Assembly (NCBI RefSeq): GCF_004365655.1
Contig: NZ_SOEO01000001.1
Span: 186,001 to 250,000 of the forward strand
Direction: 5' to 3'
DNA length: 64,000 nucleotides
Origin: Epilithonimonas xixisoli
GTDB taxonomy: Bacteria > Bacteroidota > Bacteroidia > Flavobacteriales > Weeksellaceae
Shown: piece after piece, positions 1 through 64,000 of the stretch
Numbering within the stretch: position 1 is the first letter of the stretch
How the letters are laid out: each line of letters begins with the position of its first letter
Program-made: the position numbers and the translations under genes
The notes under the pieces: model-generated
Told to the model about the DNA's origin: nothing
Database searches by the model: none
The model's input: the letters and a program-made list of their open reading frames with translations, nothing else

Positions 1-853
1 TTTTCTTTACGGCTTCGGCCAAAGGAACTTGATAGCCAGGATTCAGTGGAATGGTGACACCACTGATATTTCCACCGCTGGAAACATCTATCAAATTTAC
101 ATTTTTGGTTTTGAGAATTTTCGCAAGTTCTACGCTGTCGGAGATTTCCCAGCCGTTTTCTGCATATTCGGTTCCGGAGATTCTTACGAATAAAGCTTGA
201 TTTTCTGTGATTTCAGAATTGACGGCATCTACAATTTCCATTAGGAATCTGGCTCTGTTTTCTGCGTTTCCACCATATTCGTCGGTTCTGGTATTGGAAA
301 GTGGTGACAAAAATTGATGAATCAAATAGCCGTGGGCACCGTGGATTTCTATCACATCAAAACCTGCTTCAACGGCTCTTTTCGTTGCTTTTTGGAAATC
401 TTCTACCAAGTTTTTGATTTCTTCAATCGTCAAAACGTGTGGCGTTCTTTCTGAATGGTGAAAAGGAATTGGACTTGGCGCAATGGTTTCCCAACCTTCT
501 TCGATGCTGATTTGTCGGTTTTCCCAGGTCGAGCCTTTTCTGCCAGCGTGAGCCAACTGGATTCCGATTTTGCTCTCTGAATTTTGGTGAACAAAATCCA
601 CGATTTTTTTCAAAGCTAGAGCTTGCTCGTCATTCCAAATGCCAAGACATTTGTTAGTAATTCGTCCGCGAGGTTCTACGCCAGTGGCTTCTACCATTAC
701 CAATCCAACGCCTCCTTGCGCACGACTGCCGTAATGTACAAAGTGAAAATCATTGGCAACGCCATCTTCCGCAGAGTACATACACATTGGCGACATTACG
801 ATTCGGTTTTTCAGTTCTATGTTTCTGAATTTTATGGGTGTGAAAAGTTTCAT
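1..853 (-). CDS. Old Yellow Enzyme family NADH:flavin oxidoreductase (YqjM/NamA-like), 3' end cut by the window edge
   Basis: This is an FMN-dependent ene-reductase, which uses NAD(P)H to reduce activated C=C bonds in the cytoplasm. About 284 residues can be read, starting MKLFTPIKFRN; the C-terminal part lies outside the window. The N-terminal PMCMYSAEDG stretch holds the Cys (about 24) and Tyr (about 26) typical of the YqjM subclass. The HGAHGYLIHQFLSP segment near residue 170 is the family active-site and FMN signature, followed by N-x-R-x-DEYGG. The start is the ATG whose complement ends at 853. No operon partner is visible. The family assignment is firm; the physiological substrate is unknown. 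Confidence 0.93.
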   Translation of the reverse strand, partial: MKLFTPIKFRNIELKNRIVMSPMCMYSAEDGVANDFHFVHYGSRAQGGVGLVMVEATGVEPRGRITNKCLGIWNDEQALALKKIVDFVHQNSESKIGIQLAHAGRKGSTWENRQISIEEGWETIAPSPIPFHHSERTPHVLTIEEIKNLVEDFQKATKRAVEAGFDVIEIHGAHGYLIHQFLSPLSNTRTDEYGGNAENRARFLMEIVDAVNSEITENQALFVRISGTEYAENGWEISDSVELAKILKTKNVNLIDVSSGGNISGVTIPLNPGYQVPLAEAVKK

Positions 854-877
854 TTTTAAATTTAATATTAGATTGAT

Positions 878-1321
878 TTAGTTATTGAAATAGACAGGAA
901 ATTTCATTGTGTTTCCATAATTGGTCCAAGTTCCTTCGAATTTCAATTGATTTTTGTCTAATGATTCTTTGATTGAGAGTTCGCCGAAGAAAATCCCGTT
1001 ATGTTTTCCTGTTCCTTTTTCAGAGAATTTCAAATCATAGATTTTGGATTCGTCTTTCGAATTTTTTGTTTTTTCTGAATTAAAAATAATGGTTCCGCTA
1101 AAATCTGCTTTTGTTCCTTCAACATCAGAATATCCATTCACTTTATAGGTTTCAGGAGAATCTTTATCTAAAAAAACAGAATAAAATCCAACGTTCATTT
1201 TTGCTTTATCATCAATTTTTCCAATATAGGATTTGGCGTCATTCATAAGTAGCTTAGAAGTTTGCGCATTGGTAATAATGCTCACAAAACTCATCATTAA
1301 AAGGAAAAAATATTTTTTCAT
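878..1321 (-). CDS. Small exported protein of unknown function
   Basis: A 147-residue protein starting MKKYFFLLMMSF with a cleavable signal peptide ending near TNAQ, so it is probably periplasmic or surface-exposed. The mature part is lysine-rich and beta-strand-like (for example DFSGTIIFNSEKTKNSK and LKFEGTWTNYG), a pattern of small lipocalin-like or beta-sandwich proteins, but I recognise no family. A longer reading frame runs upstream to 1435, but it enters the structured repeat at 1349-1472 and lacks a signal peptide, so the ATG at 1321 is preferred. It is transcribed in the same direction as the DUF1569-like gene beyond the repeat. Confidence 0.7.
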   Translation of the reverse strand: MKKYFFLLMMSFVSIITNAQTSKLLMNDAKSYIGKIDDKAKMNVGFYSVFLDKDSPETYKVNGYSDVEGTKADFSGTIIFNSEKTKNSKDESKIYDLKFSEKGTGKHNGIFFGELSIKESLDKNQLKFEGTWTNYGNTMKFPVYFNN

Positions 1322-1348
1322 AACTGTCAATTTAAAACGTTGAATCAC

Positions 1349-1472
1349 TCGCAACCCGACTTGAACGGAGCTCTTTTTTGTTATTGCGATTATTGAAATG
1401 TTCTTTTGATGGTAAAATGTTCTTCGCAATGACAAAAAAAGCGGGAGTGGAAGGCGGAATAGTTGCCCAAAT
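1349..1472 (-). repeat. Dispersed structured repeat, copy 1
   Basis: An intergenic element lying 2 nt beyond the stop of the DUF1569-like gene. Read on the plus strand it begins GCAACCCGACTTGAACGG and ends GGCGGAATAGTTGCCCAA. Inside, TTTTTTGTTATTGCGA (from 1354) can pair with TCGCAATGACAAAAAAA (ending about 1441), giving a long stem. The same end motifs occur at 5803-5922, 30897-30996 and 34928-35043. The strand given is that of the flanking genes, which would transcribe it as RNA. Confidence 0.75.
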
Positions 1473-1474
1473 TA

Positions 1475-1930
1475 TTAAACTCCAAACTGCGAAAGGTGAT
1501 GGTCCAGATGTTTTGCCATCATATTGTTCCATTCTGTGGCCGTCAATTTTCCGAAGTTGAAACTTTCTTTGCCTTCAAATGCATCTGCGCCCAATTGTTG
1601 CGTTTTCTGGATAAATCCGATGAGGCGCTTTCTCTCTTCTTCGAAGTTTTTGCTGTCGGTAATCACAAACATTGCACCAGTAGGAAGGTTTTGCTTGTAA
1701 GGCAATTCATTGGTGACTTTGGATTTGACAAAATTTTTCATCAACCATTTTGTGATGAAGGTTGGTTTTCTGTGTTTTTCCTGTTCGTAGATGAGTTCGT
1801 AAGTCACGTTGCAGTGCGCGAGCATTTTGTCCACGGACATCAATCCCCATTTTGGGAAAGAATCTTCTGTAAGTGCGTTGATTCGTTTGATTAAGTGGGA
1901 AGTATCGGTTTGGTCAAATATATTTTTCAT
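1475..1930 (-). CDS. DUF1569-like protein (DinB-like four-helix fold)
   Basis: A 151-residue soluble protein starting MKNIFDQTDTSHLIKRIN. The pattern W-G-x-M-S-x-D-x-M-L-A-H-C near residue 30 and the C-terminal HLDHHLSQFG are characteristic of DUF1569, a branch of the DinB/YfiT-like metal-binding four-helix bundle. Conserved His residues (about 39 and 143-147) could bind a metal ion. No function is established for the family; some relatives are stress-induced or thiol-transfer enzymes. It stands alone, with pyrG diverging about 140 bp away and a structured repeat immediately downstream. Confidence 0.75.
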   Translation of the reverse strand: MKNIFDQTDTSHLIKRINALTEDSFPKWGLMSVDKMLAHCNVTYELIYEQEKHRKPTFITKWLMKNFVKSKVTNELPYKQNLPTGAMFVITDSKNFEEERKRLIGFIQKTQQLGADAFEGKESFNFGKLTATEWNNMMAKHLDHHLSQFGV

Positions 1931-2025
1931 AATTAAAGTCTGTTTTTTGGTCTAAAAAATTTGAAAACAAATATAAGCACAAAACGAGAAATCGGTGTTA
2001 AGTTTTTATAAATGCTGTTACAAAA

Positions 2026-2056
2026 TTGTGAGTTAGGTTCAGATGCTTTAACTTTG
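2026..2056 (+). promoter_or_regulatory. Probable pyrG promoter
   Basis: TTG at 2026-2028 and TAACTTTG at 2049-2056 are separated by 20 nt, matching the Bacteroidota sigma consensus (TTG, 17-23 nt, TAnnTTTG). Transcription would begin about 10 nt before the pyrG ATG, leaving a very short leader. Confidence 0.55.
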
Positions 2057-2071
2057 CACAAACCTAATCTA

Positions 2072-3679
2072 ATGAGTAAAAAAGAAACGAAATACATCTT
2101 CGTGACAGGAGGTGTAACATCGTCACTGGGTAAAGGAATTGTCTCCGCTTCTTTGGGGCTTCTACTGAAATCACGCGGTTTCAAAGTGACTATCCAAAAA
2201 CTTGACCCTTATATCAACATCGATCCAGGAACGCTAAATCCTTATGAACACGGCGAATGCTACGTGACCGAAGATGGCGCAGAAACAGACCTTGACCTTG
2301 GACATTACGAAAGATTCCTAGATTCTCCAACTTCCCAAAACAACAACGTTACAACAGGAAAAATCTACCAAACCGTTATCGAAAAAGAACGTAAAGGCGA
2401 TTTTCTTGGGAAAACTGTTCAAGTGATTCCGCACATTACCAACGAAATCAAACGCAGAATAAAGATGCTTTCCAAGAAGGATTATGACATCATTATTACA
2501 GAAATTGGTGGAACTGTGGGCGATATTGAATCGCTTCCTTATATAGAAAGTGTTCGCCAGTTGCAATGGGAATTGGGCAAAAATAATTCGATGGTGATAC
2601 ATTTGACATTGTTGCCGTATTTATCTTCAAGTGGAGAATTGAAAACCAAGCCTTCTCAGCATTCCGTGCGTCAATTGATGGAAAGTGGAATTCAGGCTGA
2701 TGTTTTGGTTTGCAGAACTGAACATACCATTCCAAAAGAATTGCGTTCCAAATTGGCTCAGTTTTGTAACGTTGGATTAGAAAACGTTATCGAGTGTATT
2801 GATATGGATACGATTTACGAAGTTCCATTATACCTACAAAAACAACATTTTGATGAGGTTGTTCTCAAAGAATTAAATCTTCCTATTGGAAAAGAAATTA
2901 ATCTAAAAGACTGGAAATCATTCCTTAAAAAATATAAAAATCCAAAACGCAGTGTAGAAATTGCTTTGGTCGGAAAATACGTTTCGCTTCAGGATTCTTA
3001 TAAATCTATTGCGGAAGCCTTCATCCACGCAGGTTCCGATATGGAAACAGAAGTGAAAGTAAGATGGGTTTACAGTGGCGATATCGAACAAGAAGGTGCA
3101 GAAAAATTGTTAAACGGCGTTGATGGAATCTTGATAGCGCCTGGTTTTGGAGACAGAGGAATTGAAGGTAAAATTCAGGCTTCGAAATATGCGAGAGAGA
3201 ATAAAGTTCCTTTATTAGGAATCTGTTTGGGAATGCAGATTATGACTATAGAATTTGCCAGAAATGTCTTAGAATTGAGCAAAGCCAATAGTGTAGAGTT
3301 CGATACTTCTACGCCGGATCCCGTGATTTCTCTAATGGAGGAGCAGAAAAATGTGGTAGAAAAAGGCGGAACAATGCGTCTTGGTGCGTGGAAATGTGTT
3401 CTGAAAACAGGCTCAAAATTGGCTGAGGTTTACGGTGCAAAAACCATCTCCGAACGTCATCGCCACAGATATGAGTTCAACAGTGATTACAAAAAAGACT
3501 TCGAGGAAAAAGGCTTGATTCCAACAGGTCTGAATCCGGAAACAGATTTGGTAGAAACTTTGGAATTGAAAGATCACCCGTTCTACGTTGGCGTTCAATA
3601 TCATCCGGAATATAAAAGTACTGTGGCGACACCACATCCATTATTCAAAGCTTTTATCAGCGCAACGGTTAAGAAATAG
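2072..3679 (+). CDS. pyrG: CTP synthase
   Basis: PyrG converts UTP to CTP using ATP and glutamine-derived ammonia, the last step of de novo pyrimidine nucleotide synthesis in the cytoplasm. The 535-residue product has the usual family length. The N-terminal synthase domain opens with FVTGGVTSSLGKGI; the C-terminal class I glutamine amidotransferase domain holds the nucleophile Cys385 in GICLGMQ and the His-x-Glu of QYHPEYKS near the end. The start is MSKKETKYIFVTGG; an in-frame upstream extension from 2012 would run into the promoter. A hairpin terminator follows at 3691-3753. Confidence 0.98.
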   Translation: MSKKETKYIFVTGGVTSSLGKGIVSASLGLLLKSRGFKVTIQKLDPYINIDPGTLNPYEHGECYVTEDGAETDLDLGHYERFLDSPTSQNNNVTTGKIYQTVIEKERKGDFLGKTVQVIPHITNEIKRRIKMLSKKDYDIIITEIGGTVGDIESLPYIESVRQLQWELGKNNSMVIHLTLLPYLSSSGELKTKPSQHSVRQLMESGIQADVLVCRTEHTIPKELRSKLAQFCNVGLENVIECIDMDTIYEVPLYLQKQHFDEVVLKELNLPIGKEINLKDWKSFLKKYKNPKRSVEIALVGKYVSLQDSYKSIAEAFIHAGSDMETEVKVRWVYSGDIEQEGAEKLLNGVDGILIAPGFGDRGIEGKIQASKYARENKVPLLGICLGMQIMTIEFARNVLELSKANSVEFDTSTPDPVISLMEEQKNVVEKGGTMRLGAWKCVLKTGSKLAEVYGAKTISERHRHRYEFNSDYKKDFEEKGLIPTGLNPETDLVETLELKDHPFYVGVQYHPEYKSTVATPHPLFKAFISATVKK

Positions 3680-3690
3680 TAAAAAGTATT

Positions 3691-3753
3691 AAGTATAATG
3701 TACAAAGTATGATTCAGAATATGAAGAAATACATTGTACATTATACTTTTTTT
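3691..3753 (+). terminator. Long inverted repeat after pyrG
   Basis: AAGTATAATGTACAA (3691-3705) is perfectly complementary to TTGTACATTATACTT (3734-3748), with a 28-nt loop and a run of T after it. This fits a factor-independent terminator for pyrG, with unusually long arms. Confidence 0.65.
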
Positions 3754-3923
3754 ACATAATACAGCAGAAAAAAAGTATTTCTCTGAGCCATTCGTCTTTA
3801 TAATGGATTCTGAAAAATAAACACTATTTTTGCAGACCAAAATGAATTAGGTTTTGAACTGTCAGTCTGAGGCTCTCGAAGACTTTCAAATTAAAAACCT
3901 TAAACTTTAAACTCAATTCTATA

Positions 3924-5702
3924 ATGCAACAGAATAACGGACTAGATAAAAGCCAGCTGATTAGCTTCGGTATTTTTTCTATGATTCTTATCGGTTTTAT
4001 GTTTTATTTCCAAAACAAAAACGCACAGGAGCAACAAGAACAATTGGCAATAGATGCCAAAAAAACGGAACTTGTCACCAAGGCCAAACCCCTCGCTACA
4101 AACTTAAATGCAACTGCAGTTACACCAACTTCTGTTCAGAAAGTGAAACTTCACAATGATGAGCTGGATTTGGAATTTTCCAGCGTTGGCGGACAATTAA
4201 GCTCTGTAAAACTGAACAAGTTTCAGGCGTTTGGAGGAAAACCACTTTATTTGTTTAATAACAACAATGCGAGCTACGGTTTCCAGTTCAAAGACAAATC
4301 CGGAAAAGTTTTCAATACCAAAGATTTGGTTTTCGCACCACAAGTTGCAGGAAATGTTGTGACTTTGAGTTCTCAAATCGGAACGGCGACGATTCAATTT
4401 ATTTATACACTTAAAGCAAAATATACGGTAGATTTCCAAGTTAAAACACAAGGTTTGGCAACATTGGTAAACGATGGTAAAGCCAATTTTGTTTGGGATT
4501 ACAACGTAAGAGGTGCAGAAAAAGGACGTTCTCAGGAGGAGACTCATACAGAGTTTTCTTACGCATTCAACAATTATAAAGATTACGATTACGACGCTCG
4601 TACCGATATGGATGAGCCAGATGAAACCCTTAACTGGATTGGCGTGAAGCAACAGTTTTTCTCTGCAGTAATTGAAGCTAAGAATGGATTCACAAAATCA
4701 AAAGGTTATCAGGAACCAATCGAGGAAGGTGAGTTTTTGAAGAAATTCAATTTTGACGGTCAAGTTAATTTAGCTGGAAACGAGCTGAATCAAGATTTCA
4801 CTTGGTATTTTATGCCATTGGATATGGATTTGCTTAAATCGTTTGATAAAAACTTCGACGAGATTTTGCCACTAGGTTGGTCATTCATTGGCTCATTGAA
4901 CCGCCACGTATTTATGCCGATGTACACCTTGATTTCAGGTTGGGGCATCGCAGCAGGTTGGGCCATTTTCTGGATGACGATTATTATCAAACTAATCTTG
5001 TCTCCGGTAATGTTCAAACAGCACAAACTAAGTGCGATGATGAAAGTGATTCGTCCGGAAATCGATGAGGTAAATGCCAAATTCAAGGATGCTGACCCGA
5101 TGAAAAAACAGCAGGAAACAATGGCGGTTTACAGAAAAGCTGGCGTGAATCAGATGGCAGGATGTTTACCAGCCTTGGTTCAGATTCCGCTCTTCTATGC
5201 ACTTTTCCGATTCTTCCCGAATATGCTAGACCTCCGAGGCAAGAGCTTCTGGTTCGCACCAGATTTGACGGCTTATGATGATGTGATTAAATTCGGATTT
5301 AATATTCCATTGTTGGGAGAGCATTTGAGTATTTTAGCATTAGCTTGTACGATTGTAATCTTGATTTACACTGTGATGACTTCCGGAAACATCCAGCAAC
5401 CACAACAGGAAGGAATGCCGAATATGAAAGTGTTGATGTACATTTTCCCAATCACATTCCTGTTCTTCTTGAACAGTTCTGCATCAGGATTGTCTTGGTA
5501 TTATTTCGTGTCCAATGCAATTAACATTGTAATTATTTTGGTCATCAAATATTTCATCCTCGATGAGAAAAAAATCCACGCTCAGATTCAGGAAAACAAA
5601 CAGAAGGAACCGAAAAAAGAAGGTAAGTTCCAAAAACGAATGAGAGAGATGATGGAGCAAGCGCAAGAGCAACAGAAAGCACAGCAAAACAAAAAGAAAT
5701 AA
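3924..5702 (+). CDS. yidC: Membrane protein insertase YidC
   Basis: YidC inserts and folds inner-membrane proteins, alone or with SecYEG. The product is 592 residues. An N-terminal transmembrane helix (about residues 12-30) is followed by a large periplasmic beta domain and then the conserved insertase core: the helix around WGIAAGWAIFWMTIIIKLIL, KQHKLSAMMKVIRPE, and the motif QMAGCLPALVQIPLFYALF, with three further membrane helices. The C-terminal tail is long, Lys/Gln-rich and charged, as expected for a ribosome-interacting tail in this phylum. pyrG lies upstream, as in several flavobacterial genomes. A terminator follows directly. Confidence 0.98.
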   Translation: MQQNNGLDKSQLISFGIFSMILIGFMFYFQNKNAQEQQEQLAIDAKKTELVTKAKPLATNLNATAVTPTSVQKVKLHNDELDLEFSSVGGQLSSVKLNKFQAFGGKPLYLFNNNNASYGFQFKDKSGKVFNTKDLVFAPQVAGNVVTLSSQIGTATIQFIYTLKAKYTVDFQVKTQGLATLVNDGKANFVWDYNVRGAEKGRSQEETHTEFSYAFNNYKDYDYDARTDMDEPDETLNWIGVKQQFFSAVIEAKNGFTKSKGYQEPIEEGEFLKKFNFDGQVNLAGNELNQDFTWYFMPLDMDLLKSFDKNFDEILPLGWSFIGSLNRHVFMPMYTLISGWGIAAGWAIFWMTIIIKLILSPVMFKQHKLSAMMKVIRPEIDEVNAKFKDADPMKKQQETMAVYRKAGVNQMAGCLPALVQIPLFYALFRFFPNMLDLRGKSFWFAPDLTAYDDVIKFGFNIPLLGEHLSILALACTIVILIYTVMTSGNIQQPQQEGMPNMKVLMYIFPITFLFFLNSSASGLSWYYFVSNAINIVIILVIKYFILDEKKIHAQIQENKQKEPKKEGKFQKRMREMMEQAQEQQKAQQNKKK

Positions 5703-5709
5703 ATATAAG

Positions 5710-5734
5710 GCGGTAATTTTTTACCGCTTTTTTT
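5710..5734 (+). terminator. yidC terminator
   Basis: GCGGTAA and TTACCGC form a perfect 7-bp stem with a TTTT loop, followed by seven T residues, 7 nt after the yidC stop codon. Confidence 0.85.
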
Positions 5735-5802
5735 ATTTCTCAACCCCTTCAGAGTTTCACATTCTCAATATCATTTATCAGCTATCGATTATCAATTATA
5801 AT

Positions 5803-5922
5803 TAGGAGCTTAATCCTGCTGTCCACTATATCTTTTTTGTTTTTCACAACGTTCGTTAAACCAAACAACGTGAGCCACATAAAAACAAAAAAGGATGCCG
5901 TTCCCATCAGGGCTAGGGATTT
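5803..5922 (+). repeat. Dispersed structured repeat, copy 2
   Basis: On the strand of the flanking genes it reads TTAGGAGCTTAATCCTGCTG at its start and ATCAGGGCTAGGGATTTT at its end. AAAAACAAAAAAGGAT (near 5880-5895) pairs with ATATCTTTTTTGTTTTT (near 5827-5843), forming a roughly 15-bp stem whose loop contains a smaller ACGTT/AACGT stem. It lies about 70 bp after the yidC terminator. Confidence 0.8.
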
Positions 5923-5947
5923 TCTAGAAAGTTCAACATATTCAATT

Positions 5948-5986
5948 AACTCCTTCAGGGGTTTCAAACTCTGAAGGAGTTTTTAG
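5948..5986 (+). terminator. Terminator-like hairpin of the CTTCAGA/TCTGAAG type
   Basis: AACTCCTTCAG (5948-5958) pairs with CTGAAGGAGTT (5971-5981) and is followed by T residues. No gene ends directly before it, so it may back up the yidC terminator or belong to the element upstream. The same hairpin sequence recurs at 28190-28227 and, in part, at 31007-31033 and 56448-56484. Confidence 0.5.
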
Positions 5987-6034
5987 ATAAAAATAAAAAT
6001 CCCGAAATTTGCAAACAATCTTAAACCTAAAACC

Positions 6035-6694
6035 TTGAACCTAGAATCCACTTACGAATATCTTCAAACTTTTTTAACACCAGAACGTCTCCAAAAAATC
6101 GAACATTTTTCCAAAGAAAGTTCAGATTTCGTTTTGCCAGTGATGGAAGATATTTACCAATTCCGAAATGCTGCGGCGATTGTCAGAAGCGTGGAAGCTT
6201 GCGGATTTCACAAAGTCGTGGCGATGGAAAAAGAAAACTTCTTCGAACCCAACTTGAAGGTTACAAAAGGCGCAGACACTTGGGTAGAAGTGGAGAAAAT
6301 GCCGAGAACAATAGAATCTCTCCAAAATATTAAAAATAGAGGATATAAAATCGTCGCAGTTTCTGCAGAGAACAACGCAAAAATGCTTCCGGATTATAAA
6401 GTGGATGAACCATTGGCTTTGGTCTTCGGGACAGAGTGGGAGGGAACTACGGATGAATTGTTGGACTTTGCTGATGAAACTTTGGCAATCCCAATGTTTG
6501 GATTCACGAGAAGCTTCAATGTTTCTGTTGCCGCCGCAATCTGTATGTACGAACTCAAACAAAAACTCCTGAAATCCAACATCGACTACAAATTGTCCGA
6601 AGAAAAACTACTTCAACTGAAAATCCGCTGGGCAAAGAATTCAATTCCGAGTGGTGATATGATTTTGGAGAAGTATTTGAAGGAGAATTCTTAG
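6035..6694 (+). CDS. trmH: TrmH-family tRNA (guanosine-2'-O-)-methyltransferase
   Basis: A SpoU/TrmH-class (SPOUT) enzyme transferring a methyl group from S-adenosylmethionine to a ribose 2'-OH, probably G18 of tRNA. The 219-residue protein has the three SPOUT motifs: motif 1 NAAAIVRSVEACGFHKV near residue 45, motif 2 LALVFGTEWEG near 130, and motif 3 IPMFGFTRSFNVSVAAAI near 155. There is no ATG upstream in frame, so translation most likely starts at TTG 6035 (Met-Asn-Leu-Glu-Ser). The substrate (tRNA rather than 23S rRNA) is inferred from length and the lack of an N-terminal substrate-binding domain. Confidence 0.88.
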   Translation: MNLESTYEYLQTFLTPERLQKIEHFSKESSDFVLPVMEDIYQFRNAAAIVRSVEACGFHKVVAMEKENFFEPNLKVTKGADTWVEVEKMPRTIESLQNIKNRGYKIVAVSAENNAKMLPDYKVDEPLALVFGTEWEGTTDELLDFADETLAIPMFGFTRSFNVSVAAAICMYELKQKLLKSNIDYKLSEEKLLQLKIRWAKNSIPSGDMILEKYLKENS

Positions 6695-6703
6695 GTTTAT
6701 TTG

Positions 6704-7189
6704 ATGAAAAACTTAATTTTTTTAATTGTTCTATTGTTGACTTTTTCTTGTAAAAAGGAAGAAGAGAAAAAAGATATTGTAAATCAAAAAGATATTATAA
6801 ATCAAAAAGATGGCGATTGGATAATTTTGAATGATAAAAACAAAATTCCTGAACAAATCAAAGATTTTTTTGTTGCATCAGAAAAAGATGAATTAAAAAT
6901 TGCCAATCCTGATGAGGAATTTAATATAACAGATGTTGTTTTAAAACCTAATCTACCTTTCAGACAATTGAGATTATTAGAAAAGAAAAATCAAACTTGG
7001 CGAATGGTTTAAATCCAAGGTGGGATTGGAAAATCTTATCAATTCTATGAATTTAAAATTCAAGGAGACACAATCTCGGAAATCAAAAAAGCTTATTCTT
7101 TTGAAAATATTGAAACAAATGATTCATTAGAATATTATATTAAAAAAGAGAAAGTGAAATTTGAGAAAATCAAAATAAAATATGAGTAG
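6704..7189 (+). pseudogene. Lipoprotein gene interrupted by an in-frame stop codon
   Basis: The frame starts MKNLIFLIVLLLTFSCKKEE, a lipoprotein signal with the lipobox FSC, and runs for 102 codons to a TAA at 7010-7012. The same frame then continues without interruption for 58 more codons (beginning Ile-Gln-Gly-Gly-Ile-Gly-Lys, ending Ile-Lys-Tyr-Glu) to TAG at 7187-7189. The second half has the same Lys/Glu-rich, soluble character, so a nonsense mutation in a 161-residue lipoprotein gene is the simplest reading. The N-terminal part could still be made. An 18-bp tandem duplication lies at 6770-6805. No family is recognised. Confidence 0.7.
6770..6811 (+). repeat. 18-bp tandem duplication inside the lipoprotein gene
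   Basis: AAAGATATTGTAAATCAA (6770-6787) is followed by AAAGATATTATAAATCAA (6788-6805), one mismatch apart, plus a partial third AAAGAT. It encodes the repeated Lys-Asp-Ile-(Val/Ile)-Asn-Gln linker just after the lipid anchor. Confidence 0.85.
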
Positions 7190-7266
7190 TGAATTTAATT
7201 CTTTTTGAATTTAAAATTTTTTTTAAAGCACTCAATCAATTTAAAAAGAATTTTTTTAGACTAATG

Positions 7267-7800
7267 TTATAAATTTCCATCAATATATTTTCTGATTTCC
7301 AAAAGACTTTCGTGGAACTTTTCCAGTCTGTGATTGTCATCTGTTTCAATCAATTTTACGTTTTCAAAAGCCGTATTGAAAAGCCAATTTTGATTCAAAA
7401 CTTTGTCGTTTTTGGTTGCGATGATTAAAGTGTTTTTAGGATTCTTATACTTTTTAAGTTGAGGTAAGAGTGACTTTGGAAACTCAAAATCTGCAATCCT
7501 TTCTTCAATATTCAAAAGTGGACTACTCAATATTAAGATGGATTCTGTGCCCTGATTTAATAATCTTTCTCTCAATTGATAAGCGAAATTTGCGCCAGTA
7601 GAATCTCCAATTAATATTAATTTTCCTGCATTTTTCAATCTTATTTCAGCTTCAGCCAAAAGCTTAGAAATATCACTTTCATTATTCCATTCAATAAAAT
7701 CGTATTCAAATTCGTGTTTGAAGTATTCTTTCAGATTCAGAAATTTTCTAGAATTTTGGTCAGAGCCTAATCCGTGGATGTAGAGAAGTGTGGGTTTCAT
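7267..7800 (-). CDS. Small alpha/beta hydrolase (YqiA/RBBP9-like)
   Basis: A 177-residue single-domain serine hydrolase starting MKPTLLYIHGLGSDQ. The HGLGSDQ oxyanion-loop motif, the nucleophile elbow GDSTGA (Ser near residue 82), a C-terminal Asp in ATKNDKV and the His in DDNHRLEKF give a complete catalytic triad in the order expected for compact esterases of the YqiA/UPF0227 and RBBP9 type. It is cytoplasmic, with no signal peptide. It is separated from its neighbours by the broken lipoprotein gene and a palindromic repeat. The substrate is unknown. Confidence 0.75.
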   Translation of the reverse strand: MKPTLLYIHGLGSDQNSRKFLNLKEYFKHEFEYDFIEWNNESDISKLLAEAEIRLKNAGKLILIGDSTGANFAYQLRERLLNQGTESILILSSPLLNIEERIADFEFPKSLLPQLKKYKNPKNTLIIATKNDKVLNQNWLFNTAFENVKLIETDDNHRLEKFHESLLEIRKYIDGNL

Positions 7801-7882
7801 TGGATAAAATTAAACTTATTAATTTAATCTAATTTCAGATAAGTAATTTACTTTAAATCATTGAATATCAATAAAAAAATAT

Positions 7883-8019
7883 TATCAATAGCGTCGGGCT
7901 TCAGCCCGATGTGTAAAATTGTAGATAAGTAAGGCTTTAGCCAAAATTTTGATTAGGTTTAGGCTAAAGCCTAATGTTCTCTTTGCATAAAAATGGGCTA
8001 AAGCCCATTCCTATTGATA
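7883..8019. repeat. Palindromic intergenic repeat, copy A
   Basis: A 137-bp element bounded by TATCAATAG and its complement CTATTGATA. It contains three self-complementary blocks: GTCGGGCTTCAGCCCGAT, a GGCTTTAGCC/GGCTAAAGCC pair, and ATGGGCTAAAGCCCAT. An inverted copy lies at 10842-10967. Confidence 0.85.
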
Positions 8020-8043
8020 TTACAGAATTTTATTATTCCAAGG

Positions 8044-8496
8044 TTAGATTATTAGATTTTCAATAATTTCCCATTTATTAAGCTGTTCATCGTTGGCGAA
8101 AAACATTCTCATAGGATTATCATTTCGTGCTTGTCCTTTCTTGCCAGGCGTGTTTAACCAAATTTGATATTCTTCTTTTAATGTTTTTGCAACCAATTGA
8201 CTTGGGACTATATAAACATCTGGCAATTCATTAGCTTTAAGATTGACAAAACAATAAATCAGATTTTCAGATTCTATATTTTCGTCTTTTTTACTTAGAA
8301 GCCATCCTTTTCTTCTGGAATCTCGATTAGCTTTTATTTGAATTCCAACAGATTTAAAAGAATTTTCAGAAGAAACCAAAATGTCAATTCCTTTTGTGTT
8401 TCTTGATGTCAACATTGCAATAAACCCCTTTTGTGATAATATAGCAGAAACATAATGAGCTCCTGCAATTCCTGTTAAATTGGATGATATTTTCAT
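8044..8496 (-). CDS. Restriction-endonuclease-fold (DUF4365-like) protein
   Basis: A 150-residue protein with a partial PD-(D/E)XK signature: GIDILV (Asp38) followed 15 residues later by GIQIKANRD (Gln53, Lys55). This D...QxK arrangement is typical of DUF4365-like and Holliday-junction-resolvase-like proteins. The glutamate usually present in the first helix is not obvious (GAHYVSAIL), so catalytic activity is uncertain. It follows the 61-codon gene at 8522 by 25 bp in the same direction, probably as a two-gene operon. It sits between inverted palindromic repeats in an accessory islet. A nuclease role is inferred from the motif. Confidence 0.65.
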   Translation of the reverse strand: MKISSNLTGIAGAHYVSAILSQKGFIAMLTSRNTKGIDILVSSENSFKSVGIQIKANRDSRRKGWLLSKKDENIESENLIYCFVNLKANELPDVYIVPSQLVAKTLKEEYQIWLNTPGKKGQARNDNPMRMFFANDEQLNKWEIIENLII

Positions 8497-8521
8497 ATTT
8501 AAATTTTGTTTAAATGAGAAT

Positions 8522-8707
8522 TTACTTTACCTTTTCTATGAGAAAATCCCCTAAAGAAGCTGTTCCTCCTTTTAAACCAAATTGTCTTTCATAAGCCTCA
8601 ATAATTATTTTAGAACTTGGAGGATGCGAATGACTTATCTGAACTTTCAAACCTTTGGTGATTTTTCCTATATTTCTTTTTACAGTAATGTTGTAAGTGT
8701 GGTTCAT
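8522..8707 (-). CDS. Small conserved protein (possibly DUF6140-like)
   Basis: A 61-residue protein starting MNHTYNITVKRNIGKITKGL. The short beta-rich opening (TYNITVKRNIG), a central IIEAYERQFGLKG helix and an ending like DFLIEKVK resemble tiny Bacteroidota proteins annotated as DUF6140; this is from memory of the pattern and is not certain. It is the first gene of a pair with the nuclease-fold protein and diverges from the HTH-like gene at 8806. No function is known. Confidence 0.6.
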   Translation of the reverse strand: MNHTYNITVKRNIGKITKGLKVQISHSHPPSSKIIIEAYERQFGLKGGTASLGDFLIEKVK

Positions 8708-8805
8708 AATTATAACTTTTTTTAAAGTTTATTTCCCCAAAACTACCAACAAAATCCACGTCAAACTTTTCCCAATTTTGCCCAAAAATTTCTATTTTTG
8801 ATAAG

Positions 8806-9984
8806 ATGATAACCAAACTCAAAAAAGAATTCGAGGATTTGTATTTTCGGGAGATTTCAACCGTGAAAGGTCTGGAAAATCTTTCCGGAAAAATTCCCAT
8901 TGCGAAGAATACATTGCGAAGATTTCTGGGGAAAATGAAATCTGAAAGCAATCTCAGCGTACATTCTCTCAACACGATTTCCAAATTTCTGAATTACAAA
9001 AATTTTGAAGACTTCAAAAATCAACAAGAAAAAAATCCAATATCAATTTTGGATTTGGGCACAAAGCAATTTTATGATTTTCTAAAAGAAAGAAAACCTA
9101 AAAATGAATTAGAATCTGTTTTCCAAAATATCAATATCCAGAATGCGGAAAGAATCATCAATAATCCCGATTTGCTCCGGTTATTTTTCTTGGAATACAG
9201 AGATTCTGCCGATGTTTTGGAATACGTTCTCGGCTGGCATCCGACGTATCACAGGTCTGCGGATTCCGATTATCAGGATGTTTTGCTGAATGTCGCTTCT
9301 CATACAAAGATTTCTCATTTCGGAGTTTTTGCTAATAGTTTTGTGATTCTGGGGAAATTCTTTTCCGAAGACAATCCCGATTTCGAAAAACATTTCAAAG
9401 ATTTGGAAAAGTCTTATCAGAAGATGAAAAAAGAGTTTGGAAATCAGTACATTTTTCCTGTCGCAAGGTTTTCTGTAGCGAAACTTTTTGTCTTACACGC
9501 TCAAGATTCTGAGGATTTACGTGATTTTATTAATGAACAAATTCAGCTTCCAATCAACGAAAACTTGGACGAACTGCAAACCATTGTTTTCAAAGTTCAT
9601 TTTGCAGATGCGCTCAATAAGATTGGAAAATATGAAGATTCGTTTGCATTGATGAATGATTATAATGAGGATGATTTTGATGAAATCTGGACCAAATATT
9701 ACCACGAAAAATACAAATATCTTTTCATCGTTACCAAAATAATGACTTTGCTTGGACTCGGAAAAACCAAAGAAGCAAAACAATATTTTGATGATTTCAA
9801 AATCGATTGGAAAGACAGGCATCTCACGTTTGACATTGCATCTTACATCAAGCTTCAATATTTTACGCTTGGTTATTTCTTGGACAAAATTAATAGCGAA
9901 AACTATCTCAAAAACCTGAAAAATGAAATCGAAATCACGGGTTTCAAAAGATGGAACTCAATTTTTGAAAGACTAAAATGCTAG
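8806..9984 (+). CDS. Protein with N-terminal HTH-like domain, function unknown
   Basis: A 392-residue cytoplasmic protein. Residues 1-70 (KNTLRRFLGKMKSE, HSLNTISKFLNYKNFEDFK) look like a helix-turn-helix module of the XRE-like type found in many Bacteroidota regulators. The rest is all-helical and repeat-like, possibly TPR-related, with no catalytic motif. The -7-like TATTTTTG at 8793-8800 ends 5 nt before the ATG, so the mRNA may be nearly leaderless. The stop codon overlaps the ATG of the DMT transporter gene (ATGCTAG), implying coupled translation. It could regulate or sense the transporter's substrate; this is inference from position. Confidence 0.65.
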   Translation: MITKLKKEFEDLYFREISTVKGLENLSGKIPIAKNTLRRFLGKMKSESNLSVHSLNTISKFLNYKNFEDFKNQQEKNPISILDLGTKQFYDFLKERKPKNELESVFQNINIQNAERIINNPDLLRLFFLEYRDSADVLEYVLGWHPTYHRSADSDYQDVLLNVASHTKISHFGVFANSFVILGKFFSEDNPDFEKHFKDLEKSYQKMKKEFGNQYIFPVARFSVAKLFVLHAQDSEDLRDFINEQIQLPINENLDELQTIVFKVHFADALNKIGKYEDSFALMNDYNEDDFDEIWTKYYHEKYKYLFIVTKIMTLLGLGKTKEAKQYFDDFKIDWKDRHLTFDIASYIKLQYFTLGYFLDKINSENYLKNLKNEIEITGFKRWNSIFERLKC

Positions 9985-10838
9985 GCTTTCTCATCATTTT
10001 TATCGGTCATTTTGCATACGGAATTACCAATGCACTTTGGAAAAATCCCAGAGAAGCAGTCGGCACTTTTCCATTGATTGCAATGCGAAGTTTCGGTTGT
10101 ATTCTTGTTTTTTCAACAATTTTTCTGATTTCCCAATTCTATGGAATCGTAAAATTTCCTTCAATCAGTTTTCTCAAATTTGCAGAGATTTTCGGACTTT
10201 GTATGGTTAATTCTTTAGGCTTGGTTTTCTACGTCACGTCCCTGAAATACGGCAACGCCAACAAAGTCATAGGCTTCGGAAAACTCAATATCGTGATTTG
10301 GATTCTTATTAGCGTTTTTATTTTCAAGGAAGATATTTCTACCAAAAAAATCATTCTCGGAATCGTCATTACTTTAGGAATCTATCTCATCGATTCTCAA
10401 AAAAGTTTTCAGAAAATCAAACCCTCCAAAGCATTATGGTTTACAATTTTGTCCAGATTATTTTGGTCGACCGCATTTTTGTTCATTCCTTACATCAAAG
10501 AATTTGGGATTCTGTTCTTCTGTATTATTTTGGAATTAGCAGTTTTTACAGTCAGTTTCACGATTTCAATATTTCAAAAAAACAAAATTGAAATCCGTAA
10601 AATTGAAACCAAAACTTTCAGAGAAATTACATTTTTAATCCTTCTTGGATGTATCGGAACATTGAGTTTGAACTTCGCCATTGCCGAAATCAGTATTTTC
10701 TTATTTGCAATTTTAGCATTGATGGAACCTATTGTTGGACTTGTTTTCGCAAGGATTTATTATAAGGAAAGTTTGGAGTTTCGTCAGATTTTGGGAATCA
10801 GTTTGTCTTTGTCTTCTTCTTTTATTCTAGCTTTGTAA
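9978..10838 (+). CDS. EamA/DMT-superfamily transporter
   Basis: A 286-residue inner-membrane protein with about ten hydrophobic helices in two similar halves, the layout of EamA-type drug/metabolite transporters. The first half contains GFGKLNIVIWILISVFIFKE and the second ends with the equivalent ALMEPIVGLVFARIYYKES, each a conserved family feature. It starts within the stop codon of the upstream HTH-like gene, so the two form an operon. The palindromic repeat copy B begins 3 bp after its stop and may terminate transcription. The substrate cannot be read from the sequence. Confidence 0.85.
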   Translation: MLGFLIIFIGHFAYGITNALWKNPREAVGTFPLIAMRSFGCILVFSTIFLISQFYGIVKFPSISFLKFAEIFGLCMVNSLGLVFYVTSLKYGNANKVIGFGKLNIVIWILISVFIFKEDISTKKIILGIVITLGIYLIDSQKSFQKIKPSKALWFTILSRLFWSTAFLFIPYIKEFGILFFCIILELAVFTVSFTISIFQKNKIEIRKIETKTFREITFLILLGCIGTLSLNFAIAEISIFLFAILALMEPIVGLVFARIYYKESLEFRQILGISLSLSSSFILAL

Positions 10839-10841
10839 AAA

Positions 10842-10967
10842 ATCAATAGGAACGGGTTTTAACCCATTTATTTAAAGATAGCTAATAGGCTTTAGCCAAA
10901 ATTTAAGATAAGTTTCGGCTAAAGCCACAGTAGTTTTATTTGAACATCGGGCTGAAGCCCGACGCAA
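10842..10967. repeat. Palindromic intergenic repeat, copy B (inverted relative to copy A)
   Basis: It begins ATCAATAGGAACGGGTTT and ends CATCGGGCTGAAGCCCGACG; the last block is the exact reverse complement of the start of copy A at 7888-7910. The internal GGCTTTAGCC and GGCTAAAGCC blocks are shared. It lies between two convergent genes. Confidence 0.85.
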
Positions 10968-10989
10968 TTTATATGTTTGATTGTCTTTT

Positions 10990-12102
10990 TTAGTTCACTA
11001 AATCACAAACCATTTCCCCAATCTTCGGCGCCAGCGCAACACCCATTCCGGAAAGTCTCACGGCACAAAATTGTCTCTCAGAAATTTGTTTTACAATCGG
11101 TGTTTTCTCACTTCCCATCGCCATAATTCCTGACCAACGCATTGCAATTTTGAAATCTTGATTTGGTAAAATCACTTCTTTTAAAAATTGTTCCAAATGA
11201 TTTTGTAGAAATTCTGTCGTTTCAAAATTGGTTGTTTTTTCGGTTTCGAAATCTTGATTTCTTGCACCTCCAAGCAGAATTTGGTTTCCGAGATTTCTGA
11301 AATAATAGAAGCCTTCATCGTAATGAAAAGTACCTTTCAGTTTCAAATTTTCAATCGGTTCTGTTAAAATAATTTGTCCTCTTGCAGGAATTATTTCTTC
11401 GGATTCAAGGAATTTTGAACTGAAAGCGTTTGTACAAAATATAACTTTTTCAGATTTGAGAATTAGATTTTTATTAATCTTAATTTCAACTTCATTTTCC
11501 AATTCTGAAACAGATTCCACTTCTGTTCCGCAGAGAAATTCCACTTTTAGTTCGTGACATTTTTCTACGAGTTTCATTAATAATTTTCCCGAATGCAAAC
11601 TTCCTTCACAAAGATTCTCAACCAAAAATTCTGATTTTCCCAACCCAAATTCTTTGATTTTTTCATTAACGATTTTGAAAGTATTTTCAGTTTTTGTAAT
11701 CGGAAAAAGATGTTGATCCACTTCATCTAACTTTTCTAAAGCAAATTCATCGTTCAAAATTTCATAACCGTCACAAAGGTCAAAATCAATTTCATCATTA
11801 GCAAAATAATTCTGAATCTTCTGCAAACCTTCGAATCTCATTTTGACCAAATCCAACGTTTTCTCCCAACCCATTTTCTCGGAATCAGAAATAATCTCCG
11901 TCAAACTTCCGAAGCAAGCAAAACCCGCATTTCGAGTTGAAGCGCCCATCGGAATCGGATTTCTTTCAACAATTAAAACTGATTTTTCAGGAAACTTTTC
12001 TTTGATAGAAATCGCTGTCCAAAGTCCTGTAAATCCAGAACCGATAATGATAATTTCTCTTTTTCTGTAAAAAGTTTCGAGTTCCCAAATGCTTGGATTC
12101 AT
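10990..12102 (-). CDS. FAD-dependent amino-acid oxidase-like flavoprotein (DAO family)
   Basis: A 370-residue oxidoreductase of the glycine/D-amino-acid oxidase (DAO) superfamily. The Rossmann FAD-binding motif is IIIGSGFTGLWTAISIKEKFP at residues about 18-38, with the acidic VLIVERNPIPMGASTRNAGF that follows in this family. The C-terminal FAD-contacting segment is RLSGMGVALAPKIGEMVCDL. There is no signal peptide, so it is cytoplasmic. Possible activities include sarcosine-, glycine- or other secondary-amine oxidation; the sequence alone does not decide. It is a single-gene unit, convergent with the DMT transporter gene. Confidence 0.88.
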   Translation of the reverse strand: MNPSIWELETFYRKREIIIIGSGFTGLWTAISIKEKFPEKSVLIVERNPIPMGASTRNAGFACFGSLTEIISDSEKMGWEKTLDLVKMRFEGLQKIQNYFANDEIDFDLCDGYEILNDEFALEKLDEVDQHLFPITKTENTFKIVNEKIKEFGLGKSEFLVENLCEGSLHSGKLLMKLVEKCHELKVEFLCGTEVESVSELENEVEIKINKNLILKSEKVIFCTNAFSSKFLESEEIIPARGQIILTEPIENLKLKGTFHYDEGFYYFRNLGNQILLGGARNQDFETEKTTNFETTEFLQNHLEQFLKEVILPNQDFKIAMRWSGIMAMGSEKTPIVKQISERQFCAVRLSGMGVALAPKIGEMVCDLVN

Positions 12103-12133
12103 AGTTTTGGTTTTGAGTTTTAAGATGAAAAAA

Positions 12134-12329
12134 TAAACGCAAAGATTTAATTTGAAAACTGTAAAAATTTAAGCTTGCAAAGGCAGATAAATCTGCACTG
12201 ATGAAGCTTTTGATTACACGCTTACAGTGATTTTTTCATTTATTTAATAATTCTGCCTTCATCAAATCAATTTATTGGTTATTCTTTGCAGGCTTTAATT
12301 ACAGAAGATTTGATAAATCTTTGCGTTTA
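12134..12329. repeat. Intergenic element with 16-bp terminal inverted repeats
   Basis: TAAACGCAAAGATTTA (12134-12149) and its perfect complement TAAATCTTTGCGTTTA (12314-12329) enclose about 164 bp. Inside, TGATGAAG and CTTCATCA form a further inverted pair. It fills most of the 293-bp gap between the DAO flavoprotein and the DinB-like gene, and has no coding capacity. It resembles small palindromic mobile repeats common in Bacteroidota. Confidence 0.7.
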
Positions 12330-12395
12330 AATTTTGCAAAAGTAAATGTCTGAAAAATGTGATGTACTCAAGTTTTATGTTAAAATTCTCATATT

Positions 12396-12977
12396 TTAAA
12401 TCTTAAAATCATCTCTCACTTCATCACTTTTTGCAAAACAAACGGGCGAAGAATTCTCCTGTTCATCAAACTTAGAATGCATTTCCTGATTGAAATCTGC
12501 TGATTTACTTCTCGCAATAGAAAGCGTTTGCCAATCCTCATTCTTCATCATTTTGGCGATGTAAATAATTTGACCAATGTGATAAGGATAATGCGCCAAC
12601 TGACGAAAAACCGCGTCCACAACAGAATGCGCTTCGCCTCGGATATAAATTGTAGAATTGATATTTTCATCCGTGATTTGTTCCAAAGCTTCGAAAAGAC
12701 AATTCCAACCTTTTTCCCAATATTCCAAAACTTCTTCTTTGGTTTTGAAGTTATTTTCAAATTCTGAATCTCTGTTTCGCCAAGATTTTTCGCCGTCTTC
12801 GGTGAGTAAATTGGTCCAGCGTGAAAGCATATTTCCAGCGACGTGTTTGATGATAATTGCAATCGAATTGCTTTCCTCGTTGTATTGCCAAAAGATTTGT
12901 TCTTCGGAAATTTGAGCGAGCGTTTTGTCGCCCAAGTCTTTGTAATAGAGGAATCTTTTGATGAATAAATCTTTCAT
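12396..12977 (-). CDS. DUF1572/DinB-like protein
   Basis: A 193-residue cytoplasmic protein starting MKDLFIKRFLYYKDLGDKT. The pattern NSIAIIIKHVAGNMLSRW near residue 40 and HYPYHIGQIIYIAKMM near residue 135 is typical of DUF1572, a DinB-superfamily four-helix bundle with three conserved His that may coordinate a metal. Family members are poorly characterised; some DinB-like proteins are thiol-S-transferases. It lies just downstream of rsmE but behind the rsmE terminator, so it is probably transcribed alone. Confidence 0.8.
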   Translation of the reverse strand: MKDLFIKRFLYYKDLGDKTLAQISEEQIFWQYNEESNSIAIIIKHVAGNMLSRWTNLLTEDGEKSWRNRDSEFENNFKTKEEVLEYWEKGWNCLFEALEQITDENINSTIYIRGEAHSVVDAVFRQLAHYPYHIGQIIYIAKMMKNEDWQTLSIARSKSADFNQEMHSKFDEQENSSPVCFAKSDEVRDDFKI

Positions 12978-13004
12978 TTTGGAAATGTTTTAACTTATTA
13001 AATA

Positions 13005-13035
13005 TAAAAAAATCCTTTCAAATTTTGAAAGGAAA
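13005..13035 (-). terminator. Terminator after rsmE
   Basis: TCCTTTCAAA (13013-13022) and TTTGAAAGGA (13024-13033) form a 10-bp stem; on the minus strand it is followed by a run of T. Confidence 0.7.
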
Positions 13036-13062
13036 TATATTTCTAAAGATTAACGCAGAAAA

Positions 13063-13785
13063 CTAGAACATCTTATCATAATTCCAAGAAGCCACAAAAA
13101 TTCCCGCAGTTTCCGTTCTCAATCTTTGATTTCCCAATGAAACTGCTTTCACGCCTTTCTCTGCCAGTAGCTGAATTTCCTTATCTGAAAAATCGCCTTC
13201 TGGACCAATTAGAAACGTAATTTTTTCATCGCTATTTTGATTCTTGATTTTTGACTCTTGATTCTTCAAATCGTTCAAATTAATTCTTTCCAAATTCTCA
13301 TTACAATGCGCTACGAAAGTATTTTCAGGATTCAAATCTTTGATAAAATCAGAAAACTTCTGAAGGTCATTGATTTTTGGAAAGTGAGAACGCAAACTTT
13401 GTTTTGAGGCGCCAACGGCTTGTTTTCGCAATTTTTCGATGCTGATATTTTTGCGTTCGGTTTGTTCCGTCAGTATAAAACTGATTTCAGAAATTCCCAT
13501 TTCCACAGCTTTCTCCAAGAAAAATTCGATGCGGTCTATTTTTTTTGTTGGTGCAATGGCGATGTGAAGTTTTGGCGAAAAATCGGGGAGATTCTCTTTG
13601 ACTTCGGAAACTTTGAGAGAAACTTTTTTTCCTTCAAAAACTAAAGTTCCCGTGGCTAGATTTCCATTTCCATCGGTCAGCGAAATCTCTTCACCTTCGC
13701 GCATTCTCAGAACTTTTGTGATGTGCTGTTGCTCATCAGAATCGATGATGATTTCGGGGAAAATCTGTCCAAAGAAAAGTTTCAT
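13063..13785 (-). CDS. rsmE: 16S rRNA (uracil-1498-N3)-methyltransferase
   Basis: RsmE methylates N3 of U1498 in the decoding centre of 16S rRNA using S-adenosylmethionine. The 240-residue protein has the family architecture: an N-terminal PUA-like beta domain (ITKVLRMREGEEISLTDGNGN) and a C-terminal SPOUT domain with ERIEFFLEKAVEMGISEI-type helix, TERKNISIEKL, the cofactor motif FLIGPEGDFSDKE and the terminal SLGNQRLRTETAGI. The start is MKLFFGQIF at 13785. The left flank of the four-helix-bundle cassette lies directly in its upstream region, so its promoter may have been altered by that insertion. Confidence 0.96.
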   Translation of the reverse strand: MKLFFGQIFPEIIIDSDEQQHITKVLRMREGEEISLTDGNGNLATGTLVFEGKKVSLKVSEVKENLPDFSPKLHIAIAPTKKIDRIEFFLEKAVEMGISEISFILTEQTERKNISIEKLRKQAVGASKQSLRSHFPKINDLQKFSDFIKDLNPENTFVAHCNENLERINLNDLKNQESKIKNQNSDEKITFLIGPEGDFSDKEIQLLAEKGVKAVSLGNQRLRTETAGIFVASWNYDKMF

Positions 13786-13791
13786 AGTTTT

Positions 13792-13840
13792 TTGTTGAAT
13801 CGTTGAGTTGTGAAATTGTTAAATCGTAAAATTGTGATTT
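13792..13840. repeat. Low-complexity inverted repeat, left flank of the four-helix-bundle gene
   Basis: TTG/AAT-rich sequence containing GAATCGTTGAGTTGTGAAAT. Its inverted partner lies at 14222-14267, on the other side of the four-helix-bundle gene; the shared core is AATCGTTGA followed by TTGT-AAA repeats. Confidence 0.65.
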
Positions 13841-13843
13841 ATT

Positions 13844-14206
13844 TTATTCTTTATTGATGGATTTATTCAGAGCATTAATTTGGTTAGTTATTAATTCTGC
13901 TTTTTCTCTCAGTTCAATGTAACTTTCATTTGACAAAAATCCTAAGTCGTTTGATAGGATAAGAAAATTAATAATTTCTATTGTTGACCCAAACGCAATA
14001 TTCAAAAATCTAGATTTTTCTTTATTGGATTGTCTGGAAAAGCCTTCTGCTATATTTGCTGAGATACTTGTGGAAGCACGTCTCATTTGAATTGTAATTC
14101 CAAATTTTTCGTTATCAGGAAAAGAAGAAGTGACAAGATAAATTTCTTTTACCAATTTTCTTGAATTTTGCCAAACTTCTAATTTTTCAAAATAAAATTG
14201 ATACAT
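13844..14206 (-). CDS. Four-helix-bundle protein of the S23/IVP family
   Basis: A 120-residue protein starting MYQFYFEKLEVWQNSRKLV. The opening FEKLEVWQ, the phrase TIQMRRASTSISANIAEGFSR near residue 45, and the later FGSTIEIINFLILSNDLGF are diagnostic of the 23S rRNA intervening-sequence (S23, TIGR02436) family of small helical-bundle proteins. They pentamerise in known cases and are structurally related to the Avd accessory protein of diversity-generating retroelements; their cellular role is unknown. The ATG at 14206 matches the family start better than the upstream one at 14230. The gene is bracketed by inverted low-complexity repeats. Confidence 0.88.
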   Translation of the reverse strand: MYQFYFEKLEVWQNSRKLVKEIYLVTSSFPDNEKFGITIQMRRASTSISANIAEGFSRQSNKEKSRFLNIAFGSTIEIINFLILSNDLGFLSNESYIELREKAELITNQINALNKSINKE

Positions 14207-14221
14207 ACTTTGCTTTGCTCT

Positions 14222-14267
14222 GTTTAACAATTCAACAAATTTTGCAGTTTAACAAATCAACGATTCG
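14222..14267. repeat. Low-complexity inverted repeat, right flank of the four-helix-bundle gene
   Basis: TTTAACAATTCAACAAATTT and AACAAATCAACGATT are the inverted counterpart of 13792-13840. The repeat overlaps the last codons (Asn-Arg-stop, AATCGTTGA) of the DUF808 gene. Confidence 0.65.
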
Positions 14268-15159
14268 TCGGTTTTACTAATTTAAATATTTTCTTCCCAA
14301 CAGTTGCCAATAAAACAGCAACCAATCCGAAGACTACACCCAACCCAAATTGTGGCACTTGCTCAGGAATATTAGCAGGAATATTTTCTGAAACCCAATG
14401 ATGAATAACCTCTATGTAATGATGGAAAATCCCGCCAGAAACCAAAAGCAATGCAACAGTTCCAACAACGCCAAGAACCTTGATGACAATTGGCAAACCT
14501 TTAATCAAAACCTGTCCAAGTCCGTTTAAGAAACCTTTGTTTTGAGATTTTTTTTGTAAAAAATATCCGGCATCGTCCATTCTCACAATCAATGCGACAA
14601 GGCCATAAACACCGACTGTTGCGATGATTGCAACGAAAGAAACGCTGATGATCTGGGTAATCAAAGGATGTTGTTTTTCCAGTGCAGTTCCTAATGCGAT
14701 AATGACAATTTCCAAAGAAAGAATAAAATCGGTCTTGATTGCCGAACTGATTTTCGACTTTTCAGAATTTTCATCATCTTCCGGTAAAGTAGCTTCCTGA
14801 ACCACTTCGTGGCCTTTTTTCTCACGATGAAAAAGGAATTCTACAATCTTTTCCATTCCTTCATAAGCCAAATAGATTCCACCTAGAATCAAAATATAAT
14901 TGATGGCAGGTTCGTACAGCCATTTAAGCAGAAAGACGAGCGGAAGGATGATAAGCTTGTTGATAAAGGAACCTTTGGTGATTGCCCAAAGAACCGGGAT
15001 TTCTCGAGATGCCAGAAAACCTGTTGCTTTTTCCGCATTTACTGCCAAATCGTCGCCGAGAATTCCGGCTGTTTTTTTGGTAGCGAGTTTACTGGTCACT
15101 GCGATATCGTCCATCAACGCGCCGATATCGTCTAAGATTGCGAAAAATCCTGAAGCCAT
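14257..15159 (-). CDS. DUF808/YedI-family inner-membrane protein
   Basis: A 300-residue polytopic membrane protein starting MASGFFAILDDIGALMDDIA, the family's usual opening, followed by TSKLATKKTAGILGDDLAVNAEKATGF, also strongly conserved. Five to six hydrophobic helices follow (FIINKL-type loop, YILILGGIYLAYEGMEKI, DFILSLEIVIIALGTAL, ISVSFVAIIATVGVYGLVAL, GVVGTVALLLVSGGIF). The function of YedI/DUF808 proteins is not established. The final codons and stop fall inside the low-complexity repeat that flanks the four-helix-bundle gene, so its original C-terminus may have been longer or different. Confidence 0.88.
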   Translation of the reverse strand: MASGFFAILDDIGALMDDIAVTSKLATKKTAGILGDDLAVNAEKATGFLASREIPVLWAITKGSFINKLIILPLVFLLKWLYEPAINYILILGGIYLAYEGMEKIVEFLFHREKKGHEVVQEATLPEDDENSEKSKISSAIKTDFILSLEIVIIALGTALEKQHPLITQIISVSFVAIIATVGVYGLVALIVRMDDAGYFLQKKSQNKGFLNGLGQVLIKGLPIVIKVLGVVGTVALLLVSGGIFHHYIEVIHHWVSENIPANIPEQVPQFGLGVVFGLVAVLLATVGKKIFKLVKPTNR

Positions 15160-15235
15160 AACTTATTTTATTTTGATGCAAAAATAAGTTTTAAAGTTCA
15201 AAGTTCAATGCTTTAAATTGATGTGCAAAATATTT

Positions 15236-15652
15236 TTACTTAATGTTTTGGAACGCAATTTCGTTCTCACTGAAGAAGGCAACACCGGTTTTGATGGTTG
15301 TGTAAATATCTGTGTCGCATTCTCGCAAAGAGCACATATAGATTTCTTCTACCCAAATGTTGCTGAGGAAAATTAAATTCAAATATTCTTGTTTTCTCAA
15401 ATTGTTTTTGATGGAAAGATAATCGCCTTCTTTTGGCTCGTAATGAAAACTAAACACGTTTTCAGCGTTGATTTTTTCCAGAATTTCTTCTTTGACATCT
15501 TGAAGATAACCTTTCTCAGAACTTATCAAATCAAAATCTTCCGACTCTTCTGTAGTTTCAGATTTACCAGTTATCGTTTCTAAAATCCAATAAAACTTTG
15601 AACTTTTCTTAGATTGTTTTCCGAGTTGTTTTTCTTCTAGTAATATTTTCAT
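15236..15652 (-). CDS. Hypothetical protein
   Basis: A 138-residue acidic soluble protein starting MKILLEEKQLGKQSKKSSKF. It has no signal peptide or membrane segment. The sequence mixes charged helices (GYLQDVKEEILEKINAENV) with strands (LNLIFLSNIWVEEIYMCSL) and contains two Cys in CSLRECDTD; I recognise no family. It is codirectional with the genes on either side but separated by about 75 bp on each side. Reading-frame integrity and codon use resemble its neighbours, which supports a real gene. Confidence 0.6.
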   Translation of the reverse strand: MKILLEEKQLGKQSKKSSKFYWILETITGKSETTEESEDFDLISSEKGYLQDVKEEILEKINAENVFSFHYEPKEGDYLSIKNNLRKQEYLNLIFLSNIWVEEIYMCSLRECDTDIYTTIKTGVAFFSENEIAFQNIK

Positions 15653-15722
15653 AGGTTTTATTTGGCTTTCGCTGATGTTTTAATGTTTGTAAACTCCCAA
15701 ATCAAGTATAAGTTTCTTGGAA

Positions 15723-16109
15723 TTATAGGCCTGGAACTTCGAAAAGGATTCCAAGTATTAGAACAAAGAAAGCTATTATAAAAGATGATATGGCCATTCC
15801 AATACAAAATAGAGTTATAAAATAGAAGTAGTTTTTTGTTTTTTCTGTAGTTAATAAGATAATGTATAAAAAATTTCCTAGTAAAATATATGTTAAATCT
15901 AAGAGAAATACAAATGATAAATCAGAGATAGTTTTAACTTCGATTTTAGATTTGTAAAAATATCCTACACCAATTATGGAGAAAAATATAATATTCAATA
16001 AATAATACGGATAATTGATTTTCTCTATTCTATTTTCATTTAGTTTAAAATTTAAAAATAAAAGAGTTCCAAACAAAAAAGTCCCGAACAAAAAAAGTTT
16101 TAATTCCAT
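15723..16109 (-). CDS. Small four-helix membrane protein, function unknown
   Basis: A 128-residue, strongly hydrophobic protein with four predicted membrane helices (LKLFLFGTFLFGTLLFLNF; YYLLNIIFFSIIGVGYFY; LSFVFLLDLTYILLGNFLYII; YFITLFCIGMAISSFIIAF). It has no recognised motif. It is more AT-rich than tsaD upstream of it, a hint of a fast-evolving or acquired gene. It follows tsaD by about 50 bp in the same direction and may be co-transcribed. Confidence 0.6.
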   Translation of the reverse strand: MELKLFLFGTFLFGTLLFLNFKLNENRIEKINYPYYLLNIIFFSIIGVGYFYKSKIEVKTISDLSFVFLLDLTYILLGNFLYIILLTTEKTKNYFYFITLFCIGMAISSFIIAFFVLILGILFEVPGL

Positions 16110-16161
16110 AATTCATATCAGAAACAAAATAGTTAGAAAATTCTTCTGACCTCCGACTTTC

Positions 16162-17178
16162 CTACAAATCATATTTAGCTGTCGCCGTCGTCCTAATATC
16201 CGTAAATTCACCACGTTCATATTTCAATTTCGCCACCATTGCAATCATAGCCGCATTGTCTGTTGTATATTCAAATTTTGGGATGAAGATGTTCCAGCCG
16301 AGTTTTTCCTGATTGTTTTCCATCGCTTTTCTCAAAGCTGAGTTGGCAGAAACACCTCCGGCAATCGCAACGTCTTTTATATTAAGGTCAACGGAAGCTT
16401 TTTCTAATTTGTTCATTAAGATTTCAATGATTGATTTTTGAACAGAAGCACAAAGGTCATTCAGATTTTCCTTAATGAAATCCGGATTTTTCCGCACTTC
16501 CTTCTGAATAAAATAAAGTACCGAAGTTTTAATCCCACTGAATGAATAATCATAATTCTCCATTCTCGGTTTGTTGAACTGGAAAGCGTCGGGATTTCCT
16601 TCTTTCGCCAACTTGTCGATGATTGGTCCAGCCGGATAATCAAGGTCAAAAATCTTTCCTATTTTGTCAAAAGCTTCGCCCGCAGCATCATCAATGGTTT
16701 TCCCAATGATTTCCATTCCGAAATAATCTTTCACCAAAACGATCATCGTATGACCGCCAGAAACCGTCAAACACAGGAATGGAAAAGTAGGCGAAGTTGG
16801 ATTCGCATCATCGATAAAATGAGCCAGAATGTGCGCCTGAAGGTGGTTGACTTCTATCAGCGGAACGTCCAGACTCATCGCCAGAGATTTGGCAAAAGAC
16901 GTTCCCACAAGCAACGATCCCAAAAGTCCGGGACCGCGCGTGAAACCAATCGCGCAAATATCATTTTGTTGTATATTTGCTTTGGAAAAAGCTTTTTCCA
17001 CGACAGGAATGATGTTTTGCTGATGTGCTCTGGATGCCAATTCTGGGACTACACCACCATATTCATTATGTATTTCCTGATTGGCAGCAACATTGGAAAG
17101 GATTTTGTTGCCGCTGATGATGGCTGCGGAAGTGTCGTCACAAGAAGACTCGATACCTAAAATAATTGATCCACTCAT
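16162..17178 (-). CDS. tsaD: tRNA N6-adenosine threonylcarbamoyltransferase
   Basis: TsaD transfers the threonylcarbamoyl group from TC-AMP to A37 of ANN-decoding tRNAs, working with TsaB and TsaE. The 338-residue protein opens MSGSIILGIESSCDDTSAAI, the family hallmark, and carries the metal-binding His112 and His116 in NHLQAHILAH, the nucleotide-binding SGGHTMIV segment, and DDAAGEAFDKIGK. The upstream in-frame Met at 17214 would overlap tamB, so the start at 17178 is preferred. Its start codon is only 5 bp from that of the divergent tamB gene. Confidence 0.97.
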   Translation of the reverse strand: MSGSIILGIESSCDDTSAAIISGNKILSNVAANQEIHNEYGGVVPELASRAHQQNIIPVVEKAFSKANIQQNDICAIGFTRGPGLLGSLLVGTSFAKSLAMSLDVPLIEVNHLQAHILAHFIDDANPTSPTFPFLCLTVSGGHTMIVLVKDYFGMEIIGKTIDDAAGEAFDKIGKIFDLDYPAGPIIDKLAKEGNPDAFQFNKPRMENYDYSFSGIKTSVLYFIQKEVRKNPDFIKENLNDLCASVQKSIIEILMNKLEKASVDLNIKDVAIAGGVSANSALRKAMENNQEKLGWNIFIPKFEYTTDNAAMIAMVAKLKYERGEFTDIRTTATAKYDL

Positions 17179-17183
17179 AATAG

Positions 17184-20100
17184 ATGGCAAATTTAGAAAA
17201 TAAAAACACAACAAACGAAGATCCTCATATTGACCAACCTGTCAAAAAGAAAAAGACTTCACTTTTCTGGAGGATTCTCAACTATATCTTTTTCGGGATT
17301 TTAGGCTTGGTAGTTTTGCTTTTTGTGGCCATCAATCTGCCTGTTACCAAACGTTATATCGCAAACGAAGCCATCAAACTTCTGAACAACGACTTCAAAA
17401 TGAGAATGTCTGTGGAAGATGTTGAAGTTAATTTTTTTGGAGATGTGAAAATCAAAGGGCTTCATATCAAAGATTATAAAGATTACGAATTTGTAAAAGC
17501 CAGAGAATTGCGCGTGGATTCGGATTGGTTTGCATTGGCTTTTAACACGAGAGATATTAAATTTAATCAAGCTACGATTATCGATCCTGTGATTCGAGTG
17601 ATTACTTACAAGGGCGACAGCATCAGCAATTTTATCAGATATGTAGATAATTTCCAGTCCGATACGCCAACAGATCCTAAAAGACCGAAATTCAAAATGA
17701 ATATGAAGATCGATCTCATCAATGGAGTGGCGAGTATCGTTAATGAAAATAGTCCGGGAGAAGCCGGAAGATGGCTGGATGCAAGAAAGGTTAACCTGAA
17801 TGTGACTTCCCTGAAAGTTGAAGGCGCAGACGTTTTTGCAGACATTCGAAATTTTAGTTTAATTACAAAACGATATGGCAAAGAACACATCGTCGATACA
17901 TTTTCTACCAATTTTGAACTGACGAAAAAGCATTTAAAATTCGGAAATATGACCATCAACACAGACCATTCACTTTTGCAAGGTGAAGCGGTTTTGAATC
18001 TTGATCCTAAAACCAAGTTTGCAGATTTTGGACACAAGGTAAGTTGGGATTTGAAGATGATTCCGGGAAGTCAGATCAGTGGTTATGATTTGAGTTATTT
18101 TGTGACAGATTGGGACAATTACACGCCAATCAATATCTCCGGAACGATGACTGGTCCGTTGAATGATTTTACTTTGAACAATTTCTTAATTCGTTCGCAG
18201 GATGTAAATCTTAATACCAAAAATCTTAGAATCAATGGTGTCATCGATAAGAAATTCTTCATCGAAAGTAAAAATGTTTCAGCCGATTTCACTTACAAAG
18301 CTTTGAAAGCCTCACTTCCGAATTTCATTTCAACAAAATTGGGGAATATTGCTGACGATTTTGGAAGAATGAAATACAATGGTTCGGTAAGAGTCAATCC
18401 GAAACAGATTTTTGCCAGCGGACAAGTCATTACTGGAATTGGACAAGCGAAAATGAAGGATTTCAATCTTGTGGATTACAGCACAAAACGTCCGAAATAC
18501 AGAGGTTACGTGGATGTAAAAGATTTGAATGTCACAGCATTGACCAAGAACAAACAAGTTGGATTGATTTCAGGGAAATTCGATGTTCAGGGCGAAGGTT
18601 TTGATGTGAATACGATGTATGTCAAGACAAAATCTGATGTCGCTCACATCGAATTGATGGGCAAAAATCTGAATAATATCGCTATCGACGGCGTTCTGAA
18701 TAAAAGACGATTCACAGGAAACCTGAATGCCAATGATCCCAATGCGAAAGGAAATTTCAAAGGTGTCGTGGATTTCTCGACAAAACGATTGTTCGCAGAT
18801 TTTGTAGCGGATATCAAATATGTTAATTTAAAATATTTTGGCATCTCTGCTGGTGACACCAATTCTGTAAGTGGATTGATTGATGGAAAAGTTTCTATGA
18901 CCAATTTGAATGATCTGAATCTGGATGCCAACATTCAAAATTTGACTTTGAATTCTACAGCGCAAAAACTTAATATTCCGGATTCAAAAATCAAAGCTTA
19001 TTTTGAAGATGGAAATAGGATTGTTTCTGTAGATGCGCCTGGAGCGGTTGTAGGTCGCGTGTCTGGAAAATTCGAATTGGAAAATATTGCCTTGATGGTG
19101 GAGAATAGCTTAAATAAAATACTGGTTGGCAATCCTCCAAAAAAGACGTTCGCAGGACAAGGTTTTGATTTTGATTTCGATGTGAAGCAAGGTTTGGTTT
19201 CGTTTTTTGTGCCAGATCTTGAACTTAAAAATGGTGCAAAAGTTTCCGGAAATTACATCGGCAATACAAACGATTTGGTTTTGAATGCCGATGCGTCTTA
19301 CATCAAATATGTTTTGACCAGCAAGAAAGAACTTAGCGAAGCCGAAAAATTCCTTGCAGAAACCGACGCAACTTACCAACCAGATTTGGAAAAAACCAAA
19401 GACAGCGCTATGGTGGACAGTCTTAGCCTGAGAGTCAATACCGCAAATCTGAGTCAGCAATTGCTCGCTACGGTGAAAAGAGCACAATACGGAAACAACG
19501 TTTTGCAAGACGTCAAGCTATCGGCCAACAATGAAAATGGACAACTGCTGAAAATCGGAACGGATTTCAAACTCGGAACTCTGGAAGATGAATCGGCAAA
19601 ACAGATGAAGCAGTATTTGGTTAATATTAATCAAACTACAAATCCTGCCGGCGATTATGTTTTCAGATTCGAACCTACTACGATAAAATTAAATGATGTG
19701 GCTTGGAGTGTGGATACAAGTCCGGAACTCAACCATGCCATTACTTATCGGAAAAAAGAAAAAGACTTCCTGATAGAAAACCTGAGAGTCTATTCCGATG
19801 AAAGTGCGCTTCTGATAAAAAATGCGACTTTTAAATCTGGCAAAGAATTTATGGCAGATGCTGAAGTCAAAAATCTTGATATTTCCAAATTACTGGCTTT
19901 CAGCAAGGATAAAAATGCCTTAGATATTAAAGGAACAGCCAATGGAACTATTATCATAAAAAAATCGGGGAACAATCTGGAGCCTCTTTTGGATCTGGAT
20001 GTGAATGATATTTTTATGAATGGAAAAGCGATGGGAAATCTGGAAACAAAAATTACCAAAAGCGAAAAACCAAATGTCTTTGATGTCAGTATTCAAGCTT

Positions 20101-21833
20101 TGTCATCGGATCTTTTGGGGCATAATACTTTGGATGTTTCCGGAACGATTGATAATAATCCGTCTTCCCCAGTTCTGGACGTGAATGCAAAAATGAATGA
20201 GTTTGATCTTGGATTTGCGCAACAATTCGTAAAAGAAATATTTGGAAACTTCCGAGGAAAAGCGACAGGCGATCTCAAGATTTCCGGACCGTTGAACGAT
20301 ATAGATTACAGTGGAGATTTAGCTTTGAAAGGTTTCGGATTGAAATTGATGTTCACTGGAGTGGATTACTCATTTGATGATACTGTTATCAATCTTTCCC
20401 GAGGTTTGGCTTTGCTGAATAACATCGGAATCAAAGATGGACGTTCCAATTCGAAAGGAAATATTTCCGGATCCATCCAGTTCGAAACGTTGTCTTCGCT
20501 GGGAATCAACTTAATTATGCGAGCAGATAATCTTTTGGTTATCAATAATACCCAAGAAGACAATGATCTCTTTTGGGGACGTGTGTACGGACAAGGCGAT
20601 GTTTACGTGAGTGGGCCGGTTTCCGGATTGGAGATTTCTACACCAAATGATGGTCTTAAAGTTCTTAATAACAGTACTTTTACATTTAACAGTGCTTCCA
20701 ATTCCAATGTGGAGGAATTCAAAATTCTGAGATTCTTGAAAAGAGAAGATGACGGAAAAATATCTATTGAAAAGAAGAAAAAATCTGGCGCCAATATGTT
20801 GATGGATTTTGATATCTCGGTAGATAAAGGAACTTTGGTAAATGTATTGGTGGGCGACGATGTTGGAAATATTTCTGTAAAAGGCGATGCAGATCACCTG
20901 AAATTCCGAATGGAAAGAAGTGGTAACATTGTAATGAATGGAACGTACACGGTGGATAATGGAACGTTTGTCTCAAAAGCTATCTTGGACAGAACATTCC
21001 AGATTGCAAAAAACAGCAGCATCCAATGGAGTGGAAGTCCGATGTCTCCGGATTTGGACATCACTGCAAACTATACCAGAACGGTAACCAACGCAGGTGA
21101 ATATCTGGGAATGTCTCTCACGCAACCCATCAATGTGATGCTGACGACCAAGATCACGGAAACGCTTACAAAACCGGATATTTCATTTGGTGTTTCCGCG
21201 CCCGATGTTTCTTCGCAAGTCAAAGAAACCTTGGCTACAAAGATGAATACGGAGGACGAAAGAATCATCCAGTTCGGGTCTGTTTTGGTTCTCAATAATT
21301 TTAATGTGGTGAACAGTGGTGGATTGGATTTTAATCTTCAAAATACAGCGATTAATACTGGTTACAATATGCTTTTCAAGCAGTTGGGCTCTGTTCTTAA
21401 TACCATTAGTAGTGCTTTCCAAGTCAATCTGGATTACATCAGCGGTGATCCCAATTCCAATACCGGCGATCGCGCGAATACAAGCGTGAGTCTGGCTTTG
21501 TCTCCAAGGATTAATTTCAAAACAGGTTTGGGAGTTCCTATTGCCAGAACAGAAAATACATCCAACAATTATCTCTCTGCAGAAGGAACGATAGAATATG
21601 ACTGGAGTCGGAATAATAACGGAAGCAGGTTGCTGAGAGCTTATTCCAAACCGTCCAATTTAGGTTTGGGAACAGCCAATGCAATTAATCAAAGCTATGG
21701 TGTTGGCGTTGTGTACAGTAAAAGTTTTAATTCTCTCAAATATATCTTCAAAAGGCGAGAAAGAATAAAAAGAGACTCCGCTGCGGCAGAGGAGAATAAA
21801 GTAGATTCAATAAAAAATGAGGCTATAAAATGA
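17184..21833 (+). CDS. tamB: TamB-family translocation and assembly protein
   Basis: TamB is an inner-membrane-anchored periplasmic protein that spans to the outer membrane and takes part in outer-membrane assembly or phospholipid transport. The 1549-residue product has a cytoplasmic Lys-rich start, one transmembrane helix at about residues 29-51 (IFFGILGLVVLLFVAINL), a very long repetitive beta-strand region (AsmA-like at its N-terminal part), and a C-terminal DUF490/TamB domain with GTYTVDNGTFVSKAILDRTF, ITANYTRTVTNAGEYLG and a final beta-barrel-targeting stretch. A TamA partner is not in the window. There is no alternative upstream start, so the 5-bp gap to tsaD is real. Confidence 0.92.
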   Translation: MANLENKNTTNEDPHIDQPVKKKKTSLFWRILNYIFFGILGLVVLLFVAINLPVTKRYIANEAIKLLNNDFKMRMSVEDVEVNFFGDVKIKGLHIKDYKDYEFVKARELRVDSDWFALAFNTRDIKFNQATIIDPVIRVITYKGDSISNFIRYVDNFQSDTPTDPKRPKFKMNMKIDLINGVASIVNENSPGEAGRWLDARKVNLNVTSLKVEGADVFADIRNFSLITKRYGKEHIVDTFSTNFELTKKHLKFGNMTINTDHSLLQGEAVLNLDPKTKFADFGHKVSWDLKMIPGSQISGYDLSYFVTDWDNYTPINISGTMTGPLNDFTLNNFLIRSQDVNLNTKNLRINGVIDKKFFIESKNVSADFTYKALKASLPNFISTKLGNIADDFGRMKYNGSVRVNPKQIFASGQVITGIGQAKMKDFNLVDYSTKRPKYRGYVDVKDLNVTALTKNKQVGLISGKFDVQGEGFDVNTMYVKTKSDVAHIELMGKNLNNIAIDGVLNKRRFTGNLNANDPNAKGNFKGVVDFSTKRLFADFVADIKYVNLKYFGISAGDTNSVSGLIDGKVSMTNLNDLNLDANIQNLTLNSTAQKLNIPDSKIKAYFEDGNRIVSVDAPGAVVGRVSGKFELENIALMVENSLNKILVGNPPKKTFAGQGFDFDFDVKQGLVSFFVPDLELKNGAKVSGNYIGNTNDLVLNADASYIKYVLTSKKELSEAEKFLAETDATYQPDLEKTKDSAMVDSLSLRVNTANLSQQLLATVKRAQYGNNVLQDVKLSANNENGQLLKIGTDFKLGTLEDESAKQMKQYLVNINQTTNPAGDYVFRFEPTTIKLNDVAWSVDTSPELNHAITYRKKEKDFLIENLRVYSDESALLIKNATFKSGKEFMADAEVKNLDISKLLAFSKDKNALDIKGTANGTIIIKKSGNNLEPLLDLDVNDIFMNGKAMGNLETKITKSEKPNVFDVSIQALSSDLLGHNTLDVSGTIDNNPSSPVLDVNAKMNEFDLGFAQQFVKEIFGNFRGKATGDLKISGPLNDIDYSGDLALKGFGLKLMFTGVDYSFDDTVINLSRGLALLNNIGIKDGRSNSKGNISGSIQFETLSSLGINLIMRADNLLVINNTQEDNDLFWGRVYGQGDVYVSGPVSGLEISTPNDGLKVLNNSTFTFNSASNSNVEEFKILRFLKREDDGKISIEKKKKSGANMLMDFDISVDKGTLVNVLVGDDVGNISVKGDADHLKFRMERSGNIVMNGTYTVDNGTFVSKAILDRTFQIAKNSSIQWSGSPMSPDLDITANYTRTVTNAGEYLGMSLTQPINVMLTTKITETLTKPDISFGVSAPDVSSQVKETLATKMNTEDERIIQFGSVLVLNNFNVVNSGGLDFNLQNTAINTGYNMLFKQLGSVLNTISSAFQVNLDYISGDPNSNTGDRANTSVSLALSPRINFKTGLGVPIARTENTSNNYLSAEGTIEYDWSRNNNGSRLLRAYSKPSNLGLGTANAINQSYGVGVVYSKSFNSLKYIFKRRERIKRDSAAAEENKVDSIKNEAIK

Positions 21834-21884
21834 TAATTATCATCAAAAATGATAGTTTTGTTAAAAGCTGTTAATGTTTTGAGA

Positions 21885-21919
21885 TTTGTTTTTAGTTAAT
21901 TTAATTTTTTCTAAATTTG
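21885..21919 (+). promoter_or_regulatory. Probable promoter of the Lrp/AsnC gene
   Basis: TTTG at 21885-21888 and TAAATTTG at 21912-21919 are separated by 23 nt, within the Bacteroidota -33/-7 spacing range; the ATG follows at 21961. Confidence 0.55.
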
Positions 21920-21960
21920 CAAAAAAGTTAGATATATTTTAAATAAATAATAAAATCAAA

Positions 21961-22431
21961 ATGAACTATCAATTAGACGATATCGATAAAAAAATTCTAG
22001 ATTTCTTAGTAGAAAACACTAGAATGCCTTTTACGGAAATTGCTAAGCAAATGGACGTTTCTGCAGGAACAATCCACGTAAGAGTAAAGAAAATGGAAGA
22101 TGCTGGAATTATCTTGGGATCTTCTCTTAATATAGATTACAGCAAGTTGGATTACAACTTCACAGCATTCATCGGAATTTTGCTTACAAAATCAAACCAC
22201 ACGCAGGAAGTTCTAAGACAATTGGCGCTTATCCCAAATGTGGTAGAGGCGAGCGTAACTTCTGGAAAATACAACATCTTCTGCAAAATGAAGGCGAAAA
22301 ATACAGAAGACGCGAAGAAAATCATTTATCAAATAGATGATATTCAGGATGTCATGAGAACAGAAAGTATGATCTCTATGGAGGAGTACATTAGTGATAA
22401 GAACCGTTTGATAAACGCGGTTAGTATATAG
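21961..22431 (+). CDS. Lrp/AsnC-family transcriptional regulator
   Basis: A 156-residue regulator of amino-acid metabolism type. Residues 4-60 form the winged HTH (LDDIDKKILDFLVENTRMPFTEIAKQMDVS, then GTIHVRVKKMEDAGII). Residues 70-150 form the RAM/effector domain that binds amino acids and drives oligomerisation (NFTAFIGILLTKSNHT..., VTSGKYNIFCKMKAKN). It lies between tamB and a small membrane protein gene, has its own promoter and terminator, and so is probably monocistronic. The ligand and regulon are unknown. Confidence 0.93.
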   Translation: MNYQLDDIDKKILDFLVENTRMPFTEIAKQMDVSAGTIHVRVKKMEDAGIILGSSLNIDYSKLDYNFTAFIGILLTKSNHTQEVLRQLALIPNVVEASVTSGKYNIFCKMKAKNTEDAKKIIYQIDDIQDVMRTESMISMEEYISDKNRLINAVSI

Positions 22432-22456
22432 TTAGTTAATAGAAATTTCTATACAG

Positions 22457-22485
22457 AAGAGCTTAGTCATTAAGCTCTTTTTTTG
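22457..22485 (+). terminator. Terminator after the Lrp/AsnC gene
   Basis: AAGAGCTTA (22457-22465) pairs with TAAGCTCTT (22471-22479) with a GTCAT loop and a T-tract. Confidence 0.88.
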
Positions 22486-22497
22486 TATTTTTATGCG

Positions 22498-22866
22498 ATG
22501 AAAACAGTAGATAAAAGTTTTAAAAACAACAAAGATTATTACCTCATTTTCGGAGTGATTCTAATGGCGTTTTTGCTAAGTGTCAATACAGATGTGGCGG
22601 AATATTCTCTGCATCAGAAGATCCATATCCCTTCAGGATTTTTCTATTACACTTTTGGTGTGGATGCGCTGGTGATTGTCAGTTGGCTTTTGATTTTGTT
22701 TTTCCGAAAGTTGGGTGTTATTCTGTTCCCGATTTTGGTGGCTGTGCATTTTGGATTGCATCATTATTACCTCAGTACATTTCTTTATTCCGATGTCACC
22801 ACTTTGTTTCTCTACATCGGTTTGGGACTTTTGGCAGTCATTCCCAGATGGAATGATTTGAAATAG
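22498..22866 (+). CDS. Small membrane protein, function unknown
   Basis: A 122-residue protein starting MKTVDKSFKNNKDYYLIFG with four hydrophobic helices (YLIFGVILMAFLLSV; FYYTFGVDALVIVSWLLILFF; LGVILFPILVAVHFGLHHYY; TTLFLYIGLGLLAVI). It has a short cytoplasmic start. A start at 22483 would place translation inside the preceding terminator, so 22498 is chosen. No family is recognised. It is convergent with the TPR-LuxR regulator gene. Confidence 0.65.
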   Translation: MKTVDKSFKNNKDYYLIFGVILMAFLLSVNTDVAEYSLHQKIHIPSGFFYYTFGVDALVIVSWLLILFFRKLGVILFPILVAVHFGLHHYYLSTFLYSDVTTLFLYIGLGLLAVIPRWNDLK

Positions 22867-23203
22867 TTTGTAAAAAAATAAAACTCCGGATCAATCTAAT
22901 CAGGAGCTTTGTTTAATCAGCATTTTGATATGAAAAATAAAATTTAACAATTGAAAATAATGCTGATTTTCTGCAAGAAGTAGAACATTAATTTTCCAAC
23001 TCAATTGATGTTCGTAAGTGTGTTTTCAGAATCTTAACGAAGGTGTTTTAATCAATAAATTTTTCTCAGAGATTTTCTCTTGCAAAACCTCTGCAAATAT
23101 TGCTATTTAACATAATATTAGCAAAAAAACACCTACGACATATCTACAACATGTCTGTAAGTTTCAGATTATCAATAAGTAAAATGTGTTGTTTGACTGA
23201 TTC
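22867..23203. other. 337-bp convergent intergenic region
   Basis: It contains a hairpin after the small membrane protein gene (ACTCC..ATCAGGAGCT, about 22880-22908), and a 10-bp inverted repeat, AATCAGCATT at 22915-22924 with AATGCTGATT at 22959-22968 (34-nt loop). The rest is AT-rich with no open frame of note. Confidence 0.6.
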
Positions 23204-24661
23204 TTAAAGATTCATCATCCAATTGTTGAGGTCAACTTCCGATGGGATGTTCAACTGTTTTCTGAGTCTACTCTTTTTCATTTCCACACTTCGGACAGAG
23301 ATATGACTGCATTGCGCAATCTCTTTTGTAGAGAAATTAAGTTTTAGTAAGGCACAAAATTTCACCTGTCCACTTGTCATATCAGGATACTTTTCTGTCA
23401 GTTTGATGTAAAAATCAGAGTAGATTTCTTTGAATCGACTTAAGAAAGACGAGTCGTTCGCTTTTGCGAGTTCCAGCAATTCTGAGAAAGAATCATTGAT
23501 TTTTGATTCCAGCTCATTCACTACCAATTCCTTTTCCAGAAGATTGTCTTTGGTTGTTTTCCGCTGCTGTTTTTCTTTTTTGTATCGTCTAAAAATCTTG
23601 ATTGTAAAGTACAACTTCACCAAAAAGAAAATCACAAGTCCAGCGATGATGAAGTACAGATTCTCGTACCATTTTGTCTTTTCGTGGTCTATTATTTTTT
23701 TAGAGATTTTGTCGGTCTCTATTTTTTCTTTTTTTCTAATGATGTCGTACAACTCTTTTGATTTCTTGGAGTAGTAGTTGTAGAGCTTGTCTTCTCCAGA
23801 TTTTTCGTAGATCGTAGCAAGATCATCATAGATGTATTGCAGTCTGTAGATATCCTGCGCTTTTTCGAAGATGGGAAGAGCCTTTTTGTAATAATAAATA
23901 GAACTGTCCAACTGATTCATTTCCAGATACGTATTGCCAATTCCATACAGCCCAAATGCTTGGTTGATTGAGTCATTTTCAATCTTAGACAGCAAATAAG
24001 CTTTGCGGCTGAAGTGTAGCGCTTCTTCGTGTTTGTTGAGGTCTATGTAAGTGTATCCTAAACTTGAATATTGGATCGCTAGCCAACCGTTTCTCTTTTT
24101 CTCGTCCTTTATTTTTTTGTAATATTCCACGCTTTTCAGGTCTTGCTCAAGCGTTTTTTCCGGTGGGAGATACTGTAGGTTCATAATTTCCGATCGTCCG
24201 GAATAGATCTGCCCCATAGAACTGTTGAACTCATCATTGTCTTTCACCTTTTGGCAGAGAGATTCAGCGAGTTTGCTGGTTTCGTATGCTTTTTCAAAAA
24301 AACCCAGATAGGAAAATCCCAACGCCTTGGCAATCAAAGCTTGAACTGAGTGATAATCATCGTTTTCTTTGCTGGATATGGCTAATAGTTTGTCGGCGTA
24401 TTCCAGCGCTTTCTGCTGCTCACCAAGTCCGAGATAAGAGTTGATGATGGCTTTCAGTGATTTTGCTTTTCCGAGATAGTAGCCATTTTTATCAGAAAGT
24501 TTAAACGCTTCAAGACTTATTTTTAAGGCTTGGCTGCGGTCTGCCAGTTGGAAGGTGCTTACGATAGTGCTGTCAATTTTCTTGGTCGAAAATTCCTGGG
24601 CTTTCGTTTGCACAAATAACGAAAATAATAAGACTAATAATAAGGTTTGTTTTGACTTCAC
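23204..24661 (-). CDS. Membrane-bound TPR-LuxR transcriptional regulator
   Basis: A 485-residue one-component regulator. The signal peptide (MKSKQTLLLVLLFSLFVQTKAQ) is followed by a periplasmic region of about 300 residues with several tetratricopeptide repeats (for example EEALHFSRKAYLLSKIENDSIN; LDSSIYYYKKALPIFEKAQD). A single membrane helix lies at residues 331-357 (YFIIAGLVIFFLVKLYF), then a charged coiled coil, and a C-terminal GerE/LuxR-type HTH at about 427-480 (LKLNFSTKEIAQCSHISVRSVEMKKSRL). This architecture, common in Bacteroidota, suggests sensing of periplasmic protein or peptide and direct DNA binding from the membrane. The target genes are not evident. Confidence 0.85.
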   Translation of the reverse strand: MKSKQTLLLVLLFSLFVQTKAQEFSTKKIDSTIVSTFQLADRSQALKISLEAFKLSDKNGYYLGKAKSLKAIINSYLGLGEQQKALEYADKLLAISSKENDDYHSVQALIAKALGFSYLGFFEKAYETSKLAESLCQKVKDNDEFNSSMGQIYSGRSEIMNLQYLPPEKTLEQDLKSVEYYKKIKDEKKRNGWLAIQYSSLGYTYIDLNKHEEALHFSRKAYLLSKIENDSINQAFGLYGIGNTYLEMNQLDSSIYYYKKALPIFEKAQDIYRLQYIYDDLATIYEKSGEDKLYNYYSKKSKELYDIIRKKEKIETDKISKKIIDHEKTKWYENLYFIIAGLVIFFLVKLYFTIKIFRRYKKEKQQRKTTKDNLLEKELVVNELESKINDSFSELLELAKANDSSFLSRFKEIYSDFYIKLTEKYPDMTSGQVKFCALLKLNFSTKEIAQCSHISVRSVEMKKSRLRKQLNIPSEVDLNNWMMNL

Positions 24662-24758
24662 GGGTTTTTTCGTAATGACAAAAATATTGAAAAATCAATT
24701 ATAAACCGTTATCAATGTTAATTATATTATTAAATTATCATTCTTTTGCTACAAAATA

Positions 24759-25331
24759 TTATTTTGGTTTGAAGATAAACTCACATTCCGACAAAAGATC
24801 CGGATAGAAAGCATCAAAATAAAACTGAAGTTGCTCCTTGTTATTAAGAAAAACCTCGAAAATAGGAATGTTTTTCTCAAGATAAGTCGCTTTGTTGAGG
24901 ACATTTTGCATACTAAATTTAATGCCCTGATTTTCTCTGTAATTCGTAAGCCAATCGTCTTGTTCCATTCTTACCAGCATTTTTTTATAATTTTCGGGAA
25001 GCCATTTTTCGTTTTCCCAAAGTATTTTGTAAACTTTTGCAGAATGTAATTTTAATTCTTCCACAATGTAAAGATGTGCGGTGAAATAATCAAATGCAAC
25101 ATCTACAAAAGCCCCAGAATAAAGCCTGACCAGCGGACTGAATATTTTTTTAGCTTCAGAAACGGCGGGATGAGAATCCGTAAAAGTGTCAATTGCCCGA
25201 TGCAATTTGATGCCTTCCTGGATTTCCAAAGGAAAATTTTCCCGCTCCTTGTTTTTTATGAAATCCGCAATCATATTGCCAACGAGTTGTCCGTTGGTAA
25301 ATGAAAGAATGGAGTGGGCGAGGTAGTTCAA
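24759..25331 (-). CDS. Acyl-carrier-protein phosphodiesterase-like protein (AcpH/DUF479)
   Basis: A 190-residue protein of the AcpH/DUF479 HD-like metal-dependent family, which in E. coli removes 4'-phosphopantetheine from acyl carrier protein. It opens NYLAHSILSF (family consensus MNFLAHLYLS) and has GNMIADFIK, GIKLHRAIDTFTDSHP and FVDVAFDYFTAHLY, the metal-binding His/Asp positions. The start is a TTG at 25331, as no ATG precedes it in frame. The stop of a 55-residue membrane ORF ends 1 nt upstream, so translation is probably coupled. The in vivo substrate has not been confirmed outside enterobacteria. Confidence 0.82.
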   Translation of the reverse strand: MNYLAHSILSFTNGQLVGNMIADFIKNKERENFPLEIQEGIKLHRAIDTFTDSHPAVSEAKKIFSPLVRLYSGAFVDVAFDYFTAHLYIVEELKLHSAKVYKILWENEKWLPENYKKMLVRMEQDDWLTNYRENQGIKFSMQNVLNKATYLEKNIPIFEVFLNNKEQLQFYFDAFYPDLLSECEFIFKPK

Positions 25332-25332
25332 T

Positions 25333-25500
25333 TTATAAAGGGTGTTTTGTGAATTTACTTAAGAATAAAACGCTAAGCAAGAAAAAGGATATGATGGTGT
25401 AGTAACCATCTGAAAAATTTGTAACTACTCCCAGATATAGATTATAGACAAGGCTTCCGACAGCAATTATCGACATTAATATGGTGATGTTTTTTCTCAA
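25333..25500 (-). CDS. Small two-helix membrane protein (55 aa, TTG start)
   Basis: Reading the minus strand from the TTG at 25500 gives 55 codons beginning MRKNITILMSIIAVGS, with two hydrophobic stretches (ITILMSIIAVGSLVYNLYLGVV and YTIISFFLLSVLFL) separated by NFSDGYY and a basic C-terminus (KFTKHPL). The frame ends at 25333, one nucleotide before the AcpH-like gene's TTG start. An internal ATG (Met9) is an alternative start. There is no homology to judge from; the two-helix topology and coupling to the next gene support translation. Confidence 0.5.
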   Translation of the reverse strand: MRKNITILMSIIAVGSLVYNLYLGVVTNFSDGYYTIISFFLLSVLFLSKFTKHPL

Positions 25501-25550
25501 AATTTAAGTGTGTTTTTATAATTTATGGTTGTTACTTATTCTTTGATAAT

Positions 25551-25898
25551 TTAATCTAAATCTAAAACTATTTTCAGGCTGGCTTTTACTTCTTCAATTT
25601 TATCTGAGGAAATGGTGCCAATTTTTTTTATAAATCTTTTGTTGTCGATTGCTCTCAATTGGTCAATCATAATTTCGCAATCTTCAAACATATTGTTTTT
25701 TTTAGAATCTAAAAAAATACGGATGAACTCAGCATTTTTTACGTTGGTAGTGATTGGGCAAACAATTGTAGAACTGTGTTCTGCTTCATTTAGCAAGTTG
25801 GTTTGGACGATTAAAACAGGTCTTGTCTTTCCAGTTTCGGAACCAATTTGTGGATTGAGGTCAGCAATCCATATTTCGAATTGATTAAAAATCATCAT
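25551..25898 (-). CDS. MazF/PemK-family toxin (mRNA interferase)
   Basis: A 115-residue type II toxin that should cleave mRNA at short motifs. It starts MMIFNQFEIWIADLNPQIGSE, and the family motif GSETGKTRPVLIVQ (catalytic Arg27 and nearby Thr/Ser) and VCPITTNV are clear. The C-terminal EIMIDQLRAIDNKRFIKKIG matches the strand involved in dimer and antitoxin contacts. It overlaps the antitoxin frame by 14 nt, the usual toxin-second order. The cut specificity cannot be inferred. Confidence 0.9.
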   Translation of the reverse strand: MMIFNQFEIWIADLNPQIGSETGKTRPVLIVQTNLLNEAEHSSTIVCPITTNVKNAEFIRIFLDSKKNNMFEDCEIMIDQLRAIDNKRFIKKIGTISSDKIEEVKASLKIVLDLD

Positions 25899-26115
25899 TC
25901 AGATTTTCAAATTCTTTCAAAACTTCAAGATTATCTTCTCTCACCAGCAAAGAACTTTTTTTAAGTTTTGCTTTCAAAATTTCCCGTTGCTGGAGTTTAT
26001 TATAAAAATCCAAAGCTTCGTTGATATATCTATTTCTCGGCTTTTTATGCTTAGAAAGAATCGTTTCGGTTTCTAGAAAAATCTGATCTTCTATTTTTAA
26101 AGAAATTGTTTTCAT
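25885..26115 (-). CDS. Antitoxin of the MazF pair
   Basis: A 76-residue acidic/basic small protein starting MKTISLKIEDQIFLETETIL. The first 40 residues look like a ribbon-helix-helix DNA-binding fold (strand TISLKIED, helices then RNRYINEALDFYNKLQQ); the C-terminal tail (REDNLEVLKEFENLNDDF) is the acidic toxin-neutralising part. An ATG at 26115 is preferred to the in-frame TTG at 26124. A perfect 16-bp palindrome 43 bp upstream is a plausible autoregulatory operator. Confidence 0.82.
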   Translation of the reverse strand: MKTISLKIEDQIFLETETILSKHKKPRNRYINEALDFYNKLQQREILKAKLKKSSLLVREDNLEVLKEFENLNDDF

Positions 26116-26157
26116 TAGCTTCAAATTAATTAAAGTAAATATACTAAATAATATACC

Positions 26158-26173
26158 AAAAGTATATACTTTT
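26158..26173. promoter_or_regulatory. Palindromic site upstream of the toxin-antitoxin operon
   Basis: AAAAGTATATACTTTT is a perfect 16-bp palindrome, with further GTATAT/ATATAC half-site copies at about 26141-26156. It lies between the radA stop and the antitoxin start and fits an RHH-type antitoxin operator. Confidence 0.5.
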
Positions 26174-26184
26174 AGAAATTTAAT

Positions 26185-27528
26185 TTAAAATAACAACTCC
26201 ACAAAATCCTCAATCTTACTAATCTCTTCTATTTTAATCCCAAATTTTCTCTTCGGAAGTTTGTTCAGATTTGAAATAAAAATCTTTTCATAACCCAATT
26301 TTTCTGCTTCAGTAATACGTTGCTCCACTTGCGCTACGGGACGGATTTCGCCACTCAAACCAATTTCACCGGCAAAACAGTAATGGTCTGAAATTGCAAT
26401 ATCTTCATTACTAGACAAAACGGAAGCCACAACCGCCAAATCCAAAGCGGGGTCATCTGTCTTGATTCCGCCAGTGATATTGAGGAAAACATCTTTGGAA
26501 CCGAGTTGGAATCCAGCACGCTTTTCCAAGACAGCTAAGAGCATATTCAATCTCTTAGAATCGAAACCTGTCGAACTTCTCTGCGGTGTTCCGTAAACGG
26601 CTGTGGAAACTAAAGCCTGAATTTCCAACAACATCGGACGGTTTCCTTCCAAAGTTACGGCCACAGAATTACCTGAAAGTTCTTCAGATTTTTTGGTGAT
26701 GAGAATTTCCGATGGATTTTTAATTTCTTTCAATCCGCTGGAAATCATTTCATAAATTCCGATTTCTGATGTAGAGCCAAAACGGTTTTTATTTGCTCGC
26801 AACAATCTGAACAAGTGATTTCTGTCGCCATCAAAATTGAGAACCACATCTACCATATGTTCCAAAACTTTTGGCCCGGCAATTTGTCCGTCTTTGGTAA
26901 TATGACCAACGAGGAAAACCGGAATATTGTTTTCTTTGGCAAATTTGATAATCTCATTGGAGCATTCTCGGATTTGAGAAACGGTTCCGGGCGAACTTTC
27001 TATCAACTGAGATTGAAGCGTCTGAATGGAATCGATAATCATAAAATCCGGCATCAGTTTTTTGGCTTCGTGCAAGATTTTCTCAACATTAGTTTCGGTG
27101 AAAAGGAAACAGTTTGGATTTTTGACTTCGGCAAGTCGGTCGGCTCTCATTTTGATTTGCGACGCACTTTCCTCACCGGAAACATAAAGAATTTTTTTCT
27201 TCATTTTCAAAGCCAATTGGAGAAGCAAAGTCGATTTTCCAATGCCCGGTTCTCCACCAATCAGCGTTACAGAACCCAAGACAATTCCGCCTCCCAAAAC
27301 GCGGTCCAATTCTTCGGAAGGTGTTTTGATTCTTGGTTCTTCATTGGTTTCAACTTCTATGATGTTGATGATGGAAGATTTGGATTTTGTAGCTACGGAT
27401 TTCGTAGATTTTTCAACAATTTCTTCTACCAGCGTGTTCCATTCGCCACAGGTTTTGCATTGCCCGTGCCACTGGGAATATTGCGCACCACAGTTTTGAC
27501 AGAAATATTGAGTTTTCAGTTTTGCCAT
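26185..27528 (-). CDS. radA: DNA repair protein RadA
   Basis: RadA is a RecA-like ATPase/helicase that promotes branch migration of recombination intermediates. The 447-residue product has the N-terminal C4 zinc finger (Cys10, Cys13, Cys24, Cys27), the Walker A motif GGEPGIGKST near residue 95, the RadA-specific KNRFGS motif (near 243), and the Lon-protease-like C-terminal domain (DPALDLAVVASVLSS; FAGEIGLSGEIRPV). The toxin-antitoxin genes follow immediately, without an evident terminator. Confidence 0.97.
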   Translation of the reverse strand: MAKLKTQYFCQNCGAQYSQWHGQCKTCGEWNTLVEEIVEKSTKSVATKSKSSIINIIEVETNEEPRIKTPSEELDRVLGGGIVLGSVTLIGGEPGIGKSTLLLQLALKMKKKILYVSGEESASQIKMRADRLAEVKNPNCFLFTETNVEKILHEAKKLMPDFMIIDSIQTLQSQLIESSPGTVSQIRECSNEIIKFAKENNIPVFLVGHITKDGQIAGPKVLEHMVDVVLNFDGDRNHLFRLLRANKNRFGSTSEIGIYEMISSGLKEIKNPSEILITKKSEELSGNSVAVTLEGNRPMLLEIQALVSTAVYGTPQRSSTGFDSKRLNMLLAVLEKRAGFQLGSKDVFLNITGGIKTDDPALDLAVVASVLSSNEDIAISDHYCFAGEIGLSGEIRPVAQVEQRITEAEKLGYEKIFISNLNKLPKRKFGIKIEEISKIEDFVELLF

Positions 27529-27666
27529 TCTGCGAAGTTCAAGAAAATTTTGGAAAAGAAAAAATTAGAAAGAAGTTTGAATGAAGTTTTATTTTGAAAA
27601 GCCTAAATTTGTTTCTTATATAATAACTGATTTTATCAGAATACTTTTAAACTTAAATTAATAAAA

Positions 27667-28167
27667 ATGGCATTAGACAAAAATCACGTAGTAACGTTAA
27701 AATATGTTCTGCATACAGCTGATGAAACCGGAGAGAAAATTTTTGTAGAAGAAACTTCTTCCGAAGACCCAATGACGTTCTTGTACGGCGTAGGAATGAT
27801 GATTCCTAAATTTGAAAACGAAATCCAAAACCTAAATATTGGTGATACAAAATCTTTCACCATAGAGCCAAGCGAAGGCTACGGAGAAAAAGACCCGGAA
27901 GCTGTGGCGCAATTGCCACTTGATATGTTTGAAGGACAAGAATTGCCTCCAGTGGGAGCGGTTTTGCCATTGTCTGACAATCAGGGAAATAATTTCCAAG
28001 CATTGGTGGTAGAAGTGACTCCGGAAGCGGTGGTTGTGGATATGAACCATCCAATGGCGGGAAGACCTTTGCATTTTGATGTGGAGATTCTAAACACACG
28101 TCCTGCCACTGAGGAAGAATTGGCGCACGGTCACGCACACGGTGCAGACGGACATTCTGGACACTAA
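27667..28167 (+). CDS. slyD: FKBP-type peptidyl-prolyl isomerase, SlyD-like
   Basis: SlyD-like proteins combine prolyl isomerase and chaperone activity and bind metal ions such as nickel. The 166-residue protein has the FKBP domain interrupted by the IF insert: YGVGMMIPKFENEIQNLNIGD, the insert with GYGEKDPEAVAQLP, and the return to the FKBP strand NHPMAGRPLHFDVEIL. The C-terminal tail is His-rich (HGHAHGADGHSGH), a likely metal-binding element. The promoter is probably TTTG at 27576 with TAAATTTG at 27604-27611. It is convergent with pepD over a shared terminator. Confidence 0.9.
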   Translation: MALDKNHVVTLKYVLHTADETGEKIFVEETSSEDPMTFLYGVGMMIPKFENEIQNLNIGDTKSFTIEPSEGYGEKDPEAVAQLPLDMFEGQELPPVGAVLPLSDNQGNNFQALVVEVTPEAVVVDMNHPMAGRPLHFDVEILNTRPATEEELAHGHAHGADGHSGH

Positions 28168-28189
28168 TCTAAGGTTAAGATAAAATAAA

Positions 28190-28227
28190 AACCCCTTCAG
28201 AGTTTAAAATTCTGAAGGGGTTATTTT
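28190..28227. terminator. Bidirectional terminator between slyD and pepD
   Basis: AACCCCTTCAGA (28190-28201) pairs with TCTGAAGGGGTT (28211-28222) around GTTTAAAAT; T runs lie on both strands. It serves two convergent genes. Confidence 0.85.
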
Positions 28228-28244
28228 TTAGAAGTCAGAAAAAA

Positions 28245-29684
28245 TTATTTTTTAGGAATATTTTTCAAAATTTCCTGTGTGTATTTCCAGAATTTTTGCG
28301 TCGATGAGATGCTTGCTCTTTCATCTGGCGAGTGCGCCCCTTTGATGGTTGGACCAAAACTTACCATTTCCATTTTTGGATAATTGGCACCGATGATTCC
28401 ACATTCCAAACCGGCGTGACAAGCGACAACCATTGGTTTTTCTCCGAAGTTGTTTTCATAAAGTTCCGTCATCACTTTGATGATTTCTGCATCTGGTTTT
28501 GGTTTCCAGCCTGGGTATGAACCTCCGAATTCTGTTTTCAAACCATTACTTTCAAATGCTGATTTCAATTGGTTGGCAACTTCCCATTTTGTAGATTCTA
28601 CAGAAGAACGAGTTAGATTAAGTATTTTGATTTCGCCATTTTTCAGTTCAACTCTTGCAACATTGTTGGACGCTTCTACCAAACCTTCCACATCTGGACT
28701 CATTCGGAAAACGCCGTTGTTGGCACCATTAATTGAGAAAATTATTTTTTTCGAATCTTCAAAAGAAATGGCTTTTTCTGATGAATCAGCTTTTGTAATA
28801 TAAATCGTTAAATCTTTCTCGATGGAAGCAAATTCCTCCAAGATTTCAGATTTCAATTGTTCTGCATTTTTCAAAAATTCAGATTCATTTTCTACTGAAA
28901 AGATAGCAACTGCTTCTCTCGGAATCGCATTTCTCAAACTTCCACCATCGATAGAAATCAACTGAATTTGATTTTCCAATCCGAGGAATAAAAATCTTCC
29001 AATCAATTTATTAGAATTTCCAAACCCTTTGTGAATGTCCATCCCAGAATGTCCGCCTTGCAAACCTTTGATTTCGATTTTGAAAGTTTCGCCTTTGGAA
29101 TCATTCAAATCAAATTTTGCAGAAGCTGTTACATCCACACCACCGGCACAACCGATGTCGATTTCGTCATCTTCTTCGGTATCAAGGTTTAATAAAATTT
29201 CGCCTTTCAATTGTCCCGGTTTCAAGGCTAGTGCGCCAGTCATTCCGGTTTCCTCATCAATGGTGAAAAGTGCTTCCAAATCTGGATGGGGAATATCGTT
29301 GCTTTCTAAGATTGACATTATAGTGGCAACGCCCAAACCATTGTCTGCGCCCAAAGTTGTTCCTTTCGCCTTCACCCAATCACCATCCACAAACATTTGG
29401 ATGCCTTGCGTTTCAAAATCAAAATCGACATCGTTGTTTTTTTGACAAACCATATCCAGGTGAGATTGCATCACGATTGCTTGTCTGTCTTCCATTCCGG
29501 CAGTTGCAGGTTTTGTGACGATGACATTTCCAACCTCGTCAACTGTGGTTGGCAAACCAAGATTTTCCCCGAATTCTTTTATAAATTTAATGACTTTTTC
29601 TTCTTTTTTTGAAGGTCTTGGAACGGAATTAAGCGCTTCGAAGTTTTTCCAAATCACTTTTGGTTCCAGTTGAGAATATTCCAT
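28245..29684 (-). CDS. pepD: Aminoacyl-histidine dipeptidase
   Basis: PepD is a zinc aminopeptidase that hydrolyses Xaa-His dipeptides such as carnosine in the cytoplasm. The 479-residue protein is an M20-family peptidase. The metal-binding signature includes VMQSHLDMVCQ (His near 80), TTLGADNGLGVATIM (Asp), EALFTIDEETGMTGA (the catalytic and metal-binding Glu pair), NLDTEEDDEIDIGCAGG and GGHSGMDIHKGFGN. The start at MEYSQLEPK (29684) is preferred to 29711, which adds only a nonconserved basic extension. Confidence 0.93.
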   Translation of the reverse strand: MEYSQLEPKVIWKNFEALNSVPRPSKKEEKVIKFIKEFGENLGLPTTVDEVGNVIVTKPATAGMEDRQAIVMQSHLDMVCQKNNDVDFDFETQGIQMFVDGDWVKAKGTTLGADNGLGVATIMSILESNDIPHPDLEALFTIDEETGMTGALALKPGQLKGEILLNLDTEEDDEIDIGCAGGVDVTASAKFDLNDSKGETFKIEIKGLQGGHSGMDIHKGFGNSNKLIGRFLFLGLENQIQLISIDGGSLRNAIPREAVAIFSVENESEFLKNAEQLKSEILEEFASIEKDLTIYITKADSSEKAISFEDSKKIIFSINGANNGVFRMSPDVEGLVEASNNVARVELKNGEIKILNLTRSSVESTKWEVANQLKSAFESNGLKTEFGGSYPGWKPKPDAEIIKVMTELYENNFGEKPMVVACHAGLECGIIGANYPKMEMVSFGPTIKGAHSPDERASISSTQKFWKYTQEILKNIPKK

Positions 29685-29740
29685 TTTTTTTGAAATTTTT
29701 TGAGATTGCAAGGTACTAATTACAGAACGATATTAAAAGC

Positions 29741-30322
29741 TTATTTGCCATTGAAAGTAATTCTCTTTCTTGGTTTTGTTCCAGAATATTCTTCAATCCT
29801 TTTTATGAAATCTCCATTTTCAAAATAAAGAAGACAATTAAAGCAAGTTATTTTTTTGCCATCTACAATGATATTTACGTTAAGTCTGTTCTCAAATCGA
29901 CTTACATAACTTGGCTTAAAATTATCTTCATCAGAATTTCTATTAATAACAAATACAGGAGATGGATTAGAATTTAACTCTTCCAAAGTTTGTCTGAGAT
30001 TCATATAGCCATCCATTACAAAAAACAATTTGTAATCATTGTTTTTTGCAAATTCAATGTAATCTTTTAGAGGTTTTATTCTGCGATCGGTTCCATTGGT
30101 AAAAATATAGACAATCGCTTTAGGATGCTTTTTAAGTTCCTCGGTTAGTTGTTCTCCGGTAATTTTATAGATTAAATTTGAATTCAAATTATCAAAACTT
30201 TCTAAAGATTTTACTCTGTATCGATAATGGTCCGGCATTTTATCAGAATCATCTCCCCATCCATAGACTGTGCAAGAACTTAATGCAATAGTTGCAAATA
30301 AGAATAGAATTAGTTTTTTCAT
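29741..30322 (-). CDS. Lipoprotein, possibly thioredoxin-like
   Basis: A 193-residue lipoprotein with signal MKKLILFLFATIALSSC; Cys17 is the lipidation site. The mature region begins with an acidic linker and continues with alternating strands and helices (KAIVYIFTNGTDRRIK; KLFFVMDGYMNLRQTLEEL; PSPVFVINRNSDED) that look thioredoxin-like in order, with a CFNC motif late in the sequence (ITCFNCLLYF) rather than at the usual position. I do not recognise a family; surface or periplasmic side is not clear. It is transcribed on its own after the YiaA-like gene. Confidence 0.6.
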   Translation of the reverse strand: MKKLILFLFATIALSSCTVYGWGDDSDKMPDHYRYRVKSLESFDNLNSNLIYKITGEQLTEELKKHPKAIVYIFTNGTDRRIKPLKDYIEFAKNNDYKLFFVMDGYMNLRQTLEELNSNPSPVFVINRNSDEDNFKPSYVSRFENRLNVNIIVDGKKITCFNCLLYFENGDFIKRIEEYSGTKPRKRITFNGK

Positions 30323-30352
30323 TTAGTTAAGCTAGTTTTTTTCAAAAATATA

Positions 30353-30381
30353 AAAACCTCTCAATAATTTGAGAGGTTTTG
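30353..30381 (-). terminator. Terminator after the YiaA-like gene
   Basis: AAAACCTCTCAA (30353-30364) pairs with TTGAGAGGTTTT (30369-30380) around a 4-nt loop; the minus strand reads into A/T-rich sequence. Confidence 0.75.
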
Positions 30382-30404
30382 CTGATATAGTTTTATTAAT
30401 TTTT

Positions 30405-30797
30405 TTAATCTTCCATCATATTGTCGCGCGTATTCTTCTGAACAGCAATTGCTCCGAAAAGTGCAAGCAAAAATGCGAAAGCATAAAATCCTTTTTCACT
30501 TGGGAGAATCGTTGCGTTCCAAAGTCCGATGACCAATAAAACAATCGAAGAAAGAGTTGCGAACCAACAAAGTCCGTAATAGATGTCGGTTACTTTGATG
30601 TTTTCCATCTTGTCGCGAACGGCTTTTTGCAGAGAAACAACGGCGAACAAACCGTAGAGTAGGATGGTGAAGTAGTAGCCTTTTTCATTCAGTTCCATTT
30701 CTGCGCGTGCAAGTCCTACGATGAAACCAATCATTCCTGCTCCCAGAGCTACCCATGATGCTGCGACGAAGGCATTTGATACTTTTTGTTTTCTCAT
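30405..30797 (-). CDS. YiaA/YiaB-like inner-membrane protein
   Basis: A 130-residue protein with four membrane helices arranged as two similar helix pairs, each ending in a conserved Gln-Lys-x-x-Arg-Asp (SLQKAVRDKMEN and AVQKNTRDNMMED). This is the YiaA/YiaB two-helix-domain pattern. Residues 9-29, 42-59, 75-96 and 104-119 are hydrophobic. The function is not established; the family is upregulated in some stress responses. It precedes a lipoprotein gene, with a terminator between. Confidence 0.8.
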   Translation of the reverse strand: MRKQKVSNAFVAASWVALGAGMIGFIVGLARAEMELNEKGYYFTILLYGLFAVVSLQKAVRDKMENIKVTDIYYGLCWFATLSSIVLLVIGLWNATILPSEKGFYAFAFLLALFGAIAVQKNTRDNMMED

Positions 30798-30896
30798 TAA
30801 TTTATGTTTTTTAATTGTTTAGTTTCATCAAATATATTCTTTTTTTGATAAATCATTTTAAATCGTTGAAAATTATAAGAAATTTCTTTTGATCGG

Positions 30897-30996
30897 AAAA
30901 CCCCTAGCCCCGATAGTAGCGGTTACCCCACAGCAAGCAATAGGATAAGCGTTGGCGCGAGGAGTAATAGCGGATAGCGGGAAATAGCTCCTAAAT
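30897..30996 (-). repeat. Dispersed structured repeat, copy 3
   Basis: On the plus strand it begins CCCCTAGCCCCGATAGTAGC and ends TAGCGGATAGCGGGAAATAG, followed by CTCCTAAAT. The interior is GC-rich and differs from the other copies (CAGCAAGCAATAGG...GTTGGCGCG), but the stem edges GTTACC and GGAGTAA still pair. It lies just downstream of the ahcY terminator. Same family as 1349-1472, 5803-5922 and 34928-35043. Confidence 0.78.
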
Positions 30997-31006
30997 ATTA
31001 ATAAAA

Positions 31007-31033
31007 AACGCTTCAGAAAAATTCTGAAGCGTT
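31007..31033 (-). terminator. ahcY terminator
   Basis: AACGCTTCAGAA (31007-31018) pairs with TTCTGAAGCGTT (31022-31033) around AAA. On the minus strand it is followed by TTTTTTATT, 22 bp after the ahcY stop. Confidence 0.88.
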
Positions 31034-31055
31034 CAAATATGCTATAAGCCATTTG

Positions 31056-32369
31056 CTAGTAACGGTAATATTCTGGTTTGAAAGGACCTTTCACATCAAC
31101 GCCGATATAATCAGCTTGCTCTGGAGAAAGAACTTCTAGCTCAACGCTTAATTTCTTAAGGTGTAATTCAGCTACTTTTTCGTCAAGATGCTTTGGTAAC
31201 ATATAAACTTCGTTTCCGTAAGCTGCAGAGTTTGTCCAAAGTTCGATTTGAGCCAAAGTCTGGTTTGAGAAAGAGTTAGACATTACGAAAGATGGGTGAC
31301 CAGTTGCACAACCAAGGTTTACCAACCTACCTTCAGCAAGAATGATCACTTCTTTACCTTCGATGGTGTAGATGTCAACTTGAGGTTTAACTTCAGATTT
31401 TGTGTGACCGTAGTTTTCGTTTAACCAAGCCATATCGATTTCGTTGTCGAAGTGACCAATGTTACAAACGATTGCTTTGTCTTTCAATTTCAAGAAATGC
31501 TCTTTTCTCACGATGTTGAAGTTACCAGTCGTCGTGATTACGATATCTGCGTTATCAACAACAGTGTCAAGTCTTTTAACTTCATAACCGTCCATCGCCG
31601 CTTGTAGTGCACAGATCGGGTCAATTTCAGTTACAGTCACGATAGAACCAGCTCCTCTGAAAGATGCCGCAGTTCCTTTTCCAACGTCTCCGTATCCGCA
31701 AACTACAACTCTTTTTCCAGCCAACATAAGGTCTGTCGCTCTTCTTACAGCATCTACTGCAGATTCTTTACAACCGTATTTGTTATCGAATTTAGATTTA
31801 GTAACCGAATCATTTACGTTGATTGCAGGCATTACCAAAGTTCCGTTTTTCATTCTTTCGTACAATCTGTGAACACCAGTTGTGGTTTCTTCAGAAAGTC
31901 CTTTGATGTCTTTTGTGAATTCCGGGTATCTGTCAAAAACCATATTGGTCAAATCACCACCGTCATCAAGAATCATATTCAATGGTTTTCTGTCTTCTCC
32001 GAAGAATAAAGTTTGCTCGATACACCAATCGAATTCTTCTTCGTTAAGACCTTTCCAAGCGTAAACAGGGATTCCAGCAGCAGCAATAGCAGCAGCAGCG
32101 TGATCCTGAGTAGAGAAGATGTTACAAGAAGACCAAGTTACTTCAGCTCCTAATGCTACCAAAGTCTCTATAAGAACTGCAGTTTGGATTGTCATATGCA
32201 GACATCCAGCGATTCTAGCTCCTTTCAAAGGTTGAGATGGTCCGTATTCTTCACGGATTGCCATCAAGCCTGGCATTTCTGCTTCAGCCAAAGTAATTTC
32301 TTTTCTTCCCCATTCTGCTAAGGAAATGTCCTTCACTTTGTAAGGAACGTATTGTGTTGTTGTACTCAT
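31056..32369 (-). CDS. ahcY: Adenosylhomocysteinase
   Basis: S-adenosylhomocysteine hydrolase splits SAH to adenosine and homocysteine, relieving product inhibition of methyltransferases. The 437-residue protein has the usual length for the bacterial short form. Diagnostic segments are [58 protein letters not shown], the NAD-binding [20 protein letters not shown], and the C-terminal [15 protein letters not shown], the last part of which closes over NAD. It is monocistronic with its own terminator; hugZ is divergent 160 bp away. Confidence 0.99.
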
Positions 32370-32481
32370 ATTTATAATTAAAATAAGTTTAAAAACTAAA
32401 GTGCAAAATTACAATATATAATTAAGATATAAAAACCTTTAATAATTTCCGATTATGACAATTTACATAAGAAGATTTTAT

Positions 32482-32509
32482 TTGGTTTAAATCTAAATAA
32501 CTATTTTTG
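32482..32509 (+). promoter_or_regulatory. Probable hugZ promoter
   Basis: TTG at 32482-32484 and TATTTTTG at 32502-32509 are separated by 17 nt, a full match to the Bacteroidota promoter consensus. The ATG follows 21 nt later. Confidence 0.62.
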
Positions 32510-32530
32510 TGGCATCTAAAAAAATATATT

Positions 32531-33055
32531 ATGAGTGAACAGACAGAAGAAGCAAAAAGACAAGCAAAACCTATTGCTCCAAAAGTAAGAGAATTGATTG
32601 CAAAAACTCAAAGCCTTATTTTAGCAACTGTAGATGCGGAAGGAAACCCAAATTCCAGCTATGCACCATTTGTAGAAATCGATAATCAATTTTATATTTT
32701 GGTTTCTTTTATGGCAAGACACACAAAAAATTTGGCTGAAGGAAGAAAAGTTTCTGCAATGTTCATCGAGGATGAGTCTGCTACAAAACAGGTTTACGCA
32801 AGAGAAAGACTGACCGTTGAGGTTTCTACTTCTCAAATCGAAAGAGATACTGATGACTGGAATAATGTTGTTGGAAAACTGAAAGAAAGACACGGGAAAA
32901 TCGTAGATGTTCTTAATGAAATGACAGATTTTATCTTAGTTGCGCTTCATCCTGTGAAAGGTGCTTATGTGAACGGTTTCGGAAGTGCTTATTTTGTAGA
33001 TTCAAATCTTGACATAATGGAACACAGAAACGATATCAATCATACTCAGAAATAA
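32531..33055 (+). CDS. HugZ/HutZ-like split-barrel heme-binding protein
   Basis: A 174-residue protein of the pyridoxamine-5'-phosphate-oxidase-like split-barrel class. It resembles HugZ/HutZ, which bind and degrade heme: SLILATVDAEGNPNSSYAPF near residue 35, NQFYILVSFMARHTKNLAEGRKVSAMFIED, the ARERLTVEV strand, and LHPVKGAYVNGFGSAYFV near the C-terminus. The start at MSEQTEEAKRQAK (32531) is preferred over the upstream Met at 32507, which lies inside the promoter. The role in iron acquisition is inferred from the family; no heme transporter is next to it. Confidence 0.82.
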   Translation: MSEQTEEAKRQAKPIAPKVRELIAKTQSLILATVDAEGNPNSSYAPFVEIDNQFYILVSFMARHTKNLAEGRKVSAMFIEDESATKQVYARERLTVEVSTSQIERDTDDWNNVVGKLKERHGKIVDVLNEMTDFILVALHPVKGAYVNGFGSAYFVDSNLDIMEHRNDINHTQK

Positions 33056-33071
33056 TATCAATTTCAAATAT

Positions 33072-33106
33072 AAAAAGGCTTAGTTTTTACTAAGCCTTCT
33101 TTTTTT
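33072..33106 (+). terminator. Terminator after the hugZ-like gene
   Basis: AAGGCTTAG and CTAAGCCTT form a 9-bp stem with a TTTTTA loop and a T run. Confidence 0.88.
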
Positions 33107-33219
33107 ACCACATAGACACATAGTTTTTAAAAACTTAGCTCAAAAAGGAAAAGTAGCTTTTCTATTTTATCTTAATTATTAAATCTTTTAAGACTCTTTT
33201 ATCTATGTGTCTATGTGGT
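33107..33219. repeat. Inverted repeat with 17-bp arms
   Basis: ACCACATAGACACATAG (33107-33123) is perfectly inverted as CTATGTGTCTATGTGGT (33203-33219). The 79-bp interior is AT-rich without an ORF. It lies between convergent genes (the hugZ-like gene and fabF), ending 5 bp before the fabF stop. This is a recurrent intergenic motif type in Bacteroidota, perhaps mobile. Confidence 0.78.
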
Positions 33220-33224
33220 TTATT

Positions 33225-34460
33225 TTAAATTTTCCTAAAAATAATCGTCGAGTTATGGCCACCAAAACCAAAAGCGTTGCTCATCGCGATGTTAATTGGT
33301 TTTTCCTTATTTTCGGTTATGATATTAATACCTTCCGGAATATTCTCATCAAGATTTGAAATATTTATCGTCGGTGGAATTACACTATTCTGAATTGCTT
33401 TAATACACAAAATTGCTTCAACTGCGCCAGCTGCTCCCAACAAATGTCCCGTCATAGATTTGGTTGCGCTGATATCCAGATTAGGACTTCCTTTGAAAAC
33501 TTTGGTGATAGCATTCAGTTCTGCTAAGTCTCCAAGTGGCGTAGAAGTGGCGTGCGGATTCAGATAATCGACTTGTTCTGGTAGAATTTCTGCATCTTGC
33601 AAAGCTAATTCCATAGATTTTGCAGCTCCGATTCCTTCCGGATGAGGTGCAGTCATATGATAGGCATCGGCAGTCATTGCTGCACCAATCAGTTCTGCAT
33701 AGATTTTTACACCTCTTGCTTTGGCGTGTTCATATTCTTCCAAAATTAAGGCTCCTGCACCTTCGCCCATTATAAAACCGTCTCGTTCTACGTCATAAGG
33801 TCGGCTGGCTGCTTTTGGGTTTTCATTTCTTGTGGACATTGCTTTCATTGATGAAAAACCACCAACAGAAGCTTGAGTAATGGGCGCTTCCGAACCACCA
33901 CTTACAATGATTTTCGCTTTTCCCCAGCGGATATAATTGAACGCATCCATAAAAGCTGTGTTTGCAGTGGCGCAAGCGGAAACTGTTGTGTAATTGATTC
34001 CTCGCAAACCATATTTCATAGAAATCATTCCGGAAGCCATATTGGCAATCAGTTTTGGAACAAAAAACGGATTGAATCTCGGTATTCCATCTCCTGAAAC
34101 ATATTCTGTGACTTCATTTTCAAAAGTTTCCATTCCACCTTGTCCTGTTCCCCAGATGACGCCAATATCAAAAGGGTCTATATTTTCCAAATCTAAACCG
34201 GAATCTTTCATTGCTTCCGCAGATGCGTATATAGCGAATTGCGTGAAAAGGTCGCTTCGTTTTATTTCGTTTTTGTCCAGATATTTTTCCGGAGCAAAGT
34301 TTTTGACTTCTGCCGCAAACTGAACTTTGAATTTTTCCGCATCGAAGTGTGTGATTGTATCAGCGCCGCTTTCGCCTTTCAGAATGTTGTTCCAAAAAGT
34401 GTCGACGTCATTTCCTAAAGGAGTTACGGCTCCCATTCCGGTGATTACAACTCGTTTCAT
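33225..34460 (-). CDS. fabF: 3-oxoacyl-[acyl-carrier-protein] synthase II
   Basis: FabF condenses malonyl-ACP with acyl-ACP in fatty-acid elongation. The 411-residue protein starts MKRVVITGMGAVTPLGNDVD. Active-site residues are visible: Cys in TVSACATANTAFMDAFNYI, His in NPHATSTPLGDLAEL, and His in KSMTGHLLGAAGAVEAI, with the C-terminal SNAFGFGGHNSTIIF. The stop of the upstream thioesterase gene overlaps its ATG (TAATG), so the two are translated together. Confidence 0.95.
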   Translation of the reverse strand: MKRVVITGMGAVTPLGNDVDTFWNNILKGESGADTITHFDAEKFKVQFAAEVKNFAPEKYLDKNEIKRSDLFTQFAIYASAEAMKDSGLDLENIDPFDIGVIWGTGQGGMETFENEVTEYVSGDGIPRFNPFFVPKLIANMASGMISMKYGLRGINYTTVSACATANTAFMDAFNYIRWGKAKIIVSGGSEAPITQASVGGFSSMKAMSTRNENPKAASRPYDVERDGFIMGEGAGALILEEYEHAKARGVKIYAELIGAAMTADAYHMTAPHPEGIGAAKSMELALQDAEILPEQVDYLNPHATSTPLGDLAELNAITKVFKGSPNLDISATKSMTGHLLGAAGAVEAILCIKAIQNSVIPPTINISNLDENIPEGINIITENKEKPINIAMSNAFGFGGHNSTIIFRKI

Positions 34461-34891
34461 TATCTTGTAATTTGTGTTTTGAATAAGTTTGAAGTACCTT
34501 TTGCAATCAGTCTGGTTTTGTCAGAATTCCAGATTTCGCAAGTGGCATTGATGAATTGTTTTCCCAACTTCGTAATGTGTGTTTCGGCAATGATATTTTC
34601 GCCTTCTTTTCCGATTGAAAAATAATCGATGACATTATTAATTGTTGTGTAGAAAGTTGGTTCGTTCAGAGAAAACATTGTTGCGCCCAAAACGTCATCA
34701 ATAATTGCTGCAGTTACGCCGCCGTGAAGATTTCCGATTGGATTCAGCCATTCCGGACGAATTGTGTACTGAAATTCCAAATGTCCTTTTTCTGCAGAAA
34801 CCACAATCGGTTTCAGCCAGCGCATAAATGGCGAAGGCGAATCTGTGAATTCTTTTCCGATTAATGATTTCAAATGTGCTAATCTGTCCAT
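34460..34891 (-). CDS. PaaI-type hotdog-fold thioesterase
   Basis: A 143-residue acyl-CoA thioesterase-like protein. The hotdog fold and active-site region are recognisable in NPIGNLHGGVTAAIIDDVLGAT (HGG followed by Asp), with GEGENIIAETHITKLGKQFI and C-terminal strand SDKTRLIAKGTSNLF. The ATG at 34891 (MDRLAHLKSLIG) is preferred over an in-frame TTG at 34912. The stop codon shares one base with the fabF start codon, suggesting an operon role in acyl-chain metabolism. The substrate is not known. Confidence 0.88.
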   Translation of the reverse strand: MDRLAHLKSLIGKEFTDSPSPFMRWLKPIVVSAEKGHLEFQYTIRPEWLNPIGNLHGGVTAAIIDDVLGATMFSLNEPTFYTTINNVIDYFSIGKEGENIIAETHITKLGKQFINATCEIWNSDKTRLIAKGTSNLFKTQITR

Positions 34892-34927
34892 AATTTCTGT
34901 TTTAGTAATCAATTGTAATTTATGTTG

Positions 34928-35043
34928 AAACCCGCAGCCCGACTTGAGCGGAAATCCTTTTTTGCTTGCACTCGAGTTCTATTTAAACTGAAATGTTCTG
35001 CAAAAAAGATTGGGAGCGGAAGGCGGATTAAGCTGCCCAAATA
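34928..35043 (-). repeat. Dispersed structured repeat, copy 4
   Basis: On the plus strand it begins AAACCCGCAGCCCGACTTGA, continues GCGGAAATCC, and ends GGCGGATTAAGCTGCCCAA. ATCCTTTTTTGC pairs with GCAAAAAAGAT. It closely matches copy 1 in its end sequences (CCCGACTTGA, GGGAG-GGAAGGCGGA). It starts 12 bp beyond the SDR stop codon on the transcribed strand. Confidence 0.8.
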
Positions 35044-35055
35044 AATATTAATATT

Positions 35056-35778
35056 TTAATTCTGACTCAGTTTTGCTAAAGCTTCCTGAAAAACACCAAG
35101 TACAACTTTGGTCTGTCCAACTGGAACATCGAACTGATTTTGTTCCAAAGCTATCAATAATTCGTCCGCAACTTCTTTTGGTGGAATTCCGTTTTCTCCA
35201 CCGATTTCTGTTGAAAAGCTTGTGTTGACCAAAGGTGGCAAAACTTCGAAAATCTTAACAGAAGTTTCTTTCAAAGCATTTCTGAGTGACTGCGTGTAAC
35301 TTCTAAGTGCGGCTTTGCTGGCAGCGTAAGTCGGAAGTGGCGCATAAGAAATCAGCGATGCGATAGACGTTACATTGACAACCGCAGAATCTTTTTGTAA
35401 CAAATGCGGAAGCAATAATTCTGTAAAGTGAATGATTGTCAGGTAATTGGTGTTGATTTCTTTCTTACCTAATTCATAAGAATTGGTGTTGTCTGCTAAG
35501 TTGTAATAATAAGCTTCTCCAGCGTTATTGATGACAATGTTGATGTCCGGATGATTCTGAATCAGTTCGTTGGCAATTCTAATTCTTTCACTTTCTATTG
35601 ACAAATCTCCTTGAATTCCAACTGCGTTTTCCAATTGTTCCAAAGCTTTATCAAGACGTTCTTGGTTTCTTCCGTTGATAATGACTTTATTCCCTTTTTC
35701 GGAAAATGATTTGGCGATTTCTAATCCGATTCCAGCTGAACCTCCGGAAATAAATACTGTGTTGTTGGTGGTTTTCAT
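35056..35778 (-). CDS. Short-chain dehydrogenase/reductase (DltE-like)
   Basis: A 240-residue NAD(P)-dependent SDR. The cofactor motif is FISGGSAGIGLEIAKSFSEKG (TGxxxGIG variant, residues about 8-28); NNAGEAYYY and the catalytic triad Ser (VTSIASLIS), Tyr and Lys (PTYAASKAALRSYTQSL) are in place. It is the last gene of a tetR-MDR-SDR operon, 13 bp after the MDR gene. Sequence resembles uncharacterised DltE/YvaG-type reductases. The substrate is unknown. Confidence 0.9.
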   Translation of the reverse strand: MKTTNNTVFISGGSAGIGLEIAKSFSEKGNKVIINGRNQERLDKALEQLENAVGIQGDLSIESERIRIANELIQNHPDINIVINNAGEAYYYNLADNTNSYELGKKEINTNYLTIIHFTELLLPHLLQKDSAVVNVTSIASLISYAPLPTYAASKAALRSYTQSLRNALKETSVKIFEVLPPLVNTSFSTEIGGENGIPPKEVADELLIALEQNQFDVPVGQTKVVLGVFQEALAKLSQN

Positions 35779-35791
35779 AATGTGAGATGTA

Positions 35792-36793
35792 TTATTTGAT
35801 TTTGATGATTACTTTTCCTTTTGCCCGTCCACTTTCTACATAATCAAGAGCGTCGTTGGTTTGTTCAAAGGGAAATATTTTGTCTATGATTGGTTTTATG
35901 ATGCCAGCTTCGATGAGTTTTCCAATTTCTGCGAGTTGTGTTCCGTTGGCTTGCATAAAGAGAAAAAAATAATCTACGTTTTGCTTTTTTGCCAATTTTT
36001 TTGTTTTGCGACTCAGAAGTGAAATGATGAATTTCATAAAAAAGTTGAGTCCAATTTCTTTTGCAAATGTTGAATCTGGCGGACCTGAGATGGAAATTAA
36101 TTTTCCTCCTGATTTCAATATTCTTAATGATTTTTCTAAAGTCTCTTGATTTTGGCTGTTCAAAACCAAGTCATAGTCTGTCAGAATATTTTCAAAATCC
36201 TGAGTTTTATAATCGATAATAACATCGGCTCCGAGTTGTTTTACCAAATCGAAATTCTTTTCGCTTGTGGTAGTTGCTACGAAAGCTCCCAAATGTTTTG
36301 CCAGCTGAATCGCAATAGTTCCAACACCACCAGAGCCAGCTTGTATAAATACTTTTTGTCCTTTTTTTAATTTTGCTTTTTCAATAAAAGCCTGCCAAAC
36401 AGTCAACGCTACCAAAGGAATAGAAGATGCTTCTTCCATCGAGATGTTTTTTGGTTTCAAAGCGACAAAGTTTTCATTAATCGCAACAGATTCTGCAAAC
36501 GCACCAATATGAAAATCGGGAAGTCTGGAGAAAACTTCGTCTCCCACTTTAAAATTTTTGACTTTCGAACCCGTTTTCACAACAATTCCTGCAACATCGT
36601 GTCCTAAAATCAAAGGAAATTTGTAAGGAAGTATCATCTTGAATTCTCCGCTTTTCAGCTTGCTATCCAATTGATTGACACTTGCAGAATGAATTTCTAC
36701 CAAAATTTCGTTTTCCTTTAGATTCGGTTCAGGAAATTCTACTAATTCAAGCTTGTCTGTTTTGCTATAACCTTGTAATGTGAATGCTTTCAT
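35792..36793 (-). CDS. Medium-chain NADP-dependent oxidoreductase (quinone-reductase-like)
   Basis: A 333-residue MDR-superfamily enzyme: N-terminal GroES-like domain with FPLILGHDVAGIVVKTGSKV and the C-terminal Rossmann domain with VFIQAGSGGVGTIAIQLAKHLG (about 135-160). It lacks the cysteine clusters of zinc enzymes, so it is likely zinc-free, quinone reductase/zeta-crystallin-like. It starts MKAFTLQGYSKTD (36793); the ORF extension to 36820 would run into the operator. A TetR operator lies between it and the tetR gene; the order tetR, MDR, SDR implies xenobiotic or quinone detoxification under TetR control. Confidence 0.9.
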   Translation of the reverse strand: MKAFTLQGYSKTDKLELVEFPEPNLKENEILVEIHSASVNQLDSKLKSGEFKMILPYKFPLILGHDVAGIVVKTGSKVKNFKVGDEVFSRLPDFHIGAFAESVAINENFVALKPKNISMEEASSIPLVALTVWQAFIEKAKLKKGQKVFIQAGSGGVGTIAIQLAKHLGAFVATTTSEKNFDLVKQLGADVIIDYKTQDFENILTDYDLVLNSQNQETLEKSLRILKSGGKLISISGPPDSTFAKEIGLNFFMKFIISLLSRKTKKLAKKQNVDYFFLFMQANGTQLAEIGKLIEAGIIKPIIDKIFPFEQTNDALDYVESGRAKGKVIIKIK

Positions 36794-36814
36794 AGTTTTA
36801 TTTTGTTTATTTTG

Positions 36815-36828
36815 TACCAATCGGTATA
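36815..36828. promoter_or_regulatory. TetR-type operator upstream of the MDR gene
   Basis: TACCAATCGGTATA contains the half-sites TACC and GGTA in the same spacing as the operator at 37477-37494, with one central mismatch. It lies 22 bp upstream of the MDR start. Confidence 0.6.
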
Positions 36829-36845
36829 TTTTTATTCAAAAAAAA

Positions 36846-37439
36846 TTATTTGATTAATTCGTTATCGATGATTTTTTCGATTCTTTCTAGTGCGTTGAAA
36901 AGATGAGCTTTGTTATTCATCGTTTTTGAAAGCAGAATTCCACCTTCTATCAATACAATGAATTGATAAGCATATTTCTGAGAATCGATTGATTCTACAA
37001 TTTCGTTTTGAGATTTGCCATTTTCCAAAATATTAATGGTTTTCTGTGCCCAATTTTCAAAACTTTTGGCAACTTCTTTTTTTAAGAAAGGCATTGTGTC
37101 GTCTGCTTCGATGGCAGTATTGAGCAATGGGCAACCGCCACGGAGAAAATTACTTTCCCACGATGTTCTGTAAAAATCAACAATCGAAAATAACTTTTCT
37201 CGGCACGTCATTTCTCTATTCAATTTGTCAGCAACGCTTTGCTGAAGTCTTTTTGAATTATAGAGGAAGACTTCTTTTGCGACTTCATCTTTGTTCTCAA
37301 AGTTTCCATAAATGCTTCCTTTTGTCAGTCCTGTTGCAGAAGTAATGTCGGACAAAGACGTTCCTGCATAACCTTTCTTGTTGAAAAGTTCTGCGGTTTG
37401 TTCTATGATGAACTGTCTTGTTTTTTCTGCTTTTGACAT
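36846..37439 (-). CDS. TetR/AcrR-family repressor of the MDR-SDR operon
   Basis: A 197-residue repressor starting MSKAEKTRQFIIEQTAELF. The HTH is clear at residues 20-50 (GYAGTSLSDITSATGLTKGSIYGNFENKDEVAKEVF); the C-terminal helical ligand-binding domain contains FYRTSWESNFLRGGCPLLNTAIEAD, typical of TetR_C-type regulators of detoxifying oxidoreductases. Its own promoter region carries the perfect palindrome at 37477-37494, and a second copy precedes the MDR gene, so it probably controls itself and the two enzymes downstream. Conserved Cys in RGGCPLL could sense electrophiles. Confidence 0.93.
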   Translation of the reverse strand: MSKAEKTRQFIIEQTAELFNKKGYAGTSLSDITSATGLTKGSIYGNFENKDEVAKEVFLYNSKRLQQSVADKLNREMTCREKLFSIVDFYRTSWESNFLRGGCPLLNTAIEADDTMPFLKKEVAKSFENWAQKTINILENGKSQNEIVESIDSQKYAYQFIVLIEGGILLSKTMNNKAHLFNALERIEKIIDNELIK

Positions 37440-37476
37440 TTTAAATTTGAATTGACTTTGCAAAGATAAACAAACT

Positions 37477-37494
37477 ATATACCAATTGGTATAT
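37477..37494. promoter_or_regulatory. TetR operator in front of the tetR gene
   Basis: ATATACCAATTGGTATAT is a perfect 18-bp palindrome, 38 bp upstream of the tetR start. It shares its core with the operator at 36815-36828. Confidence 0.8.
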
Positions 37495-37520
37495 TTTTAA
37501 ATATTTATTTAAAACAAAAA

Positions 37521-37550
37521 AATACTCCCGAAAAAATTTCCGAGAGTATT
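37521..37550 (-). terminator. Terminator of the RND efflux operon
   Basis: AATACTC (37521-37527) pairs with GAGTATT (37544-37550), extended by one mismatch; the minus strand continues into TTTTTTTG. Confidence 0.7.
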
Positions 37551-37636
37551 CGAATTATAATTAGTGTTAATAGATTTTAGATGTGAGAAATTTGAAGTTA
37601 GAATCGAGTTTTTAATCTTTATTCTTGAGTCTTCAA

Positions 37637-39082
37637 CTATTTCCAACCGCCACCAAGACTTTTGTAAATGTTCACAACCGTGCTTAACTGTCTTTCTTTA
37701 GCTTCGATAAGTTCCATTTTGGCGTCCAACGCATCACGTTGATTCATCAGAACTTCCAAATAATCTGCTCGGGAATTTCGGAAAAGTTGATTGGCGATTC
37801 CGATTCCGTCATCCAAAGCTTTTGATTCCTGAGCTTTCAATTCATAATATTTATCGAGGTTTTTGATTTTCGACATTAGATTTGAAACATCGATGTAAGC
37901 GTCCAAAATCGTTTTGTCATATTCATACAACGCTTGGATTTGTCTCGCATCAGCCGTTTTGAATTGTGCTTTAATCGCACTTTTGTTAATCAATGGACCA
38001 GCCAATTCTCCAACCAAATTAAAAGCAATCGATTCTGGTAATTTCACCAAATACGAAGGATTGAAAGCTTCTAAGCCAAGCGTTGCATTGATTTCCAGAC
38101 TTGGATAAAATTCTTTTCTCGCTGCTTCCACATCCAATTTTGCCGATTCCAATTCCAGTTCAGCTTGCTTGATATCAGGTCGATTGGCCAATAATTGTGA
38201 CGGAATTCCAGTATAAATCGTTTGCGGAACAATGGACATAAAACTTTCCTTGGTTCTCACAATCGATTGCGGATAACGACCCAACAAAGCATTGATTTGA
38301 TTTTCCTTTTCGGTGATTTGTTGTTTCAAATCATATTCTGTCGCGCTGGATTTTGCCAACTCAGCCTCGAATTTCTTAACAGCCAATTCGGTTGCAGCCA
38401 TCGCTTGCTTCTGGATTTTCGCAACTTCCAAAGCTTTTTTCTGCAGATCCATATATTGATGGATAATATCAAGTTGATTATCAAGTGACAATAATTCATA
38501 GTAATTATCAGCCACTTCAGCAATCAAACTTGACAAAACGAAATTCTTTCCTTCAACAGTCGAAAGATAGTGTGCAACGGCTGCTTTCTTTTCAGTTCTC
38601 AGTTTGTGCCAAATATCGATTTCCCAATTCGCTACCAATCCACCTTCGAAATTTCCAAGTGGATCTGGCATTTCTCTTCCCGGTTCTATTTCGGTCGTTG
38701 CGTCACCAGCGCCTTCAGACGTATATCTTCCAGCTTTGTTGACGCCTGCACCCAATTTTGCTACAACAGTCGGACTAAGTTTTCCGTTTTTGTACATCAC
38801 GTCACTTTTCGCAATCTCGATCTGTTGAAGTGTGATGAGCAATTCCTGATTGTTTTTCAAAGCTTCATCAATCAGTTTTACGAGATTGGGATCTGTGAAA
38901 AATTCTTTCCAAGGTATGATTCCGGAATTATTTTCAGAAGTTGTTTGATTATCAAAATTTTGAGGAATCGTTTCTTTCACCTGATCGGCAATTTTGGTTG
39001 CCATTGGTGCTTTACATCCAATTAATATTAATGAAATGAATGTCGTTGCGATGATGTTTTTATTAATATTCAAATTTTCCAT
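37637..39082 (-). CDS. Outer-membrane efflux lipoprotein (OprM/NodT family)
   Basis: The TolC-like exit duct of an RND pump. The 481-residue protein is a lipoprotein (MENLNINKNIIATTFISLILIGC; Cys near residue 23). It has the tandem outer-membrane-efflux domains with YYELLSLDNQLDIIHQYMDLQKKALEVAK and LANRPDIKQAELELESAKLDVEAARKEFYPSLEI, the latter being the strongly conserved coiled-coil turn of the second repeat. Its start codon overlaps the end of the RND gene by 20 nt, showing translational coupling in the operon. Confidence 0.93.
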   Translation of the reverse strand: MENLNINKNIIATTFISLILIGCKAPMATKIADQVKETIPQNFDNQTTSENNSGIIPWKEFFTDPNLVKLIDEALKNNQELLITLQQIEIAKSDVMYKNGKLSPTVVAKLGAGVNKAGRYTSEGAGDATTEIEPGREMPDPLGNFEGGLVANWEIDIWHKLRTEKKAAVAHYLSTVEGKNFVLSSLIAEVADNYYELLSLDNQLDIIHQYMDLQKKALEVAKIQKQAMAATELAVKKFEAELAKSSATEYDLKQQITEKENQINALLGRYPQSIVRTKESFMSIVPQTIYTGIPSQLLANRPDIKQAELELESAKLDVEAARKEFYPSLEINATLGLEAFNPSYLVKLPESIAFNLVGELAGPLINKSAIKAQFKTADARQIQALYEYDKTILDAYIDVSNLMSKIKNLDKYYELKAQESKALDDGIGIANQLFRNSRADYLEVLMNQRDALDAKMELIEAKERQLSTVVNIYKSLGGGWK

Positions 39083-42000
39083 CGTGTTGGTAAGGTTCAG
39101 TTTGTTCTGTTAAAGGATTTTCTTCTTCGTAATAAGTCAGTTTGGACTTGGCGGCAATGTTGGCAAAAATGTAGTACAATCCTGGGATGATCATCAATCC
39201 GAAAATAGTTCCGATCAACATTCCGCCGGCTGCGGCCGTTCCGATTGTTCTATTTCCAACGGCTCCAGGGCCTGTTGCCAAAGCCAATGGAATCAAACCA
39301 GCAATAAATGCGAATGAGGTCATCAAAATCGGTCGGAATCTCAAAGATGCGCCTTGCAACGCGGCTTCTTTTGTCGAAAGTCCTTCTTCCGCTTTTTTCT
39401 GAACCGCAAATTCCACAATCAAAACGGCGTTCTTCCCGAGTAATCCTATGAGCATTACCATTGCGACTTGAGCATAGATGTTATTCTCCAATCCGAAAAG
39501 ACTCAAACATAAAAATGCGCCGAAAATCCCCGTTGGTAAAGACAAAATAATAGGCAAAGGCAAAATGAAACTTTCGTACTGTGCGGAGAGAATCAGATAA
39601 ACAAATCCGAGACAAACGAGAAAAATGTATATTGCTTCATTCCCTCTGGAAACTTCATCTTTTGAAATCCCTGCCCAATCGATTCCGAAACCTCTTGGCA
39701 AAGTTTTGTCCGCCACTTCTTGGATTGCTTTTATCGCATCACCAGAACTGTAACCTGGCGCTGGCGTTCCACTGACTTCGGAGGAATTGTACATATTGTG
39801 TCTCGTAATTTCGGACAAGCCATACACTTTTTCGAGATGCATAAAATCTGAGTACGGCACCATTTGGTCTTTGTCATTTTTTACATACAATTTCAAAAGA
39901 TCACTTGGCAACGCGCGATATTGCGGACCAGACTGGACGATGACTTTGTACGGTCTGTCAAATCGGATGAAGCTGGTTTCATAATTGGAACCAATCAAAG
40001 TCGAAAGATTGTCCATCGCTTTTTCTATGCTGACACCTTTTTGCTCCGCCAAATCATTGTCGATTTTCAACATATACTGAGGGAAACTCGCGGAATAGAA
40101 AGAGAAAGCCGATCCCAATTCAGGACGTTTTTTCAATTCTTTTACAAAATCATTGCTCACGGTTTCCATTTTGTGATAATCGCCACTTCCTGCTTTGTCG
40201 AGAAGTCTTAATTCAAAACCACCCGCAGCGCCGTAACCCGGAATGGATGGAGGTTGGAAGAATTCGATATTTGCGCCTGGGATTTCTTTCGCTTTTTGTT
40301 CTAATTGTTCGATGATCTCTGTGGAAGATTCTTTTCTTTCATCCCAGTTTTTAAGATTAATCAAACAAGTTCCTGAGTTGGATCCGGTTCCTTCAGTCAA
40401 AATTTCGTAACCAGCCAAAGAAGAAACAGACGAAACGCCATCGATATCTTCAGAAGCTTTTTGAAGTTGAAGAGCAATTTGATTGGTTCTTTCCAAAGTC
40501 GAACCTGGAGGTGTTTGGATAATCGCATAAATCATCCCTTGATCTTCACTTGGGATAAAACCGGAAGGCAATCTATTACTCAAGAAAAAAGTACCGATGC
40601 AGAAAAGGACAAGCAATGGCAAAGTCACCATTTTTCGGGTAACGACTTTCGTTAGCAAGTTATGGTATTTGCCTGCTCCGATTGTAAAAAGATTATTAAA
40701 ACCATCCAAAAATCTGGTCATTGGTGTTTTCTTTTTCTCTTTTCCGTGATTGTTTTTTAGGATTAATGCACATAATGCCGGCGTCAAAGTCAACGCAACA
40801 ACGCCCGATAAAATGATAGATGAAACCATTGTAATCGAAAACTGACGATAAAAAACACCGACTGGACCAGACATAAATGCCACAGGAATGAAAACCGAAG
40901 CCATCACCAAAGTAATCGCAATGATTGCTCCGCTGATCTCGTGCATCGCTTCTTCCGTTGCCTTGAGTGGCGACAGATGCTTTTCTTCCATCTTGGCGTG
41001 GACGGCTTCTATCACCACAATCGCATCATCGACGACGATTCCGATGGCCATTACCAAAGCGAAGAGTGAAATTAAATTTAATGTAATTCCAAACGCCGAC
41101 ATAATTGCAAATGTTCCTATTAATGATACCGGAACTGCAATGGTTGGAATCAATGTTGAACGCCAATCGCCCAAGAAAAGGAACACGACAATCGCAACCA
41201 AGATAAATGCTTCAAACAATGTGTGAATCACTTTTTCTATGGATGCATCCAGAAATCTGGAAACGTCATAACTGATTTCGTAATGCATTCCTTTTGGGAA
41301 CGTGGTTTTTTCCAGATCGGCCATCAATGATTTTACATTTTTGATAACATCGCTGGCGTTGGAGCCATAAGATTGTTTCAAGGTGATTGCGGCGGAAGGT
41401 TTGCCATTCAGCGTAGAGTAGATGTCGTACATTGAACTTCCAAATTCCACATCTGCCACATCTTTCAATCTTACAAATTCGCCATCCGGTTTGGCTTTCA
41501 GGATGATATTGCCGTAATCTTTTTCGTTGTTGAATCGTCCTGGATATTTCAGAATATACTCGATGGATTGAGATCGTTTGCCGGAACTTTCGCCTGTTTT
41601 CCCAGGTGAAGCTTCCAAACTTTGTGCGCTGAGTGCTTCCATCACTTCGTCTGCAGAAATGCTGTATGCTGTCATTCGATCAGGTTTCAGCCAAATACGC
41701 ATTGCATATTCTCTGGTTCCCAAGATATCCGCGAAACCAACGCCGTTCACCCTTCTCAATTCTGACATTACATTGATGTCAGCATAATTGAAAAGGAACT
41801 TTTGGTCAGCTTTGGGATCATCACTGTAAAGATTGACATACATTAGCATATTCGGTTCTTCACGGGTGATTTTCACACCTTCACGCACAACCAAAGGTGG
41901 CAATTTGTTTACGACCGACGACACACGGTTTTGAACATTTACTGCCGCGACATTCGGGTCTGTTCCCAAATCGAATACAACTTGGATGGAACATTCTCCA

Positions 42001-42254
42001 TCGTTACCGGCATCAGACGTCATATATTTCATTCCGGGAACACCATTTAATCCACGCTCCAAAGGAATTACGACAGATTTAATCAGCAACTCGTTGTTGG
42101 CGCCGGGATATTCTGCGGTGATATTTACTTTTGGTGGCGAGATGGACGGAAACTGAGTGACAGGCAATTTTACCAAAGATAAAATCCCTAAAAATACGAT
42201 GATCAGTGAGATCACGATCGACAGAACTGGTCTGCGAATGAATTTTTTAAACAT
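39063..42254 (-). CDS. RND efflux pump inner-membrane transporter (HAE1/AcrB-like)
   Basis: A proton-driven drug or toxic-compound exporter of 1063 residues. It starts MFKKFIRRPVLSIVISLIIV and has 12 membrane helices with two large periplasmic loops. TM4 carries the proton-relay GIVVDDAIVVIEAVHAKME (Asp-Asp pair), the family signature. Further features are TTFPKGMHYEISYDVSRFLDASI and GLLGKNAVLIVEFAVQ (the equivalent TM10 segment) and FAFIAGLIPLALATGPGAVGNRTIG. It is the middle gene of the operon between the HlyD-like adaptor and the OprM-like channel. The substrate range is not deducible. Confidence 0.96.
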   Translation of the reverse strand: MFKKFIRRPVLSIVISLIIVFLGILSLVKLPVTQFPSISPPKVNITAEYPGANNELLIKSVVIPLERGLNGVPGMKYMTSDAGNDGECSIQVVFDLGTDPNVAAVNVQNRVSSVVNKLPPLVVREGVKITREEPNMLMYVNLYSDDPKADQKFLFNYADINVMSELRRVNGVGFADILGTREYAMRIWLKPDRMTAYSISADEVMEALSAQSLEASPGKTGESSGKRSQSIEYILKYPGRFNNEKDYGNIILKAKPDGEFVRLKDVADVEFGSSMYDIYSTLNGKPSAAITLKQSYGSNASDVIKNVKSLMADLEKTTFPKGMHYEISYDVSRFLDASIEKVIHTLFEAFILVAIVVFLFLGDWRSTLIPTIAVPVSLIGTFAIMSAFGITLNLISLFALVMAIGIVVDDAIVVIEAVHAKMEEKHLSPLKATEEAMHEISGAIIAITLVMASVFIPVAFMSGPVGVFYRQFSITMVSSIILSGVVALTLTPALCALILKNNHGKEKKKTPMTRFLDGFNNLFTIGAGKYHNLLTKVVTRKMVTLPLLVLFCIGTFFLSNRLPSGFIPSEDQGMIYAIIQTPPGSTLERTNQIALQLQKASEDIDGVSSVSSLAGYEILTEGTGSNSGTCLINLKNWDERKESSTEIIEQLEQKAKEIPGANIEFFQPPSIPGYGAAGGFELRLLDKAGSGDYHKMETVSNDFVKELKKRPELGSAFSFYSASFPQYMLKIDNDLAEQKGVSIEKAMDNLSTLIGSNYETSFIRFDRPYKVIVQSGPQYRALPSDLLKLYVKNDKDQMVPYSDFMHLEKVYGLSEITRHNMYNSSEVSGTPAPGYSSGDAIKAIQEVADKTLPRGFGIDWAGISKDEVSRGNEAIYIFLVCLGFVYLILSAQYESFILPLPIILSLPTGIFGAFLCLSLFGLENNIYAQVAMVMLIGLLGKNAVLIVEFAVQKKAEEGLSTKEAALQGASLRFRPILMTSFAFIAGLIPLALATGPGAVGNRTIGTAAAGGMLIGTIFGLMIIPGLYYIFANIAAKSKLTYYEEENPLTEQTEPYQHDGKFEY

Positions 42255-42348
42255 AAAGTTTTATATTTTGGAGATAATAGATGAAAGACGAAGAGATTAT
42301 AGACATTCAATCGAAATCATTTATCCATCATCACTTATCATTTATATT

Positions 42349-43434
42349 TTAGTTCGCTTGTAATCTTAATGATGATAAAACTTTCTTCGGATCTTGGAAT
42401 TTTGTTTTCACTTTTTGATCATCTTTTACTTTTTGAACGCCCTCCAAAAGAAATTTGTCATTTTCAGTCAAGCCTTTAGAGACGACGTAAGTGTCTGGAA
42501 GCGAGTAGGCGACTTTGATGTTTTTCGAACTTACTTTTCCATTTTTATCAACCACGAAAACATAAATTTGATCTTGGATTTCGTAAGTCGCTTTTTGAGG
42601 AATAATCAAAGCATTTTTCAAAGAAACCGTCATTTGAACTTTCCCAGTTTCTCCATTTCTGAGTAATTGATTTGGATTTGGAAATTTGGCTCGGAAGGCG
42701 ATATTTCCAGTTTCGTTATCAAATTCACCTTCGATATTGGCGATTGTTCCTTTGACCGGAAGCAGTTCTCCATTTGCCATTAAAAGGGAAACTTGGCTAT
42801 TTTCTCTTTCTGCAGAATGGGTTTGATAATTGAGATATTCAGGTTCAGAAACATTGAAGTAAGCATAGATTCCTGTGTTGTCTGATAAACTGGTTAGCAA
42901 ATCACCTTCAGCAATCAGGCTTCCTAATTTTAACGGAATTCTATTGATATAACCAGAGAACGGCGCTTTGATCGTTGTGAAGTTGAGGTGAATTTGAGCC
43001 AGTTTTGCTTCGGCATTTGCGGCGTCCAATTTTGCTTTGGACATTGCGCGTTCGTTTTTCGAAACGATATTGTTGCTCGCCAAAGTGCTTGAATTTTGCA
43101 ACTCGATTTTTGCCTGTTCCACTTCGGCTTGGGCTTTCATCAATTCTGCCTGATAGATTTGTGGCATAATTCTGAAAAGTGTTTGTCCGGCTTGTACAAA
43201 CTGACCTTCATCCACGAAGATCTTTTCAAGGAAACCTTTTTCTTGAGCTCGGATTTCTATATTTTTCAAAGATTGAATCTGTGCGACGTAATCTTTGGTG
43301 ACAACCGTATCCATTTTCACAGCCGATGTTACGGGATAAATGGCGGTTTCTTCTTTCTCTTCTTTTTTGTCTTTACAGCTAAAGATAATCAGCAAGGCGC
43401 TGAGAGCAACAGAAAATGTGACTCTTTTGATCAT
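42349..43434 (-). CDS. RND efflux periplasmic adaptor (HlyD/AcrA-like lipoprotein)
   Basis: Membrane-fusion protein that links transporter and channel. A 361-residue lipoprotein starting MIKRVTFSVALSALLIIFSCKD, lipid anchor at Cys21. The lipoyl/barrel-sandwich halves flank an alpha-helical hairpin: EIRAQEKGFLEKIFVDEGQFVQAGQTLF, then SSTLASNNIVSKNERAMSKAKLDAANAE, then TTIKAPFSGYINRIPLKLGSLI. It is the first gene of the three-gene efflux operon. The closest type is AcrA/MexA; the pumped substrate is unknown. Confidence 0.94.
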   Translation of the reverse strand: MIKRVTFSVALSALLIIFSCKDKKEEKEETAIYPVTSAVKMDTVVTKDYVAQIQSLKNIEIRAQEKGFLEKIFVDEGQFVQAGQTLFRIMPQIYQAELMKAQAEVEQAKIELQNSSTLASNNIVSKNERAMSKAKLDAANAEAKLAQIHLNFTTIKAPFSGYINRIPLKLGSLIAEGDLLTSLSDNTGIYAYFNVSEPEYLNYQTHSAERENSQVSLLMANGELLPVKGTIANIEGEFDNETGNIAFRAKFPNPNQLLRNGETGKVQMTVSLKNALIIPQKATYEIQDQIYVFVVDKNGKVSSKNIKVAYSLPDTYVVSKGLTENDKFLLEGVQKVKDDQKVKTKFQDPKKVLSSLRLQAN

Positions 43435-43584
43435 AATTTTTTATTTTTTTAATTAAGGATTGGATTAATGCTCACAAAGAATCACTAATCACAAATGGAA
43501 TATTTGAATAAGGGAAATTTCAAAAACAACGAGGAATGTTACCGCTTTGGAATAAGGGTAATAATGTCTTTGAAAAAGTAGATT

Positions 43585-43962
43585 TTAAATACGGATAGAA
43601 CGGAGCAGAATAAACCTTTTGACCGAGTAGATAATGGTTTCCGGCTCGTGGAATTTCTGTTTTTTACGTTTGAAGAAAGCTTGAAATAAAAGACCAAGAC
43701 CAAAAACTGCCAGAACAGCAATGGTATTCAAAGAATCTGAAAAATTGAGATTCAATTCTTCGGGAGAGTCCAGTGAATCATTGATTTGTTGAAAAGATGC
43801 TTTTTCTAACGAATGATTGAGATGGTGTTTTTTTGCAAAAGAAAGAAAGTGAAAAGAGATGTTTTGAGTCGCAACATCTTGCTGGAAATCAATAGATTGG
43901 TTCTTCTCTGCCAAGAATAGCAGAAAAATTCCCATCAATAGATATATGATACTCTTTTTCAT
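43585..43962 (-). CDS. Small membrane-associated protein upstream of the RND operon, function unknown
   Basis: A 125-residue protein starting MKKSIIYLLMGIFLLFLAE, with an N-terminal hydrophobic segment (signal or anchor), a His-containing middle (FHFLSFAKKHHLNHSLE), a second hydrophobic helix (TIAVLAVFGLGLLFQAFF) and a basic, Phe/Arg-rich end (KRFILLRSIRI). I recognise no family. It lies 150 bp upstream of and in the same direction as the efflux operon, so it could be co-regulated; the clustered histidines raise the possibility of metal binding. Confidence 0.6.
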   Translation of the reverse strand: MKKSIIYLLMGIFLLFLAEKNQSIDFQQDVATQNISFHFLSFAKKHHLNHSLEKASFQQINDSLDSPEELNLNFSDSLNTIAVLAVFGLGLLFQAFFKRKKQKFHEPETIIYSVKRFILLRSIRI

Positions 43963-44104
43963 TTGATGTTGCAAATTTACTTGCTTAAATGTTAACCAAA
44001 TCTTAAATCTGAAAATTTAAGGAATTTTTAAGTTGAGGTCTTCAATTTTTGAGATTTTGACTTCAAGATCTTTTTAGTACTTTTATGAAATCAAAAAATT
44101 GCTG

Positions 44105-44716
44105 ATGCCACTTTACAAAGATCTTTCCGACGATGTTGCAAAAATCCTGATTTGGGAATTTGATGAAGATGAAGAATTGGATGTCGATCTTTTGCTGGAG
44201 CCGGAAAATCAGCATAAAATTCTTGGTTATCACAAAAATAAAATTGCTGAGGTTTTGATGGTGCGAAAGATGCTGAAAATTGTGCTTCCAAATCACAAAA
44301 TTCTCTACAGAGAAAATGGCGAGCCTTATCTTTTTCCGCAGGATTTTCATATTTCAATCAGTCATTCTTATCCTTTGGCAGGTTTGGCGATTTCTAAAAA
44401 TAAAATTGGAATCGATATCGAAAAACGGAAAGAGAAGATTAAAAATATCCGACACAAATTTATTTTGCACGAAGATCTTTATATTGATAATTCCCAAGAA
44501 ATGGATTTCCTGACCGCGATCTGGTGCGTGAAAGAAGCGCTTTACAAAATTCATCACAGCAAACATTGGTCATTGAAAAAGCATTACGACGTTTTGCCTT
44601 TTGAGTTGCAGGAAGAATTTACGGTGAAAAGCAGAGTTTATGATCTTGAAAATGAAGATTTCTTCCAAGCTAAAATCAATTTTTTTGATAATTATTGCGT
44701 CGCAGTTGTGGATTGA
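44105..44716 (+). CDS. 4'-phosphopantetheinyl transferase superfamily protein
   Basis: Transfers 4'-phosphopantetheine from CoA to a carrier-protein serine. The 203-residue protein has the Sfp-type layout: DFHISISHSYPLAGLAIS, then the Mg2+-binding GIDIEKRKEKI (Asp, Glu; near residue 105), and IWCVKEALYKIHH (the WxxKEA motif). Shorter than Sfp itself, so it may act on primary-metabolism ACP or on a siderophore/polyketide carrier. The ATG at 44105 is preferred to the TTG at 44099. Its 3' end overlaps that of the convergent FUSC gene by 25 bp. Confidence 0.9.
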   Translation: MPLYKDLSDDVAKILIWEFDEDEELDVDLLLEPENQHKILGYHKNKIAEVLMVRKMLKIVLPNHKILYRENGEPYLFPQDFHISISHSYPLAGLAISKNKIGIDIEKRKEKIKNIRHKFILHEDLYIDNSQEMDFLTAIWCVKEALYKIHHSKHWSLKKHYDVLPFELQEEFTVKSRVYDLENEDFFQAKINFFDNYCVAVVD

Positions 44717-46947
44717 TGAATCAAATATTCTTCGATGATTTTCCGCTGATCTTTCGCAACATCGTTTATTAATTCCAATAATTCTTTGATGTTTTTAATT
44801 TCGGTCAAATGACTTACGCCAAATTTTCTTTCATCCGAAATCACTTGATTTTCCAATTCGGCTTTTCTTTTTTCTAACAAATCGACAACGTGATCTTCTG
44901 GTTTGATGTGGCTTTCGATTCTGGTTTGCTCGTCCAAATCTTGTTGGAACAGTAGGGAAGAGGTTCGCAAAAGTTCAGCCGAAATTCTAATTTTCCAATT
45001 CTGGAAATCGATTTCCGGAAACTCGTGACCAGATTTTGCGTATTGTGATAATGAAGCTGTGTAAGCGGTGATCAAATGCGTTGTGGTGACGAATTGATGA
45101 ACCGTTTCCAGTTTTCTCTGTTGATTTTTCGGATCAGAAATCATCCTTTGAAAGTTGTCGGAAAGATTGGCCAAATCGATGATGGCATTTTTTCTTTTCA
45201 GTCGGAAATCCTGATCGTCCGGTTCATTATCTAAAAAATGATCCATCACCGATCGGAAATAATCAAGGTTGCTTTTGGAAGATTTTTTCATTAATGCCAA
45301 ATTCTGCGTGTGCTCCCAAACCGGCAAAATAAAATAAGCGACTAAAAACGTCACGATTCCTCCAATCGCCGTATCCAGCAATCTGTCTTTGAAAATAAGA
45401 TTGATGTTTCCGGGTCTTAAAAAATTGAAAGACAGGAAAATATAAATCGTCATAAAGAGAACTGCCCAAAAATAATTGGACTTCAACAAACTAAAACAAA
45501 TAATCATACTCACAAGAAGAATGACCAAAAGCGCAGTTGACTCATCCACAAAATGTAGAATGATATAAGCGATAATTGCACCAGCCAAAGTTCCAAAAAA
45601 ACGGACTAAATTTCTGTGTTTCGTGGTGGAATATGCGGGTTTTAAAATGGCAATGATGGTAATGAGAATCCAATAGGAATGCCCAATCCCAAGAATTTCA
45701 AATTGAGAAACGATGTAACCGATCAGCAATGCTATAGTGACTCTGGTTGCGTGGCGGAAATGTCCGGATTTCAAAGAAAAGTTGGAAAGAAAAACTTTGA
45801 AATTCAGTTTTTCTTCTTTTGGTAAAAACTTGGAATAATCTAATCCTGATGACAAACTTTTCGCCAATTTTTTGTCCTGAGAATTGACTTTGAGAATCGT
45901 GTTGACTTCATCTGTGATTTCTGTAATTCTCATCAAAACCTGACGCATCATCATAAAATCTTCCAAAGTTTCGGAGGAGAATTTTTTTGAACGATAATCG
46001 AAAAACTCGTCGTAGATTTTCTTCAGTTCATTATCGAAATTCGTGATTTCTTTATAAGGCAAACCGCTTTGGAGAGAGATTCCGAGATTGGTAATTTCGT
46101 CTGCCATTACGAGAAGATAATCGTGGATATTTTGAAGCAAAACCGTATCTCCAAAAGTCTGATTCATCTTTTTATAATCATTTTCGGAGGTCAGAAGTTT
46201 GTCGTAAAGATCGATGGAATTCAGAAACATCAACATCAGAATTCTACTTTGAGTGGTAGATTCGTTGACGATTTTTCTGGTTTTGAAAACAATTTCTCTC
46301 GTGTCCTCCTGATGGTTTTTAATCTTGACTTGTTGAGAAATCAGTTGATTTAATAACGCATCAAAGTCCGGATTTTTGGTGTAATATTTTGCTTTGATTC
46401 TGAGATAATCTGCCAATTCCAAATAATTCTCGCCAACCACTTGACCCGCCAATTTATATGGTTGCAATCTCGAAACAATCAAAAAAACAATGAAAAACCA
46501 GAGACAACCCAAGAAAAATATGAATGAGCTTTTGAAAATATCTTCACCCGTGAGATGTCCATCGATAAAGATACTGAGGACAACAAGTGCGATGGATCCG
46601 AAAGTTGCCAATCGCATCCCATAAACGCCAATCATCGAAAATAAAAATCCGAAGAAGATGATTTGAAGATAAACGGCAATCGGAAATTCCTTGAGCAAAC
46701 TTGCCAAAAGTGCAATCAAAAAGAAACTGACAACAGAAAGCAGAAGTGTGTTTCTCCTTCTGATGTAAGGTCCCGGCTGATCTGTCAATCCCACAAAACT
46801 GGTTCCGAGTGGAAACAAGAAAAACTCCTTTAGCAAACCAAACTGCGCCAAGATGATACTTGGAATCACGATTGCCAAAGCGATTCTGGCTCCGGAATAG
46901 ATGTATTGGCTGGTGAGAAATTTTTTGAGTTCGGAACTGTAGTTCAT
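44692..46947 (-). CDS. FUSC-family (YccS/YhfK-like) inner-membrane protein
   Basis: A 751-residue membrane protein with two hydrophobic blocks of five to six helices (residues about 20-160 and 400-530) and cytoplasmic helical regions between and after them. This is the FUSC/YccS-like topology of the aromatic-acid exporter superfamily. Diagnostic are YIYSGARIALAIVIPSIILA, RVTIALLIGYIVSQFEILGIGHSYWILITIIAILKP and RFFGTLAGAIIAYIILHF. The substrate is unknown. A conserved acidic-helical tail ends in the overlap with the phosphopantetheinyl transferase gene. Confidence 0.88.
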   Translation of the reverse strand: MNYSSELKKFLTSQYIYSGARIALAIVIPSIILAQFGLLKEFFLFPLGTSFVGLTDQPGPYIRRRNTLLLSVVSFFLIALLASLLKEFPIAVYLQIIFFGFLFSMIGVYGMRLATFGSIALVVLSIFIDGHLTGEDIFKSSFIFFLGCLWFFIVFLIVSRLQPYKLAGQVVGENYLELADYLRIKAKYYTKNPDFDALLNQLISQQVKIKNHQEDTREIVFKTRKIVNESTTQSRILMLMFLNSIDLYDKLLTSENDYKKMNQTFGDTVLLQNIHDYLLVMADEITNLGISLQSGLPYKEITNFDNELKKIYDEFFDYRSKKFSSETLEDFMMMRQVLMRITEITDEVNTILKVNSQDKKLAKSLSSGLDYSKFLPKEEKLNFKVFLSNFSLKSGHFRHATRVTIALLIGYIVSQFEILGIGHSYWILITIIAILKPAYSTTKHRNLVRFFGTLAGAIIAYIILHFVDESTALLVILLVSMIICFSLLKSNYFWAVLFMTIYIFLSFNFLRPGNINLIFKDRLLDTAIGGIVTFLVAYFILPVWEHTQNLALMKKSSKSNLDYFRSVMDHFLDNEPDDQDFRLKRKNAIIDLANLSDNFQRMISDPKNQQRKLETVHQFVTTTHLITAYTASLSQYAKSGHEFPEIDFQNWKIRISAELLRTSSLLFQQDLDEQTRIESHIKPEDHVVDLLEKRKAELENQVISDERKFGVSHLTEIKNIKELLELINDVAKDQRKIIEEYLIHQSTTATQ

Positions 46948-47030
46948 TTTGCAAATTTACAGAAAGTAATGGTTTAATGAGATATTGAGGATTTAAGATA
47001 AAGTTAATTTTAAATTTAATCAAAAAAAAA

Positions 47031-47054
47031 TGCCAAAGCGAAAAAGCTCTGGCA
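47031..47054 (-). terminator. porV terminator
   Basis: TGCCAAAGC (47031-47039) and GCTCTGGCA (47046-47054) form an 8-of-9-bp stem; the minus strand runs into nine T residues. Confidence 0.75.
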
Positions 47055-47106
47055 AATTATTTTTTTGATGACATATCAATCATCATTTATCGATCATCAA
47101 TTATGA

Positions 47107-48240
47107 CTAATAATCCTGAGCGTTGTAAGTTTCGCTACCGATGTTCCAAGTCAATCCAAATCTTAGGGTGTTATCCAAAGCTGTATTGATTTTTGAAGTA
47201 TTGATCAAATAAGAAAGATCCAACCCGAAAGATGCATATTTGAAACCCACACCAACTGTGGCGTATTGTCTTGCACCTTGCTCCGGCGCTTCTGCGAAAT
47301 ATCCAGCTCTCAATGCAAAAGTCTCATCATAAGAATATTCTGCCGCACCACTGAACATAATACTTTTCTTGTTTTTGAAAGATTTCCCGATTCCATCAAT
47401 TGGACCAACGTTTGGAACTTCGCCAGTTACTTCGTCTGGCCCAGGAACCAATATTTTAGAAGCTTCACCACTTAAGCTGAAACGGTTCATATCATCGATT
47501 AATAAGTCATAACCAAGACCCAATCTTGCCATTGTAGGAAGGTAAGATCTAGATTCCTCATCACCTGTATAATCTAATTTTGGACCCAAATTTTGGATTG
47601 CCCAACCTCCTTTCACACGACCTTCATATCCACTGATACTCTCGTGTTTTGGAGACATATAGTAACCGGAAACATCTACTGCAAAAGTATTAGCAGGTTT
47701 GAAACTGCTGTCTGAATTGAAACTCCCGAAATCTGAACGGATGAATTTACCAGTCACTGCCATAGAGTAGTTGTCTGTCAATTTCAAACCGTATGCGATA
47801 TCAATTGAGAATTCGTTTGGTTTTACAGTTCCGTTGTCACGTACGTTATTACCAGCATCCAACTCAGTCAAGTTCACTTCTCCCATATTGAAATAGTACA
47901 AACTCGCACTCAAAGTAGAACGCTCGTCATCTCCCAAGAAAGTGTAGAATGAACCGTAAAGCAAGAAAACATCACTTGTCAACTTACTCATATATGGTGT
48001 ATAACTTACGCCGACACCGGATGAAGTCTTAGCAAACGGATATTTTGCCGCATTCCAGAATTGAGAAAATACATCTGTAGAGGTTACAACACCTTGGTCT
48101 CCCATACCACCTGCTCTTGCATCTGGAGAGATTCTTAAAAACGGCGCTCCTGTAAGTACAGGTTGTACACCGCTCTGAGAAAAAGCAAAAGCACTCACGC
48201 CAATTCCTAATCCAAGAAATAATTTTTTTGTTAAATTCAT
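47107..48240 (-). CDS. porV: Type IX secretion system outer-membrane protein PorV (LptO)
   Basis: PorV is a FadL-like outer-membrane beta-barrel that shuttles type IX secretion cargo to the PorU sortase. The 377-residue protein has a signal peptide (ending near FAFSQS) and opens its mature part with GAPFLRISPDARAGGMGDQGVVTSTDVFSQFWNAAKYPFA, the conserved PorV plug segment. The rest is beta-barrel, with alternating aromatic strands to the end (SALDNTLRFGLTWNIG-type final strand). It follows porU by 41 bp in the same direction, as in other flavobacteria. Confidence 0.96.
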   Translation of the reverse strand: MNLTKKLFLGLGIGVSAFAFSQSGVQPVLTGAPFLRISPDARAGGMGDQGVVTSTDVFSQFWNAAKYPFAKTSSGVGVSYTPYMSKLTSDVFLLYGSFYTFLGDDERSTLSASLYYFNMGEVNLTELDAGNNVRDNGTVKPNEFSIDIAYGLKLTDNYSMAVTGKFIRSDFGSFNSDSSFKPANTFAVDVSGYYMSPKHESISGYEGRVKGGWAIQNLGPKLDYTGDEESRSYLPTMARLGLGYDLLIDDMNRFSLSGEASKILVPGPDEVTGEVPNVGPIDGIGKSFKNKKSIMFSGAAEYSYDETFALRAGYFAEAPEQGARQYATVGVGFKYASFGLDLSYLINTSKINTALDNTLRFGLTWNIGSETYNAQDY

Positions 48241-48281
48241 TTTTGTTCTTTTAAGGTAAAATTTACCGATATATTGATGTT

Positions 48282-51200
48282 TTATTTTAATAATACCATT
48301 TTTTCAACAGCAGTCGCACTTCCTGTGCATTTTTCCTGATTTTGGCTGCGTGCAAATATCTTAAAAATATATGTACCTTTTGCAACGGTGTCGCCAAAAT
48401 CATCTTTTCCGTCCCATTCAATTGCTTGTCTTGGTGTTCTGAAGCCTTGTAGGAAAGGTTCTGCAGAAACAGAAGTTGAAAGTGTTCTTACTATTTTTCC
48501 TGTAATTGTGTAGATTTGAACATTCACATCCAGCGCATCATCACAATTATGCTCAAACTGAACGTATGTTTTGTTTGTAAAAGGATTTGGCCAGTTCAAA
48601 AGTCGGTTGACTTCCAGTTTTTTCTCGGATTCATCTTTTACTACAAAGTTTAACGTAGATGAGGTAGAATTATTGTTGATGTCCCAAACTTTAAAAACCA
48701 ATTGATGCTCGCCTGGCGTCAGATTTCTAAGTGGGAAAGTGACGGATCCTTTTTGATAATCTTGCAGATTGCTTGTACAGCCGTTTCCATCGCCAGATGA
48801 AAAATAATCATTCACAGAAGTTGTGTTGATCACATCGCCATCCAAAACGAAAGTAATATCGTGACCAATTCCTGCACCAGTAGAATTGATTCCCATATTA
48901 TCTCTTACACAAGCCAATAGAACAGGGTTTTGATCCGCAATTCCACCATTCGCAAAATTGGTATTATTAAGATAAAGATTCACTGCTGGTGGTTCAGCAT
49001 CATTGATTCCGTCTGGGTTGATGTCTCCTAAAGATTGTACTCTGTTGGTAAACACGTCGAAAGCATTCGGGTTTGGACTTGTTCTGTTGAAGTTGTCTGC
49101 ATATGCCAATATTCTTCCGTTTCCAACTTCATAATTAATGTCTTTAGGAACATAGAATTCTACAGTGTAAACCCCATTGACTACAGTTCCAGATGCTTTT
49201 ACAATAGCACTTGGTTCTTCATCAAAAGTCAGTTTATTGTTTAGAGCCGAATAGTTGTCATTATTTAAAGTTGTTTTTTTAATTTTCTTATCAAAGATAT
49301 TAATCGCCACACGTCCGTTGAAAGTTTCATCCGTCGTTGTTCCATCTGCTTTTACCACGTGACCTTTTATTTTTACAAAATCCAAAGCTCTGATTTTTCC
49401 CGGAACAGGAGTTTCCACCTCATCAATTTTTAATAATCTTTTCGGTCTGCTCAGTTTCATTGCCGGATCTCCCAAGAAGTTTACTCTCAATGGATCAGAA
49501 GAGTCACCATAGCTCGATTTATATTGTCTTTTTGCAAGAAGGTGTGCGTCTCCCAGTGGCATAAAATCATCACTATAAAGCTTGAAAAGATTATCAGTAA
49601 ATAGAAGTGTGAACTTTCTACCATAATCTACTGTAATGGCGCGGCTGGAAGTAATCATTGTTGCAGCACCGCCCGTAGAATGTTTCATCAACTGTTCTCC
49701 TACAGAACTTGTGGAAGGCTCATCCCACAACGTAAATTCGCAAGTAATGGTCGAAACCAATGGAAATCTGCTGTAAACCGAAGTGAAGTTGTTGAAACCC
49801 TGAACCTCAGTAGAAGTTAAGACTCTTTCCTGCGCCCAACCATTGATTCCACCATGTCCGAAATAGAAAAGATACAAACTGTTCCCAACATCATTCGTAA
49901 TCGCTTGATTAATCTGAGGAAATCTCTGTCCACCAGCGCTCGTAACTGCCGGGAAAGCATCCAGATACAATTTTCTGATGTTGTACTCTGGTTTGTCTGT
50001 ATTGGTTTCGAAGTTTTGTTTAATGGCATAATCCACTAGGAAATGGAAAGGCCCTGGAATGACAGTACCATCAGCTCTTGTAGGTCCGCTTCCTTCAAAA
50101 TCATCATCCGCAACGAAATCCAGTTTCATTCTCCATTCTCCAAAAGGCGAGGATTGGCCAGGAAGTGCGTTGTAATAAGCCAAAGTTTTATCGATCATCG
50201 TTTTGGCTTCCTGCACATTGGCTGCTGGGAGTCTTCCGATTGGAAGATCTGGAAGATTCTGATAAAGATATCTTTCTGTTTGTGGTTTTGTCATCACAAA
50301 ATAATCATCACTCACGTAGGAACTCTTCACATCTGCACTGGCTTCACTTTGATAACTTGGAATTACATCTGTGTTGCCAGCAATTCTGTTTTTGAAGTCA
50401 TAAGAAGTATCTCCTATTAATAGAACATATTTAAGAGAGCCAGAAGTTGTATTTAATCTGGTGATAAAATCACGGATTGCTGTAATGTCTTTGCTTCCGC
50501 TGCTGAACTCATTATAAACCTTGTTGACATCTACAATCTGAACATTGTAACCGTTTTTGGTCTGATGATAAGTGGCCAATCTCTGAGCCTGATTGATGTA
50601 AGCCGGCTGTGTAAGGATCAGATAATCTACATTGCTAAGCGATGCAAGATCCTGATTTTCAATTTTTGCAACAAATATTGGGTCAAAACCAGAATCGTTG
50701 CGGAAAGCAACAAATTCATTGTTAAAAGTCAGGCTGTTTGCCAGATATCCAAAGTTGAAAACAGAATTCTGACTGTTTTTGTTGGTTACTCTTTTGGCAT
50801 TTGTTACATCGGAGACATCCCAAACCTGATCCATTCCTGCGGCATTGCTGATGGAGAACCCATACAATTCATTTGTGCCTTCTCTGATGTCAAATTCTCG
50901 GAAATTCATCTGAGTATTGTTGAAGTTCAGATTCTCTTTGTACTGTACTTCTGCATAATCAAAGTAAAATTTCGCAATAGGATTGGAACTGATATTGGTT
51001 GTGTAATTAAACTTAATACTGGTTCCGCTTTGGTTGCTCAATGTTCCCTCAGATCTAAGGGCAACAAAACTTTCGGAATTACTAGCCAAAGATTTTTCAT
51101 CTGTAAAAGTATTGACATTCACAGTGATTCTCCCGGATTGTGCTTCACGACCTACAACCTGCGTTCGGAATCTGATAGCATCATTTGGATCTATGGGACT

Positions 51201-52241
51201 TCTGGTATTAAAAACGATTTCACGATTTCCTGTGATGACATCGCCCGTCCAGATTCTTCCCAGTTTTTCAAGATTAAATTTTTCTTCATTAATGACTTGA
51301 TAATCATCATAACGCGTTATCAATTCGGCAGGCAAACTGTTGTCCACCGTCTGAACTCTTTTACCCGGTCCAATATCGAAATTGATGAAGTAATAAGAGA
51401 AATCTTCGTAAAGATTCACAAAATTGTTAGAAGAATCATTTCTATTGTCAATTCTTTTGTTACCGTTTCCGTTTCCAACATCGAAGAGGTTATAACCATT
51501 AGGGCCTTGTGCGTAGAAAAGGGCATAATCGTTGTCATTCCAAACGCCGTCATCTTCGCCTATCACTTGGATGGCATCTTCCTGCAGGGCGCTGTAACGG
51601 AAATCCTGATTAAACTCTGGCAACATCAATCCACCATTACCATAGATACGGAAATTTTTTGGATTAATGTTCGCAGAATTAATTCCGTTTTGCTGCAAAA
51701 ACTGTTTTGTGATTTTGAATATTCCGGATTTATCAACTTTAATTTTATAAAAAGTTCCAGATTTCAGTGGATTTTCTGTAGTTCCGGATTTATTAGCGCC
51801 TTTATATAAGGCAGCACTTTTTTCACCAGTTTCGGTAATATTAAAAGAAATTAATTTATAGATTTTGTTATTTTCAACCTTCAATGCCTCTACATTAATG
51901 CCCGCGCTTTCTGCTTTTTCGGTTTCATTGTAGAAATAATAAACACTGCTTTTCGGTTTTGTAGAAATTGAGTTGATTTTCAAATCCTTAATATCTTTTG
52001 CAGGAAGCGCTTCCCAAACAAACTGATCCAAAGAAACCTGATTGGTCGTTTTAATATTAAGATTTACAAAGATAGAATTGGGCTCTACCTGATAATTGTA
52101 ATTGCTAAAGAAAGGATAAGTTACCACTTCGGATCCGTAATCCATTTGCTTGTAACCATCCCAAGTCAGAGAAATCTTTTGAGAATAGCTAAATACAGAA
52201 ATCACGCTAAGGACAAAGATGTAAAATTTGAATTTCATCAA
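48282..52241 (-). CDS. porU: Type IX secretion system sortase PorU
   Basis: PorU is a gingipain-like (C25) cysteine transpeptidase on the cell surface that removes C-terminal signals from type IX cargo and attaches them to A-type LPS. The 1319-residue protein has a signal peptide, a long N-terminal beta domain, and a C25 peptidase core at about 550-960 (YVLLIGDTSYDFKNR). The catalytic dyad is His796 in FYFGHGGINGW and Cys834 in VSTITCEFTLWDEP. Its own C-terminal domain (LNWPNPFTNKTYVQFEH, GTYIFKIFARS) is T9SS CTD/FlgD-like. porV is downstream and gldJ divergent. Confidence 0.97.
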   Translation of the reverse strand: MMKFKFYIFVLSVISVFSYSQKISLTWDGYKQMDYGSEVVTYPFFSNYNYQVEPNSIFVNLNIKTTNQVSLDQFVWEALPAKDIKDLKINSISTKPKSSVYYFYNETEKAESAGINVEALKVENNKIYKLISFNITETGEKSAALYKGANKSGTTENPLKSGTFYKIKVDKSGIFKITKQFLQQNGINSANINPKNFRIYGNGGLMLPEFNQDFRYSALQEDAIQVIGEDDGVWNDNDYALFYAQGPNGYNLFDVGNGNGNKRIDNRNDSSNNFVNLYEDFSYYFINFDIGPGKRVQTVDNSLPAELITRYDDYQVINEEKFNLEKLGRIWTGDVITGNREIVFNTRSPIDPNDAIRFRTQVVGREAQSGRITVNVNTFTDEKSLASNSESFVALRSEGTLSNQSGTSIKFNYTTNISSNPIAKFYFDYAEVQYKENLNFNNTQMNFREFDIREGTNELYGFSISNAAGMDQVWDVSDVTNAKRVTNKNSQNSVFNFGYLANSLTFNNEFVAFRNDSGFDPIFVAKIENQDLASLSNVDYLILTQPAYINQAQRLATYHQTKNGYNVQIVDVNKVYNEFSSGSKDITAIRDFITRLNTTSGSLKYVLLIGDTSYDFKNRIAGNTDVIPSYQSEASADVKSSYVSDDYFVMTKPQTERYLYQNLPDLPIGRLPAANVQEAKTMIDKTLAYYNALPGQSSPFGEWRMKLDFVADDDFEGSGPTRADGTVIPGPFHFLVDYAIKQNFETNTDKPEYNIRKLYLDAFPAVTSAGGQRFPQINQAITNDVGNSLYLFYFGHGGINGWAQERVLTSTEVQGFNNFTSVYSRFPLVSTITCEFTLWDEPSTSSVGEQLMKHSTGGAATMITSSRAITVDYGRKFTLLFTDNLFKLYSDDFMPLGDAHLLAKRQYKSSYGDSSDPLRVNFLGDPAMKLSRPKRLLKIDEVETPVPGKIRALDFVKIKGHVVKADGTTTDETFNGRVAINIFDKKIKKTTLNNDNYSALNNKLTFDEEPSAIVKASGTVVNGVYTVEFYVPKDINYEVGNGRILAYADNFNRTSPNPNAFDVFTNRVQSLGDINPDGINDAEPPAVNLYLNNTNFANGGIADQNPVLLACVRDNMGINSTGAGIGHDITFVLDGDVINTTSVNDYFSSGDGNGCTSNLQDYQKGSVTFPLRNLTPGEHQLVFKVWDINNNSTSSTLNFVVKDESEKKLEVNRLLNWPNPFTNKTYVQFEHNCDDALDVNVQIYTITGKIVRTLSTSVSAEPFLQGFRTPRQAIEWDGKDDFGDTVAKGTYIFKIFARSQNQEKCTGSATAVEKMVLLK

Positions 52242-52398
52242 AGGTATTTTAATTAGAATACAAAATAAACGAATTTTTTAAAAAAATGGTATATAATAAA
52301 ATTAAATTATCTGCGTTTTATCAAAAAAAGGTAAACAATATTTGATTAATTAAAGAATTTACTTTTTCTTTGTACTTTGAAAATTTCTATATCAGATT

Positions 52399-54006
52399 AT
52401 GAAAAAAATAAGGTTGTTTTCGATCATTACTTTAAGCTCTGCATTACTTTTGGTAAGCTGTGGAGGTGGTGGTAACACTAAAAAAGGTGGTGGAACAAAA
52501 GGGTTTGTAAGCAAGACCGGATGGAAACCAAACGAAAAAGATGGTTGGTTCTTCTCTGGCAAGCAACAAAAACCTAAAGCTTGGCCAGGAATGGTGTATG
52601 TGGAAGGCGGTACTTTTACCATGGGATTGGTAGAAGACAACGTAATGCACGACTGGAATAACACACCAAGAAGAATGCAGGTAAGTTCGTTCTTCATTGG
52701 AGATACAGAAATTACAAACTCAGAATACAGAGAATATACAACTTGGCTTAAGTTCGTATTCCCTTCTTCTGATCCTAGCTTCAAGCATATCTACTCAGGA
52801 TCTTTACCAGATACTTTGGTTTGGAATAATAAATTGTCTCGTAACGATTACGCAGAAACTTATTTCAGATCACCCGAGTTTGATTACTATCCAGTAGTTG
52901 GAGTTTCTTGGTTGCAGGCTACAAAATATTGTGACTGGTTGACTGAGAGAGCTAACGAAAGAGCCCTTATGAAACAAGGGGTGATAGCAAAAGATATCTA
53001 TTCTGGCGACAAAGCAGCGACTGCAGGTGCGACTTTCAATATGGATAAGTTCAAGTCTAATGATGCAGAACTTGATGCTTACGTGGATAAAGAAAAACTT
53101 CAGAAAAGAAGTGGTATCAAAACTTCCAACGAAAGAATTGCTGCAGCCAACAGAAATGCAGTTTCTGGAATTGTGGAAAAATTCAGACTTCCAACAGAAG
53201 TAGAGTGGGAATTTGCTGCACTTGGTCTTCAAAAACAAAGAGATTATAACAACTACCTTGGTAAATCTACTCAGATAGAAAGCATCAAAGGTAAAAAAGG
53301 TAGAAACCGTGGGATGTATCTTGAGAATTTCAAAATGGGACGTGGAGATTACTCTGGTGTTGCAGGCTGGAAAAACGACGGATCTCCAACTACGGCTGAT
53401 GTGAAACAATATCCTTCCAACGATCTAGGAATCTACGGAATGTATGGTAACGTTGCAGAATGGGTAGCGGATATCTACAGACCGATGATTGATGAAGAAT
53501 TCAGTGATTTCAATTATTTCAGAGGTAATGTTGTAGTACAGGCTGTGAAAAACGAAGATGGATCTTACAAAAAAGTAGGAAACATGGAAATCAAATATGA
53601 CACTCTTGCAGATGGTCGCTTGGTTTACAAAGGATTGCCAGGAGAATTTGAAAAGAAAGTTGTAGAAGATAACAGAAACTACAGAGATGGTGACTACCAA
53701 TCTTCTTTGGATGCAGGAGGAACGGCGCCAAGTGATAGTACAGAATACAATATGTACAACTCTGTGAAACCAACTTTCATTGTTGATAAAAGCGGAAACG
53801 TAGTTCTACAAAAATCTAAAAAACAAGCAACTTCCCAAATCAATGATTACAGTAGAGTAGTGAAGGGAGGTTCTTGGTTAGATTCAGCATATTGGTTGGA
53901 TCCAGGTCAAAGAAGATTCAAAAACCAAATGAAAGGTTACGGATGGATTGGTTTCCGTGTAGCACAAGATGCTAAGAACAACAAAACAAAACGTACAAAA
54001 AGATAA
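52399..54006 (+). CDS. gldJ: Gliding motility lipoprotein GldJ
   Basis: GldJ is an inner-leaflet-anchored lipoprotein needed to stabilise the type IX secretion motor (GldKLMN complex) and, in gliding species, cell movement. The 535-residue protein has signal MKKIRLFSIITLSSALLLVS with lipidated Cys21, a glycine-rich linker, and a formylglycine-generating-enzyme-like fold (MVYVEGGTFTMGLVED, then FRLPTEVEWEFAALG, then DYSRVVKGGSWLDSAYWLDPGQR). This fold without catalytic Cys is typical of GldJ/GldK. It is divergent from porU across a 157-bp region. Confidence 0.96.
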   Translation: MKKIRLFSIITLSSALLLVSCGGGGNTKKGGGTKGFVSKTGWKPNEKDGWFFSGKQQKPKAWPGMVYVEGGTFTMGLVEDNVMHDWNNTPRRMQVSSFFIGDTEITNSEYREYTTWLKFVFPSSDPSFKHIYSGSLPDTLVWNNKLSRNDYAETYFRSPEFDYYPVVGVSWLQATKYCDWLTERANERALMKQGVIAKDIYSGDKAATAGATFNMDKFKSNDAELDAYVDKEKLQKRSGIKTSNERIAAANRNAVSGIVEKFRLPTEVEWEFAALGLQKQRDYNNYLGKSTQIESIKGKKGRNRGMYLENFKMGRGDYSGVAGWKNDGSPTTADVKQYPSNDLGIYGMYGNVAEWVADIYRPMIDEEFSDFNYFRGNVVVQAVKNEDGSYKKVGNMEIKYDTLADGRLVYKGLPGEFEKKVVEDNRNYRDGDYQSSLDAGGTAPSDSTEYNMYNSVKPTFIVDKSGNVVLQKSKKQATSQINDYSRVVKGGSWLDSAYWLDPGQRRFKNQMKGYGWIGFRVAQDAKNNKTKRTKR

Positions 54007-54031
54007 TTCTCAAGTACGACAATTAATACAA

Positions 54032-54059
54032 AAACAGCAGAATTTCTGCTGTTTTTTTG
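54032..54059 (+). terminator. gldJ terminator
   Basis: AAACAGCAG (54032-54040) pairs with CTGCTGTTT (54046-54054) around AATTT, followed by T residues. The final T-rich stretch also supplies the TTTG of the putative murF promoter. Confidence 0.85.
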
Positions 54060-54088
54060 TTTCAAATCAACCCATTTGATTATTTTTG
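54057..54088 (+). promoter_or_regulatory. Putative murF promoter (near-leaderless)
   Basis: TTG at 54057-54059 and TATTTTTG at 54081-54088 are 21 nt apart. The murF ATG starts at 54093, so transcription would begin at or after the start codon unless another promoter is used. Confidence 0.4.
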
Positions 54089-54092
54089 AATT

Positions 54093-55364
54093 ATGAATAT
54101 AAGTGAATTTTATCCAATCTATCTGCAAAGCAAAAACGTTGTGATAGACAGCCGCAAAATAGAAGAAGGCAGTATTTTCTTTGCCTTCTCTGGAGAAAAT
54201 TATAACGCTGCGGAAAAAGCCAAAGAAGCGATTGAAAAAGGTGCATTGGCAGTGATTGTAGAAGATGAAAACTATTACGATCCGGAGAATCATATCTTTT
54301 ATGTTCCTTCAACGTTGATATTCTTACAACATCTATCCATATTACACAGAGATCAGCTTGATATTCCAATCATTGGTCTTACGGGAAGCAACGGGAAAAC
54401 TACAACCAAGGAATTGATCAGTACAGTTTTGTCCAGCAAGTTCAAAACGCAATTCACTTTTGGAAATCTTAACAACCATATCGGAGTTCCTTTGACTCTG
54501 CTTTCCATCAGAAAAGAACACGAGATTGCAGTCATAGAAATGGGTGCAAATCATCAGAAAGAAATCGAAATGCTTTGCGAAATTGCAAAGCCAAGCATTG
54601 GTTACATTACCAATTTTGGGAAAGCGCATCTTGAAGGTTTTGGCGGTTACGAAGGTGTAATCAAAGGTAAATCTGAATTGTATAATTATTTGATTCATAA
54701 CAATCAAACAATTTTGGTTAATGATAATGACGCCATTCAAAAAGAAAAAACCGAAAATTACGCTTCAAAAATAACATTCGGAACATCAAATTCTGATTAT
54801 CAATTTCAAGCAATCTTCAAAGATCATTTTGTTGGAATTAAATATAATGAAACCGAAATATTCTCCAATCTGACTGGAAAATATAATTATGATAATATCT
54901 CTGCCGCAATCGCTTTAGGATTACATTTCAATTTGAGTATCGATGAGATAAAGACGGCGATAGAGAATTACATCCCATCCAATATGCGTTCTCAGATTCA
55001 GAAAAAGGGAGAAAAAACTTTGGTTTTGGATACGTATAATGCCAATCCGAGCAGTATGCAAGTCTCTTTGGAAAACTTCAAAACATTCGAAGGTAGTAAA
55101 ATTGTTATCATTGGCGATATGCTGGAACTGGGCGAAGAAAGCCAGAAAGAACACCAGACGATTTTGGATTTTGCACAATCTTGTAATTTCGATGAGATCA
55201 TCACAGTTGGACCTCATTTCAAATCCGTTTATCCATCAGTTAATGCGTTTCTGAATACGTCAGAATTGATTGAAAGATTACAACTGATGCCAATCAAAGA
55301 AGAAAATATCTTGCTGAAAGCTTCCCGAGGAATTGCCTTGGAAAAGATTATCGAGTTTCTATAA
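54093..55364 (+). CDS. murF: UDP-N-acetylmuramoyl-tripeptide--D-alanyl-D-alanine ligase
   Basis: MurF adds D-Ala-D-Ala to UDP-MurNAc-tripeptide in the cytoplasm, the last soluble step of peptidoglycan precursor synthesis. The 423-residue protein is slightly shorter than the E. coli enzyme. Motifs: SRKIEEGSIFFAFSGENYNA (UDP-binding domain), IGLTGSNGKTTTKELI (ATP-binding P-loop, about residue 90-105), NHIGVPLTLLSIRKEHEIAVIEMGANHQKEIEML, and the C-terminal LDTYNANPSSMQVSLENF with GDMLELGEESQKEH. It follows gldJ after a terminator. Confidence 0.96.
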   Translation: MNISEFYPIYLQSKNVVIDSRKIEEGSIFFAFSGENYNAAEKAKEAIEKGALAVIVEDENYYDPENHIFYVPSTLIFLQHLSILHRDQLDIPIIGLTGSNGKTTTKELISTVLSSKFKTQFTFGNLNNHIGVPLTLLSIRKEHEIAVIEMGANHQKEIEMLCEIAKPSIGYITNFGKAHLEGFGGYEGVIKGKSELYNYLIHNNQTILVNDNDAIQKEKTENYASKITFGTSNSDYQFQAIFKDHFVGIKYNETEIFSNLTGKYNYDNISAAIALGLHFNLSIDEIKTAIENYIPSNMRSQIQKKGEKTLVLDTYNANPSSMQVSLENFKTFEGSKIVIIGDMLELGEESQKEHQTILDFAQSCNFDEIITVGPHFKSVYPSVNAFLNTSELIERLQLMPIKEENILLKASRGIALEKIIEFL

Positions 55365-55372
55365 AAAACAGC

Positions 55373-55400
55373 AAATCCTCAATTACGATTGAGGATTTTT
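55373..55400. terminator. Terminator between murF and the NUDIX gene
   Basis: AAATCCTCAAT (55373-55383) and ATTGAGGATTT (55388-55398) form an 11-bp stem around TACG. It spans the stop codon of the convergent NUDIX gene and carries T-runs on both strands. Confidence 0.8.
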
Positions 55401-55997
55401 ACTTTTAAAGTCATTAAGAATTAGCTTAATATTTTGGAAAGTTGAAGGCAAAATCTCGCTTTCTATTTCTTCCTCATTTTTCCATCCCACTTCGGTGATT
55501 CCTTCTTCTATTTGCGGTTTCGGTGTTCCGGTTCCGTTGTAGAACATCTCAAACCAATAAGTTGTTTTCAGGACTTTGTCGCCATTTCTTTCCGTGTAGA
55601 TGTGATAAGTTGAGTTGATGAAATCCTTCAGTTCCAGATCAAAAATCCCGCATTCTTCTTCCACTTCTCTAACGGCTGCAAGTTCTTTGGATTCGCCTTT
55701 TTCAATTTTCCCTTTCGGAAGATCCCATTTTCCCAAACGATGGATGAATAGGATTTTATTTTCAGGATTTAAAACAATACCACCGGCTGCCTCGATGTTT
55801 CTGAAGAAACTTTTGAAGTCTGCCCACAATTGCTCAATGTCATTATGATAAATATTCAAGCCTTGCGATGCCGTATTCGTCAGTAGATCTACCGCAAATT
55901 CAAAGCTATGCGTTCCATCGTAATTCAATGTTTTAGGGCTGTCTTGAGGCTCTTGGCTCAAAACTATTTTTTTTTCATTGATAAAAACTTTATACAT
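55383..55997 (-). CDS. NUDIX hydrolase
   Basis: A 204-residue NUDIX-family pyrophosphohydrolase. The Nudix box is GKIEKGESKELAAVREVEEECGI (G-5x-E-7x-REVEEE) near residue 115, preceded by ILFIHRLGKWDLPKG. The N-terminal region (about residues 1-90) is longer than a bare Nudix domain, as in related Bacteroidota proteins, and has no separate motif I can identify. The final codons lie in the terminator shared with murF. Substrates of such proteins vary (nucleoside diphosphates, diadenosine polyphosphates) and are not predicted here. Confidence 0.92.
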   Translation of the reverse strand: MYKVFINEKKIVLSQEPQDSPKTLNYDGTHSFEFAVDLLTNTASQGLNIYHNDIEQLWADFKSFFRNIEAAGGIVLNPENKILFIHRLGKWDLPKGKIEKGESKELAAVREVEEECGIFDLELKDFINSTYHIYTERNGDKVLKTTYWFEMFYNGTGTPKPQIEEGITEVGWKNEEEIESEILPSTFQNIKLILNDFKSKNPQS

Positions 55998-56034
55998 TTG
56001 TACGGCTTTTGATATAAATACAAAAATATAAAAA

Positions 56035-56421
56035 ATGAATTTAGAAGGACGAAAAATTATAGTAAATAAATCTTCATCAGAATTGGCAGGAATGCTGAAA
56101 AATCCAGAAGATTACAAAGATCTAATGCCAGATGGTCTTCAGAAGTTTGAAACCAGCGCGGACGGATTCAAATTTGGATTGAAGGGAATGCCGGAAATTG
56201 CGTTGAAGATTGATAATGTGTCTGATAAAGAAGTCGTTCTGAAATCTGCTAGCTCAAGCTTGGATTTTGCTTTGACAGGAACAATGAATCCTTTGAATGA
56301 AAGTCAAACCGAAGTTCAGTTGTTATTTGAAGGGAAATTCAATCCTTTTATCAAAATGATGGTGGAAAAACCACTTCAAAATTTCATCAATTCTTTGACA
56401 GACAAGATTGAGCAACTGTAG
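56035..56421 (+). CDS. SRPBCC-family protein
   Basis: A 128-residue protein starting MNLEGRKIIVNKSSSELAGML. The START-like (SRPBCC) pattern of an N-terminal strand-helix-helix followed by an antiparallel sheet and a long C-terminal helix (LFEGKFNPFIKMMVEKPLQNFINSLTDKIEQL) is clear. Hydrophobic-ligand binding is the fold's usual role; no enzymatic residues are evident. In related genomes, from memory, an orotate phosphoribosyltransferase gene sits beside this pair; it is not here. A hairpin terminator follows. Confidence 0.75.
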   Translation: MNLEGRKIIVNKSSSELAGMLKNPEDYKDLMPDGLQKFETSADGFKFGLKGMPEIALKIDNVSDKEVVLKSASSSLDFALTGTMNPLNESQTEVQLLFEGKFNPFIKMMVEKPLQNFINSLTDKIEQL

Positions 56422-56447
56422 AATTTGAATTTACAATCTTAAATACT

Positions 56448-56484
56448 AAACCTTTTAGAGTTCAAAATTCTGAAAGGGTTTTTC
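56448..56484 (+). terminator. Terminator after the SRPBCC gene
   Basis: AAACCTTTTAGA (56448-56459) pairs imperfectly with TCTGAAAGGGTTT (56469-56481) and is followed by T. Sequence resembles 28190-28227. Confidence 0.7.
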
Positions 56485-56528
56485 GTTATATTAAATCCAA
56501 TTTATTATTTTTATTGAAAACTTAAACG

Positions 56529-57047
56529 ATGAAAACCATTAATGAGATTTTAATTTGGGGTATTATTTCAGTAATAGTAATGTTTTTATTAAATGTTTTA
56601 CTTGAAAATATATTACCAAGAACATTTAATTTTTGGATTTATGATTCGCTTTCAAGTCTAATAATTTCTTTGGTTCTGATAATTTTGTTTTTGATATTAA
56701 AGAAAGAGTGTGCTGGATTTGAATTGTTTCTAAGATATTCTTTCGCTAATTTTCTAATTATTACAGTTTATAACTTTGTGTATGCACTTAAAATTAGCTT
56801 TGACGAAGTGAGATTTTGTGTACAAGAAAAAATATCTAATGAACAGCTTTATCAAGCCTGTTTTGCTTCCAACTTTTTGGTTTTTATTTCCACACTTTTC
56901 TTTTTGATTCTATTTAAAGAAAAAAATGTGACAGTTTTTACTAAAAATTCTGTGATTTATATGATAATGGTTTTGATTCTGATATTGGTTTTTAGAGCTC
57001 AGGTTTTGTTTGCAAAAACAATTGATTCTATTCTGACTATCTTATAA
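56529..57047 (+). CDS. Membrane protein, function unknown
   Basis: A 172-residue protein starting MKTINEILIWGIISVIVMFL with four to five hydrophobic helices (residues about 8-28; 42-60; 70-92; 113-127; 142-166). It has a Cys-containing external loop (RFCVQEKISNEQLYQACFAS). No family is recognised. It has an AT-rich composition compared with anmK and murF. It ends 5 bp before the convergent anmK gene. Confidence 0.62.
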   Translation: MKTINEILIWGIISVIVMFLLNVLLENILPRTFNFWIYDSLSSLIISLVLIILFLILKKECAGFELFLRYSFANFLIITVYNFVYALKISFDEVRFCVQEKISNEQLYQACFASNFLVFISTLFFLILFKEKNVTVFTKNSVIYMIMVLILILVFRAQVLFAKTIDSILTIL

Positions 57048-57052
57048 ACTAA

Positions 57053-58102
57053 TTAGCAAATCAATCCGGACGAGTGATCCGTCAGACTTCCGGTTGCTGA
57101 TGACAAAACATTATTGAGATTCTGTAATCTCAAAACGCCCATAAAAGCAAAAATCAAAGCTTCTTTATATTCAATGATTTCTCTCGCGGGAATTTGGATT
57201 TCGGTTTTGGTCTTTGCTTTTATTTTTTCAATGAGATAGCTGTTGTAAGCTCCCCCGCCGGTTATCAATACATTTTTAATTTCAAATTCTTCCAATATTT
57301 TCGCAATCTGAACTGCAGAATGTTCGGTGAAAGTTGCCAAGAGATTTTCCGACTTTTGATTTTTCATCAATGGTAAAACTTGAGAATTAATCCATTCGAT
57401 TCCCAAAGATTTCGGTGCTTTTTCTTGATAGAAATTTAATTGATTCAATTCATTTAAAAGTTCGTAATCGATAATTCCAGATCTTGCCAAATCGCCATTT
57501 TCATCATACTTCTTTCCGAGTTTTAAAGCCAAATCATTAAGGATAATGTTGACTGGACAAATGTCAAATGCAATTCGTTTCCCATCTCGTTTCAAAGAAA
57601 TGTTGGAAAATCCACCAAGATTGAGACAAGCATCAAACTCATTAAACAATAACTCATCACCAATTGGAACCAACGGCGCGCCGTTTCCGCCAAGCAAAAC
57701 ATCTTGACTTCGGAAATCGTAAACGACGGTTTTATTGGTCTTAATTCTAATTGCTCGTCCATCACCAATCTGCAACGTGAATTTGTTTTTTGGTTGATGA
57801 AAAACTGTGTGTCCGTGTGAGGAAATTAAATCTAAATTGCTGATACTATTTTTAATGATAAATTCTTGCGTTTTCTCGCCAAGGTAAAATCCATAATCGG
57901 AATTGAGTTGCAATAGTCTTTCGCTGGAAAAGTGGATGGCATTTTTCAAATCATCTTCCCAATTAGTGGAGTAGGCGATGGTTTCGCATTTCAGAATCTC
58001 AAAAGTCCAATTGGAATTGTCCCTTGTGAATCTGGAATAACAAATATCCAAACCGTCCAGACTGGTTCCAGACATCAAACCGATGGCGTAAAAAGTTGAC
58101 AT
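57053..58102 (-). CDS. anmK: Anhydro-N-acetylmuramic acid kinase
   Basis: AnmK converts anhMurNAc released by peptidoglycan turnover to MurNAc-6-phosphate, feeding recycling. The 349-residue protein starts MSTFYAIGLMSGTSLDGLDI, the family signature, and has SSHGHTVFHQP, VVYDFRSQDVLLGGNGAPLVPIGD (with conserved Asp), ACLNLGGFSNIS, and the C-terminal VLITGGGAYNSYLIEKIK. Near the end, the LSSATGSLTDHSSGLIC is also conserved. The next gene upstream is lptC, 58 bp away in the same direction. Confidence 0.95.
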   Translation of the reverse strand: MSTFYAIGLMSGTSLDGLDICYSRFTRDNSNWTFEILKCETIAYSTNWEDDLKNAIHFSSERLLQLNSDYGFYLGEKTQEFIIKNSISNLDLISSHGHTVFHQPKNKFTLQIGDGRAIRIKTNKTVVYDFRSQDVLLGGNGAPLVPIGDELLFNEFDACLNLGGFSNISLKRDGKRIAFDICPVNIILNDLALKLGKKYDENGDLARSGIIDYELLNELNQLNFYQEKAPKSLGIEWINSQVLPLMKNQKSENLLATFTEHSAVQIAKILEEFEIKNVLITGGGAYNSYLIEKIKAKTKTEIQIPAREIIEYKEALIFAFMGVLRLQNLNNVLSSATGSLTDHSSGLIC

Positions 58103-58160
58103 AATAAAAAGTATTTATCGAATATCTAAATTCTAATCTCTAACTTCTAAAATCTAAAAA

Positions 58161-58757
58161 TTACTTGCTTGTCGCAGGCAAATTGGTAGAATTGAAACTT
58201 CCGGAATTGTTGAAGAAAGTATATTCTGAAAAGTCGTCTTTGGCAACCATTCCGTGTGCACCAACCAAAATATTGCCGTCTTTGTCCGAAACGAAAACGG
58301 TGTCTTTGGTGTACATTTTTTTATTTCGCTTGTCCCAATTGATGGTTTCGGTGACGAAAGTTTGTCCTTCTGTCGTGATGATCTTTACTCGGCCTTTTGC
58401 AAAATATGAATCTCTTTTGATATTATTTTTAGCATATTTTGCCCAGACTTTCCCAGGAACTTTCGGATTTTTTTTGTCGAAGAATTCCAGATAGATTCCT
58501 TTTTTCGCTTCCACGTAAGGCGAATCTATCAACTCGTAACTTTCCAGCAATGGTGCTTTGAATCTTACTTTCACCACGCCAGAATCTCTCTGGATGATAT
58601 TTGCGTTGTGAATGATTTGTGAAGCGAAATTGGTTTTCTTTCCCTTGTTTACTTTCGTCATATCTTCTTCACAAGACTGCATAAGAAAAAACATCAGCAA
58701 CAAAAAGAATTGTTGTGATGTTTTTAAATTAAATATTTTGAAACAATAATCTTTCAT
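58161..58757 (-). CDS. lptC: LPS export periplasmic protein LptC
   Basis: LptC receives LPS from the LptB2FG transporter and passes it to LptA. The 198-residue protein has an N-terminal membrane/lipid anchor (FFLLLMFFLMQSC; a possible lipobox at Cys29), followed by the LptC beta-jellyroll: ASQIIHNANIIQRDSGVVKVRFKAPLLE, EAKKGIYLEFFD, FAKGRVKIITTEGQTFVTETINWDKRNKKMYT. Gene order OMP, LptC in the same direction is seen in other flavobacteria. The lipoprotein-like anchor differs from the transmembrane anchor of E. coli LptC. Confidence 0.88.
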   Translation of the reverse strand: MKDYCFKIFNLKTSQQFFLLLMFFLMQSCEEDMTKVNKGKKTNFASQIIHNANIIQRDSGVVKVRFKAPLLESYELIDSPYVEAKKGIYLEFFDKKNPKVPGKVWAKYAKNNIKRDSYFAKGRVKIITTEGQTFVTETINWDKRNKKMYTKDTVFVSDKDGNILVGAHGMVAKDDFSEYTFFNNSGSFNSTNLPATSK

Positions 58758-58778
58758 TAGATTATCAATGTTCGGTTC

Positions 58779-60053
58779 TTAGTTGTATAGTTTCTTGTTA
58801 AACCATTTGTCTGCAAAATTCACACCTATTCTTAGATTGATGAAGTTTTGGCGGATCATATTGTTCTCCAAAGTTCCTCTTTTTCCAACTTCCAGTCCAA
58901 TATCCAAACTGTTCATACGGTTGATAACGCTCTTTTGGAAAGGAAGCGTAACGCCCGCTGTGATTGCCATTTTGTTGATATTCGTCCCGTTGAGTTGCAG
59001 ATTTCCTTTTTCGTAGTAAGCACCATAACGGTAAATCACTCTAGAAAAATAAGAACGGAAGTTGTTGAAGTTTGGCAAGTACCAACCTCCCACAGAATAT
59101 CTGTAAGAATCCTGGTAATAGAATGGCTGACCAAGGAAATTGATGTTTTCTCCTTTTTTATAATCCACCTGAGTTCCTAAAAACCATTTGGTGTCTTTGC
59201 CATATCCAACCCCGATAGAAGCTTCTTGTGGTAAGAATTTTTTATCAAAATTAGATTGCTGTTCTACTATGTTTTCGTAAGCTTTCTGTTCTCCTACAAG
59301 ATAATAGTACGTACTGTTGGTGTACATACTTTTCAAATTTCCGCTGTTGCCAATCGTGTAAGTTGCTCCAAACGTCAATTTGCGGTCATTCGCCAATTTC
59401 TTTTGATAAGTTGTTCCCAGCGTGAAATTGAAAGCTTTTACCCTGTAACTGTTAGCATATCCACTGATTAATTCGGCACCTGTAAAAGCTACTTCCTCAA
59501 TATCCTGAACTTTTCCAAAATAGAAGTTGGATCTCAAACCTACAGCAAACTCTGTATTGATTTGATAAGAAAGCGCCGCTTGAATAGTGTTCAAAGAACC
59601 TTCACCACGGAAATTGTGAACTTCCGTTGTTTCGCTGTTCAAAGCTTTGCTGGTTACGATGTCATAACTTTTGGAACTGTATGGCTGGAATCCCATTCCA
59701 AATTTTACCCTTTTGGAAATCGGAAAAGCAATACTGATATTTGAAACATAGGTAGAATGTTTTTTCGAATCAATATTATTAAAGTCAGACTTGTAATAAT
59801 TATTCTCATTCGTGCCTTCAACTTTCAGTGTGGTAAGTTCTAAGTTGGTATTAGCAGCTGGATTTCGGAAATTGAAACTGTTGTTAAAATCCCAAATATA
59901 AGCCGTAGAGATGCCTCCCATAGAATTGATCTCAACTGTATTATCATATTTCACATCTCCAATCCCATAAGCGCCGTACGGTGAGTTTCCAATACTTTGC
60001 GCATTAAGGAAATATCCTGCAACCAATGATGATAAAACAAAAATTCTTTTCAT
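58779..60053 (-). CDS. Outer-membrane beta-barrel protein, conserved in Flavobacteriia
   Basis: A 424-residue outer-membrane protein with a signal peptide (MKRIFVLSSLVAGYFLNAQS). The mature start SIGNSPYGAYGIGDVKYDNT and the repeated aromatic alternate-residue strands (VKFGMGFQPYSSKSYDIV, EFAVGLRSNFYFGKV, YSVGGWYLPNFNNFRSYFSRV) indicate a FadL-like barrel. The ATG at 60053 is preferred over 60092, which would extend the signal with a hydrophilic stretch. It is 22 bp upstream of lptC and probably in one transcript with it. A specific function is not known. Confidence 0.8.
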   Translation of the reverse strand: MKRIFVLSSLVAGYFLNAQSIGNSPYGAYGIGDVKYDNTVEINSMGGISTAYIWDFNNSFNFRNPAANTNLELTTLKVEGTNENNYYKSDFNNIDSKKHSTYVSNISIAFPISKRVKFGMGFQPYSSKSYDIVTSKALNSETTEVHNFRGEGSLNTIQAALSYQINTEFAVGLRSNFYFGKVQDIEEVAFTGAELISGYANSYRVKAFNFTLGTTYQKKLANDRKLTFGATYTIGNSGNLKSMYTNSTYYYLVGEQKAYENIVEQQSNFDKKFLPQEASIGVGYGKDTKWFLGTQVDYKKGENINFLGQPFYYQDSYRYSVGGWYLPNFNNFRSYFSRVIYRYGAYYEKGNLQLNGTNINKMAITAGVTLPFQKSVINRMNSLDIGLEVGKRGTLENNMIRQNFINLRIGVNFADKWFNKKLYN

Positions 60054-60337
60054 AAATTGATATTGATTGTTTTTTTTAAAGTCAATTGTCATCGCTCAAA
60101 CGCCAGCTGTGGTTTAATAATTGGATTTTAGCGACTTTTTCCTTTAAAATTTCAATCCGCAAATATCTTAATTAATAATGAATTGCAAAAATATATTTCG
60201 GTTAAAGTTTGTTAAGGGATGGGCATTATAACTTGAAACTGAACGTTGGAATATTTGATATATTTTTCAAGAACTTAAAAATTGAAATCTTCCATCATCA
60301 GACATCCAACTTCCTGCTTTTTTCTATCTTTGTCATT

Positions 60338-61444
60338 ATGAAATGGGAACAGATTATCGGTCAGCAATCCGTAAAGAATCTTTTGAAAGACAGCATCCGG
60401 GATTCCAGAGTCGGGCATGCGCAACTTTTCGTAGGCGAAGAAGGCTTTGGCGTTTTACCTTTGGCTTTGGCAATGGCTCAGGAGATTTTCGAGAAAGAGA
60501 ATCCAGCTTCTGCTCATAAAATTGAGAATTTGAACCACCTCGATTTGCATTTCAGTTTTCCGGTTTTTACAGAGAAAAACGTATCGTTGAGCAAACGTTT
60601 TTTCGATAATTTCAGAGAGATGGTTCTGCAAAATCCATATGCATCATTCGATGATTGGACGAGTTTCTTGGAATCGGAAAACAAACAGTTTTTCATTTCT
60701 GCAGACGAGGCAGAGGATATTGGACAACGATTCACACTCAAAAGTTTCGAAGGTGGAAGCAAGATTCTCATCGTTTGGCGAGCTGACAAAATGAATGATG
60801 CGGCTGCCAACAAAATCCTGAAATTCCTGGAAGAACCACCGAAAAATACCTATATTATTCTTTGTGCACCAAGCACCAATGATATTCTGCCAACCATCTT
60901 GTCCCGATGTCAGTTGGTTAATATTCCGAGAATCAATGACGAAGATATACTCAAGAGCCTGCAAAATGTAGAAGCGGCAAAGGAAATAGCGTACGAATCT
61001 CAGGGCGATTGGAATCTTGCAAAATCATTATCAGAAAACAATGTAGTGACATCTGAGTTCGAAACCTTATTTATACAATGGGTTCGGAATGCCTTCCAAG
61101 CGAAAAAGAAACCCGAAGTTCTGCGAGAAATTGTAAAATGGGCGCGCCAAATCTCAGAATGGAATCGTGAGAAGCAAATGAAATTCCTCAATTATTGTAT
61201 TGAGATTTTCCGTTTGGCAATGCTTCAGAATTATGGTAATGATAATTTGGTTTACAAAAAACTGAGTGAAGGGAATTTCAACTGGTCAGCATTTTCAAAA
61301 TTTATTCACGGAGCCAATATCGTTTCCATTGTTGAAGAAATCACCGATGCTTCTTACCATATTTCCCGAAATGCAAATTCCAAAATCGTTTTGACAGATA
61401 TGGGGATTAAATTAACGAGATATATTCATAAGGCTTCGAGTTGA
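60338..61444 (+). CDS. holB: DNA polymerase III subunit delta'
   Basis: Delta' is a clamp-loader subunit that helps place the beta clamp on DNA. The 368-residue protein starts MKWEQIIGQQSVKNLLKDSI. AAA+ features are GHAQLFVGEEGFGVLPLALAMAQ (degenerate P-loop without the catalytic Lys, as in other delta' proteins), KMNDAAANKILKFLEEPPKNTYIILCAPSTNDILPTILSRCQ (sensor 1 and SRC motif), and VNIPRINDEDILKSL. The C-terminal collar domain follows. The start at 60338 is favoured because the upstream extension has a hydrophobic, non-homologous sequence. Confidence 0.93.
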   Translation: MKWEQIIGQQSVKNLLKDSIRDSRVGHAQLFVGEEGFGVLPLALAMAQEIFEKENPASAHKIENLNHLDLHFSFPVFTEKNVSLSKRFFDNFREMVLQNPYASFDDWTSFLESENKQFFISADEAEDIGQRFTLKSFEGGSKILIVWRADKMNDAAANKILKFLEEPPKNTYIILCAPSTNDILPTILSRCQLVNIPRINDEDILKSLQNVEAAKEIAYESQGDWNLAKSLSENNVVTSEFETLFIQWVRNAFQAKKKPEVLREIVKWARQISEWNREKQMKFLNYCIEIFRLAMLQNYGNDNLVYKKLSEGNFNWSAFSKFIHGANIVSIVEEITDASYHISRNANSKIVLTDMGIKLTRYIHKASS

Positions 61445-61523
61445 CCTGTATTAATCAGTTTGTACTCTATTTAGTAATAAAATAATTCCAATCTTTGAAC
61501 AGTAATATCCGAATTTCCTTACA

Positions 61524-62087
61524 ATGAATGATAAAAGAGAAAACATACTTTCCGCTTCCATAGAACTGCTTGTATCAAAAGGTTTGCACGCCATTACCGT
61601 TGCCGAAATTGCAGCCAAAGCAAAAGTGGGAATTGGTACTTTCTACAAACATTTCAAAGACAAAGAGGATTTGGTGCAACAAATGTGGATTTGGCAAAAA
61701 AAAGACGAAGCCGATTATATTTTTAAAGATTATTCAGCAGAAAACTTATCTGTTCGAGAGCAGTATTTTTTTCTTTGGGAAAGAGTCGTTCGCTATTTTG
61801 TTGAGCATCCCACAGAGTATTATTTTTCTTATCAATTCGCTTCGTCCAATATTTTAAATGACGAAATCAACAGCATTGCGATGAAGAGATTTCTCGTTTT
61901 TGATGAACTCTACGAAGAAGGTTTAAAACAAAATCTATTCAAACCTTTGAAAGCTAAGCATCTGAGATTGTTCACGTTCAGTACAATCAATGGCTGGATT
62001 CTTTGGGCAAAGGATGAGCAGATTCCGTTTACAGACACTACGATTCAATTATTTTTACAAATGTCTTGGGACTCAATAAAAAATTAA
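61524..62087 (+). CDS. TetR/AcrR-family regulator
   Basis: A 187-residue repressor starting MNDKRENILSASIELLVSKG. The HTH at residues 20-50 is GLHAITVAEIAAKAKVGIGTFYKHFKDKEDLV; the C-terminal part is a helical ligand-binding domain with HPTEYYFSYQFASSN and FSTINGWILWAKDEQ. It precedes the SDR gene in the same direction by 81 bp, a region containing a perfect 7-bp-arm operator. It most likely represses SDR, DoxX-like and esterase genes downstream. Confidence 0.93.
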   Translation: MNDKRENILSASIELLVSKGLHAITVAEIAAKAKVGIGTFYKHFKDKEDLVQQMWIWQKKDEADYIFKDYSAENLSVREQYFFLWERVVRYFVEHPTEYYFSYQFASSNILNDEINSIAMKRFLVFDELYEEGLKQNLFKPLKAKHLRLFTFSTINGWILWAKDEQIPFTDTTIQLFLQMSWDSIKN

Positions 62088-62110
62088 CTTTTTTTTAAGT
62101 TCTTTAACTG

Positions 62111-62128
62111 ACTGAATATTCATTCAGT
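62111..62128. promoter_or_regulatory. TetR operator in front of the SDR gene
   Basis: ACTGAAT and ATTCAGT (7-bp perfect arms) are separated by ATTC, giving ACTGAATATTCATTCAGT. It ends 5 nt before the -7-like TAAATTTG (62134-62141), so a bound repressor would cover the promoter spacer. Confidence 0.75.
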
Positions 62129-62168
62129 TTTTATAAATTTGCAATCTAATTTTAAAATACTTACACAA

Positions 62169-62924
62169 ATGTCTAGAAACGACTTAAACGGAAAAGTAGT
62201 GTTGATCGCAGGTGGTGCAAAAAATTTAGGCGGACTTTTAAGCCGTAATTTTGCAGCTAAAGGAGCAAAAGTTGCGGTACATTACAACAGCGACAGTACA
62301 AAAGCAGATGCTGAAAAAACTTTAGCAGATATTACAACTGCAGGAGGAGAAGCCTTTATTTTTCAAGCAGATTTAACCAAAGTTGAAAATATTTCAAAGC
62401 TTTTTGAAGCTACAAAACAAAAATTTGGTGGTATTGATATCGCCATCAACACGGTTGGAATGGTCTTGAAAAAACCTTTCTTAGAAACCACAGAAGCCGA
62501 CTATGACACGATGTTCGACATCAATTCAAAAGTTGCTTACTTTTTCATTCAAGAAGCTGGAAAACATTTGAATGAAAATGGGAAAATCAATACGATTGTA
62601 ACTTCTTTGTTGGCGGCTTACACAGGTTTGTATTCCACGTATGCAGGAGCAAAAGCGCCAGTTGAGCATTTTACGAGAATGGCTTCAAAAGAATTTGGGG
62701 ATAGAGGAATTTCAGTTTCTGCAGTGGCTCCGGGACCTATGGATACGCCGTTTTTCTACGGACAAGAAGCTCCGGAAGCAGTCGCTTATCACAAATCAGC
62801 TTCAGCTTTGGGCGGTCTCACAGACATCAAAGATATTGCGCCTTTAGTAGAGTTTCTCGTAACCGACGGATGGTGGATTACAGGACAAACTATTTTTGCT
62901 AATGGAGGCTACACAACTAGATAA
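62169..62924 (+). CDS. Short-chain dehydrogenase/reductase in the TetR cluster
   Basis: A 251-residue SDR starting MSRNDLNGKVVLIAGGAKN. The cofactor-binding motif is GGAKNLGGLLSRNFAAKG with HYNSDSTKADAEK after the second strand (NADP-type preference possible). The catalytic Ser is in TIVTSLLAAYTGLYSTYAGAKAPVEHF with Tyr and Lys (YAGAK). The C-terminal PGPMDTPFFYG and WWITGQTIFANGGYT are FabG-like. The ATG at 62169 is favoured over 62139, since the latter overlaps the -7 region. It likely oxidises or reduces an alcohol/ketone of xenobiotic origin. Confidence 0.92.
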   Translation: MSRNDLNGKVVLIAGGAKNLGGLLSRNFAAKGAKVAVHYNSDSTKADAEKTLADITTAGGEAFIFQADLTKVENISKLFEATKQKFGGIDIAINTVGMVLKKPFLETTEADYDTMFDINSKVAYFFIQEAGKHLNENGKINTIVTSLLAAYTGLYSTYAGAKAPVEHFTRMASKEFGDRGISVSAVAPGPMDTPFFYGQEAPEAVAYHKSASALGGLTDIKDIAPLVEFLVTDGWWITGQTIFANGGYTTR

Positions 62925-62947
62925 AATTATTAATTTAGCGTAATTGA

Positions 62948-62980
62948 AATGGATTGTTGTTTTTCAATAATCCATTTTTT
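62948..62980 (+). terminator. Hairpin after the SDR gene
   Basis: AATGGATT (62948-62955) pairs with AATCCATT (62969-62976), followed by T residues. It may separate or attenuate the DoxX-like and esterase genes downstream. Confidence 0.7.
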
Positions 62981-62998
62981 TAATTAAAAAAATACTTT

Positions 62999-63352
62999 AT
63001 GATTTTAAAATTAATTAATTCCGCCCTTATTCTCGTTGCCGTTTTTATGGGCTTAAAACAAGGTTACGCAATGTTTTCCGGAAAACCCGAAATGCTTGAA
63101 ATGTTCAGCAAATGGAATTTTTCTAAAACTGCCGTGATGATTAACGGAGCAGTAACGATGATTGCAGCTTTATTAATTCTCTTCCCAAAAACTTTTGTCT
63201 GGGGAAATTTTCTGATGGCTGCAGGAATTTTAATGATTATTTGCCTACAATTATTAAACAAAGATTTGAAAGGTGCAGCGATAGAAATTCCGTTTCTCTT
63301 ACTGAATCTTGTAATTATTTACTTGCAACATCCACTAACAAAAACGAATTAA
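62999..63352 (+). CDS. DoxX-like membrane protein
   Basis: A 117-residue integral membrane protein with four helices (residues 2-22; 42-62; 66-83; 94-111). The pattern GLKQGYAMFSGKPEMLEMFSKWNFSKTAVMINGAVTMIAALLILFP is the DoxX/YphA type found next to oxidoreductases in many bacteria. Members are associated with redox stress defence or membrane thiol/quinone chemistry, but no reaction is proved for this subgroup. It is codirectional with and close to the SDR and esterase genes. Confidence 0.78.
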   Translation: MILKLINSALILVAVFMGLKQGYAMFSGKPEMLEMFSKWNFSKTAVMINGAVTMIAALLILFPKTFVWGNFLMAAGILMIICLQLLNKDLKGAAIEIPFLLLNLVIIYLQHPLTKTN

Positions 63353-63385
63353 TTCAATAAAAATTTAAACTTAAAAAATACAGAA

Positions 63386-64000
63386 ATGAAATACAATTTG
63401 AAAATCAACGAAGAGTTACAACCAATTTTAGACGTTTACACCAATCAACCCGCACCACCGGAAGGAATGCCTTTGCAAGAAGTTTTCAGAGGTGCACTGC
63501 AACAAATGGCTTCTCAAATAAAAGTGAGCAGTACGGATGAAGTTAAAGTTGAAGACAAATTTTTCACTAACAGTGACGGTCTTGAAACCCAAATCAGAGT
63601 GTTCACACCGACGGCTGGAGAAGCTCAGAAACCTTTGCTCTATTGGATTCACGGTGGTGGAACAATGAGTGGTTTGCCAGAACAGGAAGACCCGGTTTTG
63701 TACAATTTGGCTTTGGAATTGGGTTGCGTGGTAACTTCGATAAATTACAGATTGACGCCCGAAAATCCTTTCCCAAAACCATTAAATGATTGCTATGAAG
63801 GTTTGTTGCACGTAGTAAAGAACGCTGCTGAGTTCAATATTAATGCTGAAAAAATAGTTGTTGGTGGCGGAAGTGCAGGTGGACTTTTGACGACTTCAGT
63901 TTGCATCAAAGCAAGAAACGAAAACGGGCCGAAAATTCTGTTGCAATTGATGCAATATCCAATGCTAGATGACCGCGACGATTCTGACAGTAACAAAGAA
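63386..64000 (+). CDS. Alpha/beta hydrolase of the HSL/carboxylesterase type (3' end cut by the window edge)
   Basis: The visible 205 residues, starting MKYNLKINEELQPILDVYTN, contain LLYWIHGGGTMSGLPEQED (oxyanion HGGG), SINYRLTPENPFPKPLNDCYEGL, and the nucleophile elbow VVGGGSAGGLLTTSVC (Ser in G-G-S-A-G). This is the hormone-sensitive-lipase family (GDSAG variant), which hydrolyses short-chain esters. The catalytic Asp and His lie beyond the window. It is the last visible member of the TetR-SDR-DoxX group and presumably cooperates in breaking down the inducing compound. Confidence 0.88.
   Translation, partial: MKYNLKINEELQPILDVYTNQPAPPEGMPLQEVFRGALQQMASQIKVSSTDEVKVEDKFFTNSDGLETQIRVFTPTAGEAQKPLLYWIHGGGTMSGLPEQEDPVLYNLALELGCVVTSINYRLTPENPFPKPLNDCYEGLLHVVKNAAEFNINAEKIVVGGGSAGGLLTTSVCIKARNENGPKILLQLMQYPMLDDRDDSDSNKE

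Follow-up and report, generated by a model that had tools for sequence, protein, structure and literature searches.

Flavo-1 repeats and a sister class in Epilithonimonas xixisoli: candidate fork-sensitive DNA hairpins with exchanged occupants at orthologous sites

Four structured repeats lie between genes in a 64,000-nucleotide stretch of the Epilithonimonas xixisoli genome (RefSeq assembly GCF_004365655.1, contig NZ_SOEO01000001.1, positions 186,001 to 250,000; hereafter the window), and raise the question of whether such elements act as RNA or persist and spread as DNA. An earlier note, made from the letters of the window, took them for four related copies, always 3′ of a gene and in one orientation, and proposed a functional RNA read with the upstream gene, possibly the published Flavo-1 motif. 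Our analysis narrowly favors a different reading, in which Flavo-1 and a sister class (class C) form a dispersed, non-coding and exchangeable DNA hairpin, sensitive to the replication fork and folding as a single strand, comparable to REP/BIME repeats or MITEs.

The four copies were compared with the Flavo-1 model of Rfam release 15 (RF01705; gathering cut-off 42 bits) and with two covariance models made from copies in the same genome, R2 from class C and R3 from class A (Table 1). All four sites are matched by R3, the weakest with E = 1.6e-8, and the next R3 match in the window has E = 0.87, which bears out the description of four related structured copies; R2 recovers three of the four. The Flavo-1 cut-off is passed by copies 2 and 3 and failed by copies 1 and 4: copy 1 has no Rfam Flavo-1 match at E ≤ 1, and copy 4 matches under the cut-off at a permissive threshold. 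The suggested identity with Flavo-1 is therefore right for two copies, and reaches the other two through related covariance models. Because R3 matches copies 1 and 4 at the scores in Table 1, classes A and C form one superfamily, in which class C is a sister subfamily either missed by Rfam or scored slightly under its cut-off. Copies 2 and 3 share arms, strand and occurrence in Bacteroidetes with RF01705, whereas class C, which has an outer helix (P1) that covaries and a position that swaps between A.G and G.A, falls below or outside that model.

Table 1. Positions, strands and model matches of the four window copies, and the arms by which the classes are recognized.
Feature	Position in window	Strand	Class or arms	Matches or source
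Copy 1	1346..1471	+	Class C	R2 1338-1476, 78.8 bits, E 4.7e-20; R3 1346-1471(+), 41.4 bits
Copy 2	5800..5921	-	Class A	Rfam Flavo-1 5808-5918(-), 69.4 bits; R3 5800-5921(-), 91.6 bits
Copy 3	30899..30996	+	Class A arms	Rfam Flavo-1 30902-30988(+), 44.3 bits; R3 30899-30996(+), 73.5 bits
Copy 4	34921..35046	+	Class C	R2 139.8 bits; R3 34929-35041(+), 56.4 bits; Rfam Flavo-1 34932-35033(+), 40.7 bits
Class A			CCATAGCCCCGAT...GCGGGATTAAGCTCC	Read from own-genome matches
Class A′ (variant of A)			CCCTGAT...AGCAGGTTCCCGGCTCC	Read from own-genome matches
Class B			CCTCAACATAGCCC...GGGTTGGAAT...TTGCTCC	Read from own-genome matches
Class A arms with CACAGC internal stem				Example: copy 3
Class C			GCAGCCCGACTTGAG...GGCGGATTAAGCTGCCC	Copies 1 and 4
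Class D			GGGAT...AGCCCGACCCGAG	Small class

The stem of A/T runs that the note saw as common to all copies is found in three of them (copies 1, 2 and 4); the internal stem of copy 3 differs and is of the CACAGC type (ACCCCACAGC...GCGCGAGGAGT). P1 pairs GCAAC (1351-1355) with GTTGC (1462-1466) in copy 1 and GCAGC (34934-34938) with GCTGC (35032-35036) in copy 4. The copy 1 stem carries purine mismatches, and a second inverted repeat, TTATTGCGA...TCGCAATGA, lengthens its loop. All four copies occupy tandem intergenes in one common orientation relative to the genes: copy 2 is antisense to a + strand reading frame (3924-5702), and the genes on either side of copies 3 and 4 are on the - strand. 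A terminator-like repeat, CCCCTTCAGAGTTT...AAACTCTGAAGGGG, lies near copy 2 (window ~5745-5760 and 5950-5990) and also next to several elements in other parts of the genome.

The window copies belong to a large family. In the E. xixisoli genome, at least 110 Flavo-1 matches were found among the best 150 of 968 candidates, the number scored. Copies are estimated at about 170 per genome, since R3 has 22 matches (E<0.001) in the window and evenly spaced stretches of 380 kb, 444 kb together; the 110 are the top-scoring share of these copies. The best 150 candidates in each of three relatives yielded at least 106 (G022), 123 (G015) and 68 (G004) matches. Among the matches listed, class C occurs by exact pattern in named Epilithonimonas and Chryseobacterium genomes, one class C copy of G015 has 78-96% matches at no fewer than about 100 places across four relatives, and copy 4 at full length, loop included, is found at 85-95% identity elsewhere in at least 17 genomes of the genus. 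Arms are almost never solitary (paired in 134/138, 138/142 and 26/27 cases, with overlapping loci counted repeatedly). A larger autonomous insertion sequence or intron with a gene between the arms was rejected, as none of classes A, C and D has paired arms 190-4000 nt apart in 2.34 Mb of partly overlapping sequence. Carriage by phages or plasmids was also set aside: two class patterns have no exact match in viral contigs, and copy 4 has no blastn match in plasmid and phage collections. Other repeats (CTTCGTCGAACCACTTCGTTAGGTTTG; CTTCGACAAGCTCAGGATAAACT) sit within the internal-loop arms of class C copies at L053 and L056 (G017, G010), L046 and L049.

Three parts make up an element: a leader, ~30-35 nt long and weakly conserved; an imperfect hairpin, ~65-120 nt, whose loop is hypervariable; and a ~19-nt tail. 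Relative to the motif, information content exceeds background from about -35 and returns to it at about +19. Covariation was measured on structures derived from the same sequences that were tested. In 25 class C sequences, 99.0% of 596 cells are paired, five pairs have changed on both sides, and there are 23 double-change cells against 5.1 in shuffles; in 30 class A sequences the double-change cells number 37 against 13.0, and none of 500 shuffles reached the observed count in either class. The number of class A pairs with two-sided change shows no excess in the same 30 sequences (4 versus 3.3), and further pair types, one of the five covariation measures used, show none in class A or C. A larger collection of 137 class A and 129 class C copies, gathered by patterns that restrict some positions to two letters and with some mismatch types thereby hidden, has 1942 of 1967 cells in Watson-Crick pairs, with 16 G.T, 4 A.C and 5 purine-purine cells. 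Class A stem position N17, free on both pattern sides, is AT in 51, TA in 47, GC in 37 and CG in 2 copies, with mismatches in 0 of 137. The P1 helix of class C is exact in 77 of 83 cases across the variants GCAGC:GCTGC, GCGCC:GGCGC, GCAAC:GTTGC and GCGTC:GACGC, and one non-canonical position of the class C stem, where the pattern admits purines only, is A.G in 97, G.A in 31 and G.G in 1 of 129.

One possible explanation for this strong compensatory evolution is, as Rfam and Weinberg et al. 2010 suppose, a structured regulatory or small RNA encoded on the Rfam strand, selected at its slots and with variants spread by gene conversion. The excess of G.T over A.C on that strand (16:4, p 0.012, the copies being non-independent) would also fit. 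On the complement, which is the mRNA-sense strand in most tandem copies, pyrimidine mismatches stand where the Rfam strand has purine-purine pairs. Since the mismatches are purine-purine on the Rfam strand only, and G.T there exceeds A.C, the Rfam strand is likely the folding strand; it is antisense to the genes on either side, and the note had read its complement. We compared folding of 267 copies under DNA and RNA parameters on both strands, as the share of consensus pairs recovered. For class C, recovery was 0.90 (DNA, Rfam strand), 0.69 (RNA, Rfam strand), 0.67 (DNA, complement) and 0.79 (RNA, complement), and for class A 0.57, 0.41, 0.20 and 0.43 in the same order. That RNA parameters recover fewer consensus pairs than DNA parameters on the Rfam strand weighs against an RNA; against a DNA reading, the complement folds equally well or better than the Rfam strand under RNA parameters. 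Recovery as modeled here leans towards DNA over RNA, short of proof, and thermodynamic z-scores of single window copies (-2.7 to +1.7, either strand) are not decisive.

The lack of a promoter signal in the leaders also counts against an RNA. The -7 box of Bacteroidetes promoters is TAnnTTTG, and this motif is not enriched in leaders over upstream controls (class A 10/138 versus 11/138; class C 6/129 versus 7/129), nor is promoter-like enrichment seen with a relaxed TTG-N16-24-TA..TTG pattern (class C 7/129 versus 4; class A 2/138 versus 4). The motif TGACAAA is enriched (class A 40/138 versus 5/138 upstream; class C 31/129 versus 2). The family is entered in Rfam as an sRNA gene, and the table of Weinberg et al. 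2010 (PMC2864571) judges Flavo-1 a probable RNA that is probably neither cis-regulatory nor a switch; mobile DNA is not considered in the accessible parts of that paper. In the accessible text of a Flavobacterium psychrophilum transcriptome paper, Flavo-1 matches occur in sense and antisense alike, many of them away from transcribed regions, and no clear function is given, while a review (PMC9029176), as far as its text is accessible, counts Flavo-1 among the most abundant sRNA families and states no function. No description of Flavo-1 as a mobile DNA element was found among the papers listed in searches of the openly accessible literature. Some 170 scattered copies with hypervariable loops also sit poorly with an RNA, which moreover leaves unexplained a fork effect separate from gene direction; we consider this explanation rather unlikely, even with the retention at orthologous sites described below in its favor.

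The orientation of the copies bears on the role proposed at mRNA ends. Genes were called by a crude longest-ORF rule, and orientation was counted for the copies with flanking DNA, 111 in E. xixisoli, 98 of 123 in G015 and 68 of 106 in G022. Read in the orientation of the Rfam strand, the neighbors of the 111 copies are '--' in 51, '++' in 21, '-+' in 21, '+-' in 17 and '?-' in 1. Among the 72 tandem intergenes, the Rfam strand is thus antisense in 51 (p 5e-4); the corresponding figures are 41 of 60 for G015 and 28 of 43 for G022, so that the orientation described as constant is uniform in the window and a bias genome-wide. Placement of 275 copies in tandem, divergent and convergent intergenes (175/59/41) tracks intergenic DNA length (171.6/57.6/45.7 expected, p 0.75), and 3′ ends are therefore not preferred as such, contrary to the claim that copies always follow a gene. 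A 3′-end element read with the upstream gene, whether a terminator, a processing signal or an mRNA-stability signal, would fit the orientation of all four window copies and of the 51 tandem copies, 40 of which are nearer the upstream stop than the downstream start, against 9 of the 21 reversed ones. It is nevertheless improbable in our judgment, given the 21 reversed tandem copies, the 59 copies between divergent genes, the pyrimidine mismatches of the mRNA-sense strand and an orientation that tracks the fork separately from the gene. The antisense folded strand and the use of divergent intergenes as length predicts tell equally against a small RNA released from mRNA ends. The note had named random orientation together with a lack of compensatory changes as what would count against its reading; neither was found, since orientation is non-random and compensatory changes are abundant.

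For the replication fork, the origin of three single-contig genomes was located without reference to the element, at the midpoint between rRNA operons that point outward (approximately in G004 and G015, for which rounded genome lengths were used). Of 297 copies, 201 have the Rfam strand directed against the fork (G004 44/68, G015 82/123, G022 75/106), the three genomes being non-independent through shared copies. Fork and gene direction each add to the orientation bias separately: in a logistic fit (n=166, G015 and G022), the likelihood-ratio p is 5e-6 for the fork given gene direction and 9e-4 for the gene given the fork. In the same two genomes, 50 copies run against the fork and 8 with it in leading-strand tandem intergenes. 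Lagging-strand tandem intergenes alone (26 against, 19 with; p 0.37) and convergent or divergent intergenes alone (39 of 62 against, 23 with; p 0.056) are non-significant. By class, the ratio of copies against and with the fork is 49:19 for A and 44:15 for C, and the bias is absent in the small class D (7:10); copies without an ortholog (5:2) are too few to tell insertion bias from loss.

Presence, absence and exchange of copies at orthologous sites support the mobility, though not necessarily the RNA, in the note's third option of a mobile RNA-based element. Most loci were chosen around elements, which biases overall sharing counts upwards; comparisons into a contiguous G003 stretch and into the E. 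xixisoli sample are largely free of this. In the G003 stretch, with both flanks aligned, 15 of 16 E. xixisoli copies, 13 of 14 G015 copies (one inverted) and 4 of 7 G022 copies are shared. Into the E. xixisoli sample, shared, absent and unclear copies number 4, 1 and 2 for G003, 2, 3 and 4 for G015, and 3, 3 and 3 for G022. The slot of copy 3 is filled in five of the six relatives aligned there and empty in G009; that of copy 4 is filled in G022, G017, G010 and G019 and has no element in G016 (by eye, nor in G005 and G007). Sites stay occupied between species despite decay of the left flank to median identities of 0.61-0.67, against 0.59 at random, in the five pairings other than the close G015-G003. 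High retention could reflect a selected function instead of mobility, and retention despite this decay is the best argument for a benefit at the slot, or for constant refilling.

What occupies a retained slot often differs. Pair switches were counted in 96 of 134 orthologous pairs, after dropping 38 whose arms were unreadable by the patterns: 61 pair positions show a two-sided Watson-Crick switch and 14 a one-sided one, with 19 and 0 respectively at N17. In 102 of the 134 pairs, which share genomes and are non-independent, a paralog is nearer than the ortholog in both genomes in 69 and in one genome in 11, and the ortholog is nearest in 22. Internal stem type differs in 12 of these 102, and in 20 an element below 0.70 identity adjoins a flank above 0.80, random cross-genome elements being 0.66 identical. 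The 22 pairs with the ortholog nearest, and a median identity of 0.91 between G000 and G015 elements, count against the hairpin reading. Inverted occupants were seen at three slots, one of them with only its left flank clearly aligned. At one inverted slot, the insertion points of G015 and G003 coincide to within a few bases, and no element is present in G022; in that G015/G003 pair, 92-97% identity is seen in 19 of 23 aligned pieces. Two-sided switches, nearer paralogs and inverted occupants fit re-filled or converted slots better than stepwise change in place. A clear target-site duplication was absent from eight filled/empty alignments, most of them unclean because whole intergenes differ; one has a possible ACTAACTAA repeat in a repetitive site. 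At L234 (G015:C1 near 3763225), G015 and G003 differ in the small genes ahead of a shared Flavo-1 slot, and in G003 a second right end comes after the copy, as though the element had served in recombination.

A single-stranded DNA hairpin, the reading that we narrowly favor, could bring together the many copies per genome, the covarying structure, the orientation bias and the kept sites with exchanged, empty and a few inverted occupants. Opening of the duplex at replication forks would be the main occasion for the Rfam strand to fold as single-stranded DNA. The purine-purine internal loops of that strand may be the mark recognized by a putative single-strand DNA recombinase or transposase, or by a host repair activity. 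Such an enzyme would insert and replace copies, the hairpin being active in ectopic replacement. The fork bias could then stem from fork-coupled insertion, or from loss of copies with the folding strand on the lagging-strand template, and the additional gene bias from selection against the structured strand in mRNA. More speculative, and in our view possible but doubtful, is that these elements represent a new class of mobile single-stranded DNA hairpin, oriented to the fork and independent of Y1 transposases, which spreads and replaces itself at fixed intergenic slots, sometimes inverted, through a two-fold-like, purine-mismatch stem read by a putative enzyme of Flavobacteriia. If the DNA reading is true, the sRNA annotation of Flavo-1 misleads in many genomes; compensatory changes alone are no proof of RNA, as a DNA hairpin can show them; and Flavobacteriia possess an undescribed means to move or convert short hairpins. 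Thanks to the fork and gene biases, the choice between DNA and RNA can be tested directly in cultured strains.

Among known systems, Flavo-1 shares with REP/BIME repeats and their TnpA_REP enzymes (PMC6006769, PMC3733652, as far as accessible) many short, intergenic, imperfect hairpins without coding capacity and a logic of single-stranded DNA, but it is longer, with a leader, a tail and hypervariable loops. With the IS200/IS605 single-strand transposons, coupled to the lagging strand as the accessible text of PMC6006769 describes them, it shares orientation relative to the fork and subterminal structured ends but has no transposase that we could find, and since its folding strand runs opposite to fork direction, the simple IS608 scheme does not fit directly. 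That Flavo-1 is itself a REP-type repeat, moved as single-stranded DNA by a Y1 transposase (TnpA_REP/RAYT), would suit its mismatched intergenic hairpin, copy number and fork-related orientation, the Y1 matches in 37 of 59 genomes, E. xixisoli included, and the 'atypical secondary structures' with copies elsewhere that flank the Bacteroidetes TnpA_REP subclass 2.6 in the accessible part of PMC6006769. We give this very little credence, because no Flavo-1 (E ≤ 0.1) occurs in 98 kb around the strongest Y1 locus per genome (30 loci, two from Flavo-1-free genomes), no cognate Y1 gene flanked by Flavo-1 was seen among the loci examined, and G005 and G017 are rich in Flavo-1 (66/66 scored candidates match in each) with 0 Y1 matches at E ≤ 0.001. 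E. xixisoli has a TnpA_REP-like gene of 183 aa (L452:1252-1803(-), C1 near 1184000) with the motif YIHQNP, which fits subclass 2.6 as described in the accessible text of PMC6006769. This gene is flanked by a different repeat of its own, GCACGAGCT.GAAGCTCGCGCCAGCG, and the sole R3 match near it (16 bits) falls inside a reading frame.

Two further comparisons concern the ends of the element. An integron attC site can be dismissed for classes A and C, whose consensus ends (CCCATAGCCC...GGGATTAAGCTCC and GCAGCCCGAC...GCGGATAAAGCTGCCC) on inspection lack the R′ and R″ core boxes, GTTRRRY and RYYYAAC; the ends of class B (CCTCAAC...GTTGGAAT), which is not in the window, partly resemble these boxes. 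MITEs of DDE transposases are short, non-coding, dispersed and present or absent at orthologous sites, with terminal inverted repeats and target duplication. Flavo-1 is alike in the former respects but has no clear terminal inverted repeats or target duplication and exchanges its occupants at fixed slots; by eye, ends of the form TTTGGA...TCC(T)AAA are confined to some class A copies. Another repeat, palindromic, MITE-like and 153 bp long, GAGCCTGTTTAAAAATGA ... ATTTAAACAGCCTC, lies at L336 (~11686-11838) in G003, about 130 bp from a shared Flavo-1 copy, and also at L287; it is absent from the corresponding site in G015 (L230).
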